Assembly: GCF_000426625.1 (NCBI RefSeq)
Contig: NZ_KE384548.1
Span: 964,703-1,028,702 of the forward strand
DNA length: 64,000 bases
Direction of reading: 5' to 3'
From: Psychrilyobacter atlanticus DSM 19335
Lineage (GTDB): Bacteria > Fusobacteriota > Fusobacteriia > Fusobacteriales > Fusobacteriaceae
A model generated the notes under the pieces. It had not been told where the DNA came from. It made no database searches and saw nothing but the letters and a program-made list of their open reading frames with translations. This document shows, piece by piece, positions 1-64,000 of this stretch. Both the position numbers and the translations under genes were made by a program. Every line of letters starts with the position of its first letter. The first letter of the stretch is position 1.

Positions 1-639
1 ACTGTTACTGATTTTCCTGCTTCTATTTCCGGTAATGTTACTCCGGTTTTTATGTTTCCTGTTGCTCCTACTAAATTCGGCGCTGTCTGTCCATCAAAGA
101 ACTTTGAGTCTAATAGGTCTGTTAATACTGCGCCTACTACTTTTACACTTGAATTATTCGTTACCTTTATTGCATATGTTAATTTCTCATCTGCTTCGGC
201 TATATCATTCGTATTTGCATCTGTTACTGTTTTTTCTACTAATAAATTTGTTTTAGCTGTTGCACTTTCTATTGCTGTCTTCGTAATATTTGAATCTTTC
301 GTTGTACCTCCATATGATACCGTTGCCATATTATCTATTGTTTCTCCCGGTACTGTATTTAATGGATATATTGCTTTCAATTCAAAACTTACTGTTACTG
401 ATTTTCCTGCTTCTATTTCCGGTAATGTTACTCCGGTTTTTATGTTTCCTGTTGCTCCTACTAAATTCGTCGCTGTCTGTCCATCAAAGAACTTTGAGTC
501 TAATAGGTCTGTTAATACTGCGCCTACTACTTTTACACTTGAATTATTCGTTACCTTTATTGCATATGTTAATTTCTCATCTGCTTCGGCTACATCATTC
601 GTATTTGCATCTGTTACTGTTTTTTCTACTAATAAATTT
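1..639. repeat. 390-bp tandem module repeat inside the adhesin gene
   Basis: Bases 1-249 recur at 391-639 with two mismatches that I can find (80 versus 470, 203 versus 593). The period is 390 bp, or 130 codons. The copies diverge sharply at 250/640. The array runs off the left edge, so more copies are likely. Confidence 0.93.
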
Positions 640-2630
640 ATAATAGATAAACCCTTTACTGTTGCTGGTTCTGTTATAGGTGTTAATACTTTACTGTCAA
701 TAGTATTCGCATTAAATGTCGCAGGATATACTATCGTTCCAGCATTTAAATCATCTTGCGTTACTGTATGTGTTACTTCTGCTACTGCTTTTTCTCCCGG
801 TAACAATACTGTTTTTGTTGGATCAATTAATTTAATCCCACCTGTATTGTCTTTATCTGTAATCTTAATATCTTTTAAAGTACCTGTACCAGTATTTTCT
901 AGTGTCACTGTATAAGTTACAACATCTCCTACTTTGCTATATTCAGTAACAACTGATTTATCATCTTTATCTGTGATCGTTGGTGTATTACTTACTTTAA
1001 ACTTATACGTTGCTGGAATTCCAGTAGCTATAGCTGTCGCACTCTTTCCTATTACGTTTCCATCTGGTTTTACAGCTCTAAAGTTTGCAGTATTTATTAC
1101 CTTTCCATTATCCACATCATCTTGAGTTACTATATATTCTCCAGTTCCTATAGCTATTTCTCCATCTTCTTCTCCCTGTTTTGGTGGTAAAAGTATTGTT
1201 TTGTCCAATTGAACACCTGGTACCTTTAAATCTGAGATAGATACATCTTTTAATGTTTGAGTTCCCGTATTGGTTATACTGAATTTATATACAATTATAT
1301 CTCCTGCTTTTGTATAGTTTTCTTTTGTCTTTGTATAGTCTTCTCCATCCTTTATATGATCTATTCTTTTAGTTACTTCCAATCCCTCAACTATATTTGC
1401 GTATACTGTTGCTTCTGCAGCTGCATAAAGATATTCTTTAGGGTCGCTGCCTTTTTTTGTCGCCTCTACCGCTGCAGTTCTTACTATACTCCCTTTATCT
1501 ATATCGCCTTGTGTTATACTTCCTTCTATACTCGAATCAAGAACTGTTTTAGTTCCATATGTTACAACACTCTGACCAGCTTTAAGTTCGTCCCATGTGC
1601 TTTGTACAAGTCCGATATCAGATTCTCCTGCATTATCTGATATATCTATACCATCCTTCAATTTGATATTGGTAAGAGTTTCCCCCCCTGTATTTGTTAT
1701 TGTTATTTTATATTTAACGGTATCTCCTAATTTATAGTTATTTCCACTAACAACCTCTTTCTTTATGTCTAATTTATAATCATTTGTCGGTATAGTTCCT
1801 CTGACTATAGGGTTACGAAATTTATGTTCATTCATCCATTGCCCTGTTGATGAAGTAAATCCAAAATAAACGTATCTCCCTCCTAAATATTCCCCTACAA
1901 TATCTCCAAAGTAAGTATCTGTATAAGTTTTTATTCCATCCCTAAAAGTATATTTAAATGTTTTAGACGAAGCATCCCAATCAAAGGTAACCTTATGCCA
2001 CTCTCCATCTTCCATTTCATCTATTTCTTTATAAGATGTTCCACCTTTAATTCCAGAATTTCTAGTAGTTCCAATTTCTCCCTCAGCTATAAAAGCAATA
2101 TGGTCCTTTATTAAATCCCCCATTATATCACTAGGGCATTGTGGGTCATAATTAGGATTTGTATAAGTATCAAATTTAACTCCAAAGGATTTTTCAAATT
2201 TTCCTCCTAAGTCGTTTCTACCACCATAACCTATATTTTGTCCATTTCTAGCATAGTTCATATCTTTATAATCCGAAGATTTAAAAGCAAAGGCCATTCC
2301 ATCTGCTCCTATATCAATGTTTCCATTTACATCAACATATGATGAATCCGTACTACGGTTGGGATATTGAGTCTCATAATCTTTAAGACTCATCGTTTTC
2401 CTGTTCCCCAAATATATCTCATATTCAAAATGAAAATCTTCATTTAAATCAAACATATTCCGTGACCAGACTGCACCGACTTTATACCCTTCATCAGGGG
2501 TTATCCTTACCTCACTTCCACTTTTTACCGCATCTTCATAGTATAGAAAATTACTGTAGTTTCCATTAACCTCTTTCCCCCATAATGACATTGATATAAC
2601 TAATAAAAACAATAAAACTATTTTCTTCAT
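1..2630 (-). CDS. Lectin-domain repeat surface adhesin (C-terminus beyond window)
   Basis: An open frame runs from an ATG at 2630 to the window edge (876 codons, no stop), so the gene is partial. It begins with a signal peptide (MKKIVLLFLLVISMSLWG). Residues about 25-270 look like an L-type (legume-like) lectin domain, with GADGMAFAF, SFGVKFDTY, DHIAF, GEWHKVTFDWD and YFGFTSSTG in family order. From about residue 283 follow DUF11-like beta-sandwich modules of about 130 residues (starts near 283, 411, 540, 661, 791), with motifs such as GDTVKYKITITNTG and a late VTQDD turn. The last two modules seen are almost identical at DNA level. Likely an exported carbohydrate-binding adhesin; how it is anchored is not visible. 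It is read from a promoter at 3039-3067 through two tandem c-di-GMP-I riboswitches. Plus-strand frames opposite it are shadows. Confidence 0.88.
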   Translation of the reverse strand, partial: MKKIVLLFLLVISMSLWGKEVNGNYSNFLYYEDAVKSGSEVRITPDEGYKVGAVWSRNMFDLNEDFHFEYEIYLGNRKTMSLKDYETQYPNRSTDSSYVDVNGNIDIGADGMAFAFKSSDYKDMNYARNGQNIGYGGRNDLGGKFEKSFGVKFDTYTNPNYDPQCPSDIMGDLIKDHIAFIAEGEIGTTRNSGIKGGTSYKEIDEMEDGEWHKVTFDWDASSKTFKYTFRDGIKTYTDTYFGDIVGEYLGGRYVYFGFTSSTGQWMNEHKFRNPIVRGTIPTNDYKLDIKKEVVSGNNYKLGDTVKYKITITNTGGETLTNIKLKDGIDISDNAGESDIGLVQSTWDELKAGQSVVTYGTKTVLDSSIEGSITQGDIDKGSIVRTAAVEATKKGSDPKEYLYAAAEATVYANIVEGLEVTKRIDHIKDGEDYTKTKENYTKAGDIIVYKFSITNTGTQTLKDVSISDLKVPGVQLDKTILLPPKQGEEDGEIAIGTGEYIVTQDDVDNGKVINTANFRAVKPDGNVIGKSATAIATGIPATYKFKVSNTPTITDKDDKSVVTEYSKVGDVVTYTVTLENTGTGTLKDIKITDKDNTGGIKLIDPTKTVLLPGEKAVAEVTHTVTQDDLNAGTIVYPATFNANTIDSKVLTPITEPATVKGLSIINLLVEKTVTDANTNDVAEADEKLTYAIKVTNNSSVKVVGAVLTDLLDSKFFDGQTATNLVGATGNIKTGVTLPEIEAGKSVTVSFELKAIYPLNTVPGETIDNMATVSYGGTTKDSNITKTAIESATAKTNLLVEKTVTDANTNDIAEADEKLTYAIKVTNNSSVKVVGAVLTDLLDSKFFDGQTAPNLVGATGNIKTGVTLPEIEAGKSVT

Positions 2631-2751
2631 CTTTCCTTCTCCCCTAGTAAACTTAATATTTTATTCTATATCTATTTTAAATTCATAATTCCAAAGATTA
2701 AAAAATCCTTAATGTAACCTAAAAAATAAGCTAACAACCGTTATTTTATAT

Positions 2752-2778
2752 AAAAAAATACAGATCCCGTAAGATCTG
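2752..2778 (-). terminator. Terminator of the promoter-proximal-to-gene riboswitch
   Basis: On the minus strand a CAGATC/GATCTG stem (2761-2778) with a six-base loop is followed by a T-rich run. It directly follows the aptamer 3' end, as expected for a transcriptional expression platform. Whether ligand opens or closes it cannot be read by eye. Confidence 0.7.
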
Positions 2779-2844
2779 CAACTGGCTGCCATTTTAAAGG
2801 CCCTTTAGTTTTGCGTCACAGGATTTCTCCTGTTTTGCCAAAAA
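2779..2844 (-). promoter_or_regulatory. Cyclic-di-GMP-I (GEMM-I) riboswitch, copy 2
   Basis: Minus-strand RNA shows the class I core in order: GGCAAAAC, a CAGGA-GAAA-UCCUG hairpin with GNRA loop, GUGACGCAAA, GGGCCU, then AUGGCAGCCAGUUGC. It is nearest the adhesin start (2630). Compared with copy 1 the tetraloop stem has changed on both sides (CAGGA/UCCUG versus CAGAG/CUCUG), so covariation within the window supports the fold. Confidence 0.9.
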
Positions 2845-2920
2845 TTATATTTTTTATTCTTTAAAAATTAAAAATTCCTTAAACAACCTAAAAATAAGCT
2901 AACAACTGTTTTTTTTCATA

Positions 2921-2946
2921 AAAAAATACAGATCTCGTAAGATCTG
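2921..2946 (-). terminator. Terminator of the upstream riboswitch copy
   Basis: CAGATC/GATCTG stem at 2929-2946 followed on the minus strand by TATTTTTTTATG. It matches the hairpin behind the second riboswitch except at one loop base, so each aptamer seems to own a terminator. Confidence 0.7.
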
Positions 2947-3014
2947 CAACTGGCTGCCATTTTAAAGGCCCTTTAGTTTTGCGTCACAGAGTTTCCTCTG
3001 CTTTGCCAAAAATG
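2947..3014 (-). promoter_or_regulatory. Cyclic-di-GMP-I (GEMM-I) riboswitch, copy 1
   Basis: First aptamer met by RNA polymerase. On the minus strand it has GGCAAAGC, a CAGAG-GAAA-CUCUG hairpin, GUGACGCAAA, GGGCCU and AUGGCAGCCAGUUGC, the conserved elements of the class I c-di-GMP aptamer. The aptamer, terminator and about 50 further bases are duplicated: 2697-2860 resembles 2866-3027. Confidence 0.9.
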
Positions 3015-3038
3015 ATATTTTTTATTTTTCCACCTAAT

Positions 3039-3067
3039 AGGATAACATTTTCTATATATATTTTCAA
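3039..3067 (-). promoter_or_regulatory. Promoter of the adhesin transcript
   Basis: Minus strand TTGAAA (3062-3067), 17-bp spacer, TATCCT (3039-3044) with an extended TG. Transcription would start near 3032, just before the first riboswitch, leaving a leader of about 400 nt before the start codon. Confidence 0.75.
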
Positions 3068-3100
3068 GATTTTTATGAAAAATGTATGTATTATTTAGAA

Positions 3101-3140
3101 ATAAAAAAAATGAATTCTATATTTTATAGAACTCATTCTT
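3101..3140 (-). terminator. Terminator after the NusG-II domain gene
   Basis: Inverted repeat of about 12 bp (AATGAATTCTATA paired with TATAGAACTCATT, one G-T pair) followed on the minus strand by ATTTTTTTTATTT. It ends the psd/NusG-II transcript ahead of the adhesin promoter. Confidence 0.75.
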
Positions 3141-3162
3141 TTCATTATATTTTAAACAGTCT

Positions 3163-3537
3163 CTATCGCAGGATAAAATCCACCTCATCCTCTTCTTTTC
3201 CTACTATCTTTATTAAAAGTTTATCCGGAACTCCTATAATAGTCTGCCCAGATCTCTCTATCCACCCCTGCTTGACACATAACTTCCTCGGTGAATACGA
3301 AGAAGTTACCCTTATCTTATTATCTTTTAATTTTATTCCTACTCCTCCAATATCTGTATCAACATAGAATTCCTTCTCTGCTTTTTGGAGTTTATATGTG
3401 TATTTCAATTGATTATTTACATATATTTCAGCTCTCTCTGCCTTAGTTTCCTTAATTTTATGGACATTCATGCCTAAAGTCAAAAAAATCCCTATGATCA
3501 ATCCATAGATTATCAGATCTCCCCTTTTAAAATACAT
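3163..3537 (-). CDS. NusG domain II-containing protein
   Basis: 124 aa with one N-terminal membrane segment (about residues 8-24) and an extracytoplasmic beta-rich domain typical of the stand-alone NusG_II family (Pfam PF07009), with VTSSYSPRKLCVKQGWI and the closing TIIGVPDKLLIKIVG. The family's role is not established; despite the name it is not the transcription factor NusG. It starts 2 bp after psd, so the two genes are co-transcribed. Confidence 0.8.
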   Translation of the reverse strand: MYFKRGDLIIYGLIIGIFLTLGMNVHKIKETKAERAEIYVNNQLKYTYKLQKAEKEFYVDTDIGGVGIKLKDNKIRVTSSYSPRKLCVKQGWIERSGQTIIGVPDKLLIKIVGKEEDEVDFILR

Positions 3538-3538
3538 C

Positions 3539-4423
3539 TTATTCTCCTATTTTTTCACCCATATAAACCTTAGTTTCATAGCCATTTTTTGTATTCTTTA
3601 AAATATCATCATCTATCCTAACCTTACCTTTTTCAAACAACAACAGTACCGAAGATCCACCAAAGGTAAAGTACCCCTTTTCCTCTCCTTTTTTTATATC
3701 GCTATTAGGAGTATAGGTCTGTTCAATTCCTCCTACCATGGTAGCTCCTATCTCTGAAATCAAAATATCCCCATATTCACTGGTTTTCAGTGTAGTCAAT
3801 TCTCTCTTATTTTCACAGAATACTCCAAAATTATCTTTTATTGCATAGGGGGATACAGAATAATAATATCCATCTATTTTATTTCTACTGCCAATTTCTC
3901 CAGCAGCAGGAAAATGATATCTATGATAATCTGCAGGGGCTAACCTTACAACTATCATACTTCCACCCCTGTATTTTTCCCACAACTCTTTATTATTCAG
4001 ATATTTTTCTAAACAAAATTCAGTCCCTTTCACAAAGAATTTATCCCAATCATTGATCTCTTGAAATCCTATTGCCTTTCCATCAGCAGGAGAAACCAAT
4101 CCATCCTCTATTTTTCTTGCATTGGGCTTTAGCTTTCTGTAAAAAAAATCATTAAATGAAGTAAATTCTCCTACTTTCTTTTGAGATTCACTCATATCTA
4201 TATGATTATCCCTCACAAAATCTTCTATCTTATTGATTGAAGTTTTTTGATCCATCAATTTCCCATAAAAAGAAGACAAACATTTTCTCTTTACCAGCAA
4301 TTCCAAAGGTAGTTTCCCAAATGGATTATGGTATAAAAATTTTAAAAAACTTTCTCCCGGGACATTTTCAACCAATATCTTATTTGTTTTTCTATCTATA
4401 TATTCAATCTTATCTAATTTCAT
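3539..4423 (-). CDS. psd: Phosphatidylserine decarboxylase proenzyme
   Basis: 294 aa. Converts phosphatidylserine to phosphatidylethanolamine at the inner membrane. Visible family motifs are VSPADG, RLAPADYHRYHFPAAG (about 162-176) and, near the C-terminus, FTFGGSSVLLLFEKG. The GGSS at about 255-258 is the self-cleavage site whose serine becomes the pyruvoyl cofactor; the usual form is LGST. Length is right for the class II bacterial enzyme. First gene of a two-gene transcript; an extended -10 (TGATATAAT on the minus strand, 4471-4476) lies about 50 bp upstream. Confidence 0.95.
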   Translation of the reverse strand: MKLDKIEYIDRKTNKILVENVPGESFLKFLYHNPFGKLPLELLVKRKCLSSFYGKLMDQKTSINKIEDFVRDNHIDMSESQKKVGEFTSFNDFFYRKLKPNARKIEDGLVSPADGKAIGFQEINDWDKFFVKGTEFCLEKYLNNKELWEKYRGGSMIVVRLAPADYHRYHFPAAGEIGSRNKIDGYYYSVSPYAIKDNFGVFCENKRELTTLKTSEYGDILISEIGATMVGGIEQTYTPNSDIKKGEEKGYFTFGGSSVLLLFEKGKVRIDDDILKNTKNGYETKVYMGEKIGE

Positions 4424-4776
4424 ATTTTATCTCTCCTATCAACTCTTAGTTTTTAATGGTTATCTCATATATTATATCATAAAAACACATGTATTTAAAA
4501 AATATTACATTTCATATGAATTTTATAGTGATCTTTATCTTTTTTATTTTTAAATAACTTATATTATCAAATTCAATTCAATATTTAAAAGATTATTTAA
4601 TCAATTTTATGTTTTTTAACCAAATAAAAATTCATTTTTTCAGAGCCAATTTAAACCTAAAAAAATATAATATAGACTATAAAGTCAATACGTTATATAA
4701 ATATTTTTTTTACTCCCTGTAATTTTTTCTTTAATTATATTAAAAAATATAATTACATTTTTATATTATTTTATCA

Positions 4777-4805
4777 TTGCTTTATTCTTACAAAAATGTT
4801 ACAAT
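4777..4805 (+). promoter_or_regulatory. Promoter of the chaperone-usher operon
   Basis: TTGCTT (4777-4782), 17-bp spacer, TACAAT (4800-4805) with extended TG. An inverted repeat TTACAAAA (4788-4795) / TTTTGTAA (4807-4814) straddles the -10 and the likely start near 4812 and could be an operator. The rest of the 4424-4776 gap is very AT-rich; beyond the psd -10 I see nothing in it. Confidence 0.6.
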
Positions 4806-4874
4806 CTTTTGTAAAAACTTAAATTTCAATTAAAAAATAATTAAAAAAACTAACTTAAATAGGGGGAATCATTT

Positions 4875-5546
4875 ATGAAAAAAATAATAGTAAGTCTATT
4901 AGTAGGTTTAACTGTCTCAGCCAATGTCTTTGCCATATCAATATCACCTAAGATAATCGAAGCTAAATTAGTTAATCAAGAAGTATTCAAGGAAATCAGG
5001 GTAAAAAATGATACCAATACTCCAAAGAGATATAAAGTATCCATAATCAAACCTATTAATATTGGTTCTGATGATTATTATATCGGGAATCATATAGAAT
5101 TTTATCCTCCCATACTAAACTTAAAACCCAATGACACTAAATCAATAAAATTACTTATAGAAGACTTTAAAGACCTTCAAGATGGTGAATATAGATGTTA
5201 TTTATCCCTCGATGAAATAACACCTTCAAATGCAAAGGGAATATCCATAAGGATAAATTTGAACTCTGCCATCTATGCCAATAAGGGAAAATTAAATAAA
5301 AGTCTCGAAATTAATGACTTTAAAATTAATGATACCCACGTCCAAGGAGTCATAGAAAATAAGGGGAATACGTCACTAAAGATCATAGCAAGATATCTAA
5401 TGGATGACGGGACTACAGTCGATCATGAGTTTTTTATTGGAAGAAAGGGAAATCACGACCTTAAGTATAATGGAAAAAATAAGGTTGTTCAAGTGGATTT
5501 ACTGGACAGGGACACTAAGAAACATATAAAAACATTAAAAATTTAA
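4875..5546 (+). CDS. PapD-like periplasmic pilus chaperone
   Basis: 223 aa with a signal peptide cleaved after NVFA. The mature start (ISISPKIIEAKLVNQEVFKEIRVKND) and the following immunoglobulin-like strands match pilus chaperones, as does a hydrophobic alternating stretch near 85-100 (YPPILNLKPNDTKSIKLLI) where family members carry the G1 strand that completes the pilin fold. Length fits (CfaA-type chaperones are about 220-240 aa). First gene of a four-gene operon, with an AGGGGG ribosome site. Function is inferred from fold pattern and neighbours; sequence divergence is high. Confidence 0.72.
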   Translation: MKKIIVSLLVGLTVSANVFAISISPKIIEAKLVNQEVFKEIRVKNDTNTPKRYKVSIIKPINIGSDDYYIGNHIEFYPPILNLKPNDTKSIKLLIEDFKDLQDGEYRCYLSLDEITPSNAKGISIRINLNSAIYANKGKLNKSLEINDFKINDTHVQGVIENKGNTSLKIIARYLMDDGTTVDHEFFIGRKGNHDLKYNGKNKVVQVDLLDRDTKKHIKTLKI

Positions 5547-5562
5547 AATAGGAGGAAAATTT

Positions 5563-5946
5563 ATGAAAAAATTATTATTAGGAGCGTTACTGGTTGTGGG
5601 GTCGATAAGTTATGGAGAAGCCACTGCTTCGACAGAGGTAAAAATTACAGCAAATGTTGTGGCAACAGGTTCAATAGAAGTTCGACAGGGTGACGCAAAA
5701 GTAACAGACCTTGTCTATGATGGTACTGAAGAAGTACTCAATGTTGTATTTACAAGTACCAATAAGACTACATTACAGACAATAACCGCAAAGGATATTA
5801 CCATGAAGAATGGTGATGAAAATGAACAGTTTTTAATATCTGTCAATGCGAATAATAGCTCAGTAACTCTAGAAAAACAAGATCTCACAAAAGTAGATGA
5901 TGGAAACTTTAATGGAACACTTATTGTTAAGGCTACATATCAATAA
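5563..5946 (+). CDS. Putative major pilin subunit
   Basis: 127 aa, signal peptide cleaved near SISYG. The mature protein is small, beta-rich and cysteine-free; it begins with an alternating hydrophobic strand (EVKITANVVATGSIEV) and ends NFNGTLIVKATYQ. Both ends resemble class 5 (CFA/I-type) pilins, where the N-terminal strand is donated to the neighbouring subunit. It lies between chaperone and usher genes, the position of cfaB in the CFA/I operon. A strong AGGAGG and a 106-bp gap before the usher suggest high separate expression. Assignment rests on context plus pattern. Confidence 0.65.
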   Translation: MKKLLLGALLVVGSISYGEATASTEVKITANVVATGSIEVRQGDAKVTDLVYDGTEEVLNVVFTSTNKTTLQTITAKDITMKNGDENEQFLISVNANNSSVTLEKQDLTKVDDGNFNGTLIVKATYQ

Positions 5947-6052
5947 AAATTTAATGGGGTACCTAGTATCCCATTATTTATATTCAAGTTATATTTTATA
6001 AACAAATAAAATTACACTCTGGTATTTTAAACATTGTAACAAGGAGAGATCG

Positions 6053-8575
6053 ATGAAAAAAAGAATTTTAATTGTGGCTTTATTTATTTTTAGCTGCCTT
6101 ACCTATTCCAATGAAGAAATCCCCTTAACTCTTAAGGTTAAATCCTATGAACAGGGGTTTTTTAAAGTTATTAAATCAGACAGCAATAAAATATATCTGA
6201 GTTTTTCAAAATTCTTGTCGGTCATTGAAAGCAATGGATATACAAATAATAATGGGTTGCTTAAGGCAGAGGTGAACAGCAGCGATTTTATCATTGTTGA
6301 TACGAATAAACAGACGATCTTATTTAATAATAATAAACAAAATTTCTTAAAAGAAGACCTTATGACTATCAACAAGGATATATATATATCCACCGATATA
6401 TTGGGAATTCTGGGAGAAGTTAAATACGATGAAAATTCACTGACCCTTGAATTACAGCCGAACTTTGAATTAAAATATGAAACTATGAATCTTATATACA
6501 ATAAGAGAACTAATCTGGAAAATAATAATAATAAACCAAAAAAACTGAGAGGCAGAACAATATTTATAGAAAATAAAATATTTACCCTAGGAAGGTTAAA
6601 ACTTAACTATGAAAATTCAGATTTGGGAAATGGTTTCGACAACGATACCCTGTCAATTGATTATACAAATAGATTATTATATGGAAATTTTAACACCTCA
6701 TTGGATCTTACCGATGGAGTAGATTGGGATACCTGGAATCTTAAATATGATAAATCATTTTTACCTTTTTTAAAAAATAAAGAACTAATCTTTGGGGACA
6801 GCTACACTCAAAATGACAACCTGTCCAACCATGAAATAAGGGGAATAAGTCTTAAATCTGCTAAATTTACCACACAATATGGGAAAACCGATATAACAGG
6901 TTATAGCAACAATGGGAATATAGTTGAGTTGTATAAAAATAATCGACTTTATGAATATCAAAAAGTTAAAAATGGGAAATATATTTTTAAAGATATAGAC
7001 GTATCCAGTGATACAGATCTCAAAGTAAGAATATATGATGAGAATAATAACTATACAGAAGAATTTATTACGGTAAAATCATTTGCCGAGATACAGGAAA
7101 AAGGACAATGGGACTATCAGTTTAACTATGGAGAAAACCGGGACATCGATCAAGATCAGCTCGATCTCAGATTATTATATGGTGTTGCTAACAGACTTAC
7201 TGTAGGGGGAGGATATCACCAGCTGGCAAATAGATACATCCCGAAAGATGAAAATAAATTTATTGAAGGTATAGGAATCTGCAGGTTATCAACTAAGATA
7301 CTTCCAACCACTGCTAAGGCAACCTACCAGCAAAACTTAAAAACCGAAAAGATAAATAAATTTATAGAAATAAAAAGTGAACTTTTGGGGCACGATATAA
7401 CCATTGAAAGCAGAGATTATGAATATCTACTGGAAGACTATTATAAAAAAATAAGTCTCAGAGCAAACAACAGGATAGGAGACTATTCCTACCGCCTTGA
7501 AACAACGAAAGAATATTACGATCTCTATAAGATAAATGAATTAGATGTTCAGGCTACAAGGTATTTCGACAGATCCTATATAGAGATTGGAAGTGATTAT
7601 GAGGAATATGACGGCAGAGATATCAATAAAACCACATTGAATTTAAAAATTTCAAAGTCATTTACTGAATTGACAGCTATTTTAGAAGCTTCCAACACCT
7701 GGAAAAATAATAGAAAAGATGAAAAAGAAGTCGGCCTGAGGATACAAAATTACTCTTCTGATTCCCCACTGGAATATAGTTTGTTTTCCAATACGGACCT
7801 GAATAAAAAGTATGAAGTAGGACTTGAAATTTCATATGACCTATACAGCGGCATTACCGGACTGTTTAATATGATCGGGGATGACGGTAAGGATCATTCT
7901 ACAGTAGGAGTAAGGATTGAAAAAACAGTTATCCTCGAAAAACCACTGGCCAACACCAAATCCACCAATATTGAAAACAGCTGGATCTATGGAAAGGTTT
8001 TTAAAGATAATAATGGAAACGGTATTATGGATCCGGGAGAAGAACCCATGGAAGGATTCATAAAGGTCAATGGTAAAAAATACATTGTCAATAAAAAAGG
8101 TGAGTATCTCATAGATAATGTAAGCGACTATGATTATACTACCTTAGATCTATCCCGGTATAAAATAAACCATATGTACAGAGTTAAGGACGAACAAATC
8201 AATGTCTATGGAAAGTCCGGAGCAGGATTGAAATTGGATATTCCTGTAAAAAGAATTATGAGTATAAGTGGTGAGGTAGTTACAAATAATATGTCGTTAT
8301 TAAAGGATACCTATGTGCAGCTCTTAAAAGGTAATAAAATTGTCAAAGAGGTCAAAGTTGATTGGGATGGTTTCTATATGTTCGAAGAGATAACAGCCTA
8401 TAATTATGATTTAAAAGTTGTATATAAAGGTTTGGAAAAATATGAAATCGACAGGAATGTTCTTAAACTGGATATCCACAATAAATCTTATATAGATAAT
8501 ATTACTTTTAAAATTATGGGAGAGGAGGAAAATAATGAAGAGACTAATTATAATGTTATTCTTAGTTGTAACTAG
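6053..8575 (+). CDS. Outer-membrane pilus usher
   Basis: 840 aa, signal peptide ending near LTYS. Residues about 20-140 form a periplasmic N-terminal domain, followed by a long beta-barrel region of alternating short strands. The stretch NGNIVELYKNNRLYEYQKVKNGKYIFKDIDV near 283-313 looks like the usher plug/middle domain. Near 650-680, GKVFKDNNGNGIMDPGEEP resembles an SdrD-B-like calcium-binding module, followed by further C-terminal beta domains. Length matches CfaC-type ushers (about 870). It would assemble and secrete the pilin upstream. Its 3' end overlaps the next gene by 41 bp, implying translational coupling. Confidence 0.75.
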   Translation: MKKRILIVALFIFSCLTYSNEEIPLTLKVKSYEQGFFKVIKSDSNKIYLSFSKFLSVIESNGYTNNNGLLKAEVNSSDFIIVDTNKQTILFNNNKQNFLKEDLMTINKDIYISTDILGILGEVKYDENSLTLELQPNFELKYETMNLIYNKRTNLENNNNKPKKLRGRTIFIENKIFTLGRLKLNYENSDLGNGFDNDTLSIDYTNRLLYGNFNTSLDLTDGVDWDTWNLKYDKSFLPFLKNKELIFGDSYTQNDNLSNHEIRGISLKSAKFTTQYGKTDITGYSNNGNIVELYKNNRLYEYQKVKNGKYIFKDIDVSSDTDLKVRIYDENNNYTEEFITVKSFAEIQEKGQWDYQFNYGENRDIDQDQLDLRLLYGVANRLTVGGGYHQLANRYIPKDENKFIEGIGICRLSTKILPTTAKATYQQNLKTEKINKFIEIKSELLGHDITIESRDYEYLLEDYYKKISLRANNRIGDYSYRLETTKEYYDLYKINELDVQATRYFDRSYIEIGSDYEEYDGRDINKTTLNLKISKSFTELTAILEASNTWKNNRKDEKEVGLRIQNYSSDSPLEYSLFSNTDLNKKYEVGLEISYDLYSGITGLFNMIGDDGKDHSTVGVRIEKTVILEKPLANTKSTNIENSWIYGKVFKDNNGNGIMDPGEEPMEGFIKVNGKKYIVNKKGEYLIDNVSDYDYTTLDLSRYKINHMYRVKDEQINVYGKSGAGLKLDIPVKRIMSISGEVVTNNMSLLKDTYVQLLKGNKIVKEVKVDWDGFYMFEEITAYNYDLKVVYKGLEKYEIDRNVLKLDIHNKSYIDNITFKIMGEEENNEETNYNVILSCN

Positions 8576-9365
8576 TATTTCATTTAGTCGAAGGTATGAA
8601 GCAGTAGTCCTAAATGGTAAAAAAGAATATTCGGTATCTATGAAAATAGATTCACATGAGAGTCAGATCAATTATCATGAAACAGGATGGTATATAACAA
8701 ATACCAGTAGAATTTTTAATAACGGATATAAAATTGACTATATAAAAATTGAAAAAGATGGAGATATAAAAAAAGGTATTGTTCCTATAAAGCTGGTAGT
8801 AAGTAGCAGTGACTCTGAAAACTTACTAAACGGCCCATTATTACAGGTTATTCAAGCCGAAATGTATTTTAGACTAGGAATCCCTGATAGACCAATAGCA
8901 GGAAGACAGGATCTACCATTAGGTCTGCAGCATTTTACCTTTATAAAAAATATCGATGAGGTTATCATAAAGCAGACTACGGAAATTAATTTAGGAACAT
9001 TATATAGTGGAGAAGAACTCTCACAATCTCTCCTCTCAAGGAATAGGCTTATTCAGATAAAATATAACACATATGGTCCTGGAGGTTATGTCCCTATGAT
9101 GGATATAGACGTCAGTGGTAGCGGAATCACTAAAAATCTAAAAATTACAGGAGGAAATTATGATTATATAAATAAAGAAATCATTCTTGTCAATCAAAGA
9201 ACAAACTCCAATGATTCATTCAAAATAAATGGTACTTATACCGTTAATTTTAAAGATCCCGGCAATGGATATATAGATTTAAATACCTATAGAATTTCCG
9301 GAGAATATCCAAAAGACTATGGAATATACAAAGCTGTTGAAACTATCAATATAACATTGTATTAA
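8535..9365 (+). CDS. Putative pilus tip adhesin or minor subunit
   Basis: 276 aa with a signal peptide (MKRLIIMLFLVVTSISFS) and beta-rich mature part. Start chosen at 8535 because of GGGAGAGGAGG just upstream and the clear signal peptide, although this overlaps the usher by 41 bp. No enzyme motif. As the last gene after the usher it sits where cfaE (tip adhesin) sits in CFA/I operons; CfaE-type proteins are longer (about 360 aa). The C-terminal part (SFKINGTYTVNFKDPGNGYIDL) could be the pilin-like domain. Role inferred from position. Confidence 0.55.
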   Translation: MKRLIIMLFLVVTSISFSRRYEAVVLNGKKEYSVSMKIDSHESQINYHETGWYITNTSRIFNNGYKIDYIKIEKDGDIKKGIVPIKLVVSSSDSENLLNGPLLQVIQAEMYFRLGIPDRPIAGRQDLPLGLQHFTFIKNIDEVIIKQTTEINLGTLYSGEELSQSLLSRNRLIQIKYNTYGPGGYVPMMDIDVSGSGITKNLKITGGNYDYINKEIILVNQRTNSNDSFKINGTYTVNFKDPGNGYIDLNTYRISGEYPKDYGIYKAVETINITLY

Positions 9366-9372
9366 AGAAATA

Positions 9373-9412
9373 AAAAAGATGATTTCTATAAAATATAGAA
9401 ATCATCTTTTTT
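9373..9412. terminator. Terminator of the chaperone-usher operon
   Basis: Perfect inverted repeat AAAGATGATTTCTATA / TATAGAAATCATCTTT with a three-base loop and a T run on the plus strand (A run on the other side). Confidence 0.9.
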
Positions 9413-9501
9413 TATTTTTTTCCCCTCCATTTAAAAGGTCATTTCTATCTTTCTCTGTATATCTTGATTGAGAAGTTAAATGTGTTTCAAAGGGGGAAAA
9501 G

Positions 9502-10416
9502 ATGAGGGAGAAAAAAATACTATGGATCATAACCTTTAACTTAATAATTATATTTTCCGAGATCTTATTCGGAATAATTTCAAATTCATTTGCATTAATA
9601 GCAGATGCACTGCATAATGCCGGAGATGTTATCGCCATAGTTATCACCTATATTGCATTAAAGTTAGGTACGAAACAGACCACCTTCAAATATACCTTTG
9701 GATTTTTACGATCTGAGATGATGGCAGCCTTTGTAAATACCCTATTTTTATCTATAACGATGATCTATATGATCTATCAGGCAGTCTATAGGTTTTTCAA
9801 CCCGGAAATCATAGAACCACTCTACATGATAATTGTGGGAACCATTGCAGTAATTGCAAACGGCATCAGTGCTTATCTTCTAAACACTATGAACACCTCT
9901 ACCCATACCCACCATGAGCATCATCACGAACATAGGGATGCAAACATTAAGTCAGCTTATCTACACATGCTCAGTGATGCACTCATCTCGGTAGGAGTAG
10001 TAACAGCCGGTATTTTTATTTATTTTTTTAGAATTTATTATATTGATTCTATTTTGACTATTGTTTTTTCACTCTATATCCTGCGTCATTCCTATCCATT
10101 ATTAAAGAAAAGTTTTTTATCCCTCATGGATACGAATATTACAGATATCTCTCCCGAGGAATTAGATAAAGTCATTAAAATTGATGATAACATCATTGAA
10201 TACCATGATTTACACATCTATAAACCCAGCTCAAAATATAATTTTATCTCATTTCATATAGTTTTAAAAAATAATAATTTAATTTTAAAGGAAATAGAGG
10301 AGATGACTGGTAAGATTAAACACAACTTAAAAAAATATGATTTTAATCACATACTGATCCAGGTAGATACAGACTCCCACATAAAACATAAAATTAATTG
10401 TGAATTAAAGGAGTAG
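9502..10416 (+). CDS. Cation diffusion facilitator metal exporter
   Basis: 304 aa with six membrane segments. The two metal-site motifs of the CDF family are present: ALIADALHNAGD in TM2 and AYLHMLSDALISVG in TM5. Between TM4 and TM5 lies a histidine-rich cytoplasmic loop (HTHHEHHHEHRD, about 135-146), as in CzcD/ZitB-type zinc exporters. A C-terminal cytoplasmic domain from about 205 binds metal in the family. It swaps protons for Zn2+ or a similar ion across the inner membrane. Monocistronic, AAGGGGG ribosome site, terminator behind it. Metal specificity is inferred. Confidence 0.9.
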   Translation: MREKKILWIITFNLIIIFSEILFGIISNSFALIADALHNAGDVIAIVITYIALKLGTKQTTFKYTFGFLRSEMMAAFVNTLFLSITMIYMIYQAVYRFFNPEIIEPLYMIIVGTIAVIANGISAYLLNTMNTSTHTHHEHHHEHRDANIKSAYLHMLSDALISVGVVTAGIFIYFFRIYYIDSILTIVFSLYILRHSYPLLKKSFLSLMDTNITDISPEELDKVIKIDDNIIEYHDLHIYKPSSKYNFISFHIVLKNNNLILKEIEEMTGKIKHNLKKYDFNHILIQVDTDSHIKHKINCELKE

Positions 10417-10433
10417 CTTTATTTTGCCCCCTT

Positions 10434-10457
10434 AGCCCCTGTTGGGGCTTTTTTTAT
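10434..10457 (+). terminator. Terminator of the CDF gene
   Basis: AGCCCC-TGTT-GGGGCT followed by TTTTTTTAT. Confidence 0.92.
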
Positions 10458-10599
10458 CAAAAAAATTGTCTAAACTGCAAAAAATGTGGTATTAAAATAG
10501 AGGAAATACTTTTTTATTAAAAACATTTAAATAAAATCATATTTATACAACATTTTTTTCTATTTCACCCCTCAAAATACGAACTTTCATAACAATAAA

Positions 10600-10628
10600 T
10601 TGCACCTAACTTAAAAATATGATAAAAT
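10600..10628 (+). promoter_or_regulatory. Promoter and leader of the M42-cstA operon
   Basis: TTGCAC (10600-10605), 17-bp spacer, TAAAAT (10623-10628) with extended TG. The leader of about 135 nt contains a TGTGGT/ACCACA hairpin (10700-10725) and a small ATCTT-AA-AAGAT hairpin next to it; I do not recognise a known riboswitch. A second weaker TGGTATTAA box lies near 10490. The remainder of the 10458-10770 gap is AT-rich without other features. Confidence 0.55.
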
Positions 10629-10770
10629 CATTTAAGTTTTTTTAACAATCACTTATTTCATTTTAAGGATATAGAAACTAATAAAAACATAAAAAATTTT
10701 GTGGTTAAAAGCAGCAGACACCACATCTTAAAAGATATAAAAAAATCTAAAACTAAATCAGGAGGATACA

Positions 10771-11802
10771 ATGATTAAAATTGACTGGGATTATATTATG
10801 CAATTAACAACAGAACTTATGGAGATTCCAAGTCCCGGGGGGCTTACTTATGATGGGATAGAAAGGTGTAAAGAGGAATTTAAAAAATTCGGCCTCACTC
10901 CTTGTCTCACTAAAAAAGGAGCCCTAATCGCTCAAATGGATGGAGAGGAAAAGGGAGAAGTTACCATGATATCTGCTCACATCGATACTTTAGGAGCTAT
11001 GGTAAAACAGATCAAGCCCAACGGTAAATTAATCATCAACAATATCGGAGGATTTTCATGGAACAGTGTCGAGGGAGAAAACCTTACTATCCATACTTCT
11101 AAAAAAGGAAATTACAGCGGATCTCTCCTACCTATAAAATCTTCCAGGCATACATATGGTGAGGAAGTTACTACCTTGGTTAGGGAGCAGGAAAATGTAG
11201 AGGTGAGGATCGATGAATTTACAGCTTCTAAAAAGGAAACAGAAGATTTAGGAATATCCATCGGAGATTTTGTTTCCTTTGATACAAGAACTATATTTAC
11301 CTACAATGGATTTTTAAAATCTCGTTATATAGATGATAAAGTATGCATTGCCCAGTTATTCAGTTATATTAAATACCTCAAGGATAACAATATCAAACCT
11401 AAAAATAAGGTTTATTTTTATATTTCCAACTATGAAGAACTAGGCCATGGTGTATCTGTAATGCCAGAGGATGTAGACCAGTTTATTGCCCTGGATATAG
11501 GTTTGGTTTCTGACTATTCCAATGGGGATGAAAGAAAAGTTAATATTATAGCTAAAGACAGTAGAACCCCCTATGATTTTAAACTGAGACAAAAATTAGT
11601 GGATCTATGTGAAGAAAACCAGATAAAATATACTGTAGATGTGCATAACCGATATGGTTCAGATGCATCCATTGCAGCTACCCAGGGATTTGATGTGAAT
11701 TTTTCATGTATAGGTCCCAGTGTCGATTCCAGTCACCACTATGAAAGAACTCATAAAGATGGAATAATTGAAACTATAAGGCTTTTAATAGCTGTTCTAT
11801 AA
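10771..11802 (+). CDS. M42 family metallo-aminopeptidase
   Basis: 343 aa cytosolic peptidase that removes N-terminal residues from peptides using two metal ions. Metal and catalytic motifs follow M42 order: SAHIDTLGAMVK (first His/Asp), YIDDK (bridging Asp), NYEELGHG (catalytic Glu pair), ALDIG (Asp) and SSHHYERTHKDGI (last His). First gene of an operon with an unknown protein and the CstA transporter, so peptide breakdown may feed or follow transport. Confidence 0.9.
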   Translation: MIKIDWDYIMQLTTELMEIPSPGGLTYDGIERCKEEFKKFGLTPCLTKKGALIAQMDGEEKGEVTMISAHIDTLGAMVKQIKPNGKLIINNIGGFSWNSVEGENLTIHTSKKGNYSGSLLPIKSSRHTYGEEVTTLVREQENVEVRIDEFTASKKETEDLGISIGDFVSFDTRTIFTYNGFLKSRYIDDKVCIAQLFSYIKYLKDNNIKPKNKVYFYISNYEELGHGVSVMPEDVDQFIALDIGLVSDYSNGDERKVNIIAKDSRTPYDFKLRQKLVDLCEENQIKYTVDVHNRYGSDASIAATQGFDVNFSCIGPSVDSSHHYERTHKDGIIETIRLLIAVL

Positions 11803-11820
11803 TTTTTAGGAGGAATATAT

Positions 11821-12327
11821 TTGAAAATCCAAGATTTAACAGAAAGAATCATCGATAAACTCTCCTCTAATTTTGATATAAAAAAAAATGAAATATTAGA
11901 TGGAATCCAATATGATTTTTCAGGTATTTATATAGAGGAAACCAATAAATATATCCTTTCAAAAGAAATGGTCTATGATTCATTTTCAAATAATGAAACA
12001 GTCCTTTGTAAAACATTTGCAGAAGATGAATTCTCAATGGATGTTGATACTTTAAAAACGTATATAATGAAAAATTTAAATTTTTTTAAGGGGGAAAAAG
12101 AAAATCAAATGAGCAGTATGATCACATTTGTTTATATAGGTGGTCACCTTTCAGATACAGATAGGAATAGTATAAAAAAATTTAAATTTCATAAAAGTTT
12201 TTTATTTGGAATAAAGGGCTGGATCAATACAAAAGTAATCTATATAGATATATTTAATAAAGAGATTATTACAAACAAGATGGGAAAGAAAGACATGGTA
12301 TTTTTTAACAGTTTTTTAAATGATTAA
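11821..12327 (+). CDS. Unknown 168-aa protein in the cstA operon
   Basis: I do not recognise this protein. It starts with TTG at 11821 behind AGGAGG; the protein opens KIQDLTERIIDKLSSNFDIKK. No signal peptide or membrane segment. Charged helical N-terminus, then a mixed alpha/beta body with MSSMITFVYIGGHLSDTD near 100-120 and KVIYIDIFNKEIITNK near 140-155. It lies 18 bp after the peptidase and 12 bp before cstA, so it is surely co-transcribed. It may be a soluble partner of either. Confidence 0.7.
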   Translation: MKIQDLTERIIDKLSSNFDIKKNEILDGIQYDFSGIYIEETNKYILSKEMVYDSFSNNETVLCKTFAEDEFSMDVDTLKTYIMKNLNFFKGEKENQMSSMITFVYIGGHLSDTDRNSIKKFKFHKSFLFGIKGWINTKVIYIDIFNKEIITNKMGKKDMVFFNSFLND

Positions 12328-12339
12328 AGGAGGAAATTC

Positions 12340-13956
12340 ATGAATTCTGTATGGTTATTAGTTGTTACAATTCTTATTTTTATTGTAGCTTATACTGTCT
12401 ATGGAAATTATCTTTATAAAAAATGGGGGATCGATCCATCGAGGAAAACCCCTGCTCACACTATGCGTGATGGTGTAGACTATGTCCCAGCCAAAGCTCC
12501 TGTTTTACTTGGACACCATTTTTCTTCTATTGCCGGTGCCGGTCCAATTGTAGGTCCTATCGCAGCAGCTATATTCGGGTGGGTTCCAGTTTTACTTTGG
12601 ATCATAGTTGGAAGTATTTTCTTTGGAGGAGTACATGATATGGGATCATTATTTGCTTCCATTAGAAATAAAGGAAAATCCCTGGGAGAAGTTATCGGGA
12701 TCTCAATGGGATCAAGAGGAAAAAAATTATTTGCAATATTTGCATGGCTTACCCTTATCCTGGTTGTAGCGGCATTTACTAATATCGTTGCAAATACATT
12801 TGTCGCTGTTCCCCAGGCTGCAACTGCATCCCTGTTGTTTATAATTTTAGCTATTGGATTTGGTTTCTTTGTATACAGAAAGGGGTTTAGTCTAGCTGTT
12901 GGTAGTATAATCGGTGTAATTGCTCTTATAGGTTGTATATTTTTAGGTAATGTTTTCCCTATCAGTCTGAGTAAAAATGTCTGGATGATTGTCTTACTTG
13001 GATATATATTTATAGCTTCAGTTACCCCTGTATGGATCCTATTACAGCCTAGAGATTACTTAAATTCATTCTTACTATACGGAATGTTAATCGGTGGGTT
13101 TGTAGGTATATTAATTATGAGACCGACTATTAAGCTGGCTGCTGTTACTTCATTTAATATCAATGGAAAGCTTTTATTTCCAATGTTATTTGTTACTGTA
13201 GCTTGTGGTGCAGTTTCTGGATTCCATTCCCTTGTAGGTTCAGGAACAACATCTAAACAATTAGACAATGAAAAAGATATTAAAGTTGTTGGATATGGTT
13301 CTATGCTGATTGAAGGAGTATTAGCCGTTATTGCTATAATAACAGTGGCTTATCTATCTAAAGGTAAATTTACTAGTCTTTTAGGAGCAGGAGGTCCTAT
13401 CAATGTTTTCTCCGATGGTTTAGGTACTTTTATGACTTCTTTTGGAGTAGATTATAGTATAGGAAAAAGTTTTACCGCTTTGGCTATCTCTGCATTTGCA
13501 TTGACATCTTTAGATACAGCTACAAGGCTGGCTCGTTTTATCTTCCAAGAGATGGCAGCTGATATAAAATCTCAGGATAATCCATTGACTAACAAATATA
13601 CAGCTACACTTATAACTGTTTTAATAAGTGGTTTTCTAGGATTTAACGGTTGGACAACTATATGGCCAATTTTTGGGGCAGCAAATCAATTACTTTCAGC
13701 TCTGGCTCTTTTAGCAATAGCTGTATGGTTGAAAAAAATGGGTAAAGAATACAGGATGGCACTATTTCCTATGATCTTTATGTTTGCTGTCACATTAAGT
13801 GCATTAACTCTTATTATTAAAGCTAATTTAAACAACTATATACTCTTGGGATTTGCAGTAGCTCTATTTATTCTAGCAATCATCCTTATTATCGAAGCTA
13901 AAAAAGCTTTTGCCGATAAAACTGAAATTTTGGATATAGAAAATGACAGCGAGTAG
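12340..13956 (+). CDS. cstA: CstA-family transporter
   Basis: 538 aa, about 14 membrane segments. The N-terminal signature of the carbon starvation family is clear: RDGVDYVPAKAPVLLGHHFSSIAGAGPIVGP and GGVHDMGSLFASIRNKGKS. Also GFHSLVGSGTTSKQL and LTSLDTATRLARFIFQE, conserved in CstA/BtsT. E. coli CstA has about 700 residues; the shorter form is common in anaerobes. Family members import pyruvate, peptides or amino acids; the peptidase two genes upstream favours peptides here, but that is inference. Confidence 0.92.
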   Translation: MNSVWLLVVTILIFIVAYTVYGNYLYKKWGIDPSRKTPAHTMRDGVDYVPAKAPVLLGHHFSSIAGAGPIVGPIAAAIFGWVPVLLWIIVGSIFFGGVHDMGSLFASIRNKGKSLGEVIGISMGSRGKKLFAIFAWLTLILVVAAFTNIVANTFVAVPQAATASLLFIILAIGFGFFVYRKGFSLAVGSIIGVIALIGCIFLGNVFPISLSKNVWMIVLLGYIFIASVTPVWILLQPRDYLNSFLLYGMLIGGFVGILIMRPTIKLAAVTSFNINGKLLFPMLFVTVACGAVSGFHSLVGSGTTSKQLDNEKDIKVVGYGSMLIEGVLAVIAIITVAYLSKGKFTSLLGAGGPINVFSDGLGTFMTSFGVDYSIGKSFTALAISAFALTSLDTATRLARFIFQEMAADIKSQDNPLTNKYTATLITVLISGFLGFNGWTTIWPIFGAANQLLSALALLAIAVWLKKMGKEYRMALFPMIFMFAVTLSALTLIIKANLNNYILLGFAVALFILAIILIIEAKKAFADKTEILDIENDSE

Positions 13957-13992
13957 CAAATGTTTTAATTAGAGATTCAAAAGGATGTAAAA

Positions 13993-14280
13993 ATGAATAT
14001 AAAAAATAAAATGAAATTAATAAAAGATATAAAATTATTTTTTCAGGGAGCCTTTAACTATAAACATATGTCTACAAATAAGATTGAAGAAGCTTTAACA
14101 GATGAAATTGATGAATTTTTATTTATTTGTTTTTCTGAAAACTTAGGAATTGAACTTCCAATTAACTATTATACCTTGGAATTACTACCATATTTAGGGG
14201 AAGAATTAGGTCTTTGGGAAGAAAAGATGATCGACAGAAAAAGTGTTTGGGAAGAAAAAGTTACAGAGTGTCCACTATAA
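13993..14280 (+). CDS. Small protein between cstA and ArsA-like ATPase
   Basis: 95 aa, no signal peptide, acidic and helical, with a C-terminal tail ending EKVTECPL (one Cys). Motifs such as KLFFQGAFNYKHMS and LPYLGEELGLWEEKM. It is not YbdD, the small partner of cstA in enterobacteria, but occupies the same position. I recall a family called cory-CC-star of about this size next to ArsA-type ATPases in other bacteria; this may be a relative, but the assignment is from memory and the terminal Cys pair is absent. Confidence 0.65.
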   Translation: MNIKNKMKLIKDIKLFFQGAFNYKHMSTNKIEEALTDEIDEFLFICFSENLGIELPINYYTLELLPYLGEELGLWEEKMIDRKSVWEEKVTECPL

Positions 14281-14308
14281 TTAATCTAAAAAAACGGGAG
14301 GTGAAACA

Positions 14309-15226
14309 ATGAGTAAGATAATTTTTGTAGGAGGAAAGGGAGGAGTTGGAAAAACTACCTGTGCCTCCTCCCTGGCATGGAAATATTCTAAAAAACATAA
14401 AGTTTTATTAGTTTCCACAGACCCGGCACATTCAACCAGAGATCTTTTTGACATTCCTCCTAAAAGAAATGAAGATTTCTACACCTATTCTCAAAATTTA
14501 CATATTTTGGAGATCGATGGGGAAAAAGAATCCGATATATACATCTCTAGGATAAAAAAACAATGTTGTGAGATGCTGAGTCCGGTTATTTTATGTGAGG
14601 TAGAAAAACAATTAGACACTGCCAGTATCTCTCCTGGAGCCTATGAATCTGCTATCTTTGAAAAAATGAGTCAGCTGATCTTGAAGAATAAAGAATATGA
14701 TTATATAGTTTTTGACACTGCTCCTACAGGACACACTTTGAGGCTGATTACATTTCCTACATCTATGAATACATGGATGGAGAGTCTCATAAAAAAAAGA
14801 AAAAAAATTCTCATGTTAAAAAATATGAAGTTTAACAAGAAAAATAAATTTAGTAATGACAGGGTTTTAAATATCTTAGAATCCAGACATAGTTGGATAT
14901 CCGATATCAGTAAGGTTCTCATGGATCCTTCCAGGGTCTCCTTTAACTTTGTTATGAATGCTGAAAAATTATCTTTCTTAGAAACAAAAAGAGCAGTTAA
15001 AACTTTAGATGAATATGGAATTAATATCGATAAAATTATTATCAACAGACTCCTCCCAAATTCTTCCGATCCATTCTGGCAGGGCAGAAAAGATAAGGAG
15101 AGTATGTTTGTTGATATGATCTTTCAAGATTTTAAAGAAAAAAACCTTATCCCTATTCCATATTTTTTAGAAGAAAATACCAAGATATTAGAAACCATTG
15201 GGAATTTAATAAAAAAAGCAACGTGA
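14309..15226 (+). CDS. ArsA/Get3-family ATPase
   Basis: 305 aa, cytosolic deviant-Walker ATPase. GGKGGVGKTTCASS (P-loop), STDPAHSTRDLFD (switch I) and FDTAPTGHTLRLITFP (switch II) mark the ArsA/TRC40/Get3 family; the single-domain length fits Get3-like dimers rather than the double ArsA pump subunit. No arsB or arsR lies nearby, so arsenite export is unlikely. Linked to cstA and a small protein it may act as a chaperone or assembly factor for a membrane protein. The stop codon lies inside the palindrome of the dispersed repeat, which therefore encodes the last residues (Lys-Ala-Thr). Confidence 0.85.
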   Translation: MSKIIFVGGKGGVGKTTCASSLAWKYSKKHKVLLVSTDPAHSTRDLFDIPPKRNEDFYTYSQNLHILEIDGEKESDIYISRIKKQCCEMLSPVILCEVEKQLDTASISPGAYESAIFEKMSQLILKNKEYDYIVFDTAPTGHTLRLITFPTSMNTWMESLIKKRKKILMLKNMKFNKKNKFSNDRVLNILESRHSWISDISKVLMDPSRVSFNFVMNAEKLSFLETKRAVKTLDEYGINIDKIIINRLLPNSSDPFWQGRKDKESMFVDMIFQDFKEKNLIPIPYFLEENTKILETIGNLIKKAT

Positions 15227-15355
15227 CGTTGCATCCAGATAACCACAACTCAGGTTTTTATAATTTTTATTTTATAAACTTTATCTCAAAATCCTATATT
15301 TATTTAGTAAAATAGTAGCATTATGCCCCTTGCAGGTATAATTTCCTAGATAACA
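15214..15355 (+). repeat. Dispersed palindromic element, copy 1
   Basis: Core GCAACGTGACGTTGC at 15218-15232 preceded by an A run. The conserved tail starts ATCCAGATAACCACAACTC, continues with GGTTTTTATAATTTTTA and ends near TTTCCTAGATAACAATAAAA. It overlaps the stop codon of the ATPase gene and precedes a terminator. Confidence 0.85.
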
Positions 15356-15364
15356 ATAAAACAG

Positions 15365-15400
15365 AAAAAGACTCCCAGAAAAAATCTGAGAGTCTTTTTA
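15365..15400. terminator. Bidirectional terminator
   Basis: AAAAAGACTC..CAGA / TCTG..GAGTCTTTTT stem with one internal mismatch, between the converging ATPase and alcohol dehydrogenase genes. Confidence 0.85.
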
Positions 15401-15431
15401 TTTAAATTCCTTTTAGAATTAAAATATTTTT

Positions 15432-16589
15432 CTATATATTTTTAGCTGTTGTTCCATAATATGCTGCTAAATAGATCTCTTTAATATCTTCTGAAGATGT
15501 ATCTCTTGGATTTGTAAGGGTACAAGGGTCATTGAATGCATTTACACTCATTCTTTCAAGTATCCCTTTAAATTTATCTTCCGAAACATCAACTTCATCT
15601 ATCTCTTTTAAAGATAGAGGGATTCCTACTTTTTTATTCATCTCTTTAATAGTAGCTACAATATCATCTACTTCTAGCATTTTTTCTATTTCGTTAAATC
15701 CATCTGTAGATTTTCTATTATATTCTATAACATATGGTAATAATACCGCATTTGCAAGTCCATGAGTTATTCCTAATTCTCCACCAATCTTATGTGCCAT
15801 ACTATGTACTATTCCTAAAGAAGCACTTGTGAAAGCCATTCCTGAAAGTGTAGACGCATTATGCATGTCCTCTCTTGCTTTTATGTCATTTCCATCTTTA
15901 TAAGCAGATGTAAGACTTTCGAAAACCATCTTAATTGATTCCATAGATAGTGGTTTAGTATAACAAGTGGCAGCATTAGAAGTATATGATTCAATAGCAT
16001 GAGTCATTACATCCATCCCTGTATTAGCAGTTATATGAGCCGGAGTTTTAGAAGGAATAATCGGATCTAAAATTGCAATATCTGGTGTAATCTCATAGGA
16101 TACCAATGGATATTTAATCTTATTTACAGTGTCTGTTATTACAGAAAATGCAGTTATCTCCGAAGCTGTTCCACTTGTAGAAGGAATAGCTATAAATTTA
16201 GCTTTCTTTCTCAATGTTGGAAATTTACCTGCTACAAGGTCTTCAAATTTAGTTTCTGGATTTTCATAGTATACCCACATGATTTTAGCAGCATCCAGTG
16301 CAGATCCTCCACCAATTGCTATGATCCAATCAGGATTAAATTCAGCCATCTTTCTTCCACCGTCAACAACAGTGTCTATAGATGGATTTGGTTCTACACC
16401 ATCTATTGTCATTACTTCCATTCCTGCTTTTTCAAGTTCCTCTTTGGCTTGGTTTAAGAAACCAAATCTTTTCATAGAATTACCACCAGTTACTAAAACT
16501 GCCTTCTTACCACTAATAGTCGATAAATATCCTAGTGTTCCCTCTCCAAATACAATATCCTTTGGAACTCTAAACCATTTTAAATCCAT
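15432..16589 (-). CDS. Iron-containing alcohol dehydrogenase
   Basis: 385 aa. Reduces aldehydes to alcohols (or the reverse) with NAD(P)H and Fe2+. NAD site IAIGGGSALDAAK; substrate-region STSGTASEITAFSVI; metal ligands Asp and three His in TGMDVMTHAIES and GIVHSMAHKIGGELGITHGLANA. Length is typical of group III enzymes such as 1,3-propanediol or butanol dehydrogenase; the exact substrate cannot be told. Monocistronic. Its promoter -35 lies inside a Rex-like operator, fitting a role in re-oxidising NADH during fermentation. Confidence 0.93.
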   Translation of the reverse strand: MDLKWFRVPKDIVFGEGTLGYLSTISGKKAVLVTGGNSMKRFGFLNQAKEELEKAGMEVMTIDGVEPNPSIDTVVDGGRKMAEFNPDWIIAIGGGSALDAAKIMWVYYENPETKFEDLVAGKFPTLRKKAKFIAIPSTSGTASEITAFSVITDTVNKIKYPLVSYEITPDIAILDPIIPSKTPAHITANTGMDVMTHAIESYTSNAATCYTKPLSMESIKMVFESLTSAYKDGNDIKAREDMHNASTLSGMAFTSASLGIVHSMAHKIGGELGITHGLANAVLLPYVIEYNRKSTDGFNEIEKMLEVDDIVATIKEMNKKVGIPLSLKEIDEVDVSEDKFKGILERMSVNAFNDPCTLTNPRDTSSEDIKEIYLAAYYGTTAKNI

Positions 16590-16689
16590 GATTAACCATC
16601 TCCTCTTAATTTTATAAAATCAAATAAATAATTACATCTAACTTAGTATTTTTCTTGAGAATAATTTAACAATTTCTTTCTACAGTTCA

Positions 16690-16718
16690 ACTATACCACA
16701 TTTTAAACTTTGTTACAA
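16690..16718 (-). promoter_or_regulatory. Promoter of the alcohol dehydrogenase gene
   Basis: Minus strand TTGTAA (16713-16718), 17-bp spacer, TATAGT (16690-16695) with extended TGG. Confidence 0.75.
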
Positions 16719-16727
16719 AAATAACAA
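16710..16727. promoter_or_regulatory. Rex-like operator (redox control)
   Basis: TTGTTACAAAAATAACAA: perfect TTGTTA/TAACAA arms with a six-base spacer, the layout of Rex sites in clostridia and relatives. It covers the -35 of the alcohol dehydrogenase promoter, so Rex bound at low NADH would block transcription. The Rex gene itself is not in the window. Confidence 0.65.
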
Positions 16728-16901
16728 TCGTTTTTTATAAATTAATTTAACCTTATACTTAAAAGTACAAATTTAAGCTAATTTTAAAGTACAATGGTAG
16801 TAAAAAAATCGATAAATATACATTTCAAAATATTTTCTATACTCCTCTTTTTTTATATTTTTTTTGTCTCTTTAGACATAATATAAATATAATAAAATAA
16901 T

Positions 16902-16995
16902 AAAAAAGGAACGTAACGTTGCATTCAAACAGAAATAGCCTGTATTTTATGACCTTCTATTTATTCAGTAATTTTAAAATTTCCTAGATAATAAA
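16902..16995 (+). repeat. Dispersed palindromic element, copy 2
   Basis: Core GGAACGTAACGTTGC at 16908-16922 (one arm mismatch), tail ATTCAAACAGAAATAGCCTG, and the same TTTCCTAGATAATAAAAAA end as copy 1. It lies in the 16590-17075 gap with no plus-strand gene before it. Besides this and the adh promoter I see nothing else in that gap. Confidence 0.8.
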
Positions 16996-17024
16996 AAAAT
17001 AAGCGTAGGATCATTCCTACGCTT
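16990..17024 (-). terminator. Terminator of the 44-aa microprotein gene A
   Basis: AAGCGTAGGA-TCAT-TCCTACGCTT perfect stem (17001-17024) followed on the minus strand by TATTTTTTTATTA. Confidence 0.88.
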
Positions 17025-17075
17025 ACCCTCTATTTTATTGATATAATTTTATAAGTTCAAATTAATCATTTATTA

Positions 17076-17210
17076 CTATGCATGTAAACGAAAAGATAAA
17101 TCAACCAAACTAATAAAGCTCATCGTTAGGGCCCATCCTATAATTGCAGCCTTTGCCCTTACTCTTAATTTACCAAAATCACTTTTAAATTTTTCCATTG
17201 CTTCTTTCAT
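17076..17210 (-). CDS. 44-aa hydrophobic microprotein A
   Basis: A 44-codon frame from ATG at 17210 (AGGAAAAA just upstream) to TAG. N-terminal half charged (MKEAMEKFKSDFGKLRVRAK), then one hydrophobic helix (AAIIGWALTMSFISLVDL) and a basic end. A paralogue at 26323-26457 shares about two thirds of residues and the same length; synonymous changes and conserved ribosome site, promoter and terminator argue that it is a real gene. An extended -10 (TGGTATAAC on the minus strand, 17273-17281) is conserved in both. Unknown function: a small membrane protein, or possibly a membrane-active peptide. Confidence 0.75.
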   Translation of the reverse strand: MKEAMEKFKSDFGKLRVRAKAAIIGWALTMSFISLVDLSFRLHA

Positions 17211-17520
17211 TTTTTCCTCCATCTTTCATTAAAAACCATAAAAATTGCCTATATTTAATTTATTACAATGAAGTTATACCATATAATATAATTAAAGTTT
17301 AAATACAAAAAATATACAAAATATAAACTATTCATTTATTAAATAAATCTATATTATCTTTTGATTCAAACCTTATATTATGATATTTTAATCACAGACT
17401 CTGTAATTCAGAGAAATTTTTAGTCAAGTTTCAAAATCATATATTTAATAGTTTAATGAAACATTTTGTGTGGAAAAATAAGAAGCATATTAATCAATCA
17501 TTTATACTCTTAAAATCATA
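17076..17520. repeat. Paralogous locus A (partner at 26323-26830)
   Basis: Beyond the microprotein frame the upstream 300 bp also resemble the second locus, for example AATGAAGTTATACCA, AATTTAAATACAAAAAATAT or near-match, GATATTTTAATCA, and AAACnTTTTGTnTGnAAAA. There is no longer ORF in 17211-17623; the conserved part beyond the promoter suggests regulatory sequence or an untranslated RNA. Confidence 0.7.
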
Positions 17521-17623
17521 TCTAATGCTGCATTCATTTTAATCATCAAAGTTTAATACAACATATAAAAATTTTATACTAAATACTATGATTGATTGGA
17601 TAAATTTAGTTTTTTCAATCATT

Positions 17624-18469
17624 TTACTTTGTTATGTAAGCATTTCCATGGACCTCATTGATATCATGTGCAGTTATAAATGAATTTTGATCTATAGAAT
17701 CTACATATTTTTTTAATTCAAAAAATTCTCTTTTTTTTAGAACAGTCATTATTATGGCGTTGTCAAACTCGGAAGATCCGTTTTTTGCATAATATATAGA
17801 GATTTTACCCCCAAATATATTTGTTATGTAGGTTCTAATCTCCTTAATTTTTTTACTGCTTATTATTACCTGCTGATAAAGGTTAAATTTTTCCATAATG
17901 AAATTTATACTAATACAAAGCATACATACTCCAAGCATTGCATACATTCCTTTTTCAATTCCAAAAGTTTTTATAGCAGCTAATATTATAAACATATCTA
18001 CCAAAAAAACAGCATGTCCCATTTTTACTTTAAAATACTTATTTATTATCTTTACTGCTATGTCTAGCCCTCCTGTAGATGCCTCATGGGAAAATGCGAT
18101 TGCCATACCGGCTCCACACATCAATATTCCAAATATGAGCTGAATCAATATATCATGACTCACAGGTCCTGATATTGGAAAATATATCTGCATTATGGAT
18201 ATAAAAAATGAAGTTGTAAAACTGCAAAATATAGTCTTAATTCCAAATACAGGCCCTATCATAAAAAAACCTATTATATATAACACTATATCCATAATCA
18301 TCATTAAAAATCCTATATTTACATCTGGAAAATAATTCATTACTATTATGGCTATTCCTGTAGTCCCTCCTGCTGCAATTTCATTTGGAGCCAAGAAATA
18401 ATATACTCCTGCTGCAACTAAAAATGCTGCTAAAATTAAAATTACTAATTCCCTTATAATATTTTTCAT
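17624..18469 (-). CDS. YitT family membrane protein
   Basis: 281 aa. Five to six membrane segments (residues about 5-190, YitT/DUF161) followed by a cytosolic DUF2179 domain (about 195-281: QQVIISSKKIKEIRTYITNIFGGKISIYYAKNG). GGTTGIAIIV and the repeated S-ASTGGLDIAVKII are family signatures. Function of the family is unsettled. It follows the DUF169 gene on the same strand, 86 bp away, with its own ribosome site; it may end the transporter transcript or stand alone. Confidence 0.88.
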   Translation of the reverse strand: MKNIIRELVILILAAFLVAAGVYYFLAPNEIAAGGTTGIAIIVMNYFPDVNIGFLMMIMDIVLYIIGFFMIGPVFGIKTIFCSFTTSFFISIMQIYFPISGPVSHDILIQLIFGILMCGAGMAIAFSHEASTGGLDIAVKIINKYFKVKMGHAVFLVDMFIILAAIKTFGIEKGMYAMLGVCMLCISINFIMEKFNLYQQVIISSKKIKEIRTYITNIFGGKISIYYAKNGSSEFDNAIIMTVLKKREFFELKKYVDSIDQNSFITAHDINEVHGNAYITK

Positions 18470-18555
18470 TCTTCCCTTCCCTTTCTAATTAAATTTTTAT
18501 ATTTAAAATTCAATCTCCATAACCTGCTTTTTCATCTAGGCTGTAGATAGACAAT

Positions 18556-19380
18556 TTATTGTTCCTCTCTTCTTTTAAAATGTGCAAAATCATGCTTGTG
18601 CATATTATCTCCATAATTTTTATTGTATATGATTTCAACATCAGAGACTCCATTTTCATTGAGCTTTTCCTCTATCACTTTTTTTCTTATATTAGGCTCT
18701 GCCGGTGTAACTGTTTTACAGAGTCCATCAACTACTTCCAAAAATTTTCTTAGAGGTATTCCAATTCCAATCTCATCTTCATTAAAACCACTTCTACGGG
18801 TACCTACACACAGAAGTGAAATATTAATATCATTTTCAGCATATGGATGTGCTGTACATTCGGCACACATAGCCTGGCTTCCTATAAACTTATACCCTGC
18901 ATGTGTCCCATATTTATAGGCGTGCCCCTGGATAAATCTCATTGTATTGAATGTATTTGTGGCAACAATTACCACATGGGGTTCCACATTAAACTCCTCT
19001 AAAGGCATTATTTCCACACCATAGGACTTGTGATTACATTTTGAAATACTATCAGTAACTTCCTTTGCTGTAGGCATATCCTGATACAGCCCGCATTCTC
19101 CATAATAATGCCCCGAAGTATACCAGTCATCCATATCTACAATCCCAAGAACTCTGGCGGCAGCAAAACATCCAAAGTTATCAAAATCCACCTTGAGTTT
19201 ATCGCCATTCATTGCACGATTAATCATCTTACAGTAAGGCATCCTTCCTTTTGGTTTTTCTGCCTGAGCATCCTCAAACTCCTCCACTGTAAATAAAAAC
19301 CTAACTCCAACTACTTTTCTTTGTAAATCTAAAACACAATTCATTTTTTTTACTGCCTCTATATATTTTTCTTTTTTCAT
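18556..19380 (-). CDS. DUF169 family protein
   Basis: 274 aa soluble protein of the DUF169 family (PF02596). Cysteine-rich: PYCKM, NFGCFAAARVLG, GECGLYQ, KCNHKSYG, SQAMCAECTAHPY, LLCVGTRR. The CAEC and spaced Cys suggest a metal or cluster site. The N-terminus (RKVVGVRFLF) is typical. No function is established. It is the last gene behind an oligopeptide-type ABC system, separated from the binding-protein gene by a stable hairpin, suggesting expression at a lower level from the same message. Confidence 0.85.
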   Translation of the reverse strand: MKKEKYIEAVKKMNCVLDLQRKVVGVRFLFTVEEFEDAQAEKPKGRMPYCKMINRAMNGDKLKVDFDNFGCFAAARVLGIVDMDDWYTSGHYYGECGLYQDMPTAKEVTDSISKCNHKSYGVEIMPLEEFNVEPHVVIVATNTFNTMRFIQGHAYKYGTHAGYKFIGSQAMCAECTAHPYAENDINISLLCVGTRRSGFNEDEIGIGIPLRKFLEVVDGLCKTVTPAEPNIRKKVIEEKLNENGVSDVEIIYNKNYGDNMHKHDFAHFKRREEQ

Positions 19381-19446
19381 AAAAATCGACTCTCCTTTAA
19401 TAAATGACAGACCCTATATAGACCGTTCTTAATAAATAAACAAATT

Positions 19447-19480
19447 TTAAGGGAACAGCCAACATAGCAGTTCCCTTAAA
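19447..19480 (-). terminator. Intercistronic hairpin behind the binding-protein gene
   Basis: TTTAAGGGAAC / GTTCCCTTAAA perfect 11-bp stem. The following minus-strand sequence is only weakly T-rich, so this is either a leaky terminator or an mRNA 3'-protecting hairpin that keeps the binding protein in excess. Confidence 0.7.
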
Positions 19481-19487
19481 TCAAATT

Positions 19488-21107
19488 CTATTTTTTCTCT
19501 ATCCATGTATTCCAAAAGAACGGTTGGCAGAAGTTAGCATACCCTTTGAGTGAGCTGTTTGCAATGTGCATCCTGCTGTATTCAACAGTTTTTATATATG
19601 GTAATGTTTCCCATGTTTTATTATAGAATTCTTTTACTATCTCAAATCTTTTTTTCTTATCCGTTTCTATCATCATCCTTTCAAATATTTTATCCATGGC
19701 ACGGGAATCATCGTCATCCCAGTTTGAAATCCATGCATTTGTTCCTGTCCATGCTCCCTCAACCTGAGGATCTGGACAAGTCATATAAAAGTACGAAAGA
19801 TGCAGATTCCACCCTTCTTTCTTTGAACGTCTTTCAACAACTGTAGGTCTGTCAAAAAGCTCTATTTTAACATTGAATCCCACCTTTTCAAGCTGCTCTT
19901 TTAGGGCTATTGCTCCATATTTTTCAACTTTATTATCCTGCCCACTGACTATCACTATAGGTGTTCCGTCATAACCGGCTTTTTTTAGAAGATCTTTTGC
20001 CTTCTTAGGATCATAGTTGTTATATACTCCTGCTCCTGAATTTTCTTCATACCATACTGTCCCTTTAGGGTATATACATCCATCTACAGTCCAAAAATTT
20101 TCATTACCTATCATTGTCCTTCCAAGTTCTTCCATATCTATAGCTGCTGCAAGAGCTCTCCTTGCGTATATGTTATTAAATGGAGGAGTACCACAGTTTA
20201 TTATCAGCATTTCCATCCCATCTGGTTTAACTATTATAGGTTCTACACTGGGATCGTCTACAACTATTTTATATTGATCCTGAGGAGCTTCTTCCGCAAA
20301 TTGAAATTCTCCAGTTTGAACCCCGGCAATTCTTGTAGCCTGCTCAGAAACCGATTTTATTATTATTTTATCTGCATAGGCTACCCTCTTACCTGCAAGA
20401 CCTGATGCCGGTTTATCACTTGGAACATAGTCATCAAACCTTTCTAATCTAACCTCTTGATCTGGAATCCATTTTATAAATTTATAAGGCCCTGTTCCTA
20501 TGTGTTCCCTCATTATATTATCACCGTATTTTTCTACAAGCTCCTTTGGTCTTATAACAAGTTTTTGATTTGAAACATGTGATCCTAAAATACTGATGAA
20601 GGGAGCATAAGCCCTCTTAAATATAAATGTCAGTTCATATGGCCCTACTACTTCTAATTTATCAAAATAAGGAGCAATCATATTACCTGCGTCATTATTT
20701 TTTAACCATCTGTTGAATGAAGCTACTACATCTTCTGAGGTCATTTCCTTTCCATTATGAAAAAGAACTCCCTTTCTAAGCTTAATATCATAAACTTTTC
20801 CCCCATCTCTTATTTCATAACTCTCAGCGAGATAAGGTTGAGGCTCAAAATTTGCATCAAATTCAAATAACCCCTCATAGACATGATTCATTATTGAAGA
20901 TATTGCCCAATCGGTAGATTTGTCACTGTCAAGATGAGGAGGTGTCATTTTTTGTGCCACCACTATTGTCCCACCAAATTTACTATTCTTAACCGAACCC
21001 TGTTTTTCTTGTTTGTCATCTTTTTCTGAAGAACATGCTACAAAAGTTGCAGCAATAATTAGTGTTAAAACAAAATTTAAAATTGTTTTAATTTTTTTAT
21101 TTATCAT
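19488..21107 (-). CDS. Peptide-type ABC substrate-binding lipoprotein
   Basis: 539 aa, family 5 solute-binding protein. Lipobox near residue 26 (AATFVAC-SSEKDD). Family signatures: YDIKLRKGVLFHNGKEMTSEDVVASFNRW near 84-112, GTGPYKFIKWIPDQEVRLERFDDY near 200, and RRALAAAIDMEELGRTMIG near 315. Binds peptides, nickel or similar ligands outside the cytoplasmic membrane. Fifth gene of the 25149-19488 transport operon, 49 bp after the second ATPase. Confidence 0.93.
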   Translation of the reverse strand: MINKKIKTILNFVLTLIIAATFVACSSEKDDKQEKQGSVKNSKFGGTIVVAQKMTPPHLDSDKSTDWAISSIMNHVYEGLFEFDANFEPQPYLAESYEIRDGGKVYDIKLRKGVLFHNGKEMTSEDVVASFNRWLKNNDAGNMIAPYFDKLEVVGPYELTFIFKRAYAPFISILGSHVSNQKLVIRPKELVEKYGDNIMREHIGTGPYKFIKWIPDQEVRLERFDDYVPSDKPASGLAGKRVAYADKIIIKSVSEQATRIAGVQTGEFQFAEEAPQDQYKIVVDDPSVEPIIVKPDGMEMLIINCGTPPFNNIYARRALAAAIDMEELGRTMIGNENFWTVDGCIYPKGTVWYEENSGAGVYNNYDPKKAKDLLKKAGYDGTPIVIVSGQDNKVEKYGAIALKEQLEKVGFNVKIELFDRPTVVERRSKKEGWNLHLSYFYMTCPDPQVEGAWTGTNAWISNWDDDDSRAMDKIFERMMIETDKKKRFEIVKEFYNKTWETLPYIKTVEYSRMHIANSSLKGYANFCQPFFWNTWIEKK

Positions 21108-21156
21108 TTTTCCTTTTCCCCCTTATATATTTTTATTTATCATAAAAGCTGTCAGC

Positions 21157-22137
21157 TTATATTTTTTTAATTTTATCTGTCAAATGACAGGCTACGAAAT
21201 GACCTTTTTTATTTACTTTTAACTCAGGTTCTATCCTTCCACACCTTTCTTCTGCATGGATACACCTCATATGAAATCTACACCCCTTAAGAATATTTAA
21301 AGGATCCGGCATATCCCCCTTCAATATTATCCTTTCTTTCTTTACATTTGGATCAGGAACTGGAATTGCAGAAATTAAAGCCTGTGTATAAGGATGCTTA
21401 GGTTTGCTAAAAATATTTTCTACAGAGGTAATCTCTACTATTTTCCCTAAATACATAACTCCTACCCTGTCACTTATATGCTTTACTACTGAAAGGTCAT
21501 GGGATATAAACATATATGTAAGACCCAGTTCATCTTTCAAATCATTTAATAGATTTATTATTTGGCTCTGTATAGATACGTCCAAAGCAGAAACCGCCTC
21601 ATCACATATAACTAATTTTGGTTTTAAGATCAAGGCTCTGGCAATACATATCCTCTGCCTCTGTCCTCCAGAAAATTCATGGGGATATTTGTCTAAATGA
21701 TATTTATCTAATCCAACCAGCTGGGTTATCTCTTCTACCCTCCTATTTATTTCATGGATATCTTTTAGCCCATGTAACCTAAGTGGTTCTCCTATAAGTT
21801 CCGCCACTCTCATTCTGGGGTTTAAAGATGCAAAGGGGTCTTGAAATACGATCTGCATATCTCTTCTTACCTCTCTCATTTCTGCCTTTGAAAGAGATAG
21901 TATATCGTTTCCGTCAAAATAAATATTTCCTGAATCTGCATCTAAGAGCCGGAGGATAACCCTTCCTAAAGTAGATTTACCACACCCCGATTCCCCTACT
22001 ATTCCTAAGATTTCACCTTTTTTTATGTCAAAACTTACCTTATCCAGAGCTCTCACTTTTTTATTGGTTTTAAAAAACAACCCTTCTGATGCTGAAAAAC
22101 ATTTAGAAATATTTTCTATCTTAAGCAGAGTATTCAT
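21157..22137 (-). CDS. Oligopeptide ABC transporter ATPase (OppF/DppF type)
   Basis: 326 aa. Walker A GESGCGKSTLGR, signature FSGGQRQRICIARAL, Walker B LVICDEAVSALD, then the C-terminal oligopeptide-transporter domain with CRFHMRCIHAEERC, whose Cys residues may hold an Fe-S cluster as in DppD. Powers import with OppD-type partner. Overlaps the preceding ATPase gene by 17 bp. Confidence 0.94.
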   Translation of the reverse strand: MNTLLKIENISKCFSASEGLFFKTNKKVRALDKVSFDIKKGEILGIVGESGCGKSTLGRVILRLLDADSGNIYFDGNDILSLSKAEMREVRRDMQIVFQDPFASLNPRMRVAELIGEPLRLHGLKDIHEINRRVEEITQLVGLDKYHLDKYPHEFSGGQRQRICIARALILKPKLVICDEAVSALDVSIQSQIINLLNDLKDELGLTYMFISHDLSVVKHISDRVGVMYLGKIVEITSVENIFSKPKHPYTQALISAIPVPDPNVKKERIILKGDMPDPLNILKGCRFHMRCIHAEERCGRIEPELKVNKKGHFVACHLTDKIKKI

Positions 22138-23122
22138 CGTTGGCCTCCTCTATATATTCCTGTGTCTCCATCCAACAACTTAGAGATCTATCTCCTATAT
22201 TACAAAGAGGTGGTTCTGAGTTTATACATATTTTTTTTGCAAATTCACACCTAGGATTAAACCGACATCCCACAGGAAATTCTGTAGGTTTTGGTACTAC
22301 CCCCTCTATTGTATTTAATCTTTTATTTGTACTATTTAAAGATGGCATAGATGAAAGCAATCCTCTAGTATAGGGATGCTTAGGATCTTTAAAAATATCC
22401 TGAACTCCTGCTGATTCCACTATCTTACCTGCATACATAACTATGACTTTTTCAGCCATTTCAGCGACTACTCCTAAATCATGAGTTATCAAAAGCATCG
22501 ATGTCCCAATCTCCTCTTTTAGATTTTTTATAAGATCAAGAATTTGTGCCTGTACAGTCACATCCAAAGCTGTAGTTGGTTCATCTGCAATTATTAATTT
22601 TGGTCTGCAGGCCAAAGCCATTGCTATGATTACCCTTTGTCTCATCCCTCCAGACATTTGATGAGGGTATTGCTTTGCTCTCTCTTCCGGAGAAGGAATC
22701 CCGACTATTCGGAGTAATTCAGCTGCTTTTTTAAGACCTTCTTTTCTCTTCATCCCCTGGTGAAGTTCAAATACTTCACTGAGCTGTCTGCCAATTGTAT
22801 ATACTGGATTTAGAGATGTCATGGGCTCTTGGAATATCATAGATATTTCATTTCCCCTTATATTTCTCATTTCTTTTTTTGATCTTTCAAATAAATTATT
22901 TCCTTCAAATATTATTTCTCCGCCTTCTACCTTACCTGGTGGAGATGGAATACATCCTAAGATACTCAGAGCCGTGATACTCTTTCCGCTCCCTGATTCT
23001 CCTACTATTGCAACCGTTTCTCCTTTTTTCACACAAAAACTAATCCCATCTACTGCAGGTATTACCTCCTGGTTTTTATAAAAATAGGTTTTTAAATTTT
23101 TTATTTCTAACAACTTATCCAT
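22121..23122 (-). CDS. Oligopeptide ABC transporter ATPase (OppD/DppD type)
   Basis: 333 aa. Walker [15 protein letters not shown]-loop [12 protein letters not shown], signature [15 protein letters not shown], Walker [13 protein letters not shown], and C-terminal domain with [15 protein letters not shown]. Cytoplasmic energy subunit of the importer; partner of the 21157 ATPase. Gap to the permease is filled by a microprotein gene. Confidence 0.94.
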
Positions 23123-23152
23123 TTTTTCTCCTTTAATTTTTATAGCATTTTC

Positions 23153-23314
23153 CTAAAATAAAATACTTAACAGCATAAAAACTGCCATTATTCCCAGCAT
23201 AGAGCAAATAACAATGGGAGCTATTATTGAAAATGCCGCTGCTGCAAGGACAACAGCATCTTTCATCTTTGCATTATTTTTATCTTTTCTGTTATTTAAA
23301 GTTTCATTTTCCAT
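23153..23314 (-). CDS. 53-aa membrane microprotein inside the opp operon
   Basis: Frame from ATG at 23314 to TAG, below usual length cut-offs. A GAGGGG sits 11 bp upstream. The N-terminal 20 residues are charged (MENETLNNRKDKNNAKMKDA), then two hydrophobic stretches (VVLAAAAFSIIAPIVIC and MLGIMAVFMLLSILF) make one or two membrane spans. It fills the otherwise empty 230 bp between permease and ATPase genes, on the same strand. Codon use looks like its neighbours. May assist the permease; unknown. Confidence 0.7.
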   Translation of the reverse strand: MENETLNNRKDKNNAKMKDAVVLAAAAFSIIAPIVICSMLGIMAVFMLLSILF

Positions 23315-23350
23315 TTTTCTTCCCCTCTCATTTTTTTAATCATAGATAGC

Positions 23351-24199
23351 CTATACCTTGAGCCTAGGGTCCAAATAATCTCTAAGTCCATCTCCTAAAA
23401 GGTTAAGTCCTAAAACTGTAACCATTATAGCTGCTCCAGGAAATATCATCTCCCAGGGAGCTATACTCATAAATGACCTACCTTCAGTAATCATCCCGCC
23501 CCAGCTTGGGTGTGGTGGTTCTATTCCCATCCCTAAAAAACTTAAAGCCGCTTCATCTAATATTGCTACAGCAAAAGTGAATGTAGCCTGCACTATTATT
23601 GGTGACAACGAATTGAGGAGTATATACCTAAAAAGTATATGTCCATCTTTTGCTCCTGATGATTTGGCAGATTCAACGCATTCCCATTCTTTGCCTGTAA
23701 GAACACATCCTCTTACGACTCTCGCCATCTGAGGAAAATAGGCAAATGATAGTGCCAAAATTATATTTAATTTCCCGGCTCCCCAGACAGCTGCTAAAAT
23801 TATCGCTATTATTATTCCTGGAAATGCCATGAATCCATCTAAAATTCTCATAATAAAATTATCGAATTTATGATAATATCCAGCTATTAATCCTATTAAT
23901 CCACCCATAAATGTACTGAGTACGACTACTGAAATCCCAATCTGCATAGATATCCTTGCCCCATAAACCAATCGGCTCATAACATCTCTTCCAAAATGAT
24001 CAGTTCCCATAGGATGGATCAATGAAGGAGGCAAAAGCCTATCCTTTCCGTTTACTTCCAAAGGATCAAATTTAGTTAGGAGGGGAGCTGCCACAGCAGT
24101 CAGAAAAACTAATGCTATAACTACCCCTCCTATGGCTATATAAGGATGTTTTTTTATTTCCAAAATCATTTGTTTTATATCTTTTCCCACTATTAACAC
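23351..24199 (-). CDS. Oligopeptide ABC permease (OppC/DppC type)
   Basis: 282 aa, six membrane segments. N-terminal IAIGGVVIALVFLTAVAAPLL, then GTDHFGRDVMSRLVYGARISM, and the EAA loop ESAKSSGAKDGHILFRYILLNSLSPIIV. SLGMGIEPPHPSWGGMI near the C-terminus is typical of DppC. Forms the channel with the permease encoded 5 bp upstream. Confidence 0.95.
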   Translation of the reverse strand: MLIVGKDIKQMILEIKKHPYIAIGGVVIALVFLTAVAAPLLTKFDPLEVNGKDRLLPPSLIHPMGTDHFGRDVMSRLVYGARISMQIGISVVVLSTFMGGLIGLIAGYYHKFDNFIMRILDGFMAFPGIIIAIILAAVWGAGKLNIILALSFAYFPQMARVVRGCVLTGKEWECVESAKSSGAKDGHILFRYILLNSLSPIIVQATFTFAVAILDEAALSFLGMGIEPPHPSWGGMITEGRSFMSIAPWEMIFPGAAIMVTVLGLNLLGDGLRDYLDPRLKV

Positions 24200-24204
24200 T
24201 CCTC

Positions 24205-25149
24205 TTATTTATATTTAATTTTTGGATTTAAAAATGCATAACTCACATCTACAACTATATTTATAACCACATAGACCAAAGCCGTAAATATCATACTGCC
24301 CTGTATTACAGGATAATCCCTCTTCATTATCGAATTAACAGCCAAACTCCCTGTTCCCGGTATGTTAAAAACAGTTTCTACAACCCATGTTCCACCTAAA
24401 AGTACGGCCATGCTAAATCCTATAACTGTCACAACTGGTATCATGGCATTTTTTAAAGCATGTCTTATAATCACAAATTTTTCCGCTACTCCTTTTGCCA
24501 TAGCAGTTCTTATGTAATCTTGTCTGAGTACATCTAACATCGCACTCCTTGTCATCCTAGCTATTATTCCCCCTTGCATAAATCCAAGAGTTAATCCCGG
24601 CAGAACAAGATATTTTATGACTCCTATCCCGGATTCTTCTATGGGAACATACCCTTGGACAGGAAACCAGTGAAGTTTCACAGAAAATAAATATATAAGC
24701 ATAATAGAGAGCCAAAAGCTGGGTATTGAAACTCCCGCCAAAGATATTCCTATGGCTGACTGATCCATCCAGCTTCTATGTTTAACTGCTGCTATTACTC
24801 CAAGGGGTATCCCTATCAACAATCCTATACTCTCTCCCACAAGGGCCAGCATAAATGTTGGTTCCAGCCTTGAAAAAATAGCTGTTGACACTTTTTCATG
24901 CAAAAATAAAGATTCTCCTAGATCTCCCCTTATTATTCTTGAAAGCCACTCTCCAAACTGTGTAAAAAATGGCTTATCATATCCAAGATGATGCTTCATA
25001 GCAGATACCTGTTTTTCCGTTGCAAAATCTCCCATCATCATTCTGACAGGGTCCCCGGGCATTATGTGGGTAATTAAAAAAGAGAGGATCATTACCACAG
25101 CTATTACTGGTATAAGCATAAATAGCCTTTTCATTATGTATCTAATCAT
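24205..25149 (-). CDS. Oligopeptide ABC permease (OppB/DppB type)
   Basis: 314 aa, six membrane segments, MPGDPVRMMMGDFATEKQVSAM near residue 30 and the EAA loop RTAMAKGVAEKFVIIRHALKNAMIPVVTV. First gene of the operon oppB-oppC-microprotein-oppD-oppF-binding protein-DUF169. The nearest convincing promoter is some 500 bp upstream at 25667-25696. Confidence 0.95.
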   Translation of the reverse strand: MIRYIMKRLFMLIPVIAVVMILSFLITHIMPGDPVRMMMGDFATEKQVSAMKHHLGYDKPFFTQFGEWLSRIIRGDLGESLFLHEKVSTAIFSRLEPTFMLALVGESIGLLIGIPLGVIAAVKHRSWMDQSAIGISLAGVSIPSFWLSIMLIYLFSVKLHWFPVQGYVPIEESGIGVIKYLVLPGLTLGFMQGGIIARMTRSAMLDVLRQDYIRTAMAKGVAEKFVIIRHALKNAMIPVVTVIGFSMAVLLGGTWVVETVFNIPGTGSLAVNSIMKRDYPVIQGSMIFTALVYVVINIVVDVSYAFLNPKIKYK

Positions 25150-25239
25150 TGTTCAATACTCCTTATATTTTTTAGTTTTACAATAATTTTAGTTCCTGAT
25201 ATTGTTTAATTTTTCTATGATTTAAAAAAACGGTACAAC

Positions 25240-25335
25240 AAAAAAAGGAACGTGACGTTCCATCCAGTTAGGCATAACCTAAGCTTTTATAGATTTTAAT
25301 GTATCGAAGAATTATTTCTTATATAGCAAAAAAGA
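25240..25335 (+). repeat. Dispersed palindromic element, copy 3
   Basis: Core GGAACGTGACGTTCC at 25247-25261 is a perfect palindrome; the change of C to G at position 2 is matched in the other arm, a compensating pair relative to GCAACGT/ACGTTGC. Tail CATCCAGTTAGGCATAACCT, then TTTTATAGATTTTAATG, ending near TTTCTTATATAGCAAAAAA. Confidence 0.85.
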
Positions 25336-25666
25336 AGTTTCTCTGTCTCTATAATTGATAATTTTTCATCTAAAAAAGCCCCATAACTAGTGGCATAAAA
25401 TATAAATCCCTTTGGGATTTGGTTCTTAAAAAGTTGAATTTTATTTGAAAATTTAAAAATGATCTGTACAAAAAAAAGAATGAATAGGTGTAGCTCTAAA
25501 AACTACAGGAAAAGAAAGATATTAATTTATCTAAACTAGTTTTATTCATGTTATCCGTTTGCAATAGATCCCATAACTTCCACCGGAAGTTTTAATCAAT
25601 TGTCACTTTCATTGAAAAAATTTCATGTTTCCTCCTAAATTGTATTTTATTAGTTAATTTCGTCTT

Positions 25667-25696
25667 ATCTTACAGCACATCTAAAGAAAATGTCAA
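25667..25696 (-). promoter_or_regulatory. Candidate promoter for the opp operon
   Basis: Minus strand TTGACA (25691-25696), 18-bp spacer, TAAGAT (25667-25672). Strong match, but about 510 nt from the oppB start codon. Confidence 0.6.
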
Positions 25697-26032
25697 TATC
25701 ATTTTAAATATTAATTTATTAAAATCTCCTTATAATTAAAAAAATACTGAATTATAACCATACTAAACTAAATATGTCCAAATTTTTGAGAATAAATATT
25801 ATTAAGATTAATTTTTTTTATTGAAAAAATTTACAACAAATAGTATAATTTAATAAAAAATTAACCATATACTAATTATTTTTTAAATATCTACTTTCAT
25901 GACCTTTAATAGACTACATCCAGATATGAATCAGCATTCAGGTAAAGTCTAAATAGTGCAGTTCAAGAATGTCTAATTAAGATATTTTTATTGTCTTGAA
26001 TCACACCATTCAGAATTTAAAGGGGGTCACTT

Positions 26033-26245
26033 ATGTTAGATTTGAGTAAATCAATCGGTTTTGATAGAGTGAATATTAAAACGAATATTATGAACTGTTC
26101 TAAAGAGTATGGCATTGAGTATGAAGATGTAAAAATTGTTTCTTCAAATGAAAGATTTATTGTCCTAGAAACTCCAGAAAATACAAATATTATTCTTTCT
26201 ACAAATTCAATTCAATACATTGAAAAATTTATTCAACATTTTTAA
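26033..26245 (+). CDS. Unknown 70-aa protein
   Basis: Not recognised. 70 aa, no signal or membrane segment; alternating beta pattern (VKIVSSNERFIVLETPENTNIILSTNSIQYIEKFI). Supported by AAAGGGGG ribosome site and by a terminator right after the stop. Lies beside the second 44-aa microprotein locus, converging on it. Upstream sequence is AT-rich and I see no clear promoter. Confidence 0.65.
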   Translation: MLDLSKSIGFDRVNIKTNIMNCSKEYGIEYEDVKIVSSNERFIVLETPENTNIILSTNSIQYIEKFIQHF

Positions 26246-26253
26246 AAAGTAAT

Positions 26254-26282
26254 AAAAAAAGAGACTTGAACGTCTCTTTTTT
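26254..26282. terminator. Bidirectional terminator
   Basis: AAAAAAGAGAC...GTCTCTTTTTT stem between the 70-aa gene (plus) and microprotein B (minus). Confidence 0.85.
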
Positions 26283-26322
26283 ATTGCTCATATATATTAC
26301 TCTTAAATTATCTGATTATTTT

Positions 26323-26457
26323 CTAGACCTGTAAACGAAAAGATAAATTAACCAGCCCAACAAATGTCATTGTTAGAGCTCCTCCTATAATCGAAGCCTT
26401 TGCTCCCACTCTTAACCCACCAAAATCACTCTTAAATTTTTCTATTGATTCTTTCAT
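26323..26457 (-). CDS. 44-aa hydrophobic microprotein B
   Basis: ATG at 26457 to TAG, 44 codons, paralogue of the protein at 17076-17210. N-terminus MKESIEKFKSDFGGLRVGAK, then hydrophobic ASIIGGALTMTFVGLVNL and the shared end SFRL. Same ribosome-site spacing, same conserved TGGTATAAC box (minus strand, 26522-26530) and same terminator arrangement as A. Substitutions are conservative (Ala/Ser, Ile/Val, Ser/Thr), as in a protein under selection. Confidence 0.75.
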   Translation of the reverse strand: MKESIEKFKSDFGGLRVGAKASIIGGALTMTFVGLVNLSFRLQV

Positions 26458-26830
26458 TTTTTTCCTCCGTCTTCCTCTAAAAAAATAATTAAATACCCTA
26501 TATTCAATTTATTATAATGAAGTTATACCACATAGTTTAGTTAGAATTTAAATACAAAAAATATACAAGATATAAGTTACTTATTCATTGTATAAATCTA
26601 CAGCCAAGGTTGACCGAAGCCTTCTGTTGCGATATTTTAATCATCAAAATTACTTTTCAAAACATAATTAAATTCAGTTTTAAAATCCTCGATTAAACTA
26701 CTTAATTAAACGTTTTGTATGAAAAACGAAATCTATATTTTGAAAAAATTACTTAACATATGAAGATAAATATAAACTTACATTTATTATAATCATTGAA
26801 ATTTCATAAAACATATAATTCTTTTATAAT
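26323..26830. repeat. Paralogous locus B (partner at 17076-17520)
   Basis: Similarity with locus A covers the gene, its leader and roughly 300 bp beyond the promoter. The gap 26458-26921 has no gene; I see no separate promoter for the plus-strand aminotransferase gene other than AT-rich boxes near 26855. Confidence 0.65.
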
Positions 26831-26921
26831 TAAAAAAAATAAAATTAATATTGTACCTTTAAATCAAAATAAGATAGAATGAACCTAGATTACAAATTAA
26901 ATGAAAAGGTGGGAAAGAATT

Positions 26922-28064
26922 ATGATTTATTTTGATAACGCCGCAACTACACTCCCCAAACCAAAAGCCGTTGGGGAAGCTATCGTAGAAGCGCTGAATA
27001 GTTTTGGGAATCCAAGTAGGGGAGGACATGAGTATTCTCTTCGTTCATCTAGGGTTTTATACGAGACAAGGGAATTACTGGCAAAACTCATAGGGGTAGA
27101 AGATCCGTTAAATATAGCATTTACAGGGAACTCAACTATGTCTCTTAATATAGCAATATTAGGATTAGGTCTCAAAGAAGGAGACGAGATAATCACTACA
27201 ACTCTAGAGCATAACTCAGTACTGCGTCCAATATATAAGTTAAAAAAAAATGGAGTTAAAGTAAAATTTGTTGGGTCAGACAAAGCTGGAAATATAAACT
27301 ATGATGAACTAGAAACAAGTATCGGAAAAAATACCAAGGTCATTATGACCACTCATGCTTCTAACTTAACAGGAAATTTGGTGGATATAGATAGAATCGG
27401 AAAGGTAGCTCATAAGAACAATCTTATATTTATTGTGGACGGGTCACAGAGTCTGGGGGTATTTCCAGTGGATGTAGTCAAAAACAATATCGATATCCTG
27501 TGCTTCACTGGACACAAAGGGCTCATGGGTCCTACAGGGGTAGGAGGAATATATGTATCTCCTAAGGTAGATCTGAATCCATACCTTGTAGGAGGAAGTG
27601 GATCTCACTCATTTTCAGAGGAGCATCCTAAAACTATGCCCGATAAATTAGAAGCTGGTACACCTAATATTCATGGAATAGCAGGATTAAATGCCAGTTT
27701 AAAATATATCTTTAACACAGGAATAGACACAATCCGTGAAAAAGAGCTTTCCCTGGCTAAGACTTTTTATCAGGGAATAAAAGATCTGCCAAAAGTAAAA
27801 ATATATGGAGATTTCAGTAGTTTCTATCGTTCTCCTATTGTTACTATGAATTTAGAGGGCGTTCCATCCAGCGATCTTGCAGAAGTTTTATCCTATGATT
27901 ATGGGATAGCCACAAGATCTGGAATTCATTGTGCACCATTGATGCATAATGATTTTAAAACCAATGAAAATGGGATGGTAAGATTTAGTTTTTCCCACTA
28001 TAATACAATGGAAGAGATCTTAAAAACAATCGAAATTTTAAAAGATCTCTCTGAATCTATATAA
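26922..28064 (+). CDS. Cysteine desulfurase-family aminotransferase (class V)
   Basis: 380 aa from the ATG at 26922 (MIYFDNAATTLPKPK), preferred over an ATG at 26901 because AAGGTGGG lies between the two at proper distance. PLP enzyme: ITTTLEHNS, DGSQSLGVFPVD, and FTGHKGLMGPTGVGG with the Schiff-base Lys. ATRSGIHCAPLMH near the C-terminus holds the catalytic Cys of this subgroup. Takes sulfur from cysteine. Neighbours include rubredoxin and cysteine biosynthesis genes. A dispersed element and a terminator follow. Confidence 0.88.
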   Translation: MIYFDNAATTLPKPKAVGEAIVEALNSFGNPSRGGHEYSLRSSRVLYETRELLAKLIGVEDPLNIAFTGNSTMSLNIAILGLGLKEGDEIITTTLEHNSVLRPIYKLKKNGVKVKFVGSDKAGNINYDELETSIGKNTKVIMTTHASNLTGNLVDIDRIGKVAHKNNLIFIVDGSQSLGVFPVDVVKNNIDILCFTGHKGLMGPTGVGGIYVSPKVDLNPYLVGGSGSHSFSEEHPKTMPDKLEAGTPNIHGIAGLNASLKYIFNTGIDTIREKELSLAKTFYQGIKDLPKVKIYGDFSSFYRSPIVTMNLEGVPSSDLAEVLSYDYGIATRSGIHCAPLMHNDFKTNENGMVRFSFSHYNTMEEILKTIEILKDLSESI

Positions 28065-28088
28065 GATTTAATTCAAAAATAGCTAGAA

Positions 28089-28190
28089 ATAAAAAAGCAA
28101 CGTAACGTTGCATCCAAACAAGCACAATTTAGGTTTTTATAATCTTTTATATTTTTTATAAAAAATATAATTTTCTAAGCTATAAAAAAA
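28089..28190 (+). repeat. Dispersed palindromic element, copy 4
   Basis: Core GCAACGTAACGTTGC at 28097-28111 (perfect palindrome), tail ATCCAAACAAGCACAATTTA then GGTTTTTATAATCTTTTA, ending AATTTTCTAAGCTATAAAAAA. It follows the stop of the class V enzyme by 30 bp on the same strand and precedes a terminator. Confidence 0.87.
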
Positions 28191-28217
28191 TCCCCACTAG
28201 AATACTCTAGTGGGGAT
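28190..28217. terminator. Bidirectional terminator
   Basis: ATCCCCACTAGA-ATAC-TCTAGTGGGGAT perfect stem between the class V gene and rubredoxin, with T-rich flank on the minus strand. Confidence 0.9.
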
Positions 28218-28223
28218 TAAATT

Positions 28224-28385
28224 TTAGTTTTCTTCTACGAATACGTCTTTCCCCATTGCACATGGAGGACAGATCCAGTCTTCAGGTAAGTTTTCAAAAC
28301 TAGTTCCTGCTTCTATTCCATTTTCTACATCTCCAACTTTTGGATCATAAACATATCCACATATTTCGCATACATAATTTTTCAT
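28224..28385 (-). CDS. Rubredoxin
   Basis: 53 aa, one-iron electron carrier. [10 protein letters not shown] (first Cys pair) and CPPCAMGK (second pair) with the conserved DWICP. Start ATG at 28385 behind AGGTGG. A natural electron donor to the flavodiiron protein at 45465-46685, and to other oxygen or peroxide scavengers. Below usual ORF length limits but unambiguous. Confidence 0.96.
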
Positions 28386-28432
28386 ATTTTTTTACCACCT
28401 TTATATTTAATTTTACAACATTAACAAAAGCA

Positions 28433-28461
28433 AGTTTATCAAATCTGACACTCTAAGTCAA
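28433..28461 (-). promoter_or_regulatory. Rubredoxin promoter
   Basis: Minus strand TTGACT (28456-28461), 17-bp spacer, TAAACT (28433-28438) with extended TGA. Confidence 0.75.
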
Positions 28462-28493
28462 GATAATTTTTTTTATAAAAACCTACACAATTC

Positions 28494-28523
28494 TTGACTA
28501 CTAGACTAGGTTAATGATAAGAT
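28494..28523 (+). promoter_or_regulatory. cysK promoter
   Basis: TTGACT (28494-28499), 18-bp spacer, TAAGAT (28518-28523) with extended TGA. Divergent from the rubredoxin promoter, 33 bp apart. Confidence 0.7.
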
Positions 28524-28575
28524 TATTTTAGATAAAATATTTAACACATTTATAGGAAAAACAGGAGGTAGTCAG

Positions 28576-29487
28576 ATGTATAAAAATATAGTTGAATTAA
28601 TAGGAAACACTCCAATGGTTAAATTAAAAAAAGAAAAAGGCCTGGCTGATATATACGTAAAATTAGAAAAGTTTAATCCCAGCGGGTCTATAAAGGATAG
28701 AGCTGCACACCAAATGATAATAGATGCCCAAACAGATGGTAAATTAAAACAGGGGGACATTATTTTAGAACCTACCAGTGGGAATACAGGAGTAGCTTTA
28801 GCTATGATTGGAAAAGCCATGGGGTATGAAGTAACTTTGGTTATGCCTTCTAGTATGAGTCAGGAGAGAAAGGATATAATAAGCTCTTATGGGGCAAGTT
28901 TAGTATTGACTGATCCTACAAAGGGTATGACAGGAGCTATCAATAAAGCCTATGAGATGGCAGAAGCCGACAGCAGATACTATATTCCAAATCAATTTGA
29001 AAATAAATCTAATATAAAAGCACACTATATCTCTACTGGGACAGAGATATATGATAAACTTCCAGGAATAGATGGTTTTGTAGCAGGAGTAGGAACAGGC
29101 GGAACCCTTGGGGGAACAGGTAAATATTTAAAAGAGCGTGACAAAAATATAAAAATTGTAGCAGTAGAGCCGTCTAAATCTCCAGTTTTATCTGGTGGTA
29201 GTGGCGGGGCTCATAAGATTCAAGGAATTGGGGCAGGATTTATACCTCAAATATTGGACACATCCATCATCGATGAAGTTATTACTATAGATGATGAAAC
29301 AGCTTATGAGATGACTAGAAATGTACTAGACACTGATGGGCTCTACCTAGGAATCTCTAGTGGGTCAAATATCGCAGCAGCTAAAATATTAGCTAAGAAA
29401 TTAGGCGAAGGAAAAATTGTAGTAACAATCGCTCCAGATGGAGGGGAAAAGTACATCTCCACAGGAGTATTTACAAAAACAACCTAG
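28576..29487 (+). CDS. cysK: Cysteine synthase (O-acetylserine sulfhydrylase)
   Basis: 303 aa PLP enzyme that makes cysteine from O-acetylserine and sulfide. KLEKFNPSGSIKDRAA holds the PLP lysine; PTSGNTGVALAM the substrate loop; GVGTGGTLGGTGKYLKE the phosphate-binding loop. Length standard. Followed 95 bp later by cysE with its own promoter; CysK and CysE form a complex in many bacteria. Confidence 0.95.
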   Translation: MYKNIVELIGNTPMVKLKKEKGLADIYVKLEKFNPSGSIKDRAAHQMIIDAQTDGKLKQGDIILEPTSGNTGVALAMIGKAMGYEVTLVMPSSMSQERKDIISSYGASLVLTDPTKGMTGAINKAYEMAEADSRYYIPNQFENKSNIKAHYISTGTEIYDKLPGIDGFVAGVGTGGTLGGTGKYLKERDKNIKIVAVEPSKSPVLSGGSGGAHKIQGIGAGFIPQILDTSIIDEVITIDDETAYEMTRNVLDTDGLYLGISSGSNIAAAKILAKKLGEGKIVVTIAPDGGEKYISTGVFTKTT

Positions 29488-29512
29488 AAAAGTCACTCTT
29501 AGCTTATTTCTC

Positions 29513-29541
29513 TTGACATCTCAATAGAAATACATTAGTAT
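29513..29541 (+). promoter_or_regulatory. cysE promoter
   Basis: TTGACA (29513-29518), 17-bp spacer, TAGTAT (29536-29541). Confidence 0.75.
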
Positions 29542-29582
29542 ATAAGCAAATAATTATATAGAATCTGGAGGAATGAGAAATA

Positions 29583-30143
29583 ATGTTTAAAAGTTTAAAG
29601 TATGATATAAAAAATATAAGAAGTATAGACCCTGCTGCAAAATCAAATATAGAGGTTTTCCTCCTCTACCCATCTATCCACGCTATCTTTAGCCATAGAA
29701 TAGCTCATGGATTATTTAAAAGGAAGTTTTTCTTTTTAGCTAGATTATTATCTCAATTTTCTAGATTCTTTACAGGAATTGAGATCCATCCTGGGGCAAC
29801 TATAGGTAAGGGACTCTTTATAGACCATGGAATGGGTGTAGTTATAGGAGAAACAGCTATAGTGGGAAATAACGTGACTATCTACCACCAGGTTACCCTG
29901 GGAGGAACAGGTAAAGATTCTGGAAAAAGACATCCAACTATTGAAGATGATGTAATAATTGGTGCCGGAGCAAAAGTTCTAGGAAATATTACCATTGCCA
30001 AAGGAACTAAGATCGGTGGAAACACAGTAGTTTTAAAGGACAGTTATGAAAACTCTACAGTTGTAGGAGTAGCCGGTACTATGAAATGTAATGGAAAAGC
30101 CTTTAATTTATCTCAATGTGGTATAAAGGAAGAGAAAAATTAA
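29583..30143 (+). CDS. cysE: Serine O-acetyltransferase
   Basis: 186 aa, left-handed beta-helix acetyltransferase making O-acetylserine from serine and acetyl-CoA. [22 protein letters not shown] and [14 protein letters not shown] with hexapeptide repeats behind; short EpsC-like form lacking the long N-terminal part of E. coli CysE. Supplies CysK encoded just upstream. The protein ends in CGIKEEKN without the canonical terminal Ile that docks into CysK. Confidence 0.93.
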
Positions 30144-30195
30144 ATTATTTTATATATTATAATTATTTCATATCAACTTTTAACCTCTACTATGT

Positions 30196-30201
30196 TATAA
30201 T
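30196..30201 (+). promoter_or_regulatory. Extended -10 of the mnmH gene
   Basis: TGTTATAAT (TATAAT 30196-30201) with a poor -35; about 20 bp before the TTG start, so the leader is very short. Confidence 0.55.
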
Positions 30202-30223
30202 AAGGGGAAGGAAGGTGAATTTT

Positions 30224-31285
30224 TTGAAAACCAATATATACGATGATATGAATAAAAACGAAATAAGTTATAAGGAATTATTAGAAAAAAATAACTATAT
30301 CTTAATAGATGTAAGAACTCCTAAGGAATACCTAGAATCAACTATTCCAGGAGCCATTAATATACCTGTATTGCTAGATGAAGAAAGAGTAATGGTGGGA
30401 ACCGCCTATAAAAAAGAATCTCAAGAAAAGGCTAAACAGCTAGGTATAGAAGCTATCTCTAAAAGATTGGGAGATATCACTAAGCAGATAAGTGAACTTT
30501 CAAAAGAACACGATAATATCGTATTCTTCTGTGCTAGAGGCGGGATGAGAAGCGGGTCTATGACTTCATTCTTCAAATCTATGGGATATAAAACTGCAAG
30601 GCTCAGTGGAGGATATAAATCTTACAGAGCTTTTGTCATAGAAGACCTTGAGAATATAGTGCAAGGAGTAACACTAATAACTCTCCACGGAAAAACAGGT
30701 ACAGGAAAGACAAAAATCTTAAATGAACTACACGAAAACGGTGTTGAAACTATAGATTTAGAGGGAATGGCAAAAAATAGAGGATCTCACTTTGGTCATA
30801 TAGGAATACCCCAGGACAGAAGCCAGAAAACTTTTGAATCTCTTTTATATGATGCCGTTAAGCATAGAAAAAATAATGTGATAATAATTGAAGGCGAAAG
30901 TAGTAGGAAGATAGGCCCTATCCATATCCCAGATCCATTTTGGGATACAATGAAGAAGGGAATAAAAATATTAGTAGAAGCTCCTATAGAGATGAGATTA
31001 GACATCATCATGGATGATTACACTGGAATCGATGAATTAAAAAAGAATTTACTGGAAGTAGCAGATAAATTAAAAAGATATATGGATGGCAGTGCCCATA
31101 CTAAATTTATCGACCTAGTAGAAAAAGGTGAGATCAGGGAAGCTGCTCGTCAAATGATGATAGAATACTACGATCCTATGTATAACAAAAGTTTAGACAG
31201 ACATAACTACCACGAGGAAGTTATGATCGAAAGTATTGAAGACGGCGTTATAAAATTAAAGGAAGTATTTAAAAAACATATGTAA
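30224..31285 (+). CDS. mnmH: tRNA 2-selenouridine/geranyl-2-thiouridine synthase
   Basis: 353 aa from TTG at 30224, chosen because GGAAGGTG lies 7 bp upstream; reading back to 30116 would add a stretch that overlaps cysE and lacks a ribosome site. Rhodanese domain (about 10-140) with YILIDVRTPKEYLESTIPGAINIP and the active-site loop FFCARGGMRS; then a P-loop domain GKTGTGKTKILNEL (about 158-171). Replaces sulfur by selenium at wobble U34 of some tRNAs using selenophosphate. Implies selenium use; selD is not in the window. Confidence 0.93.
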   Translation: MKTNIYDDMNKNEISYKELLEKNNYILIDVRTPKEYLESTIPGAINIPVLLDEERVMVGTAYKKESQEKAKQLGIEAISKRLGDITKQISELSKEHDNIVFFCARGGMRSGSMTSFFKSMGYKTARLSGGYKSYRAFVIEDLENIVQGVTLITLHGKTGTGKTKILNELHENGVETIDLEGMAKNRGSHFGHIGIPQDRSQKTFESLLYDAVKHRKNNVIIIEGESSRKIGPIHIPDPFWDTMKKGIKILVEAPIEMRLDIIMDDYTGIDELKKNLLEVADKLKRYMDGSAHTKFIDLVEKGEIREAARQMMIEYYDPMYNKSLDRHNYHEEVMIESIEDGVIKLKEVFKKHM

Positions 31286-31292
31286 AAAATTA

Positions 31293-31333
31293 GTTAGGAG
31301 TTTAATAGGAAATCTATTAAACTCCTATTTTTT
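31293..31333 (+). terminator. mnmH terminator
   Basis: AGGAGTTTAATAG / CTATTAAACTCCT stem followed by ATTTTTTATA. Confidence 0.88.
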
Positions 31334-31334
31334 A

Positions 31335-31366
31335 TAAAAAAAATAGGGATGATTACTCATCCCCTA
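31335..31366 (-). terminator. crr terminator
   Basis: GGGATGA-TTAC-TCATCCC stem (about 31347-31364) followed on the minus strand by TATTTTTTTTATAA. Confidence 0.85.
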
Positions 31367-31373
31367 AAATTCA

Positions 31374-31868
31374 TTACTTATTTAATTTTACTTTCATTAA
31401 TAGATCTCCGACTTTTACATCTCCTGTAGCTACTACTTTTAATTCAGCAACTTCATCCATATTAGATATGATTATTGGAGTTCTTGCAGATTTTGCATTT
31501 TCTTTAATATACTCAAGGTTGTATTTTACTAATTCGTCCCCAACTTTTACATCTCCAGGAGTTACTAGTCTTTCAAATCCTTGTCCGTCTAATTTTACTG
31601 TGTCAATTCCAAAATGTACTATCATCTCTAATCCACATTCTAAATCAAAACTAACTGCATGATTAGTATCAAATATATCGATCTCAGCATCAGCTATAGC
31701 ATGAACAGATCCTTCTACAGGCTCTATAGCACATCCATCCCCTATCATTTTTTGAGCAAACGCTTCATCAGGTACTTCTGATAAGTCTATAACTCTACCA
31801 TTTAATGGTGAGTATATTTCAATATAATTTTCCTCTTTATTTTTTTTAAAAAAATCAAATAATCCCAT
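31374..31868 (-). CDS. crr: PTS glucose-type EIIA protein
   Basis: 164 aa. IYSPLNGRVIDLSEVPDEAFAQKMIGDG and GLEMIVHFGIDTVKLDGQGF, where the His of IVHFG is the phosphorylated residue and the earlier TNHAVSF holds the partner His. Accepts phosphate from HPr and passes it to a sugar EIIB. Stand-alone cytosolic form with a short N-terminal extension; monocistronic, with its own terminator. Confidence 0.95.
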   Translation of the reverse strand: MGLFDFFKKNKEENYIEIYSPLNGRVIDLSEVPDEAFAQKMIGDGCAIEPVEGSVHAIADAEIDIFDTNHAVSFDLECGLEMIVHFGIDTVKLDGQGFERLVTPGDVKVGDELVKYNLEYIKENAKSARTPIIISNMDEVAELKVVATGDVKVGDLLMKVKLNK

Positions 31869-31998
31869 TTTAAATTCCTCCTACTAATATAAATCTTCCT
31901 CATCACGATAATTATACTATATCTCTATCATTTTTTAAAGATTAAAAAGTTTTAAACTTTACTCATAAAGACGTAATATCTAACCATTTATCAAGTAC

Positions 31999-32547
31999 TT
32001 AAACTAAAAGATCAGAAGCTAAATTTTTACTCATTTCTTCTCCCTTTAAAAGTTCCACCAATTTTAATGCAAACGGTATCGCTGTTCCAGGCCCTCTAGA
32101 CGTTATAAAATTCCCGTCCACTACCACATCTAAATCATCCTTATAGACAGCTCCAAATAGTTGTGACTCCACACCTGGATAACAGGTAGCCTGTCTGTTC
32201 TCTAAAAACCCCATCTTTCCAATAACAAGGGGAGCAGCACAGATAGCTCCAATATATTTACTCTCTAAATCAAAATCTATAATCTGCTTCTTTAATATCT
32301 TCGATGAATCTAAATTTAACGTTCCTGGCATTCCTCCTGGTAAGATCATCATATCATATTTTTCATGGCTTATATCCTCTATAAGAGTATCTGCTACTAC
32401 CCTTATATCATGAGCTCCCAATACCTCTCTATTCCCTCCTACAGCGACTAATTCTACTTCTACCTCTGCTCTTCTCAAAACATCAGCTGTAGCTAATGCC
32501 TCTATCTCCTCAAATCCTTCAGCTAAATATAATGCTACCTTTTTCAT
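31999..32547 (-). CDS. DJ-1/PfpI family protein
   Basis: 182 aa, DJ-1/ThiJ (YajL) subgroup. ALYLAEGFEEIEALATADVLRRA at the start, MILPGGMPGTLNL, and YIGAICAAPLVIG with the reactive Cys (near 100), ending TSRGPGTAIPFALKLVELL. Family roles include protein deglycation and oxidative-stress protection. Starts 1 bp after the MarC gene: a two-gene operon. Confidence 0.9.
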   Translation of the reverse strand: MKKVALYLAEGFEEIEALATADVLRRAEVEVELVAVGGNREVLGAHDIRVVADTLIEDISHEKYDMMILPGGMPGTLNLDSSKILKKQIIDFDLESKYIGAICAAPLVIGKMGFLENRQATCYPGVESQLFGAVYKDDLDVVVDGNFITSRGPGTAIPFALKLVELLKGEEMSKNLASDLLV

Positions 32548-32548
32548 C

Positions 32549-33178
32549 TTAACCTCCTATACCCTGAACAACCATAGTCACACCACTGATAATAGTTTTT
32601 ATTCCCACAGCCATTATAAATAATTGCATTACCCTAGATAGTACAAATAAAACCAATTCCCCAAATATTTTTTCTATAATATCTGCTGCAGAAAACATAA
32701 AATGAATAATCAGAAATACAACTACACAGGAAAGGGTACTAGAAATTATCCCAGCTTCCTGCCTTATAAGAAGCACCCCTGCCAGTGACCCTGGACCAAC
32801 TAACATAGGGAAAGCCATAGGAATTATCCCTTGTTTAATCTCCTCTTCCTCTGTTAATTCTTCTTGAGGTTCATCTTTCTTCTTATTTTTCTTTGGAAAT
32901 AATAGATTCTTTAGAGCTACAATAACTAAGATTATTCCTCCCGCTATCCTAACTTCTTTCATCTCTACCCTGAAAAAATTGTGCATCATAAATGATCCTA
33001 CAAGGGCAAATGCCGCCATTATGGAAAACCCTGTAACAACTATCACTTTAAACAACTTTTTTCTGGTAATTTTACCCATATCCTCTGTCAATCCTATAAA
33101 CAATGGCACATTTCCAAATGGGTTCAATATGGCAATCATTGTCATTGCATTGATAAATATCTGAATTACATAATCCAT
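32549..33178 (-). CDS. MarC family membrane protein
   Basis: 209 aa, six membrane segments. NPFGNVPLFIGLTEDM at residues 20-35 and PMAFPMLVGPGSLAGVLLIRQEAG near 120-145 are the repeated family motifs. A charged loop (KKNKKKDEPQEELTEEEE) lies between the halves. Function of MarC/NAAT proteins is unproven; the multiple-antibiotic-resistance link is historical. Confidence 0.9.
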   Translation of the reverse strand: MDYVIQIFINAMTMIAILNPFGNVPLFIGLTEDMGKITRKKLFKVIVVTGFSIMAAFALVGSFMMHNFFRVEMKEVRIAGGIILVIVALKNLLFPKKNKKKDEPQEELTEEEEIKQGIIPMAFPMLVGPGSLAGVLLIRQEAGIISSTLSCVVVFLIIHFMFSAADIIEKIFGELVLFVLSRVMQLFIMAVGIKTIISGVTMVVQGIGG

Positions 33179-33361
33179 CTTATTTCACTCTCCTAATAAT
33201 TTATATTCGAATAAATTTATCATATTCCTTGATTTTTTTCAATCTTATTTTCGATTTTTTTTTGACCTAAAAAAAGACTTCCGTCCTATTTATTTATAGT
33301 TTTTACATTTATAATTCCCTTGTTAAGTCAGCAAGTAAACAACTTAAGGGGGTACAAAAAA

Positions 33362-34063
33362 ATGATCTTAGCAAGTGATTTTAAAGGATGGAAAAAAGGT
33401 GAATATTTATGGTTAGGGGTCTCACTATTAACAACGGTGTCAGCTTCAATCTACTTAAAGGCAGGAGCTATGTCGATTATAGCTATGATAATCAATATAA
33501 TCTGTGTAGTATTATTAGCAAAAGGAAAAGTTTCAAACTTTATATTTTCTATAATAGGTAGTCTCTTATATGGATATATAACTTATTCTAATGCTATATA
33601 TGGTGATGCAATTATGAGAGTTGTCTACAATATACCTATGGGAATATTTGGTTATATCACATGGAAAAAAAATAAAGTCAAGGCAGATGATGATGTAGAG
33701 TTTAGAGTATTAACAACTAAACAAAGACTCTCAGGCACAATTGGTGTGATAATTGCTATCGGTACACTTGCCGGTATCTTACACTTAATCCATGGAAGTA
33801 ACGTTATTTTAGATGCAACAACGACAATATTAGGAATTGTCGCATTATTTTTAATGTCAAAAAGATATACAGAAAACTGGTATCTATGGATCTTAGTAAA
33901 TGCTATCTCTGTAATATTGTGGCTGAGAGTAGGAAATATAAGTCCTGAAACAGTTGCAACATTATTGATGTGGGTTGTATTTTTATTAAACTCTATTTTT
34001 GGAACTATTAATTGGAAAAAACAATGTAGATCAAAGGAAAAATCTGTTCCAAATTATGAATAA
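33362..34063 (+). CDS. pnuC: Nicotinamide riboside/mononucleotide transporter PnuC
   Basis: 233 aa from ATG at 33362, where TTAAGGGGG lies 9 bp upstream; an in-frame ATG at 33320 has no ribosome site. Seven membrane segments, with FIFSIIGSLLYGYITYSNAIYGDAIMRVVYNIPMGIFGYITWKKN and NWYLWILVNAISVILWLR typical of PnuC. Imports an NAD precursor. A weak inverted repeat TTAAGT/ACTTAA (33323-33347) precedes the ribosome site. Monocistronic. Confidence 0.93.
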   Translation: MILASDFKGWKKGEYLWLGVSLLTTVSASIYLKAGAMSIIAMIINIICVVLLAKGKVSNFIFSIIGSLLYGYITYSNAIYGDAIMRVVYNIPMGIFGYITWKKNKVKADDDVEFRVLTTKQRLSGTIGVIIAIGTLAGILHLIHGSNVILDATTTILGIVALFLMSKRYTENWYLWILVNAISVILWLRVGNISPETVATLLMWVVFLLNSIFGTINWKKQCRSKEKSVPNYE

Positions 34064-34077
34064 ATTATAACCTTATT

Positions 34078-34112
34078 TAGGAGGAGAGCAAAAATGCTCT
34101 CCTCTTTTTTTA
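34078..34112 (+). terminator. pnuC terminator
   Basis: GGAGAGCA-AAAA-TGCTCTCC stem followed by TCTTTTTTTAT. Confidence 0.92.
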
Positions 34113-34149
34113 TAATCTAAGAATCTTGAGATAATAGTGTCCTTTGTAA

Positions 34150-34213
34150 ACATAGAATTTTACAATAAAAATTTAATTTTACCTACCTGGATGCAACGTC
34201 ACGTTGCTTTTTT
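34150..34213 (-). repeat. Dispersed palindromic element, copy 5
   Basis: On the minus strand AAAAAAGCAACGTGACGTTGC (core 34193-34207) then ATCCAGGTAGG. It begins 8 bp after the stop codon of the minus-strand M42 gene at 34221. Confidence 0.85.
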
Positions 34214-34220
34214 ATTTTGA

Positions 34221-35288
34221 TTAAAAAATTTTCAATTGATCTAAGTTTAACCTTTTTAAAATTTCCATTGTGAGATCCACAGTAGCCCTATAATCTTCCA
34301 ATGCTGAAAATCCATAGTGTGTATGTGCATATCTTACAGGCATCCCCAATATAAGGCTAGGAACAGCTTTATTTTCAATATGGATAGGTCCTGCATCTGT
34401 CCCTCCCCCACTTCGTACGGCACATTGAAATGGTATCTTATTTTCCCTTGCCACCGATTTAGTAAATGATATCAATCTATGGTTTGCAATCAACCTCATA
34501 TCAAAATGCCTTATCTGTGTTCCTTTTTTTAATGCTCCTTGGGAATCATAACTATCCATAAATGTGTCATCTGCAGGAGACCCTTCAAAGACAACGGCTA
34601 AATCCGGTTTTACAGTATTTACATTCACCTTTGCTCCTCTACACCCTACCTCCTCCTGAACTGATATAGAACCTACCACATCTATATCTAAATCAATTCC
34701 TTCTAATGAGAGCATGGTTTCTAAAACAGCTGCACATCCTAACCTGTTATCAAAAGCTTTTCCCAGCATTATACCTGTCCTCTGATCCATGGAAAATTTA
34801 ACATCAGGAATAACCGGTGCTCCTGGTTCAATCTGAAAAATCTCTATAACTTCCTCATAACTTGTCGCTCCGACATCTATTACCATCTCATGGATAGGCT
34901 GAAGAGTAACGGGTCCTTTCATAAAGTGTGGTGGTTTTGTAGCTACTACACCTTCTACATACTCTCCTTTAGCATTCTTTATCCTTACTTTATGTCCCGG
35001 TATGTTTTGTGCCATCCATCCTCCCAAGGGCAAAAATCTCATAGTCCCATTGGCTTTGATACTTTGGATAATAAATCCCACCTCATCTGAATGACCATCT
35101 AACATAACTATGGGTTTATCCCCCTTGTGCCCCTTCCTGTATATCACCAGATTTCTCATGGAATCTTCCTGAATTTTAAAAATATCTCCAAATTTATCCT
35201 TTATAATCTCTACTACATTATCTTCAAATCCTGATACTCCATAAGCATTTGATAATTTTTCAATAAGCCTTACCGAATCTAATCTCAT
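34221..35288 (-). CDS. M42 family glutamyl/leucyl aminopeptidase
   Basis: 355 aa dimetal aminopeptidase. MLDGHSDEVGFIIQSI (His/Asp), GKAFDNRLGCAAVLE (bridging Asp), SVQEEVGCRGA (Glu pair), FEGSPADDTF, and MPVRYAHTHYGFSALEDYRATV (final His). Diverges from the 10771 paralogue but of similar length. Monocistronic with a strong promoter that faces the glutamine-amidotransferase operon. Confidence 0.93.
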   Translation of the reverse strand: MRLDSVRLIEKLSNAYGVSGFEDNVVEIIKDKFGDIFKIQEDSMRNLVIYRKGHKGDKPIVMLDGHSDEVGFIIQSIKANGTMRFLPLGGWMAQNIPGHKVRIKNAKGEYVEGVVATKPPHFMKGPVTLQPIHEMVIDVGATSYEEVIEIFQIEPGAPVIPDVKFSMDQRTGIMLGKAFDNRLGCAAVLETMLSLEGIDLDIDVVGSISVQEEVGCRGAKVNVNTVKPDLAVVFEGSPADDTFMDSYDSQGALKKGTQIRHFDMRLIANHRLISFTKSVARENKIPFQCAVRSGGGTDAGPIHIENKAVPSLILGMPVRYAHTHYGFSALEDYRATVDLTMEILKRLNLDQLKIF

Positions 35289-35321
35289 GATCGTCCTCCT
35301 TGTATAGATATCTCAGTATAG

Positions 35322-35350
35322 TATATAGTTTTTTTTATTACCCTTGTCAA
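35322..35350 (-). promoter_or_regulatory. Promoter of the M42 peptidase gene
   Basis: Minus strand TTGACA (35345-35350), 17-bp spacer, TATATA (35322-35327). Confidence 0.8.
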
Positions 35351-35380
35351 TTTTAATAGGACTTTTCTCCTATGACACAA

Positions 35381-35409
35381 TTGACATCTTTTCCTTTCCA
35401 TAGTATATA
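35381..35409 (+). promoter_or_regulatory. Promoter of the peptidase-hydrolase/binding-protein operon
   Basis: TTGACA (35381-35386), 17-bp spacer, TATATA (35404-35409). Back to back with the minus promoter; a small TCCTATTAAA/AGGAnnAAA-like repeat sits between them. Confidence 0.8.
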
Positions 35410-35445
35410 TAAATACTAAGTTTATTTAGATTTAAGGAGGATTTT

Positions 35446-36192
35446 ATGAAAAATATGATAGTGGGGCTCAGTGGCTCCCAACGTGATTTTGATAATACAG
35501 GATTTATCAGGGATTATGTAAATAAACATTATTCCGACTCTATAATAAAGATTGGGGGAACCCCCATTGTTCTACCTTTAGCCGATGATGAAGAAACCAC
35601 CTCTAAATATATCGACCTCATAGATGGTTTAATTTTAACAGGAGGAGACGACGTTAACCCCCAATTATTCCAGGAGGAGTCCCTCCCGGAAACTCAGATC
35701 CCGGATCCTAAAAGAGATACTTTTGATATGCTTCTCATAAAGTATGCCATCCAGAAAAATATTCCAATCTTGGGAGTCTGCCGAGGGATGCAGCTTTTAA
35801 ATATATATTTTGGAGGATCCCTCTATCAAGATTTAAAATACAATAAAGAGGTCTATCTAAAACACCTTCAGGGTGAAAACAGCCCTCACATTCCTGTTCA
35901 TAAGGTTATTCCTGTGAAAGACTCATTTTTAAATAAGTTATTCACCGATGATCTATGGGTTAATTCATTTCATCATCAGAGTATCAAAGAGGTAGGAGAT
36001 AGCCTACAAATATCTGCTAAATCCAATGATAATGTTATCGAAGCCGTTGAATATATAGATGATAATCACTTTATATTGGGGGTTCAATGGCACCCTGAGA
36101 TGATGTATTCCCAAGGGGATAACGGAGATATGAAAAAGTTATTTCAATATTTTATGGATCGATTAAAGCAAAAAAAATTAAATAAAATTTAG
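35446..36192 (+). CDS. Gamma-glutamyl-gamma-aminobutyrate hydrolase family protein
   Basis: 248 aa class I glutamine amidotransferase-like hydrolase (PuuD/peptidase C26). LILTGGDDVNPQLF, nucleophile elbow ILGVCRGMQLLNIYFGG with the catalytic Cys, HHQSIKEVG and VQWHPEMMY with the catalytic His/Glu. Cleaves gamma-glutamyl bonds of small amines or peptides in the cytosol. Followed 10 bp later by a peptide-binding lipoprotein, suggesting uptake and hydrolysis of a gamma-glutamyl compound. Confidence 0.92.
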   Translation: MKNMIVGLSGSQRDFDNTGFIRDYVNKHYSDSIIKIGGTPIVLPLADDEETTSKYIDLIDGLILTGGDDVNPQLFQEESLPETQIPDPKRDTFDMLLIKYAIQKNIPILGVCRGMQLLNIYFGGSLYQDLKYNKEVYLKHLQGENSPHIPVHKVIPVKDSFLNKLFTDDLWVNSFHHQSIKEVGDSLQISAKSNDNVIEAVEYIDDNHFILGVQWHPEMMYSQGDNGDMKKLFQYFMDRLKQKKLNKI

Positions 36193-36202
36193 GAGGAATG
36201 AT

Positions 36203-37705
36203 ATGAAAAAAGTTATTTTTTTAATAGTTATAGGCCTGTGGATTGTTTCATGTGGAAAAAGCGAGGAAAATAAAAATGAAATAAAAGATACTCTGGTCTA
36301 TGCACAACTGAGTGAATCCAAGAGTTTGGACCCTCACGCTGTTACCGATCAGTATTCTCAAAGAGTTATAGCCAATATATATGACAGATTGGTAGAGGTA
36401 GATGAAAATATGAAGGTTGTCCCCAGTCTGGCTGAGTCTTGGAAAAATATAGATCCCCTTACAACTGTGTTTCATCTAAAGAAAGGTGTCCACTTTCGTA
36501 GCGGGAAAAAAGTTACAGCAGAAGATGTAAAGTTTTCTTTAGAGAGAGCCATGAAATCTCCTAAATTAGGAAGTTTATACTCTCTATTCGACAAGGTTGA
36601 TGTTATCGATAAAAATACTGTGTCTATCACCACTAAGAAGCCATTTGGACCTTTACTGTATCACCTGTCTCATAAATCAGCATCTATCCTCAACTCAGAG
36701 TTCGCAAAGACTCATAACCTCAATCAAGAGGCTGATGGTACTGGGGGATATTTTGTAGATTCTTGGAATATAGGAGACTATATCCTTTTGAAGAGGAATA
36801 CTAATTACTTTAAAGGTGAACCAAGTATTAAATACATAAAGATCAGAAGTATTCCAGAAGAAAACAGCAAAGTTATTGGTCTTGAGACAGGAGAGATAGA
36901 CATAGCAGCAGATTTAGAATCTATGTCTAGAAATACAGTCCTGGAAAATCCTAATTTAACCTTAGCAGAAACTAGCTCATACAGTGTCCAGTTTCTTGGA
37001 ATGAATGTAGAAAAACCTTTTTTAAAGGATATTAAGATCAGAAAAGCCATAGCTATGGCTATCGATAAAAAAACCATTATCGATACTATCCTCATGGGAG
37101 CTGTAAAGGATGCAAATAGTTTTCTTGCACCTGGTGTATTCGGATATTCAAAAGATGTAAATACATATCAATATAACCCTGAAGAAGCAAAAAAACTCAT
37201 AGCTCAATCTGGATATAAAGATATTGAACTTACTGTCCTTACTAGTAATAACACTACCAGAGCACAAATTTGTGAAGTAATCCAGGCTCAGTTAAAAGAG
37301 GTCGGAATCACATTAAATATAGAAGTTGTAGAATGGGGAGCTTTTTTATCTGACACTTCCACAGGAAAAGCAGAACTGTATATGCTTGGATGGTCTCCTT
37401 CTACAGGGGATGCTGATTATGGTTTAGTTCCTAATACCCACAGTAGTAACAAGGGGAGCGGGGGAAACAGAAGTTTCTATGAAAATAAAAAATTAGATAA
37501 AATTTTAGATGTTGCAAAGGAAGAGTTAGACTCAGATACAAGACTGGCACTCTACAAGGAAGCTCAGAAGATTATCAATACAGATGCTGCATTTTTCCCA
37601 ATCTACTATCAATTATCAAATGCTGGATTGAGTAAAAATGTTGTAGGATATGTCCAAACATCGGCAAACTATCCATATTTTTATAAGTTAAGTTTTAAAA
37701 AATAA
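36203..37705 (+). CDS. Peptide-type ABC substrate-binding lipoprotein
   Basis: 500 aa, family 5. Lipobox IGLWIVSCGKSEEN. HLKKGVHFRSGKKVTAEDVKFSLERAM near 90-116 and KIRKAIAMAIDKKTIIDTILMG near 280. No permease or ATPase genes accompany it, so it must share a transporter encoded elsewhere, perhaps the opp system. Co-transcribed with the C26 hydrolase. Confidence 0.92.
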   Translation: MKKVIFLIVIGLWIVSCGKSEENKNEIKDTLVYAQLSESKSLDPHAVTDQYSQRVIANIYDRLVEVDENMKVVPSLAESWKNIDPLTTVFHLKKGVHFRSGKKVTAEDVKFSLERAMKSPKLGSLYSLFDKVDVIDKNTVSITTKKPFGPLLYHLSHKSASILNSEFAKTHNLNQEADGTGGYFVDSWNIGDYILLKRNTNYFKGEPSIKYIKIRSIPEENSKVIGLETGEIDIAADLESMSRNTVLENPNLTLAETSSYSVQFLGMNVEKPFLKDIKIRKAIAMAIDKKTIIDTILMGAVKDANSFLAPGVFGYSKDVNTYQYNPEEAKKLIAQSGYKDIELTVLTSNNTTRAQICEVIQAQLKEVGITLNIEVVEWGAFLSDTSTGKAELYMLGWSPSTGDADYGLVPNTHSSNKGSGGNRSFYENKKLDKILDVAKEELDSDTRLALYKEAQKIINTDAAFFPIYYQLSNAGLSKNVVGYVQTSANYPYFYKLSFKK

Positions 37706-37719
37706 GAGTTTGTATAGAG

Positions 37720-37762
37720 AAAAGGTCTCCTGGCTGTGATATTCACAGGTAGGAGACCTTTT
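37720..37762. terminator. Bidirectional terminator
   Basis: AAAAGGTCTCCT / AGGAGACCTTTT stem with a 19-base partly paired loop, between converging genes. Confidence 0.88.
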
Positions 37763-37767
37763 TTCTT

Positions 37768-38778
37768 TTAAAATTTTTTTATTTCATTTTTCATAAATAG
37801 AAGTTCTATTTCTAACCCGACTTTATATAGTTTATTTTCTCCTCTATTTAATAAATCAACGATAAACTTAATTCCGTTTTTTTCAACTCTGTACCTTATT
37901 ATGTTTCCCAAAACAGCGCTTTCTATTATATTAGCTTTTACAGCTATAAAATTATCTTCAATATAGTTTCTGCCCTCCTCCCTGATATAGATAGATTCTG
38001 GCCTTATAGCCACAATATTTTTTTCTATTCTCCATTTGAAGATCGACTCTACTTCCTCTCTTTCAAAAATATTATAGTTCCCAATAAATCTTACTACAAA
38101 CTCACTCACAGGGTGGGTATAAACTTCTTCTGGAGTTCCAATTTGTGCAAATTTGCCTTCTTCCATAATAAAAACCCTGTCTGATATAGTCAACGCTTCC
38201 TCTTGGTCATGGGTTACAAAAATAGTAGTTATTCCTAATTTTCTTTGTATCTCCGAAATTTTTTCCCTTAGATTTTTTCTTATTTTAGCATCTAATGCTG
38301 AAAGAGGTTCGTCCAATAAGATTATTTTTGGTTCCATAATAAGAGTTCTAGCTAGGGCTACTCTCTGCTTTTGACCTCCTGAAAGTTCATGTGGATAGTA
38401 GTCTTCCCGTTCATTTAACTCTACCATACTTAAATACTTTTTTACTTTTTCTTCTATATTATCTTGCCTTTTTATTTTTAAGCCAAAAGCTACATTTTCT
38501 TTTACTGTCATATTAGGAAAAAGAGCATAATTTTGGAATACCATTCCTATTTCCCTGTCTTTAGGAGCCGTATTATTTATAACTTTTCCATTCATGATTA
38601 TCTCTCCGCCATTACTTTCATTCAACCCAGCTATACACCTTAAAAGTGTACTTTTCCCACAACCTGAAGGCCCTAAAAGAGTTATAAACTCACCTTTTTT
38701 TATATCAAGATTTACATTTTTAAAAACACTTATATCTCCATATTGTTTTGAAAGGTTTCTAACTTTTATAAAAGACAT
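37768..38778 (-). CDS. ABC importer ATPase (PotA/PhnT type)
   Basis: 336 aa. Walker A GPSGCGKSTLLRC, Q-loop MVFQNYALFPNMTV, signature LSGGQKQRVALARTL, Walker B ILLDEPLSALD, then a TOBE-like C-terminal domain (VAIRPESIYI). Typical of spermidine, iron or phosphonate importers. Last gene of the five-gene transport operon that starts at 42366. Confidence 0.93.
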   Translation of the reverse strand: MSFIKVRNLSKQYGDISVFKNVNLDIKKGEFITLLGPSGCGKSTLLRCIAGLNESNGGEIIMNGKVINNTAPKDREIGMVFQNYALFPNMTVKENVAFGLKIKRQDNIEEKVKKYLSMVELNEREDYYPHELSGGQKQRVALARTLIMEPKIILLDEPLSALDAKIRKNLREKISEIQRKLGITTIFVTHDQEEALTISDRVFIMEEGKFAQIGTPEEVYTHPVSEFVVRFIGNYNIFEREEVESIFKWRIEKNIVAIRPESIYIREEGRNYIEDNFIAVKANIIESAVLGNIIRYRVEKNGIKFIVDLLNRGENKLYKVGLEIELLFMKNEIKKF

Positions 38779-38781
38779 ATT

Positions 38782-39576
38782 TTATTTCTCCTTTTTTATT
38801 ATATTATTTAATTTAAATGCTCCTACCGTTGTAATCAGTATAAATAGAAAATATGTTATTACTATTGCCCCTGTAAAATGACCACTCTTTCCCTTCATAT
38901 TAAAAAGATATACCTGTATTGTCTCGTATGACCCTCCTGCAAGCATGTTTGAATATAGAAATTCTCCAAATACTAGAGAAAAGGAGAGTAATAGAGCTGC
39001 GATAAAACCTTTATTTAAATTTGGGATTATTACCATTTTAAATCCTTGAAAGTTTGATGCTCCTAGCATATTAGCTGCCTCAATCAGTTCCCTTATATTT
39101 ATTCCTTCTAAACTATTCTTTATTCCTCTATATAAAAATGGAAATATCAATGTAAAATGAGCCCCTATAAGGATCCATTTAGTTCCTACCAAAATTAAAG
39201 GGCCACTAGAATAAATCTTTAGAAATCCTACTACCATCACAACTCCAGGAACGGTAAATGGAATTATAGAAAGAATATCCATAACCTTCAACCATTTTGG
39301 AAAATAATAATACACAACAAGTACCGCCGGAACAGTTATCAATGTGCTTATAGATAGCGACATCATACTTATATTTATACTCCTTCCCAATGCCTCTAAA
39401 AATCTTTTTTCTGAAAAAAGATCCCCATACCACTTAAAAGTTATTCCGTCTGGAACTATCGTTGCTCCCCAGGTAGTGCTAAGGGAATAAGCTAATGTAG
39501 CTATAAGGGGTATAAATAAAATCATCAATAGTCCCCATGAAATTATAAGATGTTTTCTAGCACTACTTCTTTCCAT
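38782..39576 (-). CDS. ABC importer permease (second subunit)
   Basis: 264 aa, six membrane segments, EAA loop ELIEAANMLGASNFQGFKMVIIPNLNKG. Resembles PotC/PhnV-type permeases. Overlaps the other permease gene by 14 bp and lies 3 bp before the ATPase gene. Confidence 0.92.
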   Translation of the reverse strand: MERSSARKHLIISWGLLMILFIPLIATLAYSLSTTWGATIVPDGITFKWYGDLFSEKRFLEALGRSINISMMSLSISTLITVPAVLVVYYYFPKWLKVMDILSIIPFTVPGVVMVVGFLKIYSSGPLILVGTKWILIGAHFTLIFPFLYRGIKNSLEGINIRELIEAANMLGASNFQGFKMVIIPNLNKGFIAALLLSFSLVFGEFLYSNMLAGGSYETIQVYLFNMKGKSGHFTGAIVITYFLFILITTVGAFKLNNIIKKEK

Positions 39577-40465
39577 TTCTCCCCCTTCCCCTTTTTATAA
39601 GAAGCTCATTTACTGTAATTATAAAAGTTAAAATCAATGTCATCACCATTGCCAGAGCACCTGCCAAATTTGGTTTTAAAAATATATCTCCCGAAACTAA
39701 ACTACCTATCCTAATAGGGATAACATTGTAGTTAGATAACACCAACCCATAGGTCGTAGCGTATGCCCCCATTGCATTTGCAAATAACAGGACCCCAGTT
39801 CCTAGTACACTAGGAAGTAATACAGGCAGTGCAACTTTTCTCCAAAACTCTAGTTTCGTTGCCCCTAGGATAGTCGCGGCTTCATACCACTCCTCTTTAA
39901 TCATATCAAAACTTGGATATAGTAGGAGGATTCCTAGAGATATTTGAAAGTATATATATACCAAAGTCAACCCTGCTTTAGAATATATATCAAAACCATC
40001 TACTACCCCTCCCTTTCTTAAAATAATTGTCAAAATCCCATTGGTTCCCAATAAAACTATAAATGCAAATGCTAGTGGTAATCCTGAAAAATTAGATGTC
40101 ATATTGGACAACAGGAGGATTCTTTTTCTCACTTTTTCATTCAATTTACTGATAGAGTAAGCTCCTTGAAAAGCAATTATCAGACCAATAATTGTTGAAT
40201 AAAAGGATATCTCTAAACTGTTTACTATACTTTGTCTGAACAATTTACTCTTAAATATATATACATAGTTATAAAAGGAGTAAGTAGACACACCATCCTG
40301 CCTTAAACTCCCCTCTACAACTGTTAAAAGCGGAAGTATCTGGAACATAACTACCATCAAAATAAAAGGGATAAGTAAAGTTATTGCACCGTATTTTCCA
40401 CTTTTTCTTTTTTTATTTACTCGATACCATGCATGATTTCCTTTTAAAATAGCTCCCTGCTCCAC
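39563..40465 (-). CDS. ABC importer permease (first subunit)
   Basis: 300 aa, GTG start immediately after the stop codon of the phosphatase-like gene. Six membrane segments after a basic N-terminus, EAA loop YEAATILGATKLEFWRKVALPVLLPSVLG. PotB/PhnU type. Confidence 0.92.
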   Translation of the reverse strand: MEQGAILKGNHAWYRVNKKRKSGKYGAITLLIPFILMVVMFQILPLLTVVEGSLRQDGVSTYSFYNYVYIFKSKLFRQSIVNSLEISFYSTIIGLIIAFQGAYSISKLNEKVRKRILLLSNMTSNFSGLPLAFAFIVLLGTNGILTIILRKGGVVDGFDIYSKAGLTLVYIYFQISLGILLLYPSFDMIKEEWYEAATILGATKLEFWRKVALPVLLPSVLGTGVLLFANAMGAYATTYGLVLSNYNVIPIRIGSLVSGDIFLKPNLAGALAMVMTLILTFIITVNELLIKRGRGRNGKK

Positions 40466-41287
40466 CTACATCTCTCCTTCTAAAAAAAGTGTTTCTACCT
40501 CTGGCATCTTTGCTCCTTGTCTTACTCCTAACGTCCTACAGATAATCGGAGCTATATGCAGTTGCGATAGTTCTTTTTTATCTATCAAGTTGAAGCAATT
40601 TCCAATAAACCATAGAGGGACCTCCCTCTCCTTTTTAGAGATACTCCCATGGGTTTTATCAGCATTCATTCCATGATCTGCTGTAACTATAATTTGATAT
40701 TTTTGATCGATCCAAAGTGGTAGCCATTCTCCAAGAATTTTATCTATGTTTCTAGCACTATTTCTATACTCTATACTGTCTTCACCATATTTATGGCCAC
40801 AATCATCTACATTCATTGAATGCACCAATAAAAAATGAGGATCATACTTTTTTCTTATCCACTCCCCATCAATAAAAAGATGGCTATCAGGGTAGTTATC
40901 TTCACAGTAAAACCTTCCATACTGTATATTTTTCCCTGCATCTTCCGTATACATCTCCTTATTTTTGTCAAAAGGAGTTGTATTATACAGCTCACTCATC
41001 CAATAATAAGAGGCAGCACCTGTTCTAAGTCCATTGTTTTTCACTATTGAAAATATATTTTCTTCTTTTGAAAGCCTATTTATTTGATTATTAACCACCC
41101 CATGTTCTATGGGAATTACCCCGGTTAAAATTGTTTCGTAGAGAGGCCTAGATAAAGTTGGCAGCTCTGCCTTAACTTTATAGAAATTAGCTTTTCCAGC
41201 TTCTTCTAACGCTTTCATATATCCCATCTCTTTGGAAGTATCATAGTTTAATCCATCGACCATTACTAAAATTAATTTTTCTTTCAT
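40466..41287 (-). CDS. Alkaline phosphatase superfamily phosphodiesterase/phosphatase
   Basis: 273 aa, no signal peptide, so cytosolic. Superfamily metal motifs are complete: LVMVDGLNYD, the nucleophile region LPTLSRPLYETILTG (Ser in place of Thr), MNVDDCGHKYG, VTADHGM and KTHGS. Related to nucleotide pyrophosphatase/phosphonoacetate hydrolase-type enzymes. Embedded between binding-protein and permease genes, it probably attacks the imported ligand, which should then be a phosphoester or phosphonate. Substrate unknown. Confidence 0.88.
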   Translation of the reverse strand: MKEKLILVMVDGLNYDTSKEMGYMKALEEAGKANFYKVKAELPTLSRPLYETILTGVIPIEHGVVNNQINRLSKEENIFSIVKNNGLRTGAASYYWMSELYNTTPFDKNKEMYTEDAGKNIQYGRFYCEDNYPDSHLFIDGEWIRKKYDPHFLLVHSMNVDDCGHKYGEDSIEYRNSARNIDKILGEWLPLWIDQKYQIIVTADHGMNADKTHGSISKKEREVPLWFIGNCFNLIDKKELSQLHIAPIICRTLGVRQGAKMPEVETLFLEGEM

Positions 41288-41295
41288 AGCTCCCC

Positions 41296-42366
41296 CTATC
41301 TTCTAAAATACAATACTTCTTCTTGCCATTTTAGTGGGATCTCTCCTGCTGTTTTTGCCCAAACACCAAAATCTTTTATAGGTTTTACATTTTTATATTG
41401 CTCATTTGGTAAAAGCATAGATTTTACATCTTCAGGGAGTTTTATATCTCTTATAGGCTTAGCATACCCTCTCGCTAGATTAATCTGACCCTTATCACTA
41501 AAGATATATTCTCTTGCTAATTTAGCAGCATTTGGATGTTTGGCATATCTATTTATTATAGTAGTGTATCCACTTATAAATGATCCATCTTGAGGAATCA
41601 GCACTTCAAATTTATCTTTATCCAATAAATCTCTATATGATAATGCATTAAAATCCCATAGAAGTCCTACCTCTACTTCACCTTTTTCTAAATTAGCTAT
41701 ACTTGGGTCATTTAATGCTAACCTCTTATCTTTTGCAATCTCTTTAAAATAATTGTAACCTGGTTCGATATTCCCTTCACTGCCTCCCATAGCAATAGAT
41801 GCCGCTAGAAGAGCAGCGTTTGCCTGTGTTGCAGATCCCACATTTCCTATAGAAACTCTTTGTTTCCCTTCTCTAAGGTCTTTCCAACTCCTTGGAATTT
41901 CATCTACCAGATCTTTATTGACAATAAAAGCAATAGTCCCAGTGTATGCTAAAGCCCAGTGTCCATCTTTATCCTTTGCCCATTCTGGAATTTCATCCCA
42001 TGTAGTTGGTTTATAACTTTGAGTTACCCCTTCTGCTCTTGCTATTCCGCCAAATTCAAAACCTACATCTCCAATATCAGCACTGGCTTGTTCCTTTTCC
42101 GCTTTAAATTTTGCCACTTCTTGAGCACTAGACATATCTGTATCTACATGATCCAATCCATATATTTCATTTATGTCTTCCCATGTTTCCTTCCAGTTTG
42201 CCCAGCTATCTGGCATTCCTACACTGTTTATTTGTCCCTCTTGTTTAGCAGCTACAATCAATTCATCTAAAGTTAATTTTTTTTCATTATTCCCTTCTAT
42301 CACTTTTTTTTCTCCACAACTTATCAATGTTAATCCTATCAGAATACTTAAAAATATTTTTTTCAT
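41296..42366 (-). CDS. ABC substrate-binding lipoprotein (family 1/2-aminoethylphosphonate type)
   Basis: 356 aa. Lipobox IGLTLISCGEKK. Iron/polyamine/phosphonate-type fold: ALAYTGTIAFIVNKDLVDEIPRSWKDL, RVSIGNVGSATQANAALLAA, and GLLWDFNALSYRD. Captures the ligand for the two permeases downstream. First transporter gene; the PHP gene lies 15 bp upstream on the same message. Confidence 0.9.
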   Translation of the reverse strand: MKKIFLSILIGLTLISCGEKKVIEGNNEKKLTLDELIVAAKQEGQINSVGMPDSWANWKETWEDINEIYGLDHVDTDMSSAQEVAKFKAEKEQASADIGDVGFEFGGIARAEGVTQSYKPTTWDEIPEWAKDKDGHWALAYTGTIAFIVNKDLVDEIPRSWKDLREGKQRVSIGNVGSATQANAALLAASIAMGGSEGNIEPGYNYFKEIAKDKRLALNDPSIANLEKGEVEVGLLWDFNALSYRDLLDKDKFEVLIPQDGSFISGYTTIINRYAKHPNAAKLAREYIFSDKGQINLARGYAKPIRDIKLPEDVKSMLLPNEQYKNVKPIKDFGVWAKTAGEIPLKWQEEVLYFRR

Positions 42367-42381
42367 CTCATCCTCCTACTC

Positions 42382-43209
42382 TTAATTTATTTTTTTAAAT
42401 TGAACCTGTTTTTTATTAAAAATACTATAACTATTAAATCCACAATTTTTTAACAATTTACATGCTTTATCCAGACCTTCACCTATATCCTCACTCCTAT
42501 GAGCGTCACTCCCAAGAGTAATTATCTTTCCACCCAGCTCACTATACCTTCTAAGAATATACTCATTAGGAGTTGAATCACTACCACCATATCTATACCC
42601 TGAGGTATTTATTTCTAGACCCATTTCTTTTCTTATTAATACTTTTAGTATTTTATCTATTGCTTCTCCATGTACCGGATAATTTATTTTTCTATGATCT
42701 TTAAAATATTTCTTTCCATACCTTTTTACAAAATCTAGGTGTCCACATACTGAAACCCCATTAAATGCCCTTATATTTTTATATACTTCGTCAAAGTAAA
42801 GCTTATGAGATTCATCTTTAGTTTTTTCAGAGAAAAATTCATCTTTATCTAACTCTTTTTTTTCTACACAATGTGTTGAACCTATTATAAAATCTAATTC
42901 TTTTGAAGAGAGAATTTCATTTAAAAATTTATCATCCTTGAGATGTGGCTGCAATCCTAGTTCTAGACCTATTTTTATCTCTAATCGCCCTTTATATTTG
43001 TCTCTATATTCTTTTAAAATTTCTATATACCTTTTAAAATTTAGATCAAACATTTTTTTATTTCCAGGGTAATCCAAATCTAGATGATCAGTAATAGCTA
43101 CCTCTTTCAACCCTTTTTTTATAGCGCTCTCAAATATTAGTTCCAACTTCTCCTCACAGTCTCCTGAAAATTCACTATGTATATGATAATCACTTCGACA
43201 CATCTTCAT
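42382..43209 (-). CDS. PHP-domain histidinol-phosphatase-like protein
   Basis: 275 aa trimetal phosphoesterase. DYHIHSEFSGD, AITDHLDLD, GSTHCVE, CGHLDFVKRYGKKYF and LGSDAHRSEDIG are the PHP motifs. Annotated as HisK-type histidinol phosphatase in many genomes, but no his genes are near; as leader of a phospho-ligand import operon it may remove phosphate from the product of the alkaline-phosphatase-like enzyme. An extended -10 (minus, TGGTAAACT) lies upstream near 43240. Confidence 0.87.
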   Translation of the reverse strand: MKMCRSDYHIHSEFSGDCEEKLELIFESAIKKGLKEVAITDHLDLDYPGNKKMFDLNFKRYIEILKEYRDKYKGRLEIKIGLELGLQPHLKDDKFLNEILSSKELDFIIGSTHCVEKKELDKDEFFSEKTKDESHKLYFDEVYKNIRAFNGVSVCGHLDFVKRYGKKYFKDHRKINYPVHGEAIDKILKVLIRKEMGLEINTSGYRYGGSDSTPNEYILRRYSELGGKIITLGSDAHRSEDIGEGLDKACKLLKNCGFNSYSIFNKKQVQFKKIN

Positions 43210-43326
43210 ACCCCCCTCTAATAATTTAAGGTTAGTTTACCACTCAGTTGTATTTTTCATATGAATTTTATGTAAATATAAAGTAAAAACCTACTAAAAA
43301 TACATGTTTTTTTGTTAAAAGGTAAG

Positions 43327-43356
43327 TTGACAACTATAGTTAAAATATGTTAAAAA
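43327..43356 (+). promoter_or_regulatory. htpG promoter
   Basis: TTGACA (43327-43332), 18-bp spacer, TAAAAA (43351-43356) with extended TGT. Confidence 0.6.
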
Positions 43357-43360
43357 TTAA

Positions 43361-43387
43361 TTAGCACACTAGAACAACGAGTGCTAA
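43361..43387. promoter_or_regulatory. CIRCE operator (HrcA site)
   Basis: TTAGCACAC-N9-GAGTGCTAA; consensus TTAGCACTC-N9-GAGTGCTAA, one mismatch. Overlaps the expected start of transcription, 22 bp before the htpG ATG. Confidence 0.9.
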
Positions 43388-43408
43388 TTAATTTTAGGAG
43401 GATTTACT

Positions 43409-45334
43409 ATGCATAAAGAAACATTAAATTTTCAAACTGAAACTAAAGAACTATTGAACCTAATGATCCATTCTATCTACACACACAAAGAAATTTTTTT
43501 AAGAGAGTTAATCTCCAATGCCAGTGATGCCTTGGACAAACTAAAATTTAAAGCCCTTACAGATCAAAATATATTAAAAGATGACAATGAATTTAAGATA
43601 GAGATATTTATAAATAAAGAAAAAAACACCATTACTATCAAGGATAACGGTATTGGAATGACCCATGAAGAGGTTATCTCAAATATCGGTACCATAGCTA
43701 AATCAGGGTCTCGTGCATTTACAGAGGCTATGAAAGAAGCAAAAAATAATAAAGATGACCTGTCTATCATAGGACAATTCGGAGTAGGTTTCTATTCATC
43801 ATTTATGATAGCCAACAAGATAACTCTTAAGACTAAAAGTCCCGATTCTGAGACAGGAGTTAAATGGGTATCTACAGGTGAAGGTAGTTTTACCATAGAG
43901 GATACTAAAAAATCTGACAGGGGAACAGAGATCATCCTTCATCTCAGAGAGGAAGAGAACAAAGAGGATTCTAATGCAGAATATTTAGAGGAATACAAGA
44001 TCAAAGAATTAATCCAAAAATATTCTGACTATGTAAGATACCCGATCTTACTTGAAGTAACTAAAACTGTTGAAAACGAAGAAACTAAGGAAAAAACAGT
44101 AACAGTGGAACAGGAAAAGATAAACTCCCAGACTCCTCTATGGAAAAAATCTAAAACTGAGATTACAGAAGAGGAATACAATGAATTTTATCAGGGTAAA
44201 TTCCACGACTGGACAAATCCATTAAAAACTATCCATTTTAAGGTGGAAGGAAATCTAGATTATTCGGCGTTGCTATATATCCCATCTAAAACTCCTATGG
44301 ATTTTTATTCTAAAGAGTTTGAAAAAGGACTTCAGTTATACAGTAAAAATGTATTTATCATGGAAAAATGTAAGGAATTGATTCCTGATCACTTTAGGTT
44401 TATCAAGGGACTGGTAGATTCACCGGATCTTTCTCTAAATATATCCCGTGAGATCTTACAACAGAACAGACAGTTAGGAATAATCGCTAAAAACCTAGAG
44501 AAAAAGATACAAAGGGAATTAGAAAAGATGTTAAAAACTGATAAAGATGAGTATATTAAATTCTGGAATGAATTTGGTATAAATATCAAGGGTGGAATCT
44601 ATGAAAATTTTGGTAGATATAAAGATACATTAAAAAATCTTTTAATCTTTAATACTACAAAAGACGAAAATATGACTACTCTGACAGAATATAAGGAAAG
44701 AATGCCTGAAGATCAAAAACATATCTATTATGTTTCTGGAGATAACATCAAAAGTCTAGAAAAAATGCCTCAATTAGAGGGAATTAAAGCCAAAGGATGG
44801 GAAGTTTTATACTTTACCGATAAGATAGATGAATTTGCCATCAAATCTTTAGGAAACTTTGAAGATATTACATTTAAATCTATCCACGAAGCTAATGAAG
44901 AACTCTCTAGTGATGACGATAAAAAGATGTTAGATGAGGTAGAAAAGGATAACTCCGATCTATTTGCTAAAATTAAGGAAGCTTTAGGAGAAAAAGTTTC
45001 AAAAGTCAGACCTACTACTAGACTTAAATCCAGTGCTGTCTGCCTTGTGAGCGGTACAGACGGGATCTCATTTGAGATGGAAAAGTTGATGGCTGAAATG
45101 CCTGGGGACAATCCTATGGGTGGAATCAAAGCTGAGAGAATTTTAGAGATAAATTCCAACCATGAGTTATTTAAGGCCCTAATTAAAGTCAATGAAATAC
45201 ACCCCGAAAATTTAAATAAGTATGCAGAAGTATTATATTCTCAGGCTTTACTTATAGAAGGATTCCAATTAGAAGATCCTATAGAATTTGCCAACAATAT
45301 GACCGATCTGTTAATAAAAGCATCTAAAAACTAG
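43409..45334 (+). CDS. htpG: Chaperone HtpG (Hsp90)
   Basis: 641 aa. ATP-binding GHKL motifs IFLRELISNASDALDKLK, DNGIGMTHEE, SGSRAF, GQFGVGFYSSFM; middle domain with SPDLSLNISREILQQN; C-terminal dimerisation domain. Slightly longer than E. coli HtpG (624). Cytosolic chaperone. Single gene under a CIRCE operator. Confidence 0.97.
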   Translation: MHKETLNFQTETKELLNLMIHSIYTHKEIFLRELISNASDALDKLKFKALTDQNILKDDNEFKIEIFINKEKNTITIKDNGIGMTHEEVISNIGTIAKSGSRAFTEAMKEAKNNKDDLSIIGQFGVGFYSSFMIANKITLKTKSPDSETGVKWVSTGEGSFTIEDTKKSDRGTEIILHLREEENKEDSNAEYLEEYKIKELIQKYSDYVRYPILLEVTKTVENEETKEKTVTVEQEKINSQTPLWKKSKTEITEEEYNEFYQGKFHDWTNPLKTIHFKVEGNLDYSALLYIPSKTPMDFYSKEFEKGLQLYSKNVFIMEKCKELIPDHFRFIKGLVDSPDLSLNISREILQQNRQLGIIAKNLEKKIQRELEKMLKTDKDEYIKFWNEFGINIKGGIYENFGRYKDTLKNLLIFNTTKDENMTTLTEYKERMPEDQKHIYYVSGDNIKSLEKMPQLEGIKAKGWEVLYFTDKIDEFAIKSLGNFEDITFKSIHEANEELSSDDDKKMLDEVEKDNSDLFAKIKEALGEKVSKVRPTTRLKSSAVCLVSGTDGISFEMEKLMAEMPGDNPMGGIKAERILEINSNHELFKALIKVNEIHPENLNKYAEVLYSQALLIEGFQLEDPIEFANNMTDLLIKASKN

Positions 45335-45343
45335 AAATAAATT

Positions 45344-45410
45344 AGAGCTGCACCCAGATCGGCATAATCTAATATTTTATAATTTTTAATGATAATACCT
45401 TAAACATAAA
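45344..45410 (+). repeat. Degenerate dispersed element
   Basis: GCTGCACCCAGATCGGCATA, then ATTTTATAATTTTTAATGA, matches the tail of the dispersed family, but the palindromic core is lost. Starts 10 bp after htpG stop and precedes a terminator, as intact copies do. Confidence 0.6.
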
Positions 45411-45453
45411 AAAAGAGCTAGAGAGGATAAAATCCTCTCTAGCTCTTTTTTTA
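45409..45453. terminator. Bidirectional terminator
   Basis: AAGAGCTAGAGAGGAT-AAA-ATCCTCTCTAGCTCTT perfect stem with A and T runs on the sides. Confidence 0.95.
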
Positions 45454-45464
45454 TATAAATAATC

Positions 45465-46685
45465 TTATTTTCTTGCTTGCTTTAATTTATCTGCCATAGC
45501 AGTTGCAATAGCTTCTAGTTTTACATAATCTTCCGATCTTGGAGTTCCTTTTACTTCTACAGATTCTCCTACAACCTCTATTCCTCTAAGTGAATCAGCA
45601 AAAGCTTGTATTCCTTTTACTCCTCCTCCACTCCACATCATATTTCCAAAGATACCTAAATATCTATTTTTTAATCCGTAGTTTTGTAGTTTAGATAAAA
45701 GTGGTTGAACTTTTGGATAAACTGCATTGTTATGTGAACAAGATCCTATAATTAATCCTTGATACTTCCATATATCACTGATTATGTATGAATGATCTGT
45801 TTTAGATGCGTCATATAATTTTATATCGATGATTCCCTCTTTAGATAGTTGTCTTGCGATTGCATTTGCCATCTTTTCTGTATTTCCATACATTGAACCA
45901 TAAACTATTACTACACCTTCTGCTTCAGGTTCCATCTTAGACCATGCATCGTAGTGACCTAATACTCTAGCTATTTCTGTTCTCCATACAGGTCCATGAC
46001 AAGGAGCGATACATTTGATATCTAGTCCTCCTAATTTTTTTATAGCAGCCTGTGTAGGAGCTCCATATTTACCTACGATATTTGAATAATATCTTCTCAT
46101 CTCATCTTCATAGAAGCTAAGGTTTAACTGGTCATCAAAGATTCCACCATCTAGTGAACCAAAACTTCCAAATGCATCATTTGAAAATAATGTTCCTGTA
46201 GCAGATTCGTATGAAACCATAGATTCCGGCCAATGTACCATAGGCACCATAGCAAATGTAAGGGTATGTTTACCTAATTCTAAAGTATCCCCTTCCTTAA
46301 CTACTAATCTATTATTTTCGCAACGTTCCTTAGAGCAATCATTAAATGCATCCAACATTGGGAAAGTCTTTATATTTCCTACTAGGGTAATTTCAGGATA
46401 TAGTCTGATTACATCTTTTATAGCGCCTGCATGGTCTGGCTCCATATGATTTATTATTAAATAATCTATCTTTCTCCCCTGTAATACACCTTCTATTTTT
46501 TCTATAAAGTTTTCACTAGTTCCGATCTCTACTGTATCGATAAGTGCTACCTTTTCATCTAAAATAAGGTATGAGTTGTAAGAAACTCCCTTATCTAATG
46601 GTAAATAGTTCTCAAATCTTTGAGTTTTTCTATCATTTACCCCTACCCAAAAAATATCTTCACTTATATTTTCAACATTATGCAT
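45465..46685 (-). CDS. Flavodiiron protein (FprA family A-type flavoprotein)
   Basis: 406 aa. N-terminal metallo-beta-lactamase-like domain with diiron ligands INHMEPDHAGA and later His/Asp (CHGPVWRTE); C-terminal flavodoxin domain from about 255 (VIVYGSMYGNTEKMANAIARQL, GSCSHNNAVYP). Reduces O2 to water or NO to N2O, with electrons from rubredoxin (encoded at 28224). Key to oxygen tolerance in anaerobes. Monocistronic. Confidence 0.95.
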   Translation of the reverse strand: MHNVENISEDIFWVGVNDRKTQRFENYLPLDKGVSYNSYLILDEKVALIDTVEIGTSENFIEKIEGVLQGRKIDYLIINHMEPDHAGAIKDVIRLYPEITLVGNIKTFPMLDAFNDCSKERCENNRLVVKEGDTLELGKHTLTFAMVPMVHWPESMVSYESATGTLFSNDAFGSFGSLDGGIFDDQLNLSFYEDEMRRYYSNIVGKYGAPTQAAIKKLGGLDIKCIAPCHGPVWRTEIARVLGHYDAWSKMEPEAEGVVIVYGSMYGNTEKMANAIARQLSKEGIIDIKLYDASKTDHSYIISDIWKYQGLIIGSCSHNNAVYPKVQPLLSKLQNYGLKNRYLGIFGNMMWSGGGVKGIQAFADSLRGIEVVGESVEVKGTPRSEDYVKLEAIATAMADKLKQARK

Positions 46686-46781
46686 TCTAACTCCTCCTCA
46701 ATAATTTTAATCTAAACGTTCGTTATATTTATCTTTTTAATTAATTTCTTCCTTTAAATTTGAACAATTATAATTTTAACC

Positions 46782-46798
46782 TTGTTATATAATAACAA
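46782..46798. promoter_or_regulatory. Rex-like inverted repeat between fprA and lgt
   Basis: TTGTTATATAATAACAA: TTGTTA/TAACAA arms as at the adh promoter but with a five-base spacer, one short of the usual Rex layout. About 95 bp upstream of the flavodiiron start. Confidence 0.35.
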
Positions 46799-46867
46799 AT
46801 ATTCTACTTCCAAACAAGTGAAAAAAATAATATATTTATAATTTTCTATTCTAATTCAAGTTTATGG

Positions 46868-46873
46868 TATAAT
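46868..46873 (+). promoter_or_regulatory. Extended -10 of lgt
   Basis: TGGTATAAT (TATAAT 46868-46873), 35 bp before the ATG, weak -35. Confidence 0.6.
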
Positions 46874-46907
46874 TCTAAAGATGTCAATAATTTTAGGAGG
46901 TTATTTT

Positions 46908-47774
46908 ATGGATCCGGTATTTTTTACCATTGGAAGTTTTGAAGTACATTACTATGGTCTTATGTATGCAATTGCATTTTTATTAGGAATTGAACTGGTT
47001 AAAATAGAAGGAAAGAGAAAGGGGTTTGACCCTGCCCTCATGGAAAATTTTGCCTTTATAGCTATGATCTCTGGTTTATTGGGAGGAAGGTTATACTATG
47101 TGTTGTTTAATCCTACCTACTACTTCAGTCATCCGGGGGATATATTGGCAGTTTGGAAGGGCGGAATGGCCATCCATGGAGGAATTTTAGGAGGAATAGT
47201 CGGGACATATTTCTTTGCTAAAAAACATAAGATATCTATGTGGAGTTTAGGAGATATTGCCGCTGCACCATTTATCTTAGGTCAAGCCATTGGAAGGATA
47301 GGTAATTTTATGAACGGAGAAGTTCATGGTGTTCCTACATTTACTCCATTCAGTATTATCTTTTCTATTAAACCTAAATTTGTAGAGTGGTTCGATACTT
47401 ATAATTCTTTGACTTTAACTGCTCAAATGAAGTTCAAGGAATTAGTTCCTTGGGGAATTGTATTCCCAGATCCATCCCCGGCAGGAACAGAGTTTCCAGG
47501 GTTAGCTTTACATCCGGCTATGTTATATGAGCTGATATTAAACTTTATAGCTTTTTTATCTATTTGGTTTTTTTTCAAACATAAAAACTACAAAGCGGGA
47601 ACAGTTTGGTTTATCTATATAATAGAGTACAGCCTTATCAGGACTTTCGTTAGTTTCTTTAGAAGTGAAGACCTAATGTTTTACGGGTTCCGTGCTCCCC
47701 ATGTTATCAGTGTAATTTTAGTTATCTGGTCTATACTTATGATTAAATATTTTAATAGAAAAAAAGTAATTTAA
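46908..47774 (+). CDS. lgt: Prolipoprotein diacylglyceryl transferase
   Basis: 288 aa from ATG at 46908, directly behind AGGAGG; an upstream in-frame ATG at 46881 has no ribosome site. Seven membrane segments. GGRLYYVLFNP, MAIHGGILGG (catalytic His), and GQAIGRIGNFMNGEVHG are the Lgt signature. Adds diacylglycerol to the lipobox Cys of lipoproteins such as the binding proteins in this window. Confidence 0.96.
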   Translation: MDPVFFTIGSFEVHYYGLMYAIAFLLGIELVKIEGKRKGFDPALMENFAFIAMISGLLGGRLYYVLFNPTYYFSHPGDILAVWKGGMAIHGGILGGIVGTYFFAKKHKISMWSLGDIAAAPFILGQAIGRIGNFMNGEVHGVPTFTPFSIIFSIKPKFVEWFDTYNSLTLTAQMKFKELVPWGIVFPDPSPAGTEFPGLALHPAMLYELILNFIAFLSIWFFFKHKNYKAGTVWFIYIIEYSLIRTFVSFFRSEDLMFYGFRAPHVISVILVIWSILMIKYFNRKKVI

Positions 47775-47802
47775 TTACTGGGATTTAGAAAAGAGAAAAC
47801 CA

Positions 47803-48210
47803 ATGAAAAAATTTGAAACACATGTAAGAAATATAGAAGAAAAAGAAAAAAACCTTTTAGAAATTCTCCTTCTAGCTCAGGGAAAATTTGGTAGTTTATC
47901 TATTGAAGTAATAGAGTATCTGTCTAGATTAACCCAGATAAACGTTCAAGAAATTAACGATACAATTGAATTTTTTGATTTTCTAGACAAAGGAGAAAGA
48001 ATAAAAAATATAAAAGTTTGTAGTGGATTAAGTTGTTCTATCAAGGGAGGAAAAAACATCTATCAAACCCTTCGAAGTACAACTGATGAAACAAAGGTGA
48101 AAATAAGCCTAGTAAAATGTATGGGAAAATGTGCTTATTCTCCTAACCTCACTGTTGATGAAGACTCATACACCGAAATTAAGTTAGAAGACCTTAAAGA
48201 CCTATATTAA
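47803..48210 (+). CDS. NuoE-like [2Fe-2S] thioredoxin-fold protein
   Basis: 135 aa. Helical N-terminal part (LLEILLLAQGKFGSLSIEVIEYLSRLTQ) then a thioredoxin-like fold with CSGLSCSIKGG and CMGKCAYSPN, the C-x4-C / C-x3-C cluster ligands of the 24-kDa subunit of complex I and of NAD-linked hydrogenases or formate dehydrogenases. No NuoF partner is adjacent, so its electron partner is elsewhere. 28 bp after lgt, likely same message. Confidence 0.85.
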   Translation: MKKFETHVRNIEEKEKNLLEILLLAQGKFGSLSIEVIEYLSRLTQINVQEINDTIEFFDFLDKGERIKNIKVCSGLSCSIKGGKNIYQTLRSTTDETKVKISLVKCMGKCAYSPNLTVDEDSYTEIKLEDLKDLY

Positions 48211-48216
48211 ATATTC

Positions 48217-48244
48217 AAGGCAGGGATAATTCCCTGCCTTTTAT
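48217..48244 (+). terminator. Terminator of the lgt transcript
   Basis: AAGGCAGGGA-TAAT-TCCCTGCCTT followed by TTATTATT. Confidence 0.9.
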
Positions 48245-48282
48245 TATTACATTGTCAAATTAAAAGCAACACTAAGCTCTCC

Positions 48283-48330
48283 CTAGAGTTTTTTTCTATT
48301 AGGTAAATCATTTCGTTTTATTTTTGCCAT
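48283..48330 (-). CDS. Possible 15-aa peptide
   Basis: ATG at 48330 with AAAGGAG 8 bp upstream and a TATAAT box at 48350-48355; encodes MAKIKRNDLPNRKKL, very basic. Could be a real microprotein or a remnant. The rest of the 48245-48594 gap holds a GGAACTT/AAGTTCC hairpin (48363-48381), dispersed element copy 6 and the rsgA leader. Confidence 0.3.
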   Translation of the reverse strand: MAKIKRNDLPNRKKL

Positions 48331-48379
48331 AAAAATAACTCCTTTAGTAATTATACTAGCAAGGAACTTCACCAAAGTT

Positions 48380-48437
48380 CCTAAAAATTTAAACTCCAAA
48401 TTATCCTTGTCTAGATGTAACGTCACATTACTTTTTT
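48380..48437 (-). repeat. Dispersed palindromic element, copy 6
   Basis: Minus strand GTAATGTGACGTTAC core (48417-48431, one G-T style mismatch), then ATCTAGACAAGGATAATTTG. No minus-strand gene precedes it. Confidence 0.75.
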
Positions 48438-48513
48438 GTTATTTTTATATGAAATATTACAAACTTAGGTTATAATAAATTAGTTATACAATAAAAATAA
48501 AAGGAGATGAATT

Positions 48514-48549
48514 ATGATAGTAGTAAATTTTGGAGGAAACCTAAAATAA
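48514..48549 (+). other. Possible leader peptide of rsgA
   Basis: Eleven-codon frame (MIVVNFGGNLK) behind AAGGAGATG and a TATAAT box at 48471-48476; followed by GGCCCTCC, which can pair with the GGAGG inside the frame. May be an attenuation device or chance. Confidence 0.3.
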
Positions 48550-48594
48550 AAAAGGCCCTCCGTTAATAATTTTCATAATAATTAGGAGGAAAAA

Positions 48595-49557
48595 ATGAAA
48601 GGCAGAATTATATCAGTATTTAAAAATTTATATAGGGTCTCAATAGAAAATAAAGAGATCAATGCACCAATAACAGGAAACATGATAAAGGGTGCTAATT
48701 TCCCAGTAGTTGGTGACTATGTAGAAATTAGCCATGAAGGGCAGATAATTGAAATCTACCCCAGGAAAACTATCCTATCCAGGAAAGCAGCAGGAAAAGA
48801 GATAAAAGAACAGCCCATAGTAAGTAATGTGGACTTCATCTTTATAGTCACTTCTTTGAATAAAGATTTTAATCTATCAAGATTAGAAAGATATCTGACT
48901 ATGGTATATGAATCAGGAGCAACACCCTGCTTTATCCTTACCAAAGCAGATTTAGATGATGGCGTAGAGGAAAAAGCTGCCAGTTTAGAGGAAATCGCTT
49001 TTGGTATACCTATCCACGTAATATCTTCATATGAAGACAAAGGGATAGATGAAATCAAAGGTTATTTAAAGGATGAAAAAACTATTGGTCTTATCGGGTC
49101 CTCCGGAGTAGGAAAATCTACTCTTATTAATAAACTCCTGGAAAATGAGATAATAAAAACCAAGGAAATAAGAACTATCGATGACAAGGGAAAACATACT
49201 ACCACAAGAAGAGAGATGTTTAAGGTAGGAGATGGATATATTATAGATACTCCTGGTATGAGAGAGATCCAAATGTGGAGCGGCGACACTAGCAGTTCAT
49301 TTGAAGATGTAGAGACCTTAGCGAACCTATGCAGATTTTCTAACTGCACCCACGGGAATGAACCCGGGTGTGCAATAAAGAAAGCTATAGAAACTGGGGA
49401 TCTAAAGGAAGTACGATTAACCAGTTATTTAAAGCTAAAAAGAGAGATCAAAAATATGGAAAACAAGATAAATCATGGTCATAAGTTTGCTGAGAAAGAA
49501 AAAATAAAAACCATGATGGGTTCTCTGGACAGAAGAAAAAAGATGAAAAATAAATAA
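48595..49557 (+). CDS. rsgA: Ribosome small-subunit maturation GTPase RsgA
   Basis: 320 aa circularly permuted GTPase. N-terminal OB domain, then G4 TKAD before G1 GSSGVGKSTLINKL, G3 DTPGMRE, and a C-terminal zinc motif CRFSNCTHGNEPGC. Releases factors late in 30S assembly. Extra lysine-rich C-terminal tail. Confidence 0.96.
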   Translation: MKGRIISVFKNLYRVSIENKEINAPITGNMIKGANFPVVGDYVEISHEGQIIEIYPRKTILSRKAAGKEIKEQPIVSNVDFIFIVTSLNKDFNLSRLERYLTMVYESGATPCFILTKADLDDGVEEKAASLEEIAFGIPIHVISSYEDKGIDEIKGYLKDEKTIGLIGSSGVGKSTLINKLLENEIIKTKEIRTIDDKGKHTTTRREMFKVGDGYIIDTPGMREIQMWSGDTSSSFEDVETLANLCRFSNCTHGNEPGCAIKKAIETGDLKEVRLTSYLKLKREIKNMENKINHGHKFAEKEKIKTMMGSLDRRKKMKNK

Positions 49558-49590
49558 ATAAATATATATCTATATAAGGAGATTATTTAT

Positions 49591-50019
49591 ATGAAAATCA
49601 GAAAACTAGAGAGTGGCGATATCCCAGAAGTTGTGGAACTTTGGTATGAAACATGTATTCGAGCACATGATTTTATTTCCCCGGATTATTGGAAGGCTAA
49701 TATGGAAGCTATGGCCACAGTATATCTGCCTGACTCAGAAACATATTTAGCAGTTGAAGAAGAAAATATTATCGGTTTCATAACCATGGTGGATAACTAC
49801 CTTGCTGCAATTTTTATACAGATCAATATGCTAGAATGTGGTATAGGAACAAAGTTATTAAACTTTATCAAAAATAAAAAAGAAGCTATTCAGCTTGCAG
49901 TTTATAAAAAAAATTCCAAGAGTATTAATTTTTATAAAAAACATGGTTTTCAGGTTTTGTCTGAAAATTTAGATAAGAATACAAATGAAATTGAATTATT
50001 GATGGAGTGGAACAGATAA
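49591..50019 (+). CDS. GNAT family N-acetyltransferase
   Basis: 142 aa. Starts MKIRKLESGDIPEVVELWYETC; acetyl-CoA loop region near MLECGIGTKLLNFIK (degenerate Q/R-x-x-G-x-G/A) and KNSKSINFYKKHGFQVL, typical of YjaB-like GNATs. Substrate unknown. 33 bp after rsgA, possible operon. Confidence 0.88.
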   Translation: MKIRKLESGDIPEVVELWYETCIRAHDFISPDYWKANMEAMATVYLPDSETYLAVEEENIIGFITMVDNYLAAIFIQINMLECGIGTKLLNFIKNKKEAIQLAVYKKNSKSINFYKKHGFQVLSENLDKNTNEIELLMEWNR

Positions 50020-50030
50020 GCACAAAATTT

Positions 50031-50058
50031 AGAACCGGCAAATTTGCCGGTTCTTTTT
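50031..50058 (+). terminator. Terminator after the GNAT gene
   Basis: AGAACCGGCAA-AT-TTGCCGGTTCT followed by TTTTATAT. Confidence 0.93.
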
Positions 50059-50167
50059 ATATACCTCAAAATAAAAACACTAAAGGATTTTCACCTCAGA
50101 AGAAGTAAAAAGAAGGTAGTGGAGTTCATAATAAATAAATATATATAAACCTTTAGGAGGAACATTT

Positions 50168-50575
50168 ATGAAATACCTTTTATTCTTTTTATTTTTCATA
50201 AGTATAAAGATATATCCTTTTAAAATAGAGGTAACAAATATTATAGATAGAAATGCCCCTGTATACATTGCTGTATTTGACCAGGAGGATGGCTTCCCCA
50301 ATGATGGGGAAAAAGGGATCTTTAAATGGAAGGGAACCCCTGAAAAGGCTGAAAAAGGAGTTTTTACAGATCTCCCTGATGGGAACTATGCCGTAGTAGT
50401 TTTTCAGGATACAGACAGAAATGAAAGACTGACAACATGGTTCTTTGGAAAACCAAGGGAGCCCTATGGAGTTTTAGGAGCAGTTAATAAACCAAAAATG
50501 AAACCAGATTTTTTTAAATCTTCTAAAGAACTATCACAGGATCTTGTTTTGCAGATAAAATTGTGGGGACCTTAA
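50168..50575 (+). CDS. DUF2141 domain secreted protein
   Basis: 135 aa with an N-terminal signal (MKYLLFFLFFISIKIYP). Body matches DUF2141 (PF09912): VYIAVFDQEDGFPNDGEKGIFKW, FTDLPDGNYAVVVFQDTDRNERLTTWFFGKPREPYGVLG. Extracytoplasmic beta-sandwich of unknown role. Single gene, AGGAGG ribosome site. Confidence 0.85.
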   Translation: MKYLLFFLFFISIKIYPFKIEVTNIIDRNAPVYIAVFDQEDGFPNDGEKGIFKWKGTPEKAEKGVFTDLPDGNYAVVVFQDTDRNERLTTWFFGKPREPYGVLGAVNKPKMKPDFFKSSKELSQDLVLQIKLWGP

Positions 50576-50705
50576 TTTTCCCCTTATCAGTGACCTGACT
50601 TTAGATTAAGTAATAAAATAAAATTAAAAATCTGAATATCAGATTTAACGAGGAAATTTATACTTTAATATGTAATAATATTTTTTATTGATGGAGGTTG
50701 AGATC

Positions 50706-50933
50706 ATGGAAGCTTATTTAGCAGTAGCTTTAAAAGAGATAAAACACTTAAAACCGGGAGAAAAATTTACATTACAGGATTTATTTAAAAACTATGAGTG
50801 GGACAGTTTAGACATTATGAAACACACAATTTTAGAGAGGATGTTTCTCCATGCAGTAGAAAGCGGTGAAGCCCAGGGAGTGGCAGTTCTGCAGAAAAAT
50901 GAAAAGGAGCAACAAGTTTATCAAAAAAAATAA
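50706..50933 (+). CDS. DUF1413-like small protein
   Basis: 75 aa from ATG at 50706, preceded by ATGGAGGTTGAG; the upstream in-frame ATG at 50688 sits too far from any ribosome site. KEIKHLKPGEKFTLQDLFKNYEWDSL is characteristic of DUF1413 proteins, which may bind nucleic acid. Function unknown. Confidence 0.7.
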   Translation: MEAYLAVALKEIKHLKPGEKFTLQDLFKNYEWDSLDIMKHTILERMFLHAVESGEAQGVAVLQKNEKEQQVYQKK

Positions 50934-50970
50934 AATTAAAAATTTTCCTTATAATTGCATATTCTTATTC

Positions 50971-51025
50971 TTGACTATTCTTATCATCTATGTTATTATC
51001 ATTTATCAATATCGATTTTTGATAA
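50971..51025 (+). promoter_or_regulatory. Promoter and operator of the padR operon
   Basis: TTGACT (50971-50976), 17-bp spacer, TATTAT (50994-50999) with extended TGT. Downstream inverted repeat TTATCAA-N9-TTGATAA (51003-51025) covers the start site and is a plausible PadR autoregulatory operator. Confidence 0.65.
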
Positions 51026-51040
51026 CAACGAGGTGACTAT

Positions 51041-51352
51041 ATGAAAAATAAAATTCCTAGGAAACTTTTACTGGGATTTATGCAGATACATATATTAATT
51101 CAGGCTAAAAAAGAACCTTTTTTTGGACTTTGGATGATTGAAGAATTAAAAAACTATGGGTATCAAATTAGTCCCGGCACTATCTATCCACTTTTAACTA
51201 AAATGGAAAATGAAAATTTATTAAAAAAAGAAGTAAGATTAATAAATGGTAAAAATAGAAATTATTATTTTATTACCGATGAAGGAATAGACGTTTTAAC
51301 TATTGCAAAAGAAAAAGCAATGGTACTTTTTGAAGAATTAGAAGAGGTATAA
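51041..51352 (+). CDS. PadR family transcriptional regulator
   Basis: 103 aa winged-helix repressor. FGLWMIEELKNYGYQISPGTIYPLLTKMENENLLKKEVRLINGKNRNYYFITDEG is the PadR fold; short C-terminal helix. Likely represses its own operon, including the transporter downstream, and is released by a small ligand. Confidence 0.92.
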   Translation: MKNKIPRKLLLGFMQIHILIQAKKEPFFGLWMIEELKNYGYQISPGTIYPLLTKMENENLLKKEVRLINGKNRNYYFITDEGIDVLTIAKEKAMVLFEELEEV

Positions 51353-51354
51353 AA

Positions 51355-51504
51355 ATGAAGTTACAGACGATGAGGCAGCTCAGGCTGCTTAAATTAATAA
51401 AAAAAATATTTCTTAAAATGGCAGAAGAGCTCTCTTTAAACAAAGGGGGCTCTTTTGGTCTTTTTTTGGAAAAAAAGGAGTTGAAGTATGATATCAAAGG
51501 TTAA
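51355..51504 (+). CDS. Possible 49-aa peptide between padR and the transporter
   Basis: ATG two bases after the padR stop (51355), stop at 51504, overlapping the transporter start by 17 bp. Basic, helical N-terminus (MKLQTMRQLRLLKLIKKIF) then a polar tail. The frame covers a hairpin AAGAGC/GCTCTT with a following T run, so this stretch could instead be an attenuator. No database-known family that I recognise. Confidence 0.4.
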   Translation: MKLQTMRQLRLLKLIKKIFLKMAEELSLNKGGSFGLFLEKKELKYDIKG

Positions 51505-52720
51505 GCAAAGAACAATTTTTATTTTTTTAGGGGTAATTATCTATATGTGTTTGGGATCGGTATATTCCTGGAGTATTTTCAGAAAACCTCTGGAAGAAAT
51601 TTTAAACATAAGTTCTACAGAGAGTTCCCTGCCATATATGACATTTTTAATTTTTTACGCATTATCAATGCCACTAGCAGGAAATTTCATTGAAAAATAT
51701 GGCCCAAGGAATATAACTTTATTTGGTGGAGCAATTGTCTCACTTGGATGGTTTTTATCTAGTTTAGCAAACAGCATTGAAATGCTTACAGTAACTTATG
51801 GAATTATTGGTGGTATAGGTGTAGGTATTGTTTACGGTGCCCCTATGGCTGTTTCTGCAAAATGGTTTCCGAACAAAAAAGGAATGGCCGTAGGTCTGAC
51901 ACTTTCTGGGTTTGGATTATCACCTTTTGTCACAGCACCAATATCCAGACTTCTAATTGAATATTTTGGAGTATTTTCTTCTTTCAGAATCTTAAGTCTG
52001 GCTTTTTTTGTAATAATATTAATTTTTGCACTTCCTTTAAGATTTCCAAATAAAGAGGAAGAAGTTGAAGGAAATATCGTTAAAAATAAAGATACCTCTT
52101 CAGATCTGCCTTTAAAGAAAGTACTGATCGATAGAAAATTTTATATTTTATGGACATGTTTCGCTATAGGTACATTTACCGGTCTTATGGCCATTGGGAT
52201 TTCAAGTCCTGTTGCACAGGAAATTATTGGACTTAATCCAAAAATGAGTGCTTTTTCCGTTGCATTGTTCGCTGTATTTAACGGGTTAGGACGGCCTGTA
52301 TTTGGTGTCATTACTGATAAAATTAAATTTGAAAAAACTGCGATAATTTCCTTTGGCCTTATTATTCTAGCTTCCATAATAATGTTAAATTCAGGTAAGG
52401 GTAACGTTATATTTTATATCGTATCATTTTCAATGTTCTGGTTTATATTAGGTGGTTGGCTTGCAATTGCTCCAACTGCTGTCTCTAATATTTTTGGAGC
52501 AAAAAATTATGCAAGAAATTATGGTTTCCTGTTTACAGCATATGGAGTAGGAGCAGTAGTTTCAAGTGTCACATCAGGGATTATTAAAGATTCTTTTGGG
52601 AGCTATATATATGTTTTTTATCCCACAATAGTAAGTGCAATTATAGGAATTTTGATATCAATTTTAGTGCTTAAAGAAAAAAAAGTTAGAGAGATTAAAA
52701 TAAATACAGATTTAAATTAA
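51488..52720 (+). CDS. OFA-type major facilitator transporter
   Basis: 410 aa, 12 membrane segments. MCLGSVYSWSIFRKPLEE near the start and GGIGVGIVYGAPMAVSAKWFPNKKGMAVGLTLSGFGLSPFV are signatures of the oxalate:formate antiporter family. NGLGRPVFGVITDKI is the loop 8-9 motif. Exchanges organic anions; actual substrate unknown (few characterised members). Controlled by the adjacent PadR protein. Confidence 0.92.
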   Translation: MISKVKQRTIFIFLGVIIYMCLGSVYSWSIFRKPLEEILNISSTESSLPYMTFLIFYALSMPLAGNFIEKYGPRNITLFGGAIVSLGWFLSSLANSIEMLTVTYGIIGGIGVGIVYGAPMAVSAKWFPNKKGMAVGLTLSGFGLSPFVTAPISRLLIEYFGVFSSFRILSLAFFVIILIFALPLRFPNKEEEVEGNIVKNKDTSSDLPLKKVLIDRKFYILWTCFAIGTFTGLMAIGISSPVAQEIIGLNPKMSAFSVALFAVFNGLGRPVFGVITDKIKFEKTAIISFGLIILASIIMLNSGKGNVIFYIVSFSMFWFILGGWLAIAPTAVSNIFGAKNYARNYGFLFTAYGVGAVVSSVTSGIIKDSFGSYIYVFYPTIVSAIIGILISILVLKEKKVREIKINTDLN

Positions 52721-52806
52721 AACAGAGATAAATTAAAAAATAAATTTTGAATAGTAAAAGGAAATTCAAAAAAAAAAGTAATAACCTAATATAAGGAGGG
52801 GTTATT

Positions 52807-53283
52807 ATGCCTGAAGATAAACTTAAAGATAAGATTATTGAACTTCTGCCAAAGACATCTTTATTTGGTGGAGTGGACAAAGACGACATTCATTCATTTA
52901 TAGAGAGCCTTTCAGAAAAAAGCTATAGTGCCGGTGAAAACATCTTTGAAGAGGGAGACTCCCCGGGAGATTCCTACCTTCTCTTAGAGGGAGAGATCAA
53001 AGTTACCGTTGCCGGCAGGAGATTATCTAAGTTCGGACCGGGATCAATTTTTGGAATGGCTTCTCCAATAGGTATCCAGAAACAAATTGTTACAGCAACT
53101 GCCAATACAGATGTTGTTCTGGCAGTAATCCCCAAGATGACTCTCTACCTTTTAGAAAAAGATAACCCCAAACTCTTTGGAAAAATTATACTCAACGAGG
53201 CAAGAGATCTGGCTAGAGCTCTCAAGGGGATGAAGGATATAATTATGGACTATATCCTCATAGAGGAGAGCGGAAATCTTTAA
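52807..53283 (+). CDS. Cyclic nucleotide-binding-domain protein
   Basis: 158 aa. One cNMP-binding fold (about 18-130): SLSEKSYSAGENIFEEGDSPGDSYLLLEGEIKVTVAGRRLSKFGPGSIFGMAS. The phosphate-binding cassette Arg is not evident, so ligand binding is doubtful. No DNA-binding domain follows; the C-terminal helix (IILNEARDLARALKGMKDIIMDYILIEES) may bind a partner. Monocistronic. Confidence 0.85.
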   Translation: MPEDKLKDKIIELLPKTSLFGGVDKDDIHSFIESLSEKSYSAGENIFEEGDSPGDSYLLLEGEIKVTVAGRRLSKFGPGSIFGMASPIGIQKQIVTATANTDVVLAVIPKMTLYLLEKDNPKLFGKIILNEARDLARALKGMKDIIMDYILIEESGNL

Positions 53284-53304
53284 TTTCAACAAAATTAAAA
53301 TGTC

Positions 53305-53336
53305 AAAAAGAACCAGAAGATTCTCTGGTTCTTTTT
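53305..53336 (+). terminator. Terminator of the cNMP-domain gene
   Basis: AAGAACCAGA-AGATTC-TCTGGTTCTT followed by TTTATAT. Confidence 0.9.
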
Positions 53337-53482
53337 ATATTTAATTTAAAGCCGTCTAAATATTTATCCCATCCATATCCTTGTAAATGCCGATGATTGA
53401 GTTGTATAATAATGCCAAAATAAAGGAATTAAAAGATTCCTTTGGTAAGATAGAGGATATAAATTTTTAGGAGGAGTTAATT

Positions 53483-54565
53483 ATGAAAAATATAGAAAAT
53501 TCCAAAGGACCCTGGCTGTATCGTTTTTTAATCAAAAGTTTTGTAGTTATTTTTGGTATCCTGGTATTTTGGATCCTGGGGTTTCTTTTAGAGGATATAG
53601 AATCTATAAAGGGTCCTAGATACAATAAGATAGAACAATCATATCTGGAACCCGGCTTAATCACAGAGGAACAAGAGCTGAAAAATCAAATAGAGAACCT
53701 TACAAGAAAACAAGTGAAGAATGAAAATGAGATCGCTATAGTTAAAAACAGTTCTGGGAATTTACAGAATACCATAAATCAATTGATGGCTCTAAAAAAA
53801 CTGGCCCTTGAAAATTCTAAGGTAATCTCGAAATCCGAAGAACAGCAGCTAAGTAGAAGTGTGGAAACTTTTTTAAAGAGTCAGAAAACCTACCAGAGAT
53901 TAAATATGGAATTGGCTCAAATTATAGAAAAAAAACAAAGACTGGAGATTGAGAAACAGGAGATAGGAAAAAAACTAAAAGATCAAAGGGAGAATGCCCA
54001 AAAACAATACAGGGAACTCCTAAAAAATCATAATTTGAAACTGGCTTTTTTACAGATATCTATTCTCTTCCCATTTTTATTGGGTGGAATATATCTTATC
54101 CTTAAGAAAAAGTCCAGCAATTACTATCTTCTCTTTATAGGTTATGGAGTGGCAGTATTTTTTAAGATCTTCTTAGTTATCCACAAATATTTCCCATCCC
54201 GGTATTTTAAATATATCTTAATACTGGGACTCCTGCTTACAGTGGTAAAAATCATCATATATCTCATAAATATAATAACTAACCCAAAGAAACAATGGCT
54301 TTTAAAGCAATATCGGGACGGATATGAAAAATTCCTATGTCCGGTATGTGAATACCCTATCAGAAGGGGGCCGAGAAAGTTTTTATATTGGACTAGAAGA
54401 ACCGTTGGCAAGGTAACGTTGCCCCACAACCATACTGCGGAAAAAGATAAACCCTATTCATGTCCATCTTGCGGAACAAAACTCTTTGAGGAGTGTCCGG
54501 AATGCCATGAGATAAAACACGCTCTCCTGCCTACCTGCTGTCATTGCGGGAGCAAAAATAAATAA
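53483..54565 (+). CDS. Membrane protein with coiled coil and zinc ribbons
   Basis: 360 aa, family not recognised. TM1 at about 12-35, an external or periplasmic coiled coil (about 60-185, rich in Lys/Glu/Gln heptads), three more hydrophobic segments (about 190-270), then a C-terminal domain with four Cys pairs (CPVC, CPSC, CPEC, CCHC), i.e. two zinc ribbons, and HNH-spaced histidines (LPHNH). Start chosen from AGGAGG at 53471. Monocistronic. Might be an envelope sensor or chaperone; unknown. Confidence 0.8.
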   Translation: MKNIENSKGPWLYRFLIKSFVVIFGILVFWILGFLLEDIESIKGPRYNKIEQSYLEPGLITEEQELKNQIENLTRKQVKNENEIAIVKNSSGNLQNTINQLMALKKLALENSKVISKSEEQQLSRSVETFLKSQKTYQRLNMELAQIIEKKQRLEIEKQEIGKKLKDQRENAQKQYRELLKNHNLKLAFLQISILFPFLLGGIYLILKKKSSNYYLLFIGYGVAVFFKIFLVIHKYFPSRYFKYILILGLLLTVVKIIIYLINIITNPKKQWLLKQYRDGYEKFLCPVCEYPIRRGPRKFLYWTRRTVGKVTLPHNHTAEKDKPYSCPSCGTKLFEECPECHEIKHALLPTCCHCGSKNK

Positions 54566-54643
54566 AACTATTATCAAAAATTATAGGTTCATATTTCAAT
54601 AATATAAAAAATAGATAATCTTTTTAATATAAATTATATATAT

Positions 54644-54673
54644 TTGAACAAAATATAAAATACATAGTATATT
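54644..54673 (+). promoter_or_regulatory. Candidate gltS promoter
   Basis: TTGAAC (54644-54649), 18-bp spacer, TATATT (54668-54673), just before the riboswitch. Confidence 0.5.
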
Positions 54674-54697
54674 ATATCGATATAACAATTAAATAAC

Positions 54698-54892
54698 AGA
54701 GTTAGAGGTTTCTAATCAAATAGAATTAATAGGGAAGTAGGTTAAAATCCTCCGCGGTCCCGCCACTGTAATGTAGACGAAAACATAATTTGCCACTGGA
54801 TAAAATCTGGGAAGGCGTATGTGAGTAGGTTGAAACTAAGCCAGGAGACCTGCCTTTAACTTTGTCATCAACCACGAGGATGGAGGTATGAC
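54698..54892 (+). promoter_or_regulatory. Cobalamin riboswitch
   Basis: Clear B12 element: GGTCCCGCCACTGTAAT core near 54758-54775, and the B12 box AAGCCAGGAGACCTGCC at 54838-54854, with the expected stems between. Followed by a loop region and GGAGGT. Controls the downstream gltS; the 3' part (ATCAACC...GGATGGAGGT) could mask a ribosome site. In the cobalamin-bound state expression would be expected to fall. Confidence 0.95.
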
Positions 54893-54893
54893 G

Positions 54894-54926
54894 ATGAATA
54901 GAAGAACGACAGTTCTCCGCTTTTAA
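54894..54926 (+). other. Short leader frame after the cobalamin riboswitch
   Basis: GGAGGT then ATG at 54894, ten codons (MNRRTTVLRF) and TAA. A good ribosome site sits at the riboswitch expression platform, so translation of this leader may couple to downstream control. The rest of 54566-54697 is AT-rich. Confidence 0.45.
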
Positions 54927-55000
54927 TATTATCATGAAAAATATAAAGTTGTAATTTTAGCTTACTATGTTTGATAATTTTAAGGGGGAAGAATAAAAAA

Positions 55001-56188
55001 ATGGAAATAAGATTAGGGATAATAGAGACTTTGGCAGTAGCAGTAGGGGTTCTTTATATTGGAAAATGGTTAAATTATAAGATTAAAATTTTGGATGAAC
55101 TCTGCATTCCAGAAGCAGTAACAGGAGGAGGAACATTTTCCTTAATTACTTTATTGGCTCATGAAACTGGTCTTCTGAATATTATTTTTGAAGACAGTCT
55201 GAGGGAAGTATTTATGATCGCCTTTTTTACAACAATCGGCTATTCTGCAAGTCTTAAACTCTTAAAGAAAGCAGGGATGCCTGTATTTATGTTTTTATTG
55301 GCAGCCGTATTACTGGCAGTATTACAAAATATATTAGGGGTAGGGATGGCCAAGGCACTGAATATCAGCCCCTTGTTGGGACTGGCAACAGGGTCATTAT
55401 CCACTACTGGAGGGCCGGGAACTGCAGGAGCTTTTGCACCAATGTTAGAAGAAGCGGGAGCTCACGGGGCAAAAGTAGTAGCTATGGCCACAGCAACCTA
55501 TGCTCTTTTAATGGGAAGTATTATCGGAGGACCCGTAGCAAAAAGATTGATAGGAAAACATAAATTACTGGACAAGAAAACCCATACAGGCAGCGAGGTA
55601 GAATCTAAGTTATCAGAAGGCAGGCTGCTCAGCAAAAATATTCCTGTAGGAGCCTTTGAGATAATAATAGCTATGGGAATAGGAAGTTTTATATCGTACC
55701 TTCTAAAAAACATAGGGCTTGTTCTCCCTTCATATATAGGAGCTATGTTTACAGCTTCAGTAATAAGGAATCTAAGTGATATTTCAAAGGGATATAAGAT
55801 AAAATTAGATGAAATTTCTATGATGAGTAACTTTACTCTGGCAATGTTTTTATCTATGACCCTTATGACCTTTAAATTATGGGAATTGAAGGAGTTAGCG
55901 TTACCACTCCTCCTTATGCTCCTTGGACAAACTATCCTCATGGGAGGGTTTGCATATTTCATAACCTTTTATCTCATGGGAAAAGACTATGATGCAGCGG
56001 TTATGGCCTCTGGTCATTGCGGGTGTGGATTTGGGACGACTCCAAAAGCTCTGGCTAATATGGAAGCTCTGACAAACAAATTTTTACCTTCTCCAAAGGC
56101 ATTTTTTATCATTCCTTTGGTAGGAGGTTTATTTATAGATTTTTTCAATGTTGGGATAATAACTTTTTTTATAAGTGTAGTGAAATAA
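55001..56188 (+). CDS. gltS: Sodium/glutamate symporter GltS
   Basis: 395 aa from ATG at 55001; a TTG at 54971 is in frame but lies before the AAGGGGG. Two inverted repeats of five membrane segments with re-entrant loops: LATGSLSTTGGPGTAGAFAPM and GHCGCGFGTTPKALANMEAL, both GltS signatures. Imports glutamate with Na+. Its placement behind a cobalamin riboswitch suggests a link to a B12-dependent use of glutamate such as glutamate mutase. Confidence 0.94.
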   Translation: MEIRLGIIETLAVAVGVLYIGKWLNYKIKILDELCIPEAVTGGGTFSLITLLAHETGLLNIIFEDSLREVFMIAFFTTIGYSASLKLLKKAGMPVFMFLLAAVLLAVLQNILGVGMAKALNISPLLGLATGSLSTTGGPGTAGAFAPMLEEAGAHGAKVVAMATATYALLMGSIIGGPVAKRLIGKHKLLDKKTHTGSEVESKLSEGRLLSKNIPVGAFEIIIAMGIGSFISYLLKNIGLVLPSYIGAMFTASVIRNLSDISKGYKIKLDEISMMSNFTLAMFLSMTLMTFKLWELKELALPLLLMLLGQTILMGGFAYFITFYLMGKDYDAAVMASGHCGCGFGTTPKALANMEALTNKFLPSPKAFFIIPLVGGLFIDFFNVGIITFFISVVK

Positions 56189-56213
56189 TAACTAAAAGAA
56201 AAGTCCCAGAAAG

Positions 56214-56242
56214 TTGACAATTAAATAGCATAATAGTATAAT
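56214..56242 (+). promoter_or_regulatory. Promoter of the DUF896-asnS operon
   Basis: Perfect TTGACA (56214-56219), 17-bp spacer, TATAAT (56237-56242). Start of RNA near 56249. Confidence 0.9.
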
Positions 56243-56261
56243 ATTTCTAATTATAAAAGCA

Positions 56262-56460
56262 AAGATGAGGAGAGTAACTTCTAATAGATACTAAAGCGAG
56301 CTAGTGACGGTGGGAGACTAGTAGTGGAATTAGTTGTGAAGAACACCTTGGAGCTGCTAACCCAAAGGATTTTTATAAAAATCTCAGTAGGCTTAGACGT
56401 ATTTGGCACGTGACGCCAAAGGGTATCGAGGAACTGCTTGTGTGTGTCTCCGTACTTACT
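56262..56460 (+). promoter_or_regulatory. T-box-like leader, asparagine specifier
   Basis: Looks like T-box Stem I: GATGAGGAGAGTAACTTC, then GCGAGCTAGTGACGGTGGGAG closing with ACTAG, like the distal hairpin of B. subtilis tyrS. The 3' specifier side reads GAAGAACACCTTGGAGCTG, with AAC (Asn) at 56342-56344, matching asnS downstream. Then AGTAGGCTTAGACG resembles Stem II. A canonical antiterminator (AGGGTGGNACCGCG) is not found; TTTGGCACGTGA at 56402-56413 contains UGGC, the complement of a GCCA tRNA end. Confidence 0.65.
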
Positions 56461-56489
56461 TTATTTTTTTAGGGTTTGTATGAATTTTG

Positions 56490-56523
56490 ACTTCTCACTT
56501 TAGCAGTGGGAAGTTTTTTTATT
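56490..56523 (+). terminator. Leader terminator before DUF896-asnS
   Basis: ACTTCTCACT-TTAGC-AGTGGGAAGT followed by TTTTTTATTTTAT, 43 bp before the first gene. Placement suggests conditional termination controlled by the leader. Confidence 0.88.
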
Positions 56524-56566
56524 TTATAGAAAAAGATTAAGGCATTGTATAGATAGGAGGATTAAA

Positions 56567-56785
56567 GTGGAAATGAAAGACATTATAGCTAAGGTGAATC
56601 ACTATTCAGCTCTAGCTAAAAAAAGAACGTTAACAGATGAAGAAACAATAGAAAGACAAAAATACAGAACATTATACTTGGAGCAGTTTAAATCACAAGT
56701 TAAAGGACATTTAGATCAAGTAAAAGTTGTAGATCAAAATGGAAATGAAGTAAAATTAAATAAAAAAATAACTAAATTAAGTTAG
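56567..56785 (+). CDS. DUF896 (YnzC-like) small protein
   Basis: 72 aa, GTG start 6 bp after [58 protein letters not shown] is the full DUF896 helical hairpin. B. subtilis YnzC belongs here. Function unknown. Lies 10 bp before asnS and shares its leader. Confidence 0.88.
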
Positions 56786-56795
56786 GGAGGATTTT

Positions 56796-58187
56796 ATGAA
56801 GAAAGCAACAGTTAAAGAACTTATCAGAAATGGTGAACAATTCTTAAATCAAGAAGTACAAATTTCTGGTTGGGTAAGAAAGATTAGGAGTCAAAAAAGT
56901 TTTGGTTTTATTGAATTAAATGATGGTTCATTTTTTACCGGACTACAAGTAGTATTTGAGGACAACTTAGAAAATTTTGACGAGATAAGCAGAGCATCTA
57001 TAGCTACATCTATGTATGTAACTGGAACTTTTGTAAAATCAGAAGGAAAGGGACAAAGTTATGAGATCAAGGCAACGTCTGTAGAGATATTCCAAAAAGC
57101 TGACTTAGATTATCCATTACAAAATAAAAGACATACCTTTGAATATTTGAGATCAATAGCACATCTAAGACCTAGAACTAATGCTTTCTCAGCAGTATTT
57201 AGAGTAAGATCATTAGTTGCATATGCTATCCACAGATTTTTCCAAGATCAAGAGTTTGTATATGTACACACTCCAATCATAACTGGAAGTGACGCTGAAG
57301 GTGCAGGAGAGATGTTCAGAGTAACGACTATGGACTTAGATAATGTTCCTAAAACAGATAAGGGAGATATCGACTATAAAGAAGACTTCTTTGGAAAGGA
57401 AACTAACCTAACTGTAAGTGGACAATTAAATGTAGAGACTTATTGTGCTGCATTTAGAAATGTATATACATTTGGACCTACATTTAGAGCAGAAAACTCA
57501 AATACAACTAGACATGCATCTGAATTTTGGATGATAGAACCTGAGATTGCTTTCGCTGCCTTAGAAGCTAACATGGATTTAGCAGAAGATATGGTAAAAT
57601 ATATCATTAAATATGTTATGGAAAAAGCTCCTGAAGAGATGGAATTTTTCAATAAATTTGTAGAAAAAGGATTATTTGATAAGTTAAACAATGTTTTAGC
57701 AAATGATTTTGCTAGAGTTACTTATACTGAAGCAGTAGACATCCTATTAAAATCAAAGAAAAAATTTGAATTTAAAGTAGAGTGGGGAATTGATCTTCAA
57801 TCAGAACATGAAAGATTCTTAGCTGAAGAGCATTTTAAAAGACCAGTTTTCGTAACAGACTATCCAAAGGATATCAAAGCATTCTATATGAAGCTTAACG
57901 AAGATGGAAAAACAGTAAGAGCTATGGATCTATTAGCTCCTGGAATTGGAGAAATCATAGGTGGTTCTCAAAGAGAAGATAACTTAGAAGAATTAGAGAG
58001 AAGAATGGATGAAATCAACCTTCCTAAGGAAGACTATAAGTTCTATACAGACCTTAGAAAATATGGTTCATTCCCTCATTCAGGGTACGGATTAGGTTTT
58101 GAAAGAATGATAATGTACGTTACAGGAATGACAAATATCAGAGACGTAATTTCTTTCCCTAGAACTCCTAAGAGTGCAGAATTTTAA
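56796..58187 (+). CDS. asnS: Asparaginyl-tRNA synthetase
   Basis: 463 aa class IIb synthetase. OB anticodon domain at residues about 15-110 ([24 protein letters not shown]), motif 2 [25 protein letters not shown], motif 3 [15 protein letters not shown]. Charges tRNA-Asn. Length as in E. coli (466). Regulated by the T-box-like leader upstream. Confidence 0.97.
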
Positions 58188-58209
58188 AGATTAATAAAAA
58201 AATAAAGTG

Positions 58210-58246
58210 GAGTTTGATTGTTTCGTGCAATCAGACTCTTTCTTTT
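58210..58246 (+). terminator. asnS terminator
   Basis: GAGTTTGATTG-TTTCGTG-CAATCAGACTC followed by TTTCTTTT (one mismatch in the stem). Confidence 0.87.
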
Positions 58247-58297
58247 AAATCTATATAAGTAAAAAAAAATATTGTTATTTAATTTGGGAGGTTTAAA

Positions 58298-58528
58298 ATG
58301 AGTATGATCCAGATAAGTGATAAAACACGAACTTTAAGTTTAGTGTTTTGTATCGTTGGTTTTTTAGGTCTAGGTGGACTTCACAGGTTCTATGTGGGGA
58401 AGGTCTGGACAGGTTTATTATACCTTATGACAGGAGGATTATTTGGGATTGGAACCATCCTAGATCTTATAAAAATCTCTACTAATACCTTTACCGATGC
58501 ACTGGGATATCCAGTAACTAAAAATTAA
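58298..58528 (+). CDS. TM2 domain protein
   Basis: 76 aa, two membrane helices with the TM2 signature GFLGLGGLHRFYVGKVWTGLLYLMTGGLFGIGTILDLIKI. Role unknown. Single gene with AGGAGG-type site (GGGAGG). Confidence 0.9.
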   Translation: MSMIQISDKTRTLSLVFCIVGFLGLGGLHRFYVGKVWTGLLYLMTGGLFGIGTILDLIKISTNTFTDALGYPVTKN

Positions 58529-58576
58529 TTTTTTCACATCAATTCTTAAAAAATTCATAGAAAAATTAAAAATTGT

Positions 58577-58604
58577 TTAACAAGTCCGCGAAATGTGTTA
58601 TAAT
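58577..58604 (+). promoter_or_regulatory. Promoter of the YjeM-like permease
   Basis: TTAACA (58577-58582), 16-bp spacer, TATAAT (58599-58604) with extended TGT. Confidence 0.7.
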
Positions 58605-58654
58605 AGCTTGAAAGTGTTATAAAATTAACATTAAAACTTTAGGAGGACTTTATA

Positions 58655-60163
58655 ATGAAAGAGAACAATGCAAAAAAAATGTCATTAATATCACTGATCT
58701 TAATGATATTCACATCGGTATTTGGGTTTACTAATATTCCTAGATCATTTTATTTAATGGGATATGGTGCAATACCTTGGTACATCATTTCAGCGGTTTT
58801 ATTCTTTATACCTTATGCTTTTATGATGGCAGAATACGGTGCGGCATTTAAAGATGAAAAAGGTGGAATATTTTCTTGGATGAAAAGATCAGTAGGTCTT
58901 AAATATGCATTTATCGGTACATTTATGTGGTATGCATCATATGTTGTTTGGATGGTAAATATCAGTTCATCTATTTGGATAGTAATTTCAACAGCAATAT
59001 TTGGTGAAGATTTAACTTCTAAATTACATTTATTTGGATTAAATTCTACACAGACATTAGGACTTTTAGGAGTATGTCTAATAACATTAATTACATTTAC
59101 AGCAACTAAAGGGTTAGAAAAAATAACTAAGGTAACATCTATTGGTGGTTTAGCAGTTACACTTCTTAACTTAGTATTATTATTTGGTTCATTATTAGTA
59201 TTAGCATTAAATGGTGGAGAATTTGCTCAACCTATCGTTGCTAATTCATTTACTGCATCACCTAACCCAGCTTATGGAACACCTATGATGGTAGCTTCAT
59301 TTATGGTATTTTCTATCTTTGCCTTCGGTGGAATAGAAGCTGTCGGTGGATTAGTTGATAAGACTCAAAACGCTGAAAAAACATTCCCTAAGGGAGTTAC
59401 TGTAGCAGCGATAATCATTGCTATTGGATACGCTATTGGAATATTCCTATGTGGTATCTTTACAAACTGGAGTGAAATCTTATCAGACCCATCAGTTCAT
59501 ATGGGAAATGTGGCCTATGTATTGATGCAAAACTTAGGATATCAAGTGGGAACAGCACTTAACTTAAGTGAACCAGCTGCTATCAATTTAGGATTATGGA
59601 TGTCTAGATATATGGGTATCTCTATGGTATTAGCATTAGTTGGAGCATTCTTTGCCCTATGTTACTCTCCATTAAAGCAGTTAATTGAGGGAACACCAGA
59701 TGAAATGTGGCCGGAAAAAGTAAAGGTAATCAAAGATGGAATGCCGGTAAATGCAATGTGGTACCAATGTGGTATCGTAGCTGTATTCATCGTTATGATC
59801 TCTTTTGGTGGAGAAGGAGCATCTGCATTTTTCTCTAAATTAATCCTTATGACAAATGTAGCTATGACTATACCTTATTTATTCCTAGCTGTAGCATTCC
59901 CATTCTTTAAGGGAAAAACAGAGATAAATAAACCATTTGAAATTTATAAAACACATAAAGCTGCCAAGATTGCAACTTTCTTTATCGTTGCCTCTGTTGG
60001 ATTTGCAAATATTTCAACAATTATAGCTCCAGCTGTAGGAGGAGATATACCTTCTACTCTATGGATGATTGGTGGACCAGTATTCTTTACGATTATAGCT
60101 TTAGCAATCTACAATAGATATGAAAAAGTTATGGAAGCAAAGAAAAAAGTCAAAATGGCATAA
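58655..60163 (+). CDS. APC family amino acid permease (YjeM-like)
   Basis: 502 aa, 12-14 membrane segments. ILMIFTSVFGFTNIPRSFYLMGYGAIPWYI and FGGIEAVGGLVDKTQNAEKTFPKG match glutamate:GABA antiporter/YjeM-type APC proteins. SPLKQLIEGTPDEMWP is the cytosolic loop motif. Imports or exchanges an amino acid; specificity unknown. Confidence 0.9.
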   Translation: MKENNAKKMSLISLILMIFTSVFGFTNIPRSFYLMGYGAIPWYIISAVLFFIPYAFMMAEYGAAFKDEKGGIFSWMKRSVGLKYAFIGTFMWYASYVVWMVNISSSIWIVISTAIFGEDLTSKLHLFGLNSTQTLGLLGVCLITLITFTATKGLEKITKVTSIGGLAVTLLNLVLLFGSLLVLALNGGEFAQPIVANSFTASPNPAYGTPMMVASFMVFSIFAFGGIEAVGGLVDKTQNAEKTFPKGVTVAAIIIAIGYAIGIFLCGIFTNWSEILSDPSVHMGNVAYVLMQNLGYQVGTALNLSEPAAINLGLWMSRYMGISMVLALVGAFFALCYSPLKQLIEGTPDEMWPEKVKVIKDGMPVNAMWYQCGIVAVFIVMISFGGEGASAFFSKLILMTNVAMTIPYLFLAVAFPFFKGKTEINKPFEIYKTHKAAKIATFFIVASVGFANISTIIAPAVGGDIPSTLWMIGGPVFFTIIALAIYNRYEKVMEAKKKVKMA

Positions 60164-60182
60164 ACTATCTTAATAAAGTTTC

Positions 60183-60228
60183 AAAAAAAAGGAGTTAAAC
60201 CGCTACCAGCGGTTTAACTCCTTTTTTT
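60183..60228. terminator. Bidirectional terminator
   Basis: AAGGAGTTAAACCGCT-ACC-AGCGGTTTAACTCCTT perfect stem with A and T runs. Confidence 0.96.
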
Positions 60229-60236
60229 ATATACAA

Positions 60237-60914
60237 CTATCCTTTTAAAAAATTTTCTTTAAATTCTAAATATCCGGCTTTTCTTAGACTACAAGCTGGA
60301 CAATCTCCACACCCATTACCCACTATTCCATTGTAACAAGTCAGAGTTTCATCCTTTATAATATCCAAAACTCCCAATTCATAGGCCATATTCCAAGTTT
60401 CAGCTTTATCTAACCACATAAGGGGTGTTTCTAAAACAAATGTATAATCCATAGCCAAATTCAAAGTTGTATTTAAAGATTTAATAAATACATCTCTACA
60501 GTCTGGATATCCGCTGAAGTCGCTTTGAGAAACCCCAGTCATAATTACATTGATATCCCTTTGTTTAGCAAATATACCTGCAAAGGTTAAAAATATCATA
60601 TTCCTTCCATCTACAAATGTATTCGGAACTTCATCTTCTGCTACATCTCCCTTTTCCACCTCTAAATCCGACCTTGTCAGAGCATTTGGAGCCAGCTGAT
60701 TCAACAGCCCCATATCCAATATGTGATGTTCCACCTCATTTTTTTTACATAGTTCTTTGGCACATTCTAATTCTAAACTATGTTTTTGACCATAATTGAA
60801 TGAAACTGCAATAACTTCTTTATACAATTTTTTAGCATGAAACAAAAGGGTTGTACTGTCCTGTCCCCCGCTAAAAACTAAAACACATCTATCTTTATTT
60901 ATTCTATCTTTCAT
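60237..60914 (-). CDS. queC: 7-cyano-7-deazaguanine synthase
   Basis: 225 aa. PP-loop [14 protein letters not shown]; zinc site [23 protein letters not shown] at the C-terminus. Converts 7-carboxy-7-deazaguanine to preQ0 with ATP and ammonia. Last of queD-queE-queC; 77 bp after queE, separated by a dispersed element. Confidence 0.96.
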
Positions 60915-60934
60915 AAACTACTCCTTTTTTTAAT

Positions 60935-60990
60935 TATATTCTTGTATAAAATCAACATAACTCCTAATTTGTATTGAACGTCACGTTCAT
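60935..60990 (-). repeat. Dispersed palindromic element, copy 7
   Basis: Minus strand TGAACGTGACGTTCA (60975-60989), perfect palindrome, starting 2 bp after the queE stop; the tail (ATACAAATTAGGAG, ATACAAGAATATA) resembles copy 8 more than copies 1-4. Confidence 0.75.
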
Positions 60991-60991
60991 T

Positions 60992-61657
60992 TTAAACTCC
61001 CTGCTTATTTCCCCAGATAAACTTATGCATCTGCAGCTGCAATCTGACTCCATTTAGGTTAAAATTCTTCATAAATTCGACTATTTCATCCAATTCTATT
61101 TTTTTATATATAGAACTGAAATATACACTGCATCTGTCGATAAGGTCATACTTTTCTATAATTCCTTTCGCTTTCAGGAGGTCCTTGTAATCACCTACAA
61201 CAAATTTTACTGTATCCAGCTCAGATATTGTTTCAAAGTTTTTCATAGACATAAACTCTTCCATCTCACTTGAGGGCCCTTTATAGTCCATTGTAAAAGA
61301 TAAGTTTTTTACATCCAATCTGAATAAATTCAAATCGATACTTCCATTTGTTTCAATTTCCAAAAATAAAGACCTGTCTTTCACTATATATTCCATCAGA
61401 TCTTTAACTTCTACGTCTAAAAGTGGCTCTCCCCCTGTAAGAGTTACATTTTTAATCTTTGTATCTAAAATATAGTTGTATATATCTTCTTTTGTCATAG
61501 GTGTTGCACCTACGTTTTCTTCATTGGCCCACATTGTATCGCAATAATTACATCTTAAATTACACTTTGCAAGCCTAATAAAAACCGCTAACTCTCCCGA
61601 TCTCTGCCCTTCTCCATTTATACTTACAAATTTTTCAACTACATTGTAATATTTCAT
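60992..61657 (-). CDS. queE: 7-carboxy-7-deazaguanine synthase
   Basis: 221 aa, ATG at 61657 chosen because AAGGTGG lies 8 bp upstream; a GTG at 61669 is part of that ribosome site. Radical-SAM motif CNLRCNYCDTMWA and TLTGGEPLLD. Contracts the pterin ring made from queD product to CDG. Needs a 4Fe-4S cluster. Confidence 0.95.
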   Translation of the reverse strand: MKYYNVVEKFVSINGEGQRSGELAVFIRLAKCNLRCNYCDTMWANEENVGATPMTKEDIYNYILDTKIKNVTLTGGEPLLDVEVKDLMEYIVKDRSLFLEIETNGSIDLNLFRLDVKNLSFTMDYKGPSSEMEEFMSMKNFETISELDTVKFVVGDYKDLLKAKGIIEKYDLIDRCSVYFSSIYKKIELDEIVEFMKNFNLNGVRLQLQMHKFIWGNKQGV

Positions 61658-61689
61658 AATATTTACCACCTTTTTATCTTTAAGTAAAC

Positions 61690-61748
61690 TATAATTCTTG
61701 TATTAAACTAACCTTACTCACAGTCTAGATGCAACGTCACATTGCCCT
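61690..61748 (-). repeat. Dispersed palindromic element, copy 8
   Basis: Minus strand GCAATGTGACGTTGC core (61731-61745, one mismatch) then ATCTAGACTGTGAGTAAGG and ATACAAGAATTATAG. Starts 6 bp after the queD stop and lies between queD and queE. Confidence 0.8.
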
Positions 61749-61751
61749 TGC

Positions 61752-62171
61752 CTATTTTTCGTATGTCGCTGAATTAGTAGGAGTTTCATATACAGTTACC
61801 CTTTTTACAGAATATCCCTTCCCCTCTAAAATTTCATAAAAATACCTTGAGAACTCCTCAGCTGTCGGCCTAAAATCCACCTCTATTATATTGAAATTAT
61901 CTTCCTTCAAACAATTTAATGTCATTTCTTTCATGGTACCCTTTTCTATAATCAGAGCATGGTCATGGTCATCTACCATCTTTTTTATATCTTTTTTTAT
62001 ATCTCCAAAATCAACAACCATTCCTCTCAGTTGTCCCTCTTGTTTTAATTTTTCACCACATATTTCTGCTATAACTTTCCATCTGTGTCCGTGAATATTT
62101 GAACACTTCCCCTGATAACCTGCTAAGAAATGAGCACTGTCAAAACTGTGTTCTCCCTTTAATATATACAT
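61752..62171 (-). CDS. queD: 6-carboxytetrahydropterin synthase
   Basis: 139 aa. GEHSFDSAHFLAGYQGKCSNIHGHRWKV holds the zinc histidines and the catalytic Cys; DHDHALI and RVTVYETPTNSATYEK near the end. Makes CPH4 from dihydroneopterin triphosphate, first step to queuosine. 14 bp after the activase gene, so probably read from the same message. Confidence 0.95.
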   Translation of the reverse strand: MYILKGEHSFDSAHFLAGYQGKCSNIHGHRWKVIAEICGEKLKQEGQLRGMVVDFGDIKKDIKKMVDDHDHALIIEKGTMKEMTLNCLKEDNFNIIEVDFRPTAEEFSRYFYEILEGKGYSVKRVTVYETPTNSATYEK

Positions 62172-62185
62172 ACTTTATTTCTCCT

Positions 62186-62980
62186 CTATATAAATTTTTC
62201 TCCATAATAACAACATCCTATAGCTCCATTAAACTGTGGATCCTCTAGGACTTCTACCTCTGTATAATCTGATTTCAGATATTCTACAATAGAACGGTTT
62301 TTTGCTACTCCTCCACTGACAACAAGAGTATTCCCTCTAAATTTTGTAAGTAAGGGACGTAATCTGCTGTACATAGAATAATTTATCCCTGCTGCTAACC
62401 TGTCCAAAGGTATCCCTTCAGCAATCTTTCCAATCAATTCTGATTCTGAAAAAACAGCACATGTTGAATTAAGTTTTACTGGATCTTTAGAATAATTTGA
62501 GAGTGAATCCAAAGGGACCTCTAAAACATTAGCCATATTCTCTAAATATCTCCCACAAGAAGCTGCACACTTATCATTTAGATCTAAATCAGTAGCCAGA
62601 CCCTTTTCAATTTTTACAATTTTTACATCCTGTCCCCCAATGTCTAAAAGGATAAAATCTTTTTTTCCTGACTGGGCTAAAGCCCCATATACATGAGCTT
62701 TTATCTCATTTATAGGTTTAAACATACTCAGATCTGTATTATTCCGTCCATATCCTGTGGAAACGGCCAGATCCACATCCTCTATTCCTAATTTCTTTAA
62801 ATCTACGATTATTTTATTCTGGTATTGGCAATAATCTCTGTAAAAAGATACTGTACTTATCTTCTTTCTCAATACTATTTTTTTTTCTTCTGTAACTATA
62901 ATTTTAACTTCTCTGCTGCCTAAATCTATTCCTACTATTTTTTTAGGAGTTATTTTTGTTTTACAGGTAATATCATTCAT
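62186..62980 (-). CDS. BadF/BcrA-type activase (YjiL/HgdC family)
   Basis: 264 aa ASKHA-fold ATPase with a [4Fe-4S] cluster shared between two subunits. GIDLGSREVKIIV (phosphate 1), LLDIGGQDVKIVKIEKG (phosphate 2), NDKCAASCGRYLENMA and LNSTCAVFSESELIG give the cluster Cys residues, VVSGGVAKN near the end. Drives low-potential electrons into its partner, encoded directly upstream with an 8-bp overlap. Confidence 0.93.
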   Translation of the reverse strand: MNDITCKTKITPKKIVGIDLGSREVKIIVTEEKKIVLRKKISTVSFYRDYCQYQNKIIVDLKKLGIEDVDLAVSTGYGRNNTDLSMFKPINEIKAHVYGALAQSGKKDFILLDIGGQDVKIVKIEKGLATDLDLNDKCAASCGRYLENMANVLEVPLDSLSNYSKDPVKLNSTCAVFSESELIGKIAEGIPLDRLAAGINYSMYSRLRPLLTKFRGNTLVVSGGVAKNRSIVEYLKSDYTEVEVLEDPQFNGAIGCCYYGEKFI

Positions 62981-64000
62981 TAATTATCTCCAATCTGTTT
63001 TTAGCATAATCACGTTGCTTTTTATCCTTTAACATATCTAAAAAAGCTTCTATCCTTAATTTAGTCCTGGCATCTAAAACATTGGATTTATCCCCTTCGA
63101 TTGTTAATATAGGTATATTTAACTCCTGTTTTAAAATTATATCCTCAACTGCACGATGGCAGAATGCCTGGGTATAATGGATAACCGCGTCTAATTTTCT
63201 TTCTTTTATCTGCTTTTTTATATCCTCTAACCTGAAATCTATATCATATGTATATGTATAGTTATAATACTGTTCATATATATCTTTGGATTCCATGGCT
63301 CTTGGAAAAGCAAACTCCCTCTGAACTTCATTGTATATAAACCTTCCGTCTAAGACCTCAACATAATCATGAAGATCTCCCTGCATAGGGGGTATCCCTA
63401 GATATCCCAGCTTTAATCCTTTTTTATCTATAGGTCTTTTATTTATTTCTTCTATCTTTTCATCTAAAAAATTACTGTATCTCTCCACATCTCCGTCAAA
63501 ATCACTGAAACACAGCTGAAGTATATGATTTTCAAAACCTGTTGCCTTCCCCTCTAGAGTCAATGCATCTATGTATTTCGCTTTTTCCCTTATCAGGTTT
63601 AGTCTATCTCTCTGGGACTCTACCTCTTCATAGGATACACCCATATATTTCATAAGTTTATCTAATTCATTTTTTATATCATCTAAAGAGTGGGAGTGGG
63701 GATAACCGAAAGAATGTATTTTTATATTATTTTTTTTAAATATTTCTAAAAGTGTTTTAGTATTAGAGCAATCCCCCTCTGTTACACCCAAAACTTCCTC
63801 TATTCCATTTTCAATGCAGGCACCGTATATTCCCTTAATCCAGGCACACATACTTTTAGGAAATCCGTCCCGTTCTGCTTTTTCTATATATTTTCCATAG
63901 TCTTTGGAAACAACAAAAATATTATTTAAATCTATGGGAGTATACCCTGCTGCTAAAAGTACCTCTATCGGTACGGTAGTTGTTAAACCTATTTTTTTCA
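62973..64000 (-). CDS. 2-hydroxyacyl-CoA dehydratase D-component-like protein (5' end at window edge)
   Basis: At least 341 aa. The frame stays open upstream to the window edge, which falls within the likely start codon (the first full codons read KKIGLTTTVPIEVLLAAGYTPIDLNN). Cys in MCAWIKG, EGDCSNT and QAFCHRA could hold an Fe-S or double-cubane cluster, as in HgdB and YjiM-type proteins. As a single large subunit with its activase, without a CoA-transferase or alpha subunit, it is closer to YjiM/double-cubane cluster proteins than to hydroxyglutaryl-CoA dehydratase. Substrate unknown. Confidence 0.85.
   Translation of the reverse strand, partial: KKIGLTTTVPIEVLLAAGYTPIDLNNIFVVSKDYGKYIEKAERDGFPKSMCAWIKGIYGACIENGIEEVLGVTEGDCSNTKTLLEIFKKNNIKIHSFGYPHSHSLDDIKNELDKLMKYMGVSYEEVESQRDRLNLIREKAKYIDALTLEGKATGFENHILQLCFSDFDGDVERYSNFLDEKIEEINKRPIDKKGLKLGYLGIPPMQGDLHDYVEVLDGRFIYNEVQREFAFPRAMESKDIYEQYYNYTYTYDIDFRLEDIKKQIKERKLDAVIHYTQAFCHRAVEDIILKQELNIPILTIEGDKSNVLDARTKLRIEAFLDMLKDKKQRDYAKNRLEIINE

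Follow-up and report, generated by a model that had tools for sequence, protein, structure and literature searches.

Gene organization of the locus

The window, that is, the whole stretch of 64,000 nucleotides from Psychrilyobacter atlanticus DSM 19335 that was analysed, carries at positions 4875-9365 four genes on one strand whose open reading frames lie as originally predicted (Table 1), with the usher and tip-like genes overlapping by 41 bp (8535-8575). Reading of the sequence revealed a signal-peptide-like N terminus on all four proteins and a purine stretch resembling a ribosome-binding site upstream of each of the four genes. The operon is a bounded unit, as a strong terminator hairpin adjoins its end. 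The hairpin directly downstream of the pilin gene was also scored as terminator-like and is a possible attenuator or mRNA stabiliser. Sigma-70 promoter-like sites were not in excess (32 against 30.7 in shuffles). A genome search, in which the host fell into the family of Propionigenium maris DSM 9537, bore out the claim of a fusobacterium. The adjoining attachment gene that had been proposed was likewise confirmed: on the minus strand, positions 3-2630 code for a protein with an L-type lectin domain (1e-34) and DUF7507/DUF11 repeats.

Table 1. Genes and RNA features of the predicted pilus operon, with positions in the window.
Feature	Position	Strand	Description
Chaperone gene	4875-5546	+	223 aa
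Pilin gene	5563-5946	+	127 aa
RNA hairpin directly 3' of pilin gene	5952-5976	+	11-bp stem, -13.3 kcal/mol, z -3.3
Usher gene	6053-8575	+	840 aa
Tip-like gene	8535-9365	+	276 aa
Bidirectional intrinsic terminator	9372-9412	+	19-bp stem, T run, -21.7 kcal/mol, z -8

The usher and its relatives in Fusobacteriaceae

Judged by profile searches, the 840-aa protein is a true usher homologue. It matched the Pfam Usher family (PF00577) at 5.5e-13, with 49.1 bits against a cut-off of 27.1, and a profile built from 26 ushers of its fusobacterial family gave PapC (4e-6) and FimD as the only significant matches in PDB, in alignments spanning only profile positions 236-556. The same database searched with the usher as a single sequence returned nothing useful. 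The predicted layout comprises an N-terminal domain, a barrel with a plug and two C-terminal Ig-like domains, the limits of which we infer. The C terminus is SdrD_B/CarboxypepD_reg-like, and the Pfam models PapC_N and PapC_C had no match in the window usher. When the usher was searched against plasmids by tblastn, the matches were weak, fell over the plug region and were mostly to annotated ushers.

A search of 98 Fusobacteriota genomes found relatives of this usher in 38, every one a member of Fusobacteriaceae, and three lie within the window's own genome. The gene set recurs next to related ushers in many Fusobacteriaceae, with a chaperone gene near 41 and a pilin-family gene near 39 of the 43 usher genes inspected; the related-locus search returned only 7 loci. 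The pairing of chaperone and usher at 41/43 usher genes, along with an usher that exceeds its curated Pfam cut-off, argues that the operon is more than a chance arrangement. By these homology searches, relatives of the gene kit are common across Fusobacteriaceae and often present in multiple copies, in operons that vary in gene order. Pfam Usher passed its cut-off in only 3 of the 98 genomes, so standard annotation misses these predicted fibre genes.

The periplasmic chaperone

By sequence and by structural model, the product of the first gene is a periplasmic pilus chaperone with a signal peptide and two PapD-like domains. Pfam PapD_N matched it under the cut-off (8e-4) and was matched by 16 of 26 chaperones of the family, the best at 6e-9. 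As a single sequence the chaperone retrieved nothing useful from PDB, and the best sequence match of the chaperone-family profile was CsuC (1e-3). The AlphaFold model (pLDDT 84.9) had CfaA as its best PDB match (VIA Z 13.8, rmsd 3.7 Å, 186 residues), and CfaA was also the nearest by Foldseek (TM-score 0.63). Structure prediction, which had been suggested as a check, thus supported a pilus chaperone with CfaA in first place, but CsuC (Z 12.7) and FimC (12.3) lie near, followed by PapD (11.8) as a further full-length pilus-chaperone match. EcpB reached a Foldseek TM-score of 0.42 and was absent from the VIA top list.

The proline reported to be invariant throughout the chaperone superfamily (PMC4654587), Pro78 here, was present in 52/52 family chaperones, and the G1 strand carries alternating hydrophobic residues at 129, 131 and 133. 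Arg89 of CsuC is a super-conserved subunit-carboxylate arginine in domain 1 of non-classical (archaic and alternate) chaperones (PMC4654587); its equivalent was not conserved in the family, where the aligned site is Tyr109 and is basic in few members. Basic residues were found instead at positions 52 (R/K in 52/52) and 107 (K/R in 46/52), and K/R107 may replace CsuC Arg89 in a putative carboxylate anchor.

The predicted pilin and tip-like protein

The second gene is predicted to encode the major pilin subunit and the fourth a tip-like subunit, both supported by the subunit signature of the family. The window pilin has an alternating strand at its N terminus, past the signal peptide, and a G-x-F/Y-x-G strand at its C terminus. 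Its C-terminal motif scored 17.9 and that of the tip-like protein 11.3, while no control exceeded 1.7 once three high scorers had turned out to be operon pilins themselves. Without its signal peptide the window pilin matched the pilin-family profile at E 0.0013 (best decoy 0.021); a match of 3.3e-8 was dropped, since the signal peptide and three contaminating hydrolases had inflated it. The window pilin also resembles a subunit of 138 aa from another fusobacterial operon, and 0 of 300 shuffles did as well. Structure prediction with seven distant subunits yielded a pLDDT of 41.5 and the model was discarded. Among the family pilins, DUF4402 was detected in 17/23 and SCPU, the archaic pilin domain, in 7/23 (best 8.8e-5), while the window pilin had no SCPU match and no public family matched it significantly.

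The tip-like protein consists of an unknown N-terminal half and a pilin-like C-terminal half (INLGTLYSGE ... GIYKAVETINITLY). Its C-terminal ~90 residues resemble those of a 256-aa P. maris protein in the equivalent position (1 of 300 shuffles as good). The pilin-family profile failed to match it (E 3.7), Pfam offered nothing worth noting, and no public family matched it significantly. Two-domain tip genes recur among the family operons, and in a two-domain tip-type protein of Fusobacterium mortiferum the C-terminal domain is DUF4402. As phylum searches with the window pilin (E 8e-4 or worse, chiefly at the signal-peptide end) and with the window tip (E 0.008 or worse) gave weak matches, neither protein has a recognisable orthologue in the phylum.

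Apart from a tip-like protein, itself small, the window operon encodes a single small subunit, and the PDB matches of the pilin family, although weak, were mostly to Caf1 (E 0.15-0.35). This might be expected if the product were, in the manner of Caf1, a coat (amorphous and capsule-like, or thin and polyadhesive) and not a pilus whose tip is adhesive. We regard such a coat as unlikely, given that the operon has a tip-like gene of its own, coupled to that of the usher, and that genes for two-domain tips recur in the family.

Placement among chaperone-usher classes

Chaperone-usher systems have been surveyed in Proteobacteria, Cyanobacteria, Deinococcus-Thermus and Spirochaetes, the classical and alternate classes being restricted to beta- and gamma-proteobacteria (PMC4654587, PMC4827864). 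Chaperone-usher pili of Fusobacteriaceae are absent from these surveys, and a description of the branch was not found in the literature searched. In trees with 12 reference proteins, the family ushers (100/100) and the family chaperones (100/99) each formed one clade apart from the references. These separate clades, along with the Pfam Usher match and the PapD-like chaperone, bear out the original prediction of a chaperone-usher operon in a fusobacterium, one that diverges sufficiently to represent a branch not yet listed. We are confident that the four genes constitute a predicted chaperone-usher pilus of a divergent branch, specific to Fusobacteriaceae as far as the phylum search, the plasmids and one narrow pattern scan reach.

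The further claim that this pilus is CFA/I-like held for the gene order (chaperone, pilin, usher, tip), which is the same as in a Serratia class-5 operon, and weakly for the chaperone fold, but went no further: none of the four proteins matched class-5 models. No window match to Usher_TcfC, TcfC, CooC_C, Fimbrial_CS1 or CblD was listed in Pfam up to E 10, whereas all five models were matched by the environmental Serratia class-5 operon used as positive control at 6e-5 to 6e-85 (usher models 8e-55, 3.5e-22 and 6e-5; CS1-type pilin 3.5e-22; CblD-type tip 6e-85). Environmental Serratia and Pantoea operons served here as the class-5 yardstick in place of the ETEC CFA/I genes. TcfC was grazed by only 1 of 26 family ushers (0.054), and gene order is weak evidence of class because it is unstable within the fusobacterial family. 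Both trees joined the family to alpha and not to gamma or sigma (98/98, 98/92), but this grouping may reflect long-branch attraction, since among the ushers the longest branches are those of the alpha rows. A genuine class-5 or alternate (alpha) pilus, related to CFA/I through acquisition from Proteobacteria or through a common alternate ancestor and working exactly like CfaA-B-C-E, is improbable.

The usher and pilin-family profiles lean towards archaic systems instead. With reference class profiles of 3-5 sequences each, the usher profile reached 95.8% with archaic (E 7e-9, 482 columns), 93.4% with classical and 12.4% with alternate ushers, and the chaperone profile 97.8% with sigma (1e-12), 96.8% with alpha and 52.9% with gamma. 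A strongly diverged branch inside the archaic class (sigma, Csu-like) would also agree with CsuC as the closest PDB sequence to the chaperone family, with the SCPU and DUF4402 domains of the family pilins, with operons that are short and include two-domain tips, like the archaic ones of Sinorhizobium and Acinetobacter variabilis, and with a class that already reaches Cyanobacteria and Deinococcus-Thermus. The trees, however, hold the family apart from sigma, few family chaperones have a basic residue where the carboxylate-anchoring arginine would align, and the window pilin gave no match to SCPU, so that membership of the archaic class seems doubtful to us. We tentatively propose, at somewhat short of an even chance, that Fusobacteriaceae hold a fourth chaperone-usher class, equal in depth to the classical, alternate and archaic ones, with its own anchor for the subunit C terminus (R/K52 and K/R107 for Arg89) and with accessory genes (MORN_2-repeat and thioredoxin-like) of which we know none in other classes.

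Proposed assembly and significance

Following established chaperone-usher biology, Sec would carry the pilin and tip subunits into the periplasm, where the G1 strand of the chaperone would complete their unfinished Ig-like fold. The usher plug would then open and the tip-subunit complex would be received first, after which pilins would be added via donor-strand exchange and the adhesive fibre extruded through the usher. The hairpin behind the pilin gene would probably allow pilin to be made in excess over usher. With this family, members of which occur in F. mortiferum and Cetobacterium among other Fusobacteriaceae, chaperone-usher pili would extend to a further phylum and perhaps comprise a further class. 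Gut and marine fusobacteria would gain a predicted adhesive fibre overlooked by standard annotation, and the family would offer a deep branch for studying the evolution of donor-strand pilus assembly.

Comparison with known systems

With class 5 (CFA/I cfaABCE; Serratia sp. JSRIV002) the fusobacterial operon shares the order of its genes and a chaperone model nearest CfaA, whereas the class-5 Pfam models are unmatched by its usher, pilin and tip, its usher profile similarity is weakest here and its tip is shorter (276 aa, compared with 363 aa for that of Serratia sp. JSRIV002). Archaic pili (sigma; Csu of Acinetobacter baumannii and the Deinococcus, Sinorhizobium and A. variabilis operons) resemble the family in their small operons of 1-2 pilins, chaperone and usher and, for most of them, in a two-domain tip subunit; they are the best sequence-profile match for the fusobacterial usher and chaperone, and family pilins touch SCPU. 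The family differs from them in forming a separate clade, in which Arg89 of CsuC has no conserved counterpart at the aligned position, in a window pilin that SCPU does not match and in a window usher whose C terminus is not PapC_C. It is set apart from the classical systems (gamma and related; E. coli Fim and Pap) by its separate clade and by the weak similarity of the chaperone profile, while a PapD-like chaperone, the Pfam Usher domain and usher-profile matches to PapC and FimD are common to both.

Operon organisation and host

The genome containing the window (3.54 Mb, three contigs) shows kinship with Propionigenium maris of the Fusobacteriaceae, and the host, originally taken for a probable fusobacterium, is thereby confirmed to the level of family. 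The four open reading frames of the pilus operon lie exactly where they had been predicted, with a 41 bp overlap of the usher and tip-like genes. An attachment gene had also been claimed beside the operon; a lectin-type gene for an adhesin-like product is indeed present, but it is separated from the operon by two unrelated genes and lies on the opposite strand, with no evident link to the pilus system.

Features of the operon and its neighbourhood (window positions)
Feature	Position	Strand	Remarks
Surface protein, L-type lectin domain	3-2630	-	1e-34; DUF7507/DUF11 repeats; runs off the window's left end
Chaperone gene	4875-5546	+	ORF
Putative pilin gene	5563-5946	+	ORF, 127 aa
Hairpin 3' of pilin gene	5952-5976		-13.3 kcal/mol, z -3.3
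Usher gene	6053-8575	+	ORF, 840 aa
Tip-like gene	8535-9365	+	ORF, 276 aa
Terminator hairpin, end of operon	9372-9412		closes the four-gene unit

Usher, chaperone and their conserved association

The operon is a real chaperone-usher operon, as had been predicted, with a Pfam Usher match above cut-off (5.5e-13), a PapD-like chaperone and recurrent chaperone and pilin neighbours in its relatives. The only significant PDB chains for a profile of 26 usher relatives were PapC (4e-6) and FimD. The C terminus of the window usher (residues 644-800) is matched by the SdrD_B and CarboxypepD_reg models, not PapC_C, and this type of C terminus was found in most family ushers (25/26 and 23/26). The host genome encodes two further ushers (27-29% identity), and one family usher of P. 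maris (L088:1545-5435) reaches 1296 aa, ~450 residues longer than others. Usher relatives were present in 38 of 98 Fusobacteriota genomes, representing seven genera of the host's family, and none was detected in the other five families searched. As the Pfam Usher model passes its own cut-off in only 3 of the 98 genomes and NCBIfam gave no usher match for the window protein, most fusobacterial ushers are probably missed by standard annotation.

The window chaperone alone was borderline in Pfam (PapD_N 8e-4, under the cut-off); PapD_N was matched by 16 of 26 relatives (best 6e-9). Its AlphaFold model (pLDDT 84.9) matched pilus chaperones across its full length, namely CfaA (Z 13.8, rmsd 3.7 Å, 186 residues), CsuC (Z 12.7, 4.0 Å, 171 residues), YadV (Z 12.4), FimC (Z 12.3) and PapD (Z 11.8). 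WxLIP of Enterococcus was also matched (Z 13.5, 5.9 Å), so the two-Ig arrangement is not confined to pilus chaperones and the identity rests on fold, operon and homology together. The proline reported as invariant in the superfamily (PMC4654587) was present in 52/52 relatives. The arginine reported as the foremost hallmark of the archaic and alternate classes of chaperone (PMC4654587) aligns with Tyr109, where a basic residue is not conserved; the conserved basic positions are R/K52 (52/52) and K/R107 (46/52).

Among 43 family usher genes inspected, a chaperone-family gene lay nearby (same strand, within five genes) in 41 and a pilin-family gene in 39. This recurrent association is strong evidence for a functional gene set. 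Gene order is weak evidence of class and varies from chaperone-pilin-usher-tip in the window to tip-usher-x-pilin-chaperone in Fusobacterium and usher-tip-chaperone-pilin-pilin in P. maris. The analysis shows the components and their recurrent grouping; by homology, a fibre would be assembled by chaperone-guided donor-strand exchange via the outer-membrane usher, and we infer the subunit fold, assembly order, pilus form and adhesion.

Other Fusobacteriaceae usher loci carry additional genes. A MORN_2-repeat protein is encoded directly downstream of the usher at L049:8189-9067, L050:4003-4926, L055:8061-8459 and similar Fusobacterium/Cetobacterium loci, and we know of no such operon accessory in other chaperone-usher systems. 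At L060:4482-4991 and L071:4480-4995, a gene for a redoxin/thioredoxin-like protein either overlaps the usher gene or directly adjoins it, and the pilins of both operons contain cysteines, which suggests dedicated disulphide handling. At L087 and L090, the usher is followed by genes whose products, about 565 and 955-1030 aa long, may be large tip adhesins.

Candidate pilin and tip subunits

The 127-aa and 276-aa proteins gave no convincing match to any public model, and indirect support marks them as putative pilin and tip subunits. The subunits encoded next to ushers of this family have a C-terminal G-x-Y-x-G strand in common, many also with a D-F-G motif; 17/23 match DUF4402, of which no mention was found in the open-licence literature searched, and 7/23 the archaic pilin domain SCPU. 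The C-terminal motif scored 17.9 in the window pilin and 11.3 in the tip, against a control maximum of 1.7 that excludes three operon pilins that had entered the control set. With signal peptides removed, a pilin profile that excluded the window pilin matched it at E 0.0013 (the best decoy reached 0.021); the tip did not match this profile (E 3.7). In the best two of eleven pairwise comparisons, the pilin resembled a 138-aa subunit of another fusobacterial operon (0/300 shuffles as good) and the tip a protein overlapping the usher gene in P. maris (1/300).

Class assignment and comparison with known systems

Classical and alternate systems are described as confined to beta-/gamma-proteobacteria, with archaic ones reaching Cyanobacteria and Deinococcus-Thermus (2015 structural paper, PMC4654587), and a 2016 survey of outer-membrane families places ushers in Proteobacteria, Spirochaetes, Cyanobacteria and Deinococcus/Thermus (PMC4827864). 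We found no description of a chaperone-usher system (usher/pili) for Fusobacterium, Cetobacterium or Psychrilyobacter in the open-licence literature, earlier mention elsewhere being possible. Fusobacterial ushers (100/100) and chaperones (100/99) each form one clade, and the window operon belongs to a widespread Fusobacteriaceae branch that is apparently undescribed, in keeping with the divergent branch originally proposed.

In profile comparisons with small reference sets, the usher matched archaic (95.8%, 7e-9) and classical (93.4%, 2.5e-7) ushers more strongly than alternate ones (12.4%), and the chaperone archaic (97.8%) and alternate (96.8%) more strongly than classical ones (52.9%). Both gene trees split gamma+sigma (classical, archaic) from alpha (alternate)+Fusobacteriota (98/98, 98/92), with the alpha and fusobacterial branches among the longest, and the chaperone model leans to CfaA. 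Profiles, trees and chaperone structure differ on the nearest class and agree on the distinctness of the family.

Of the CFA/I-like character first proposed, the window's own gene order holds and the chaperone fold holds weakly, but that order varies in the family and class-5 membership fails where testable: the class-5 operon of an environmental Serratia matches Usher_TcfC, TcfC, CooC_C, Fimbrial_CS1 and CblD, whereas the window proteins match none of these five models. The label 'CFA/I-like' should be dropped for 'divergent, class unassigned'.
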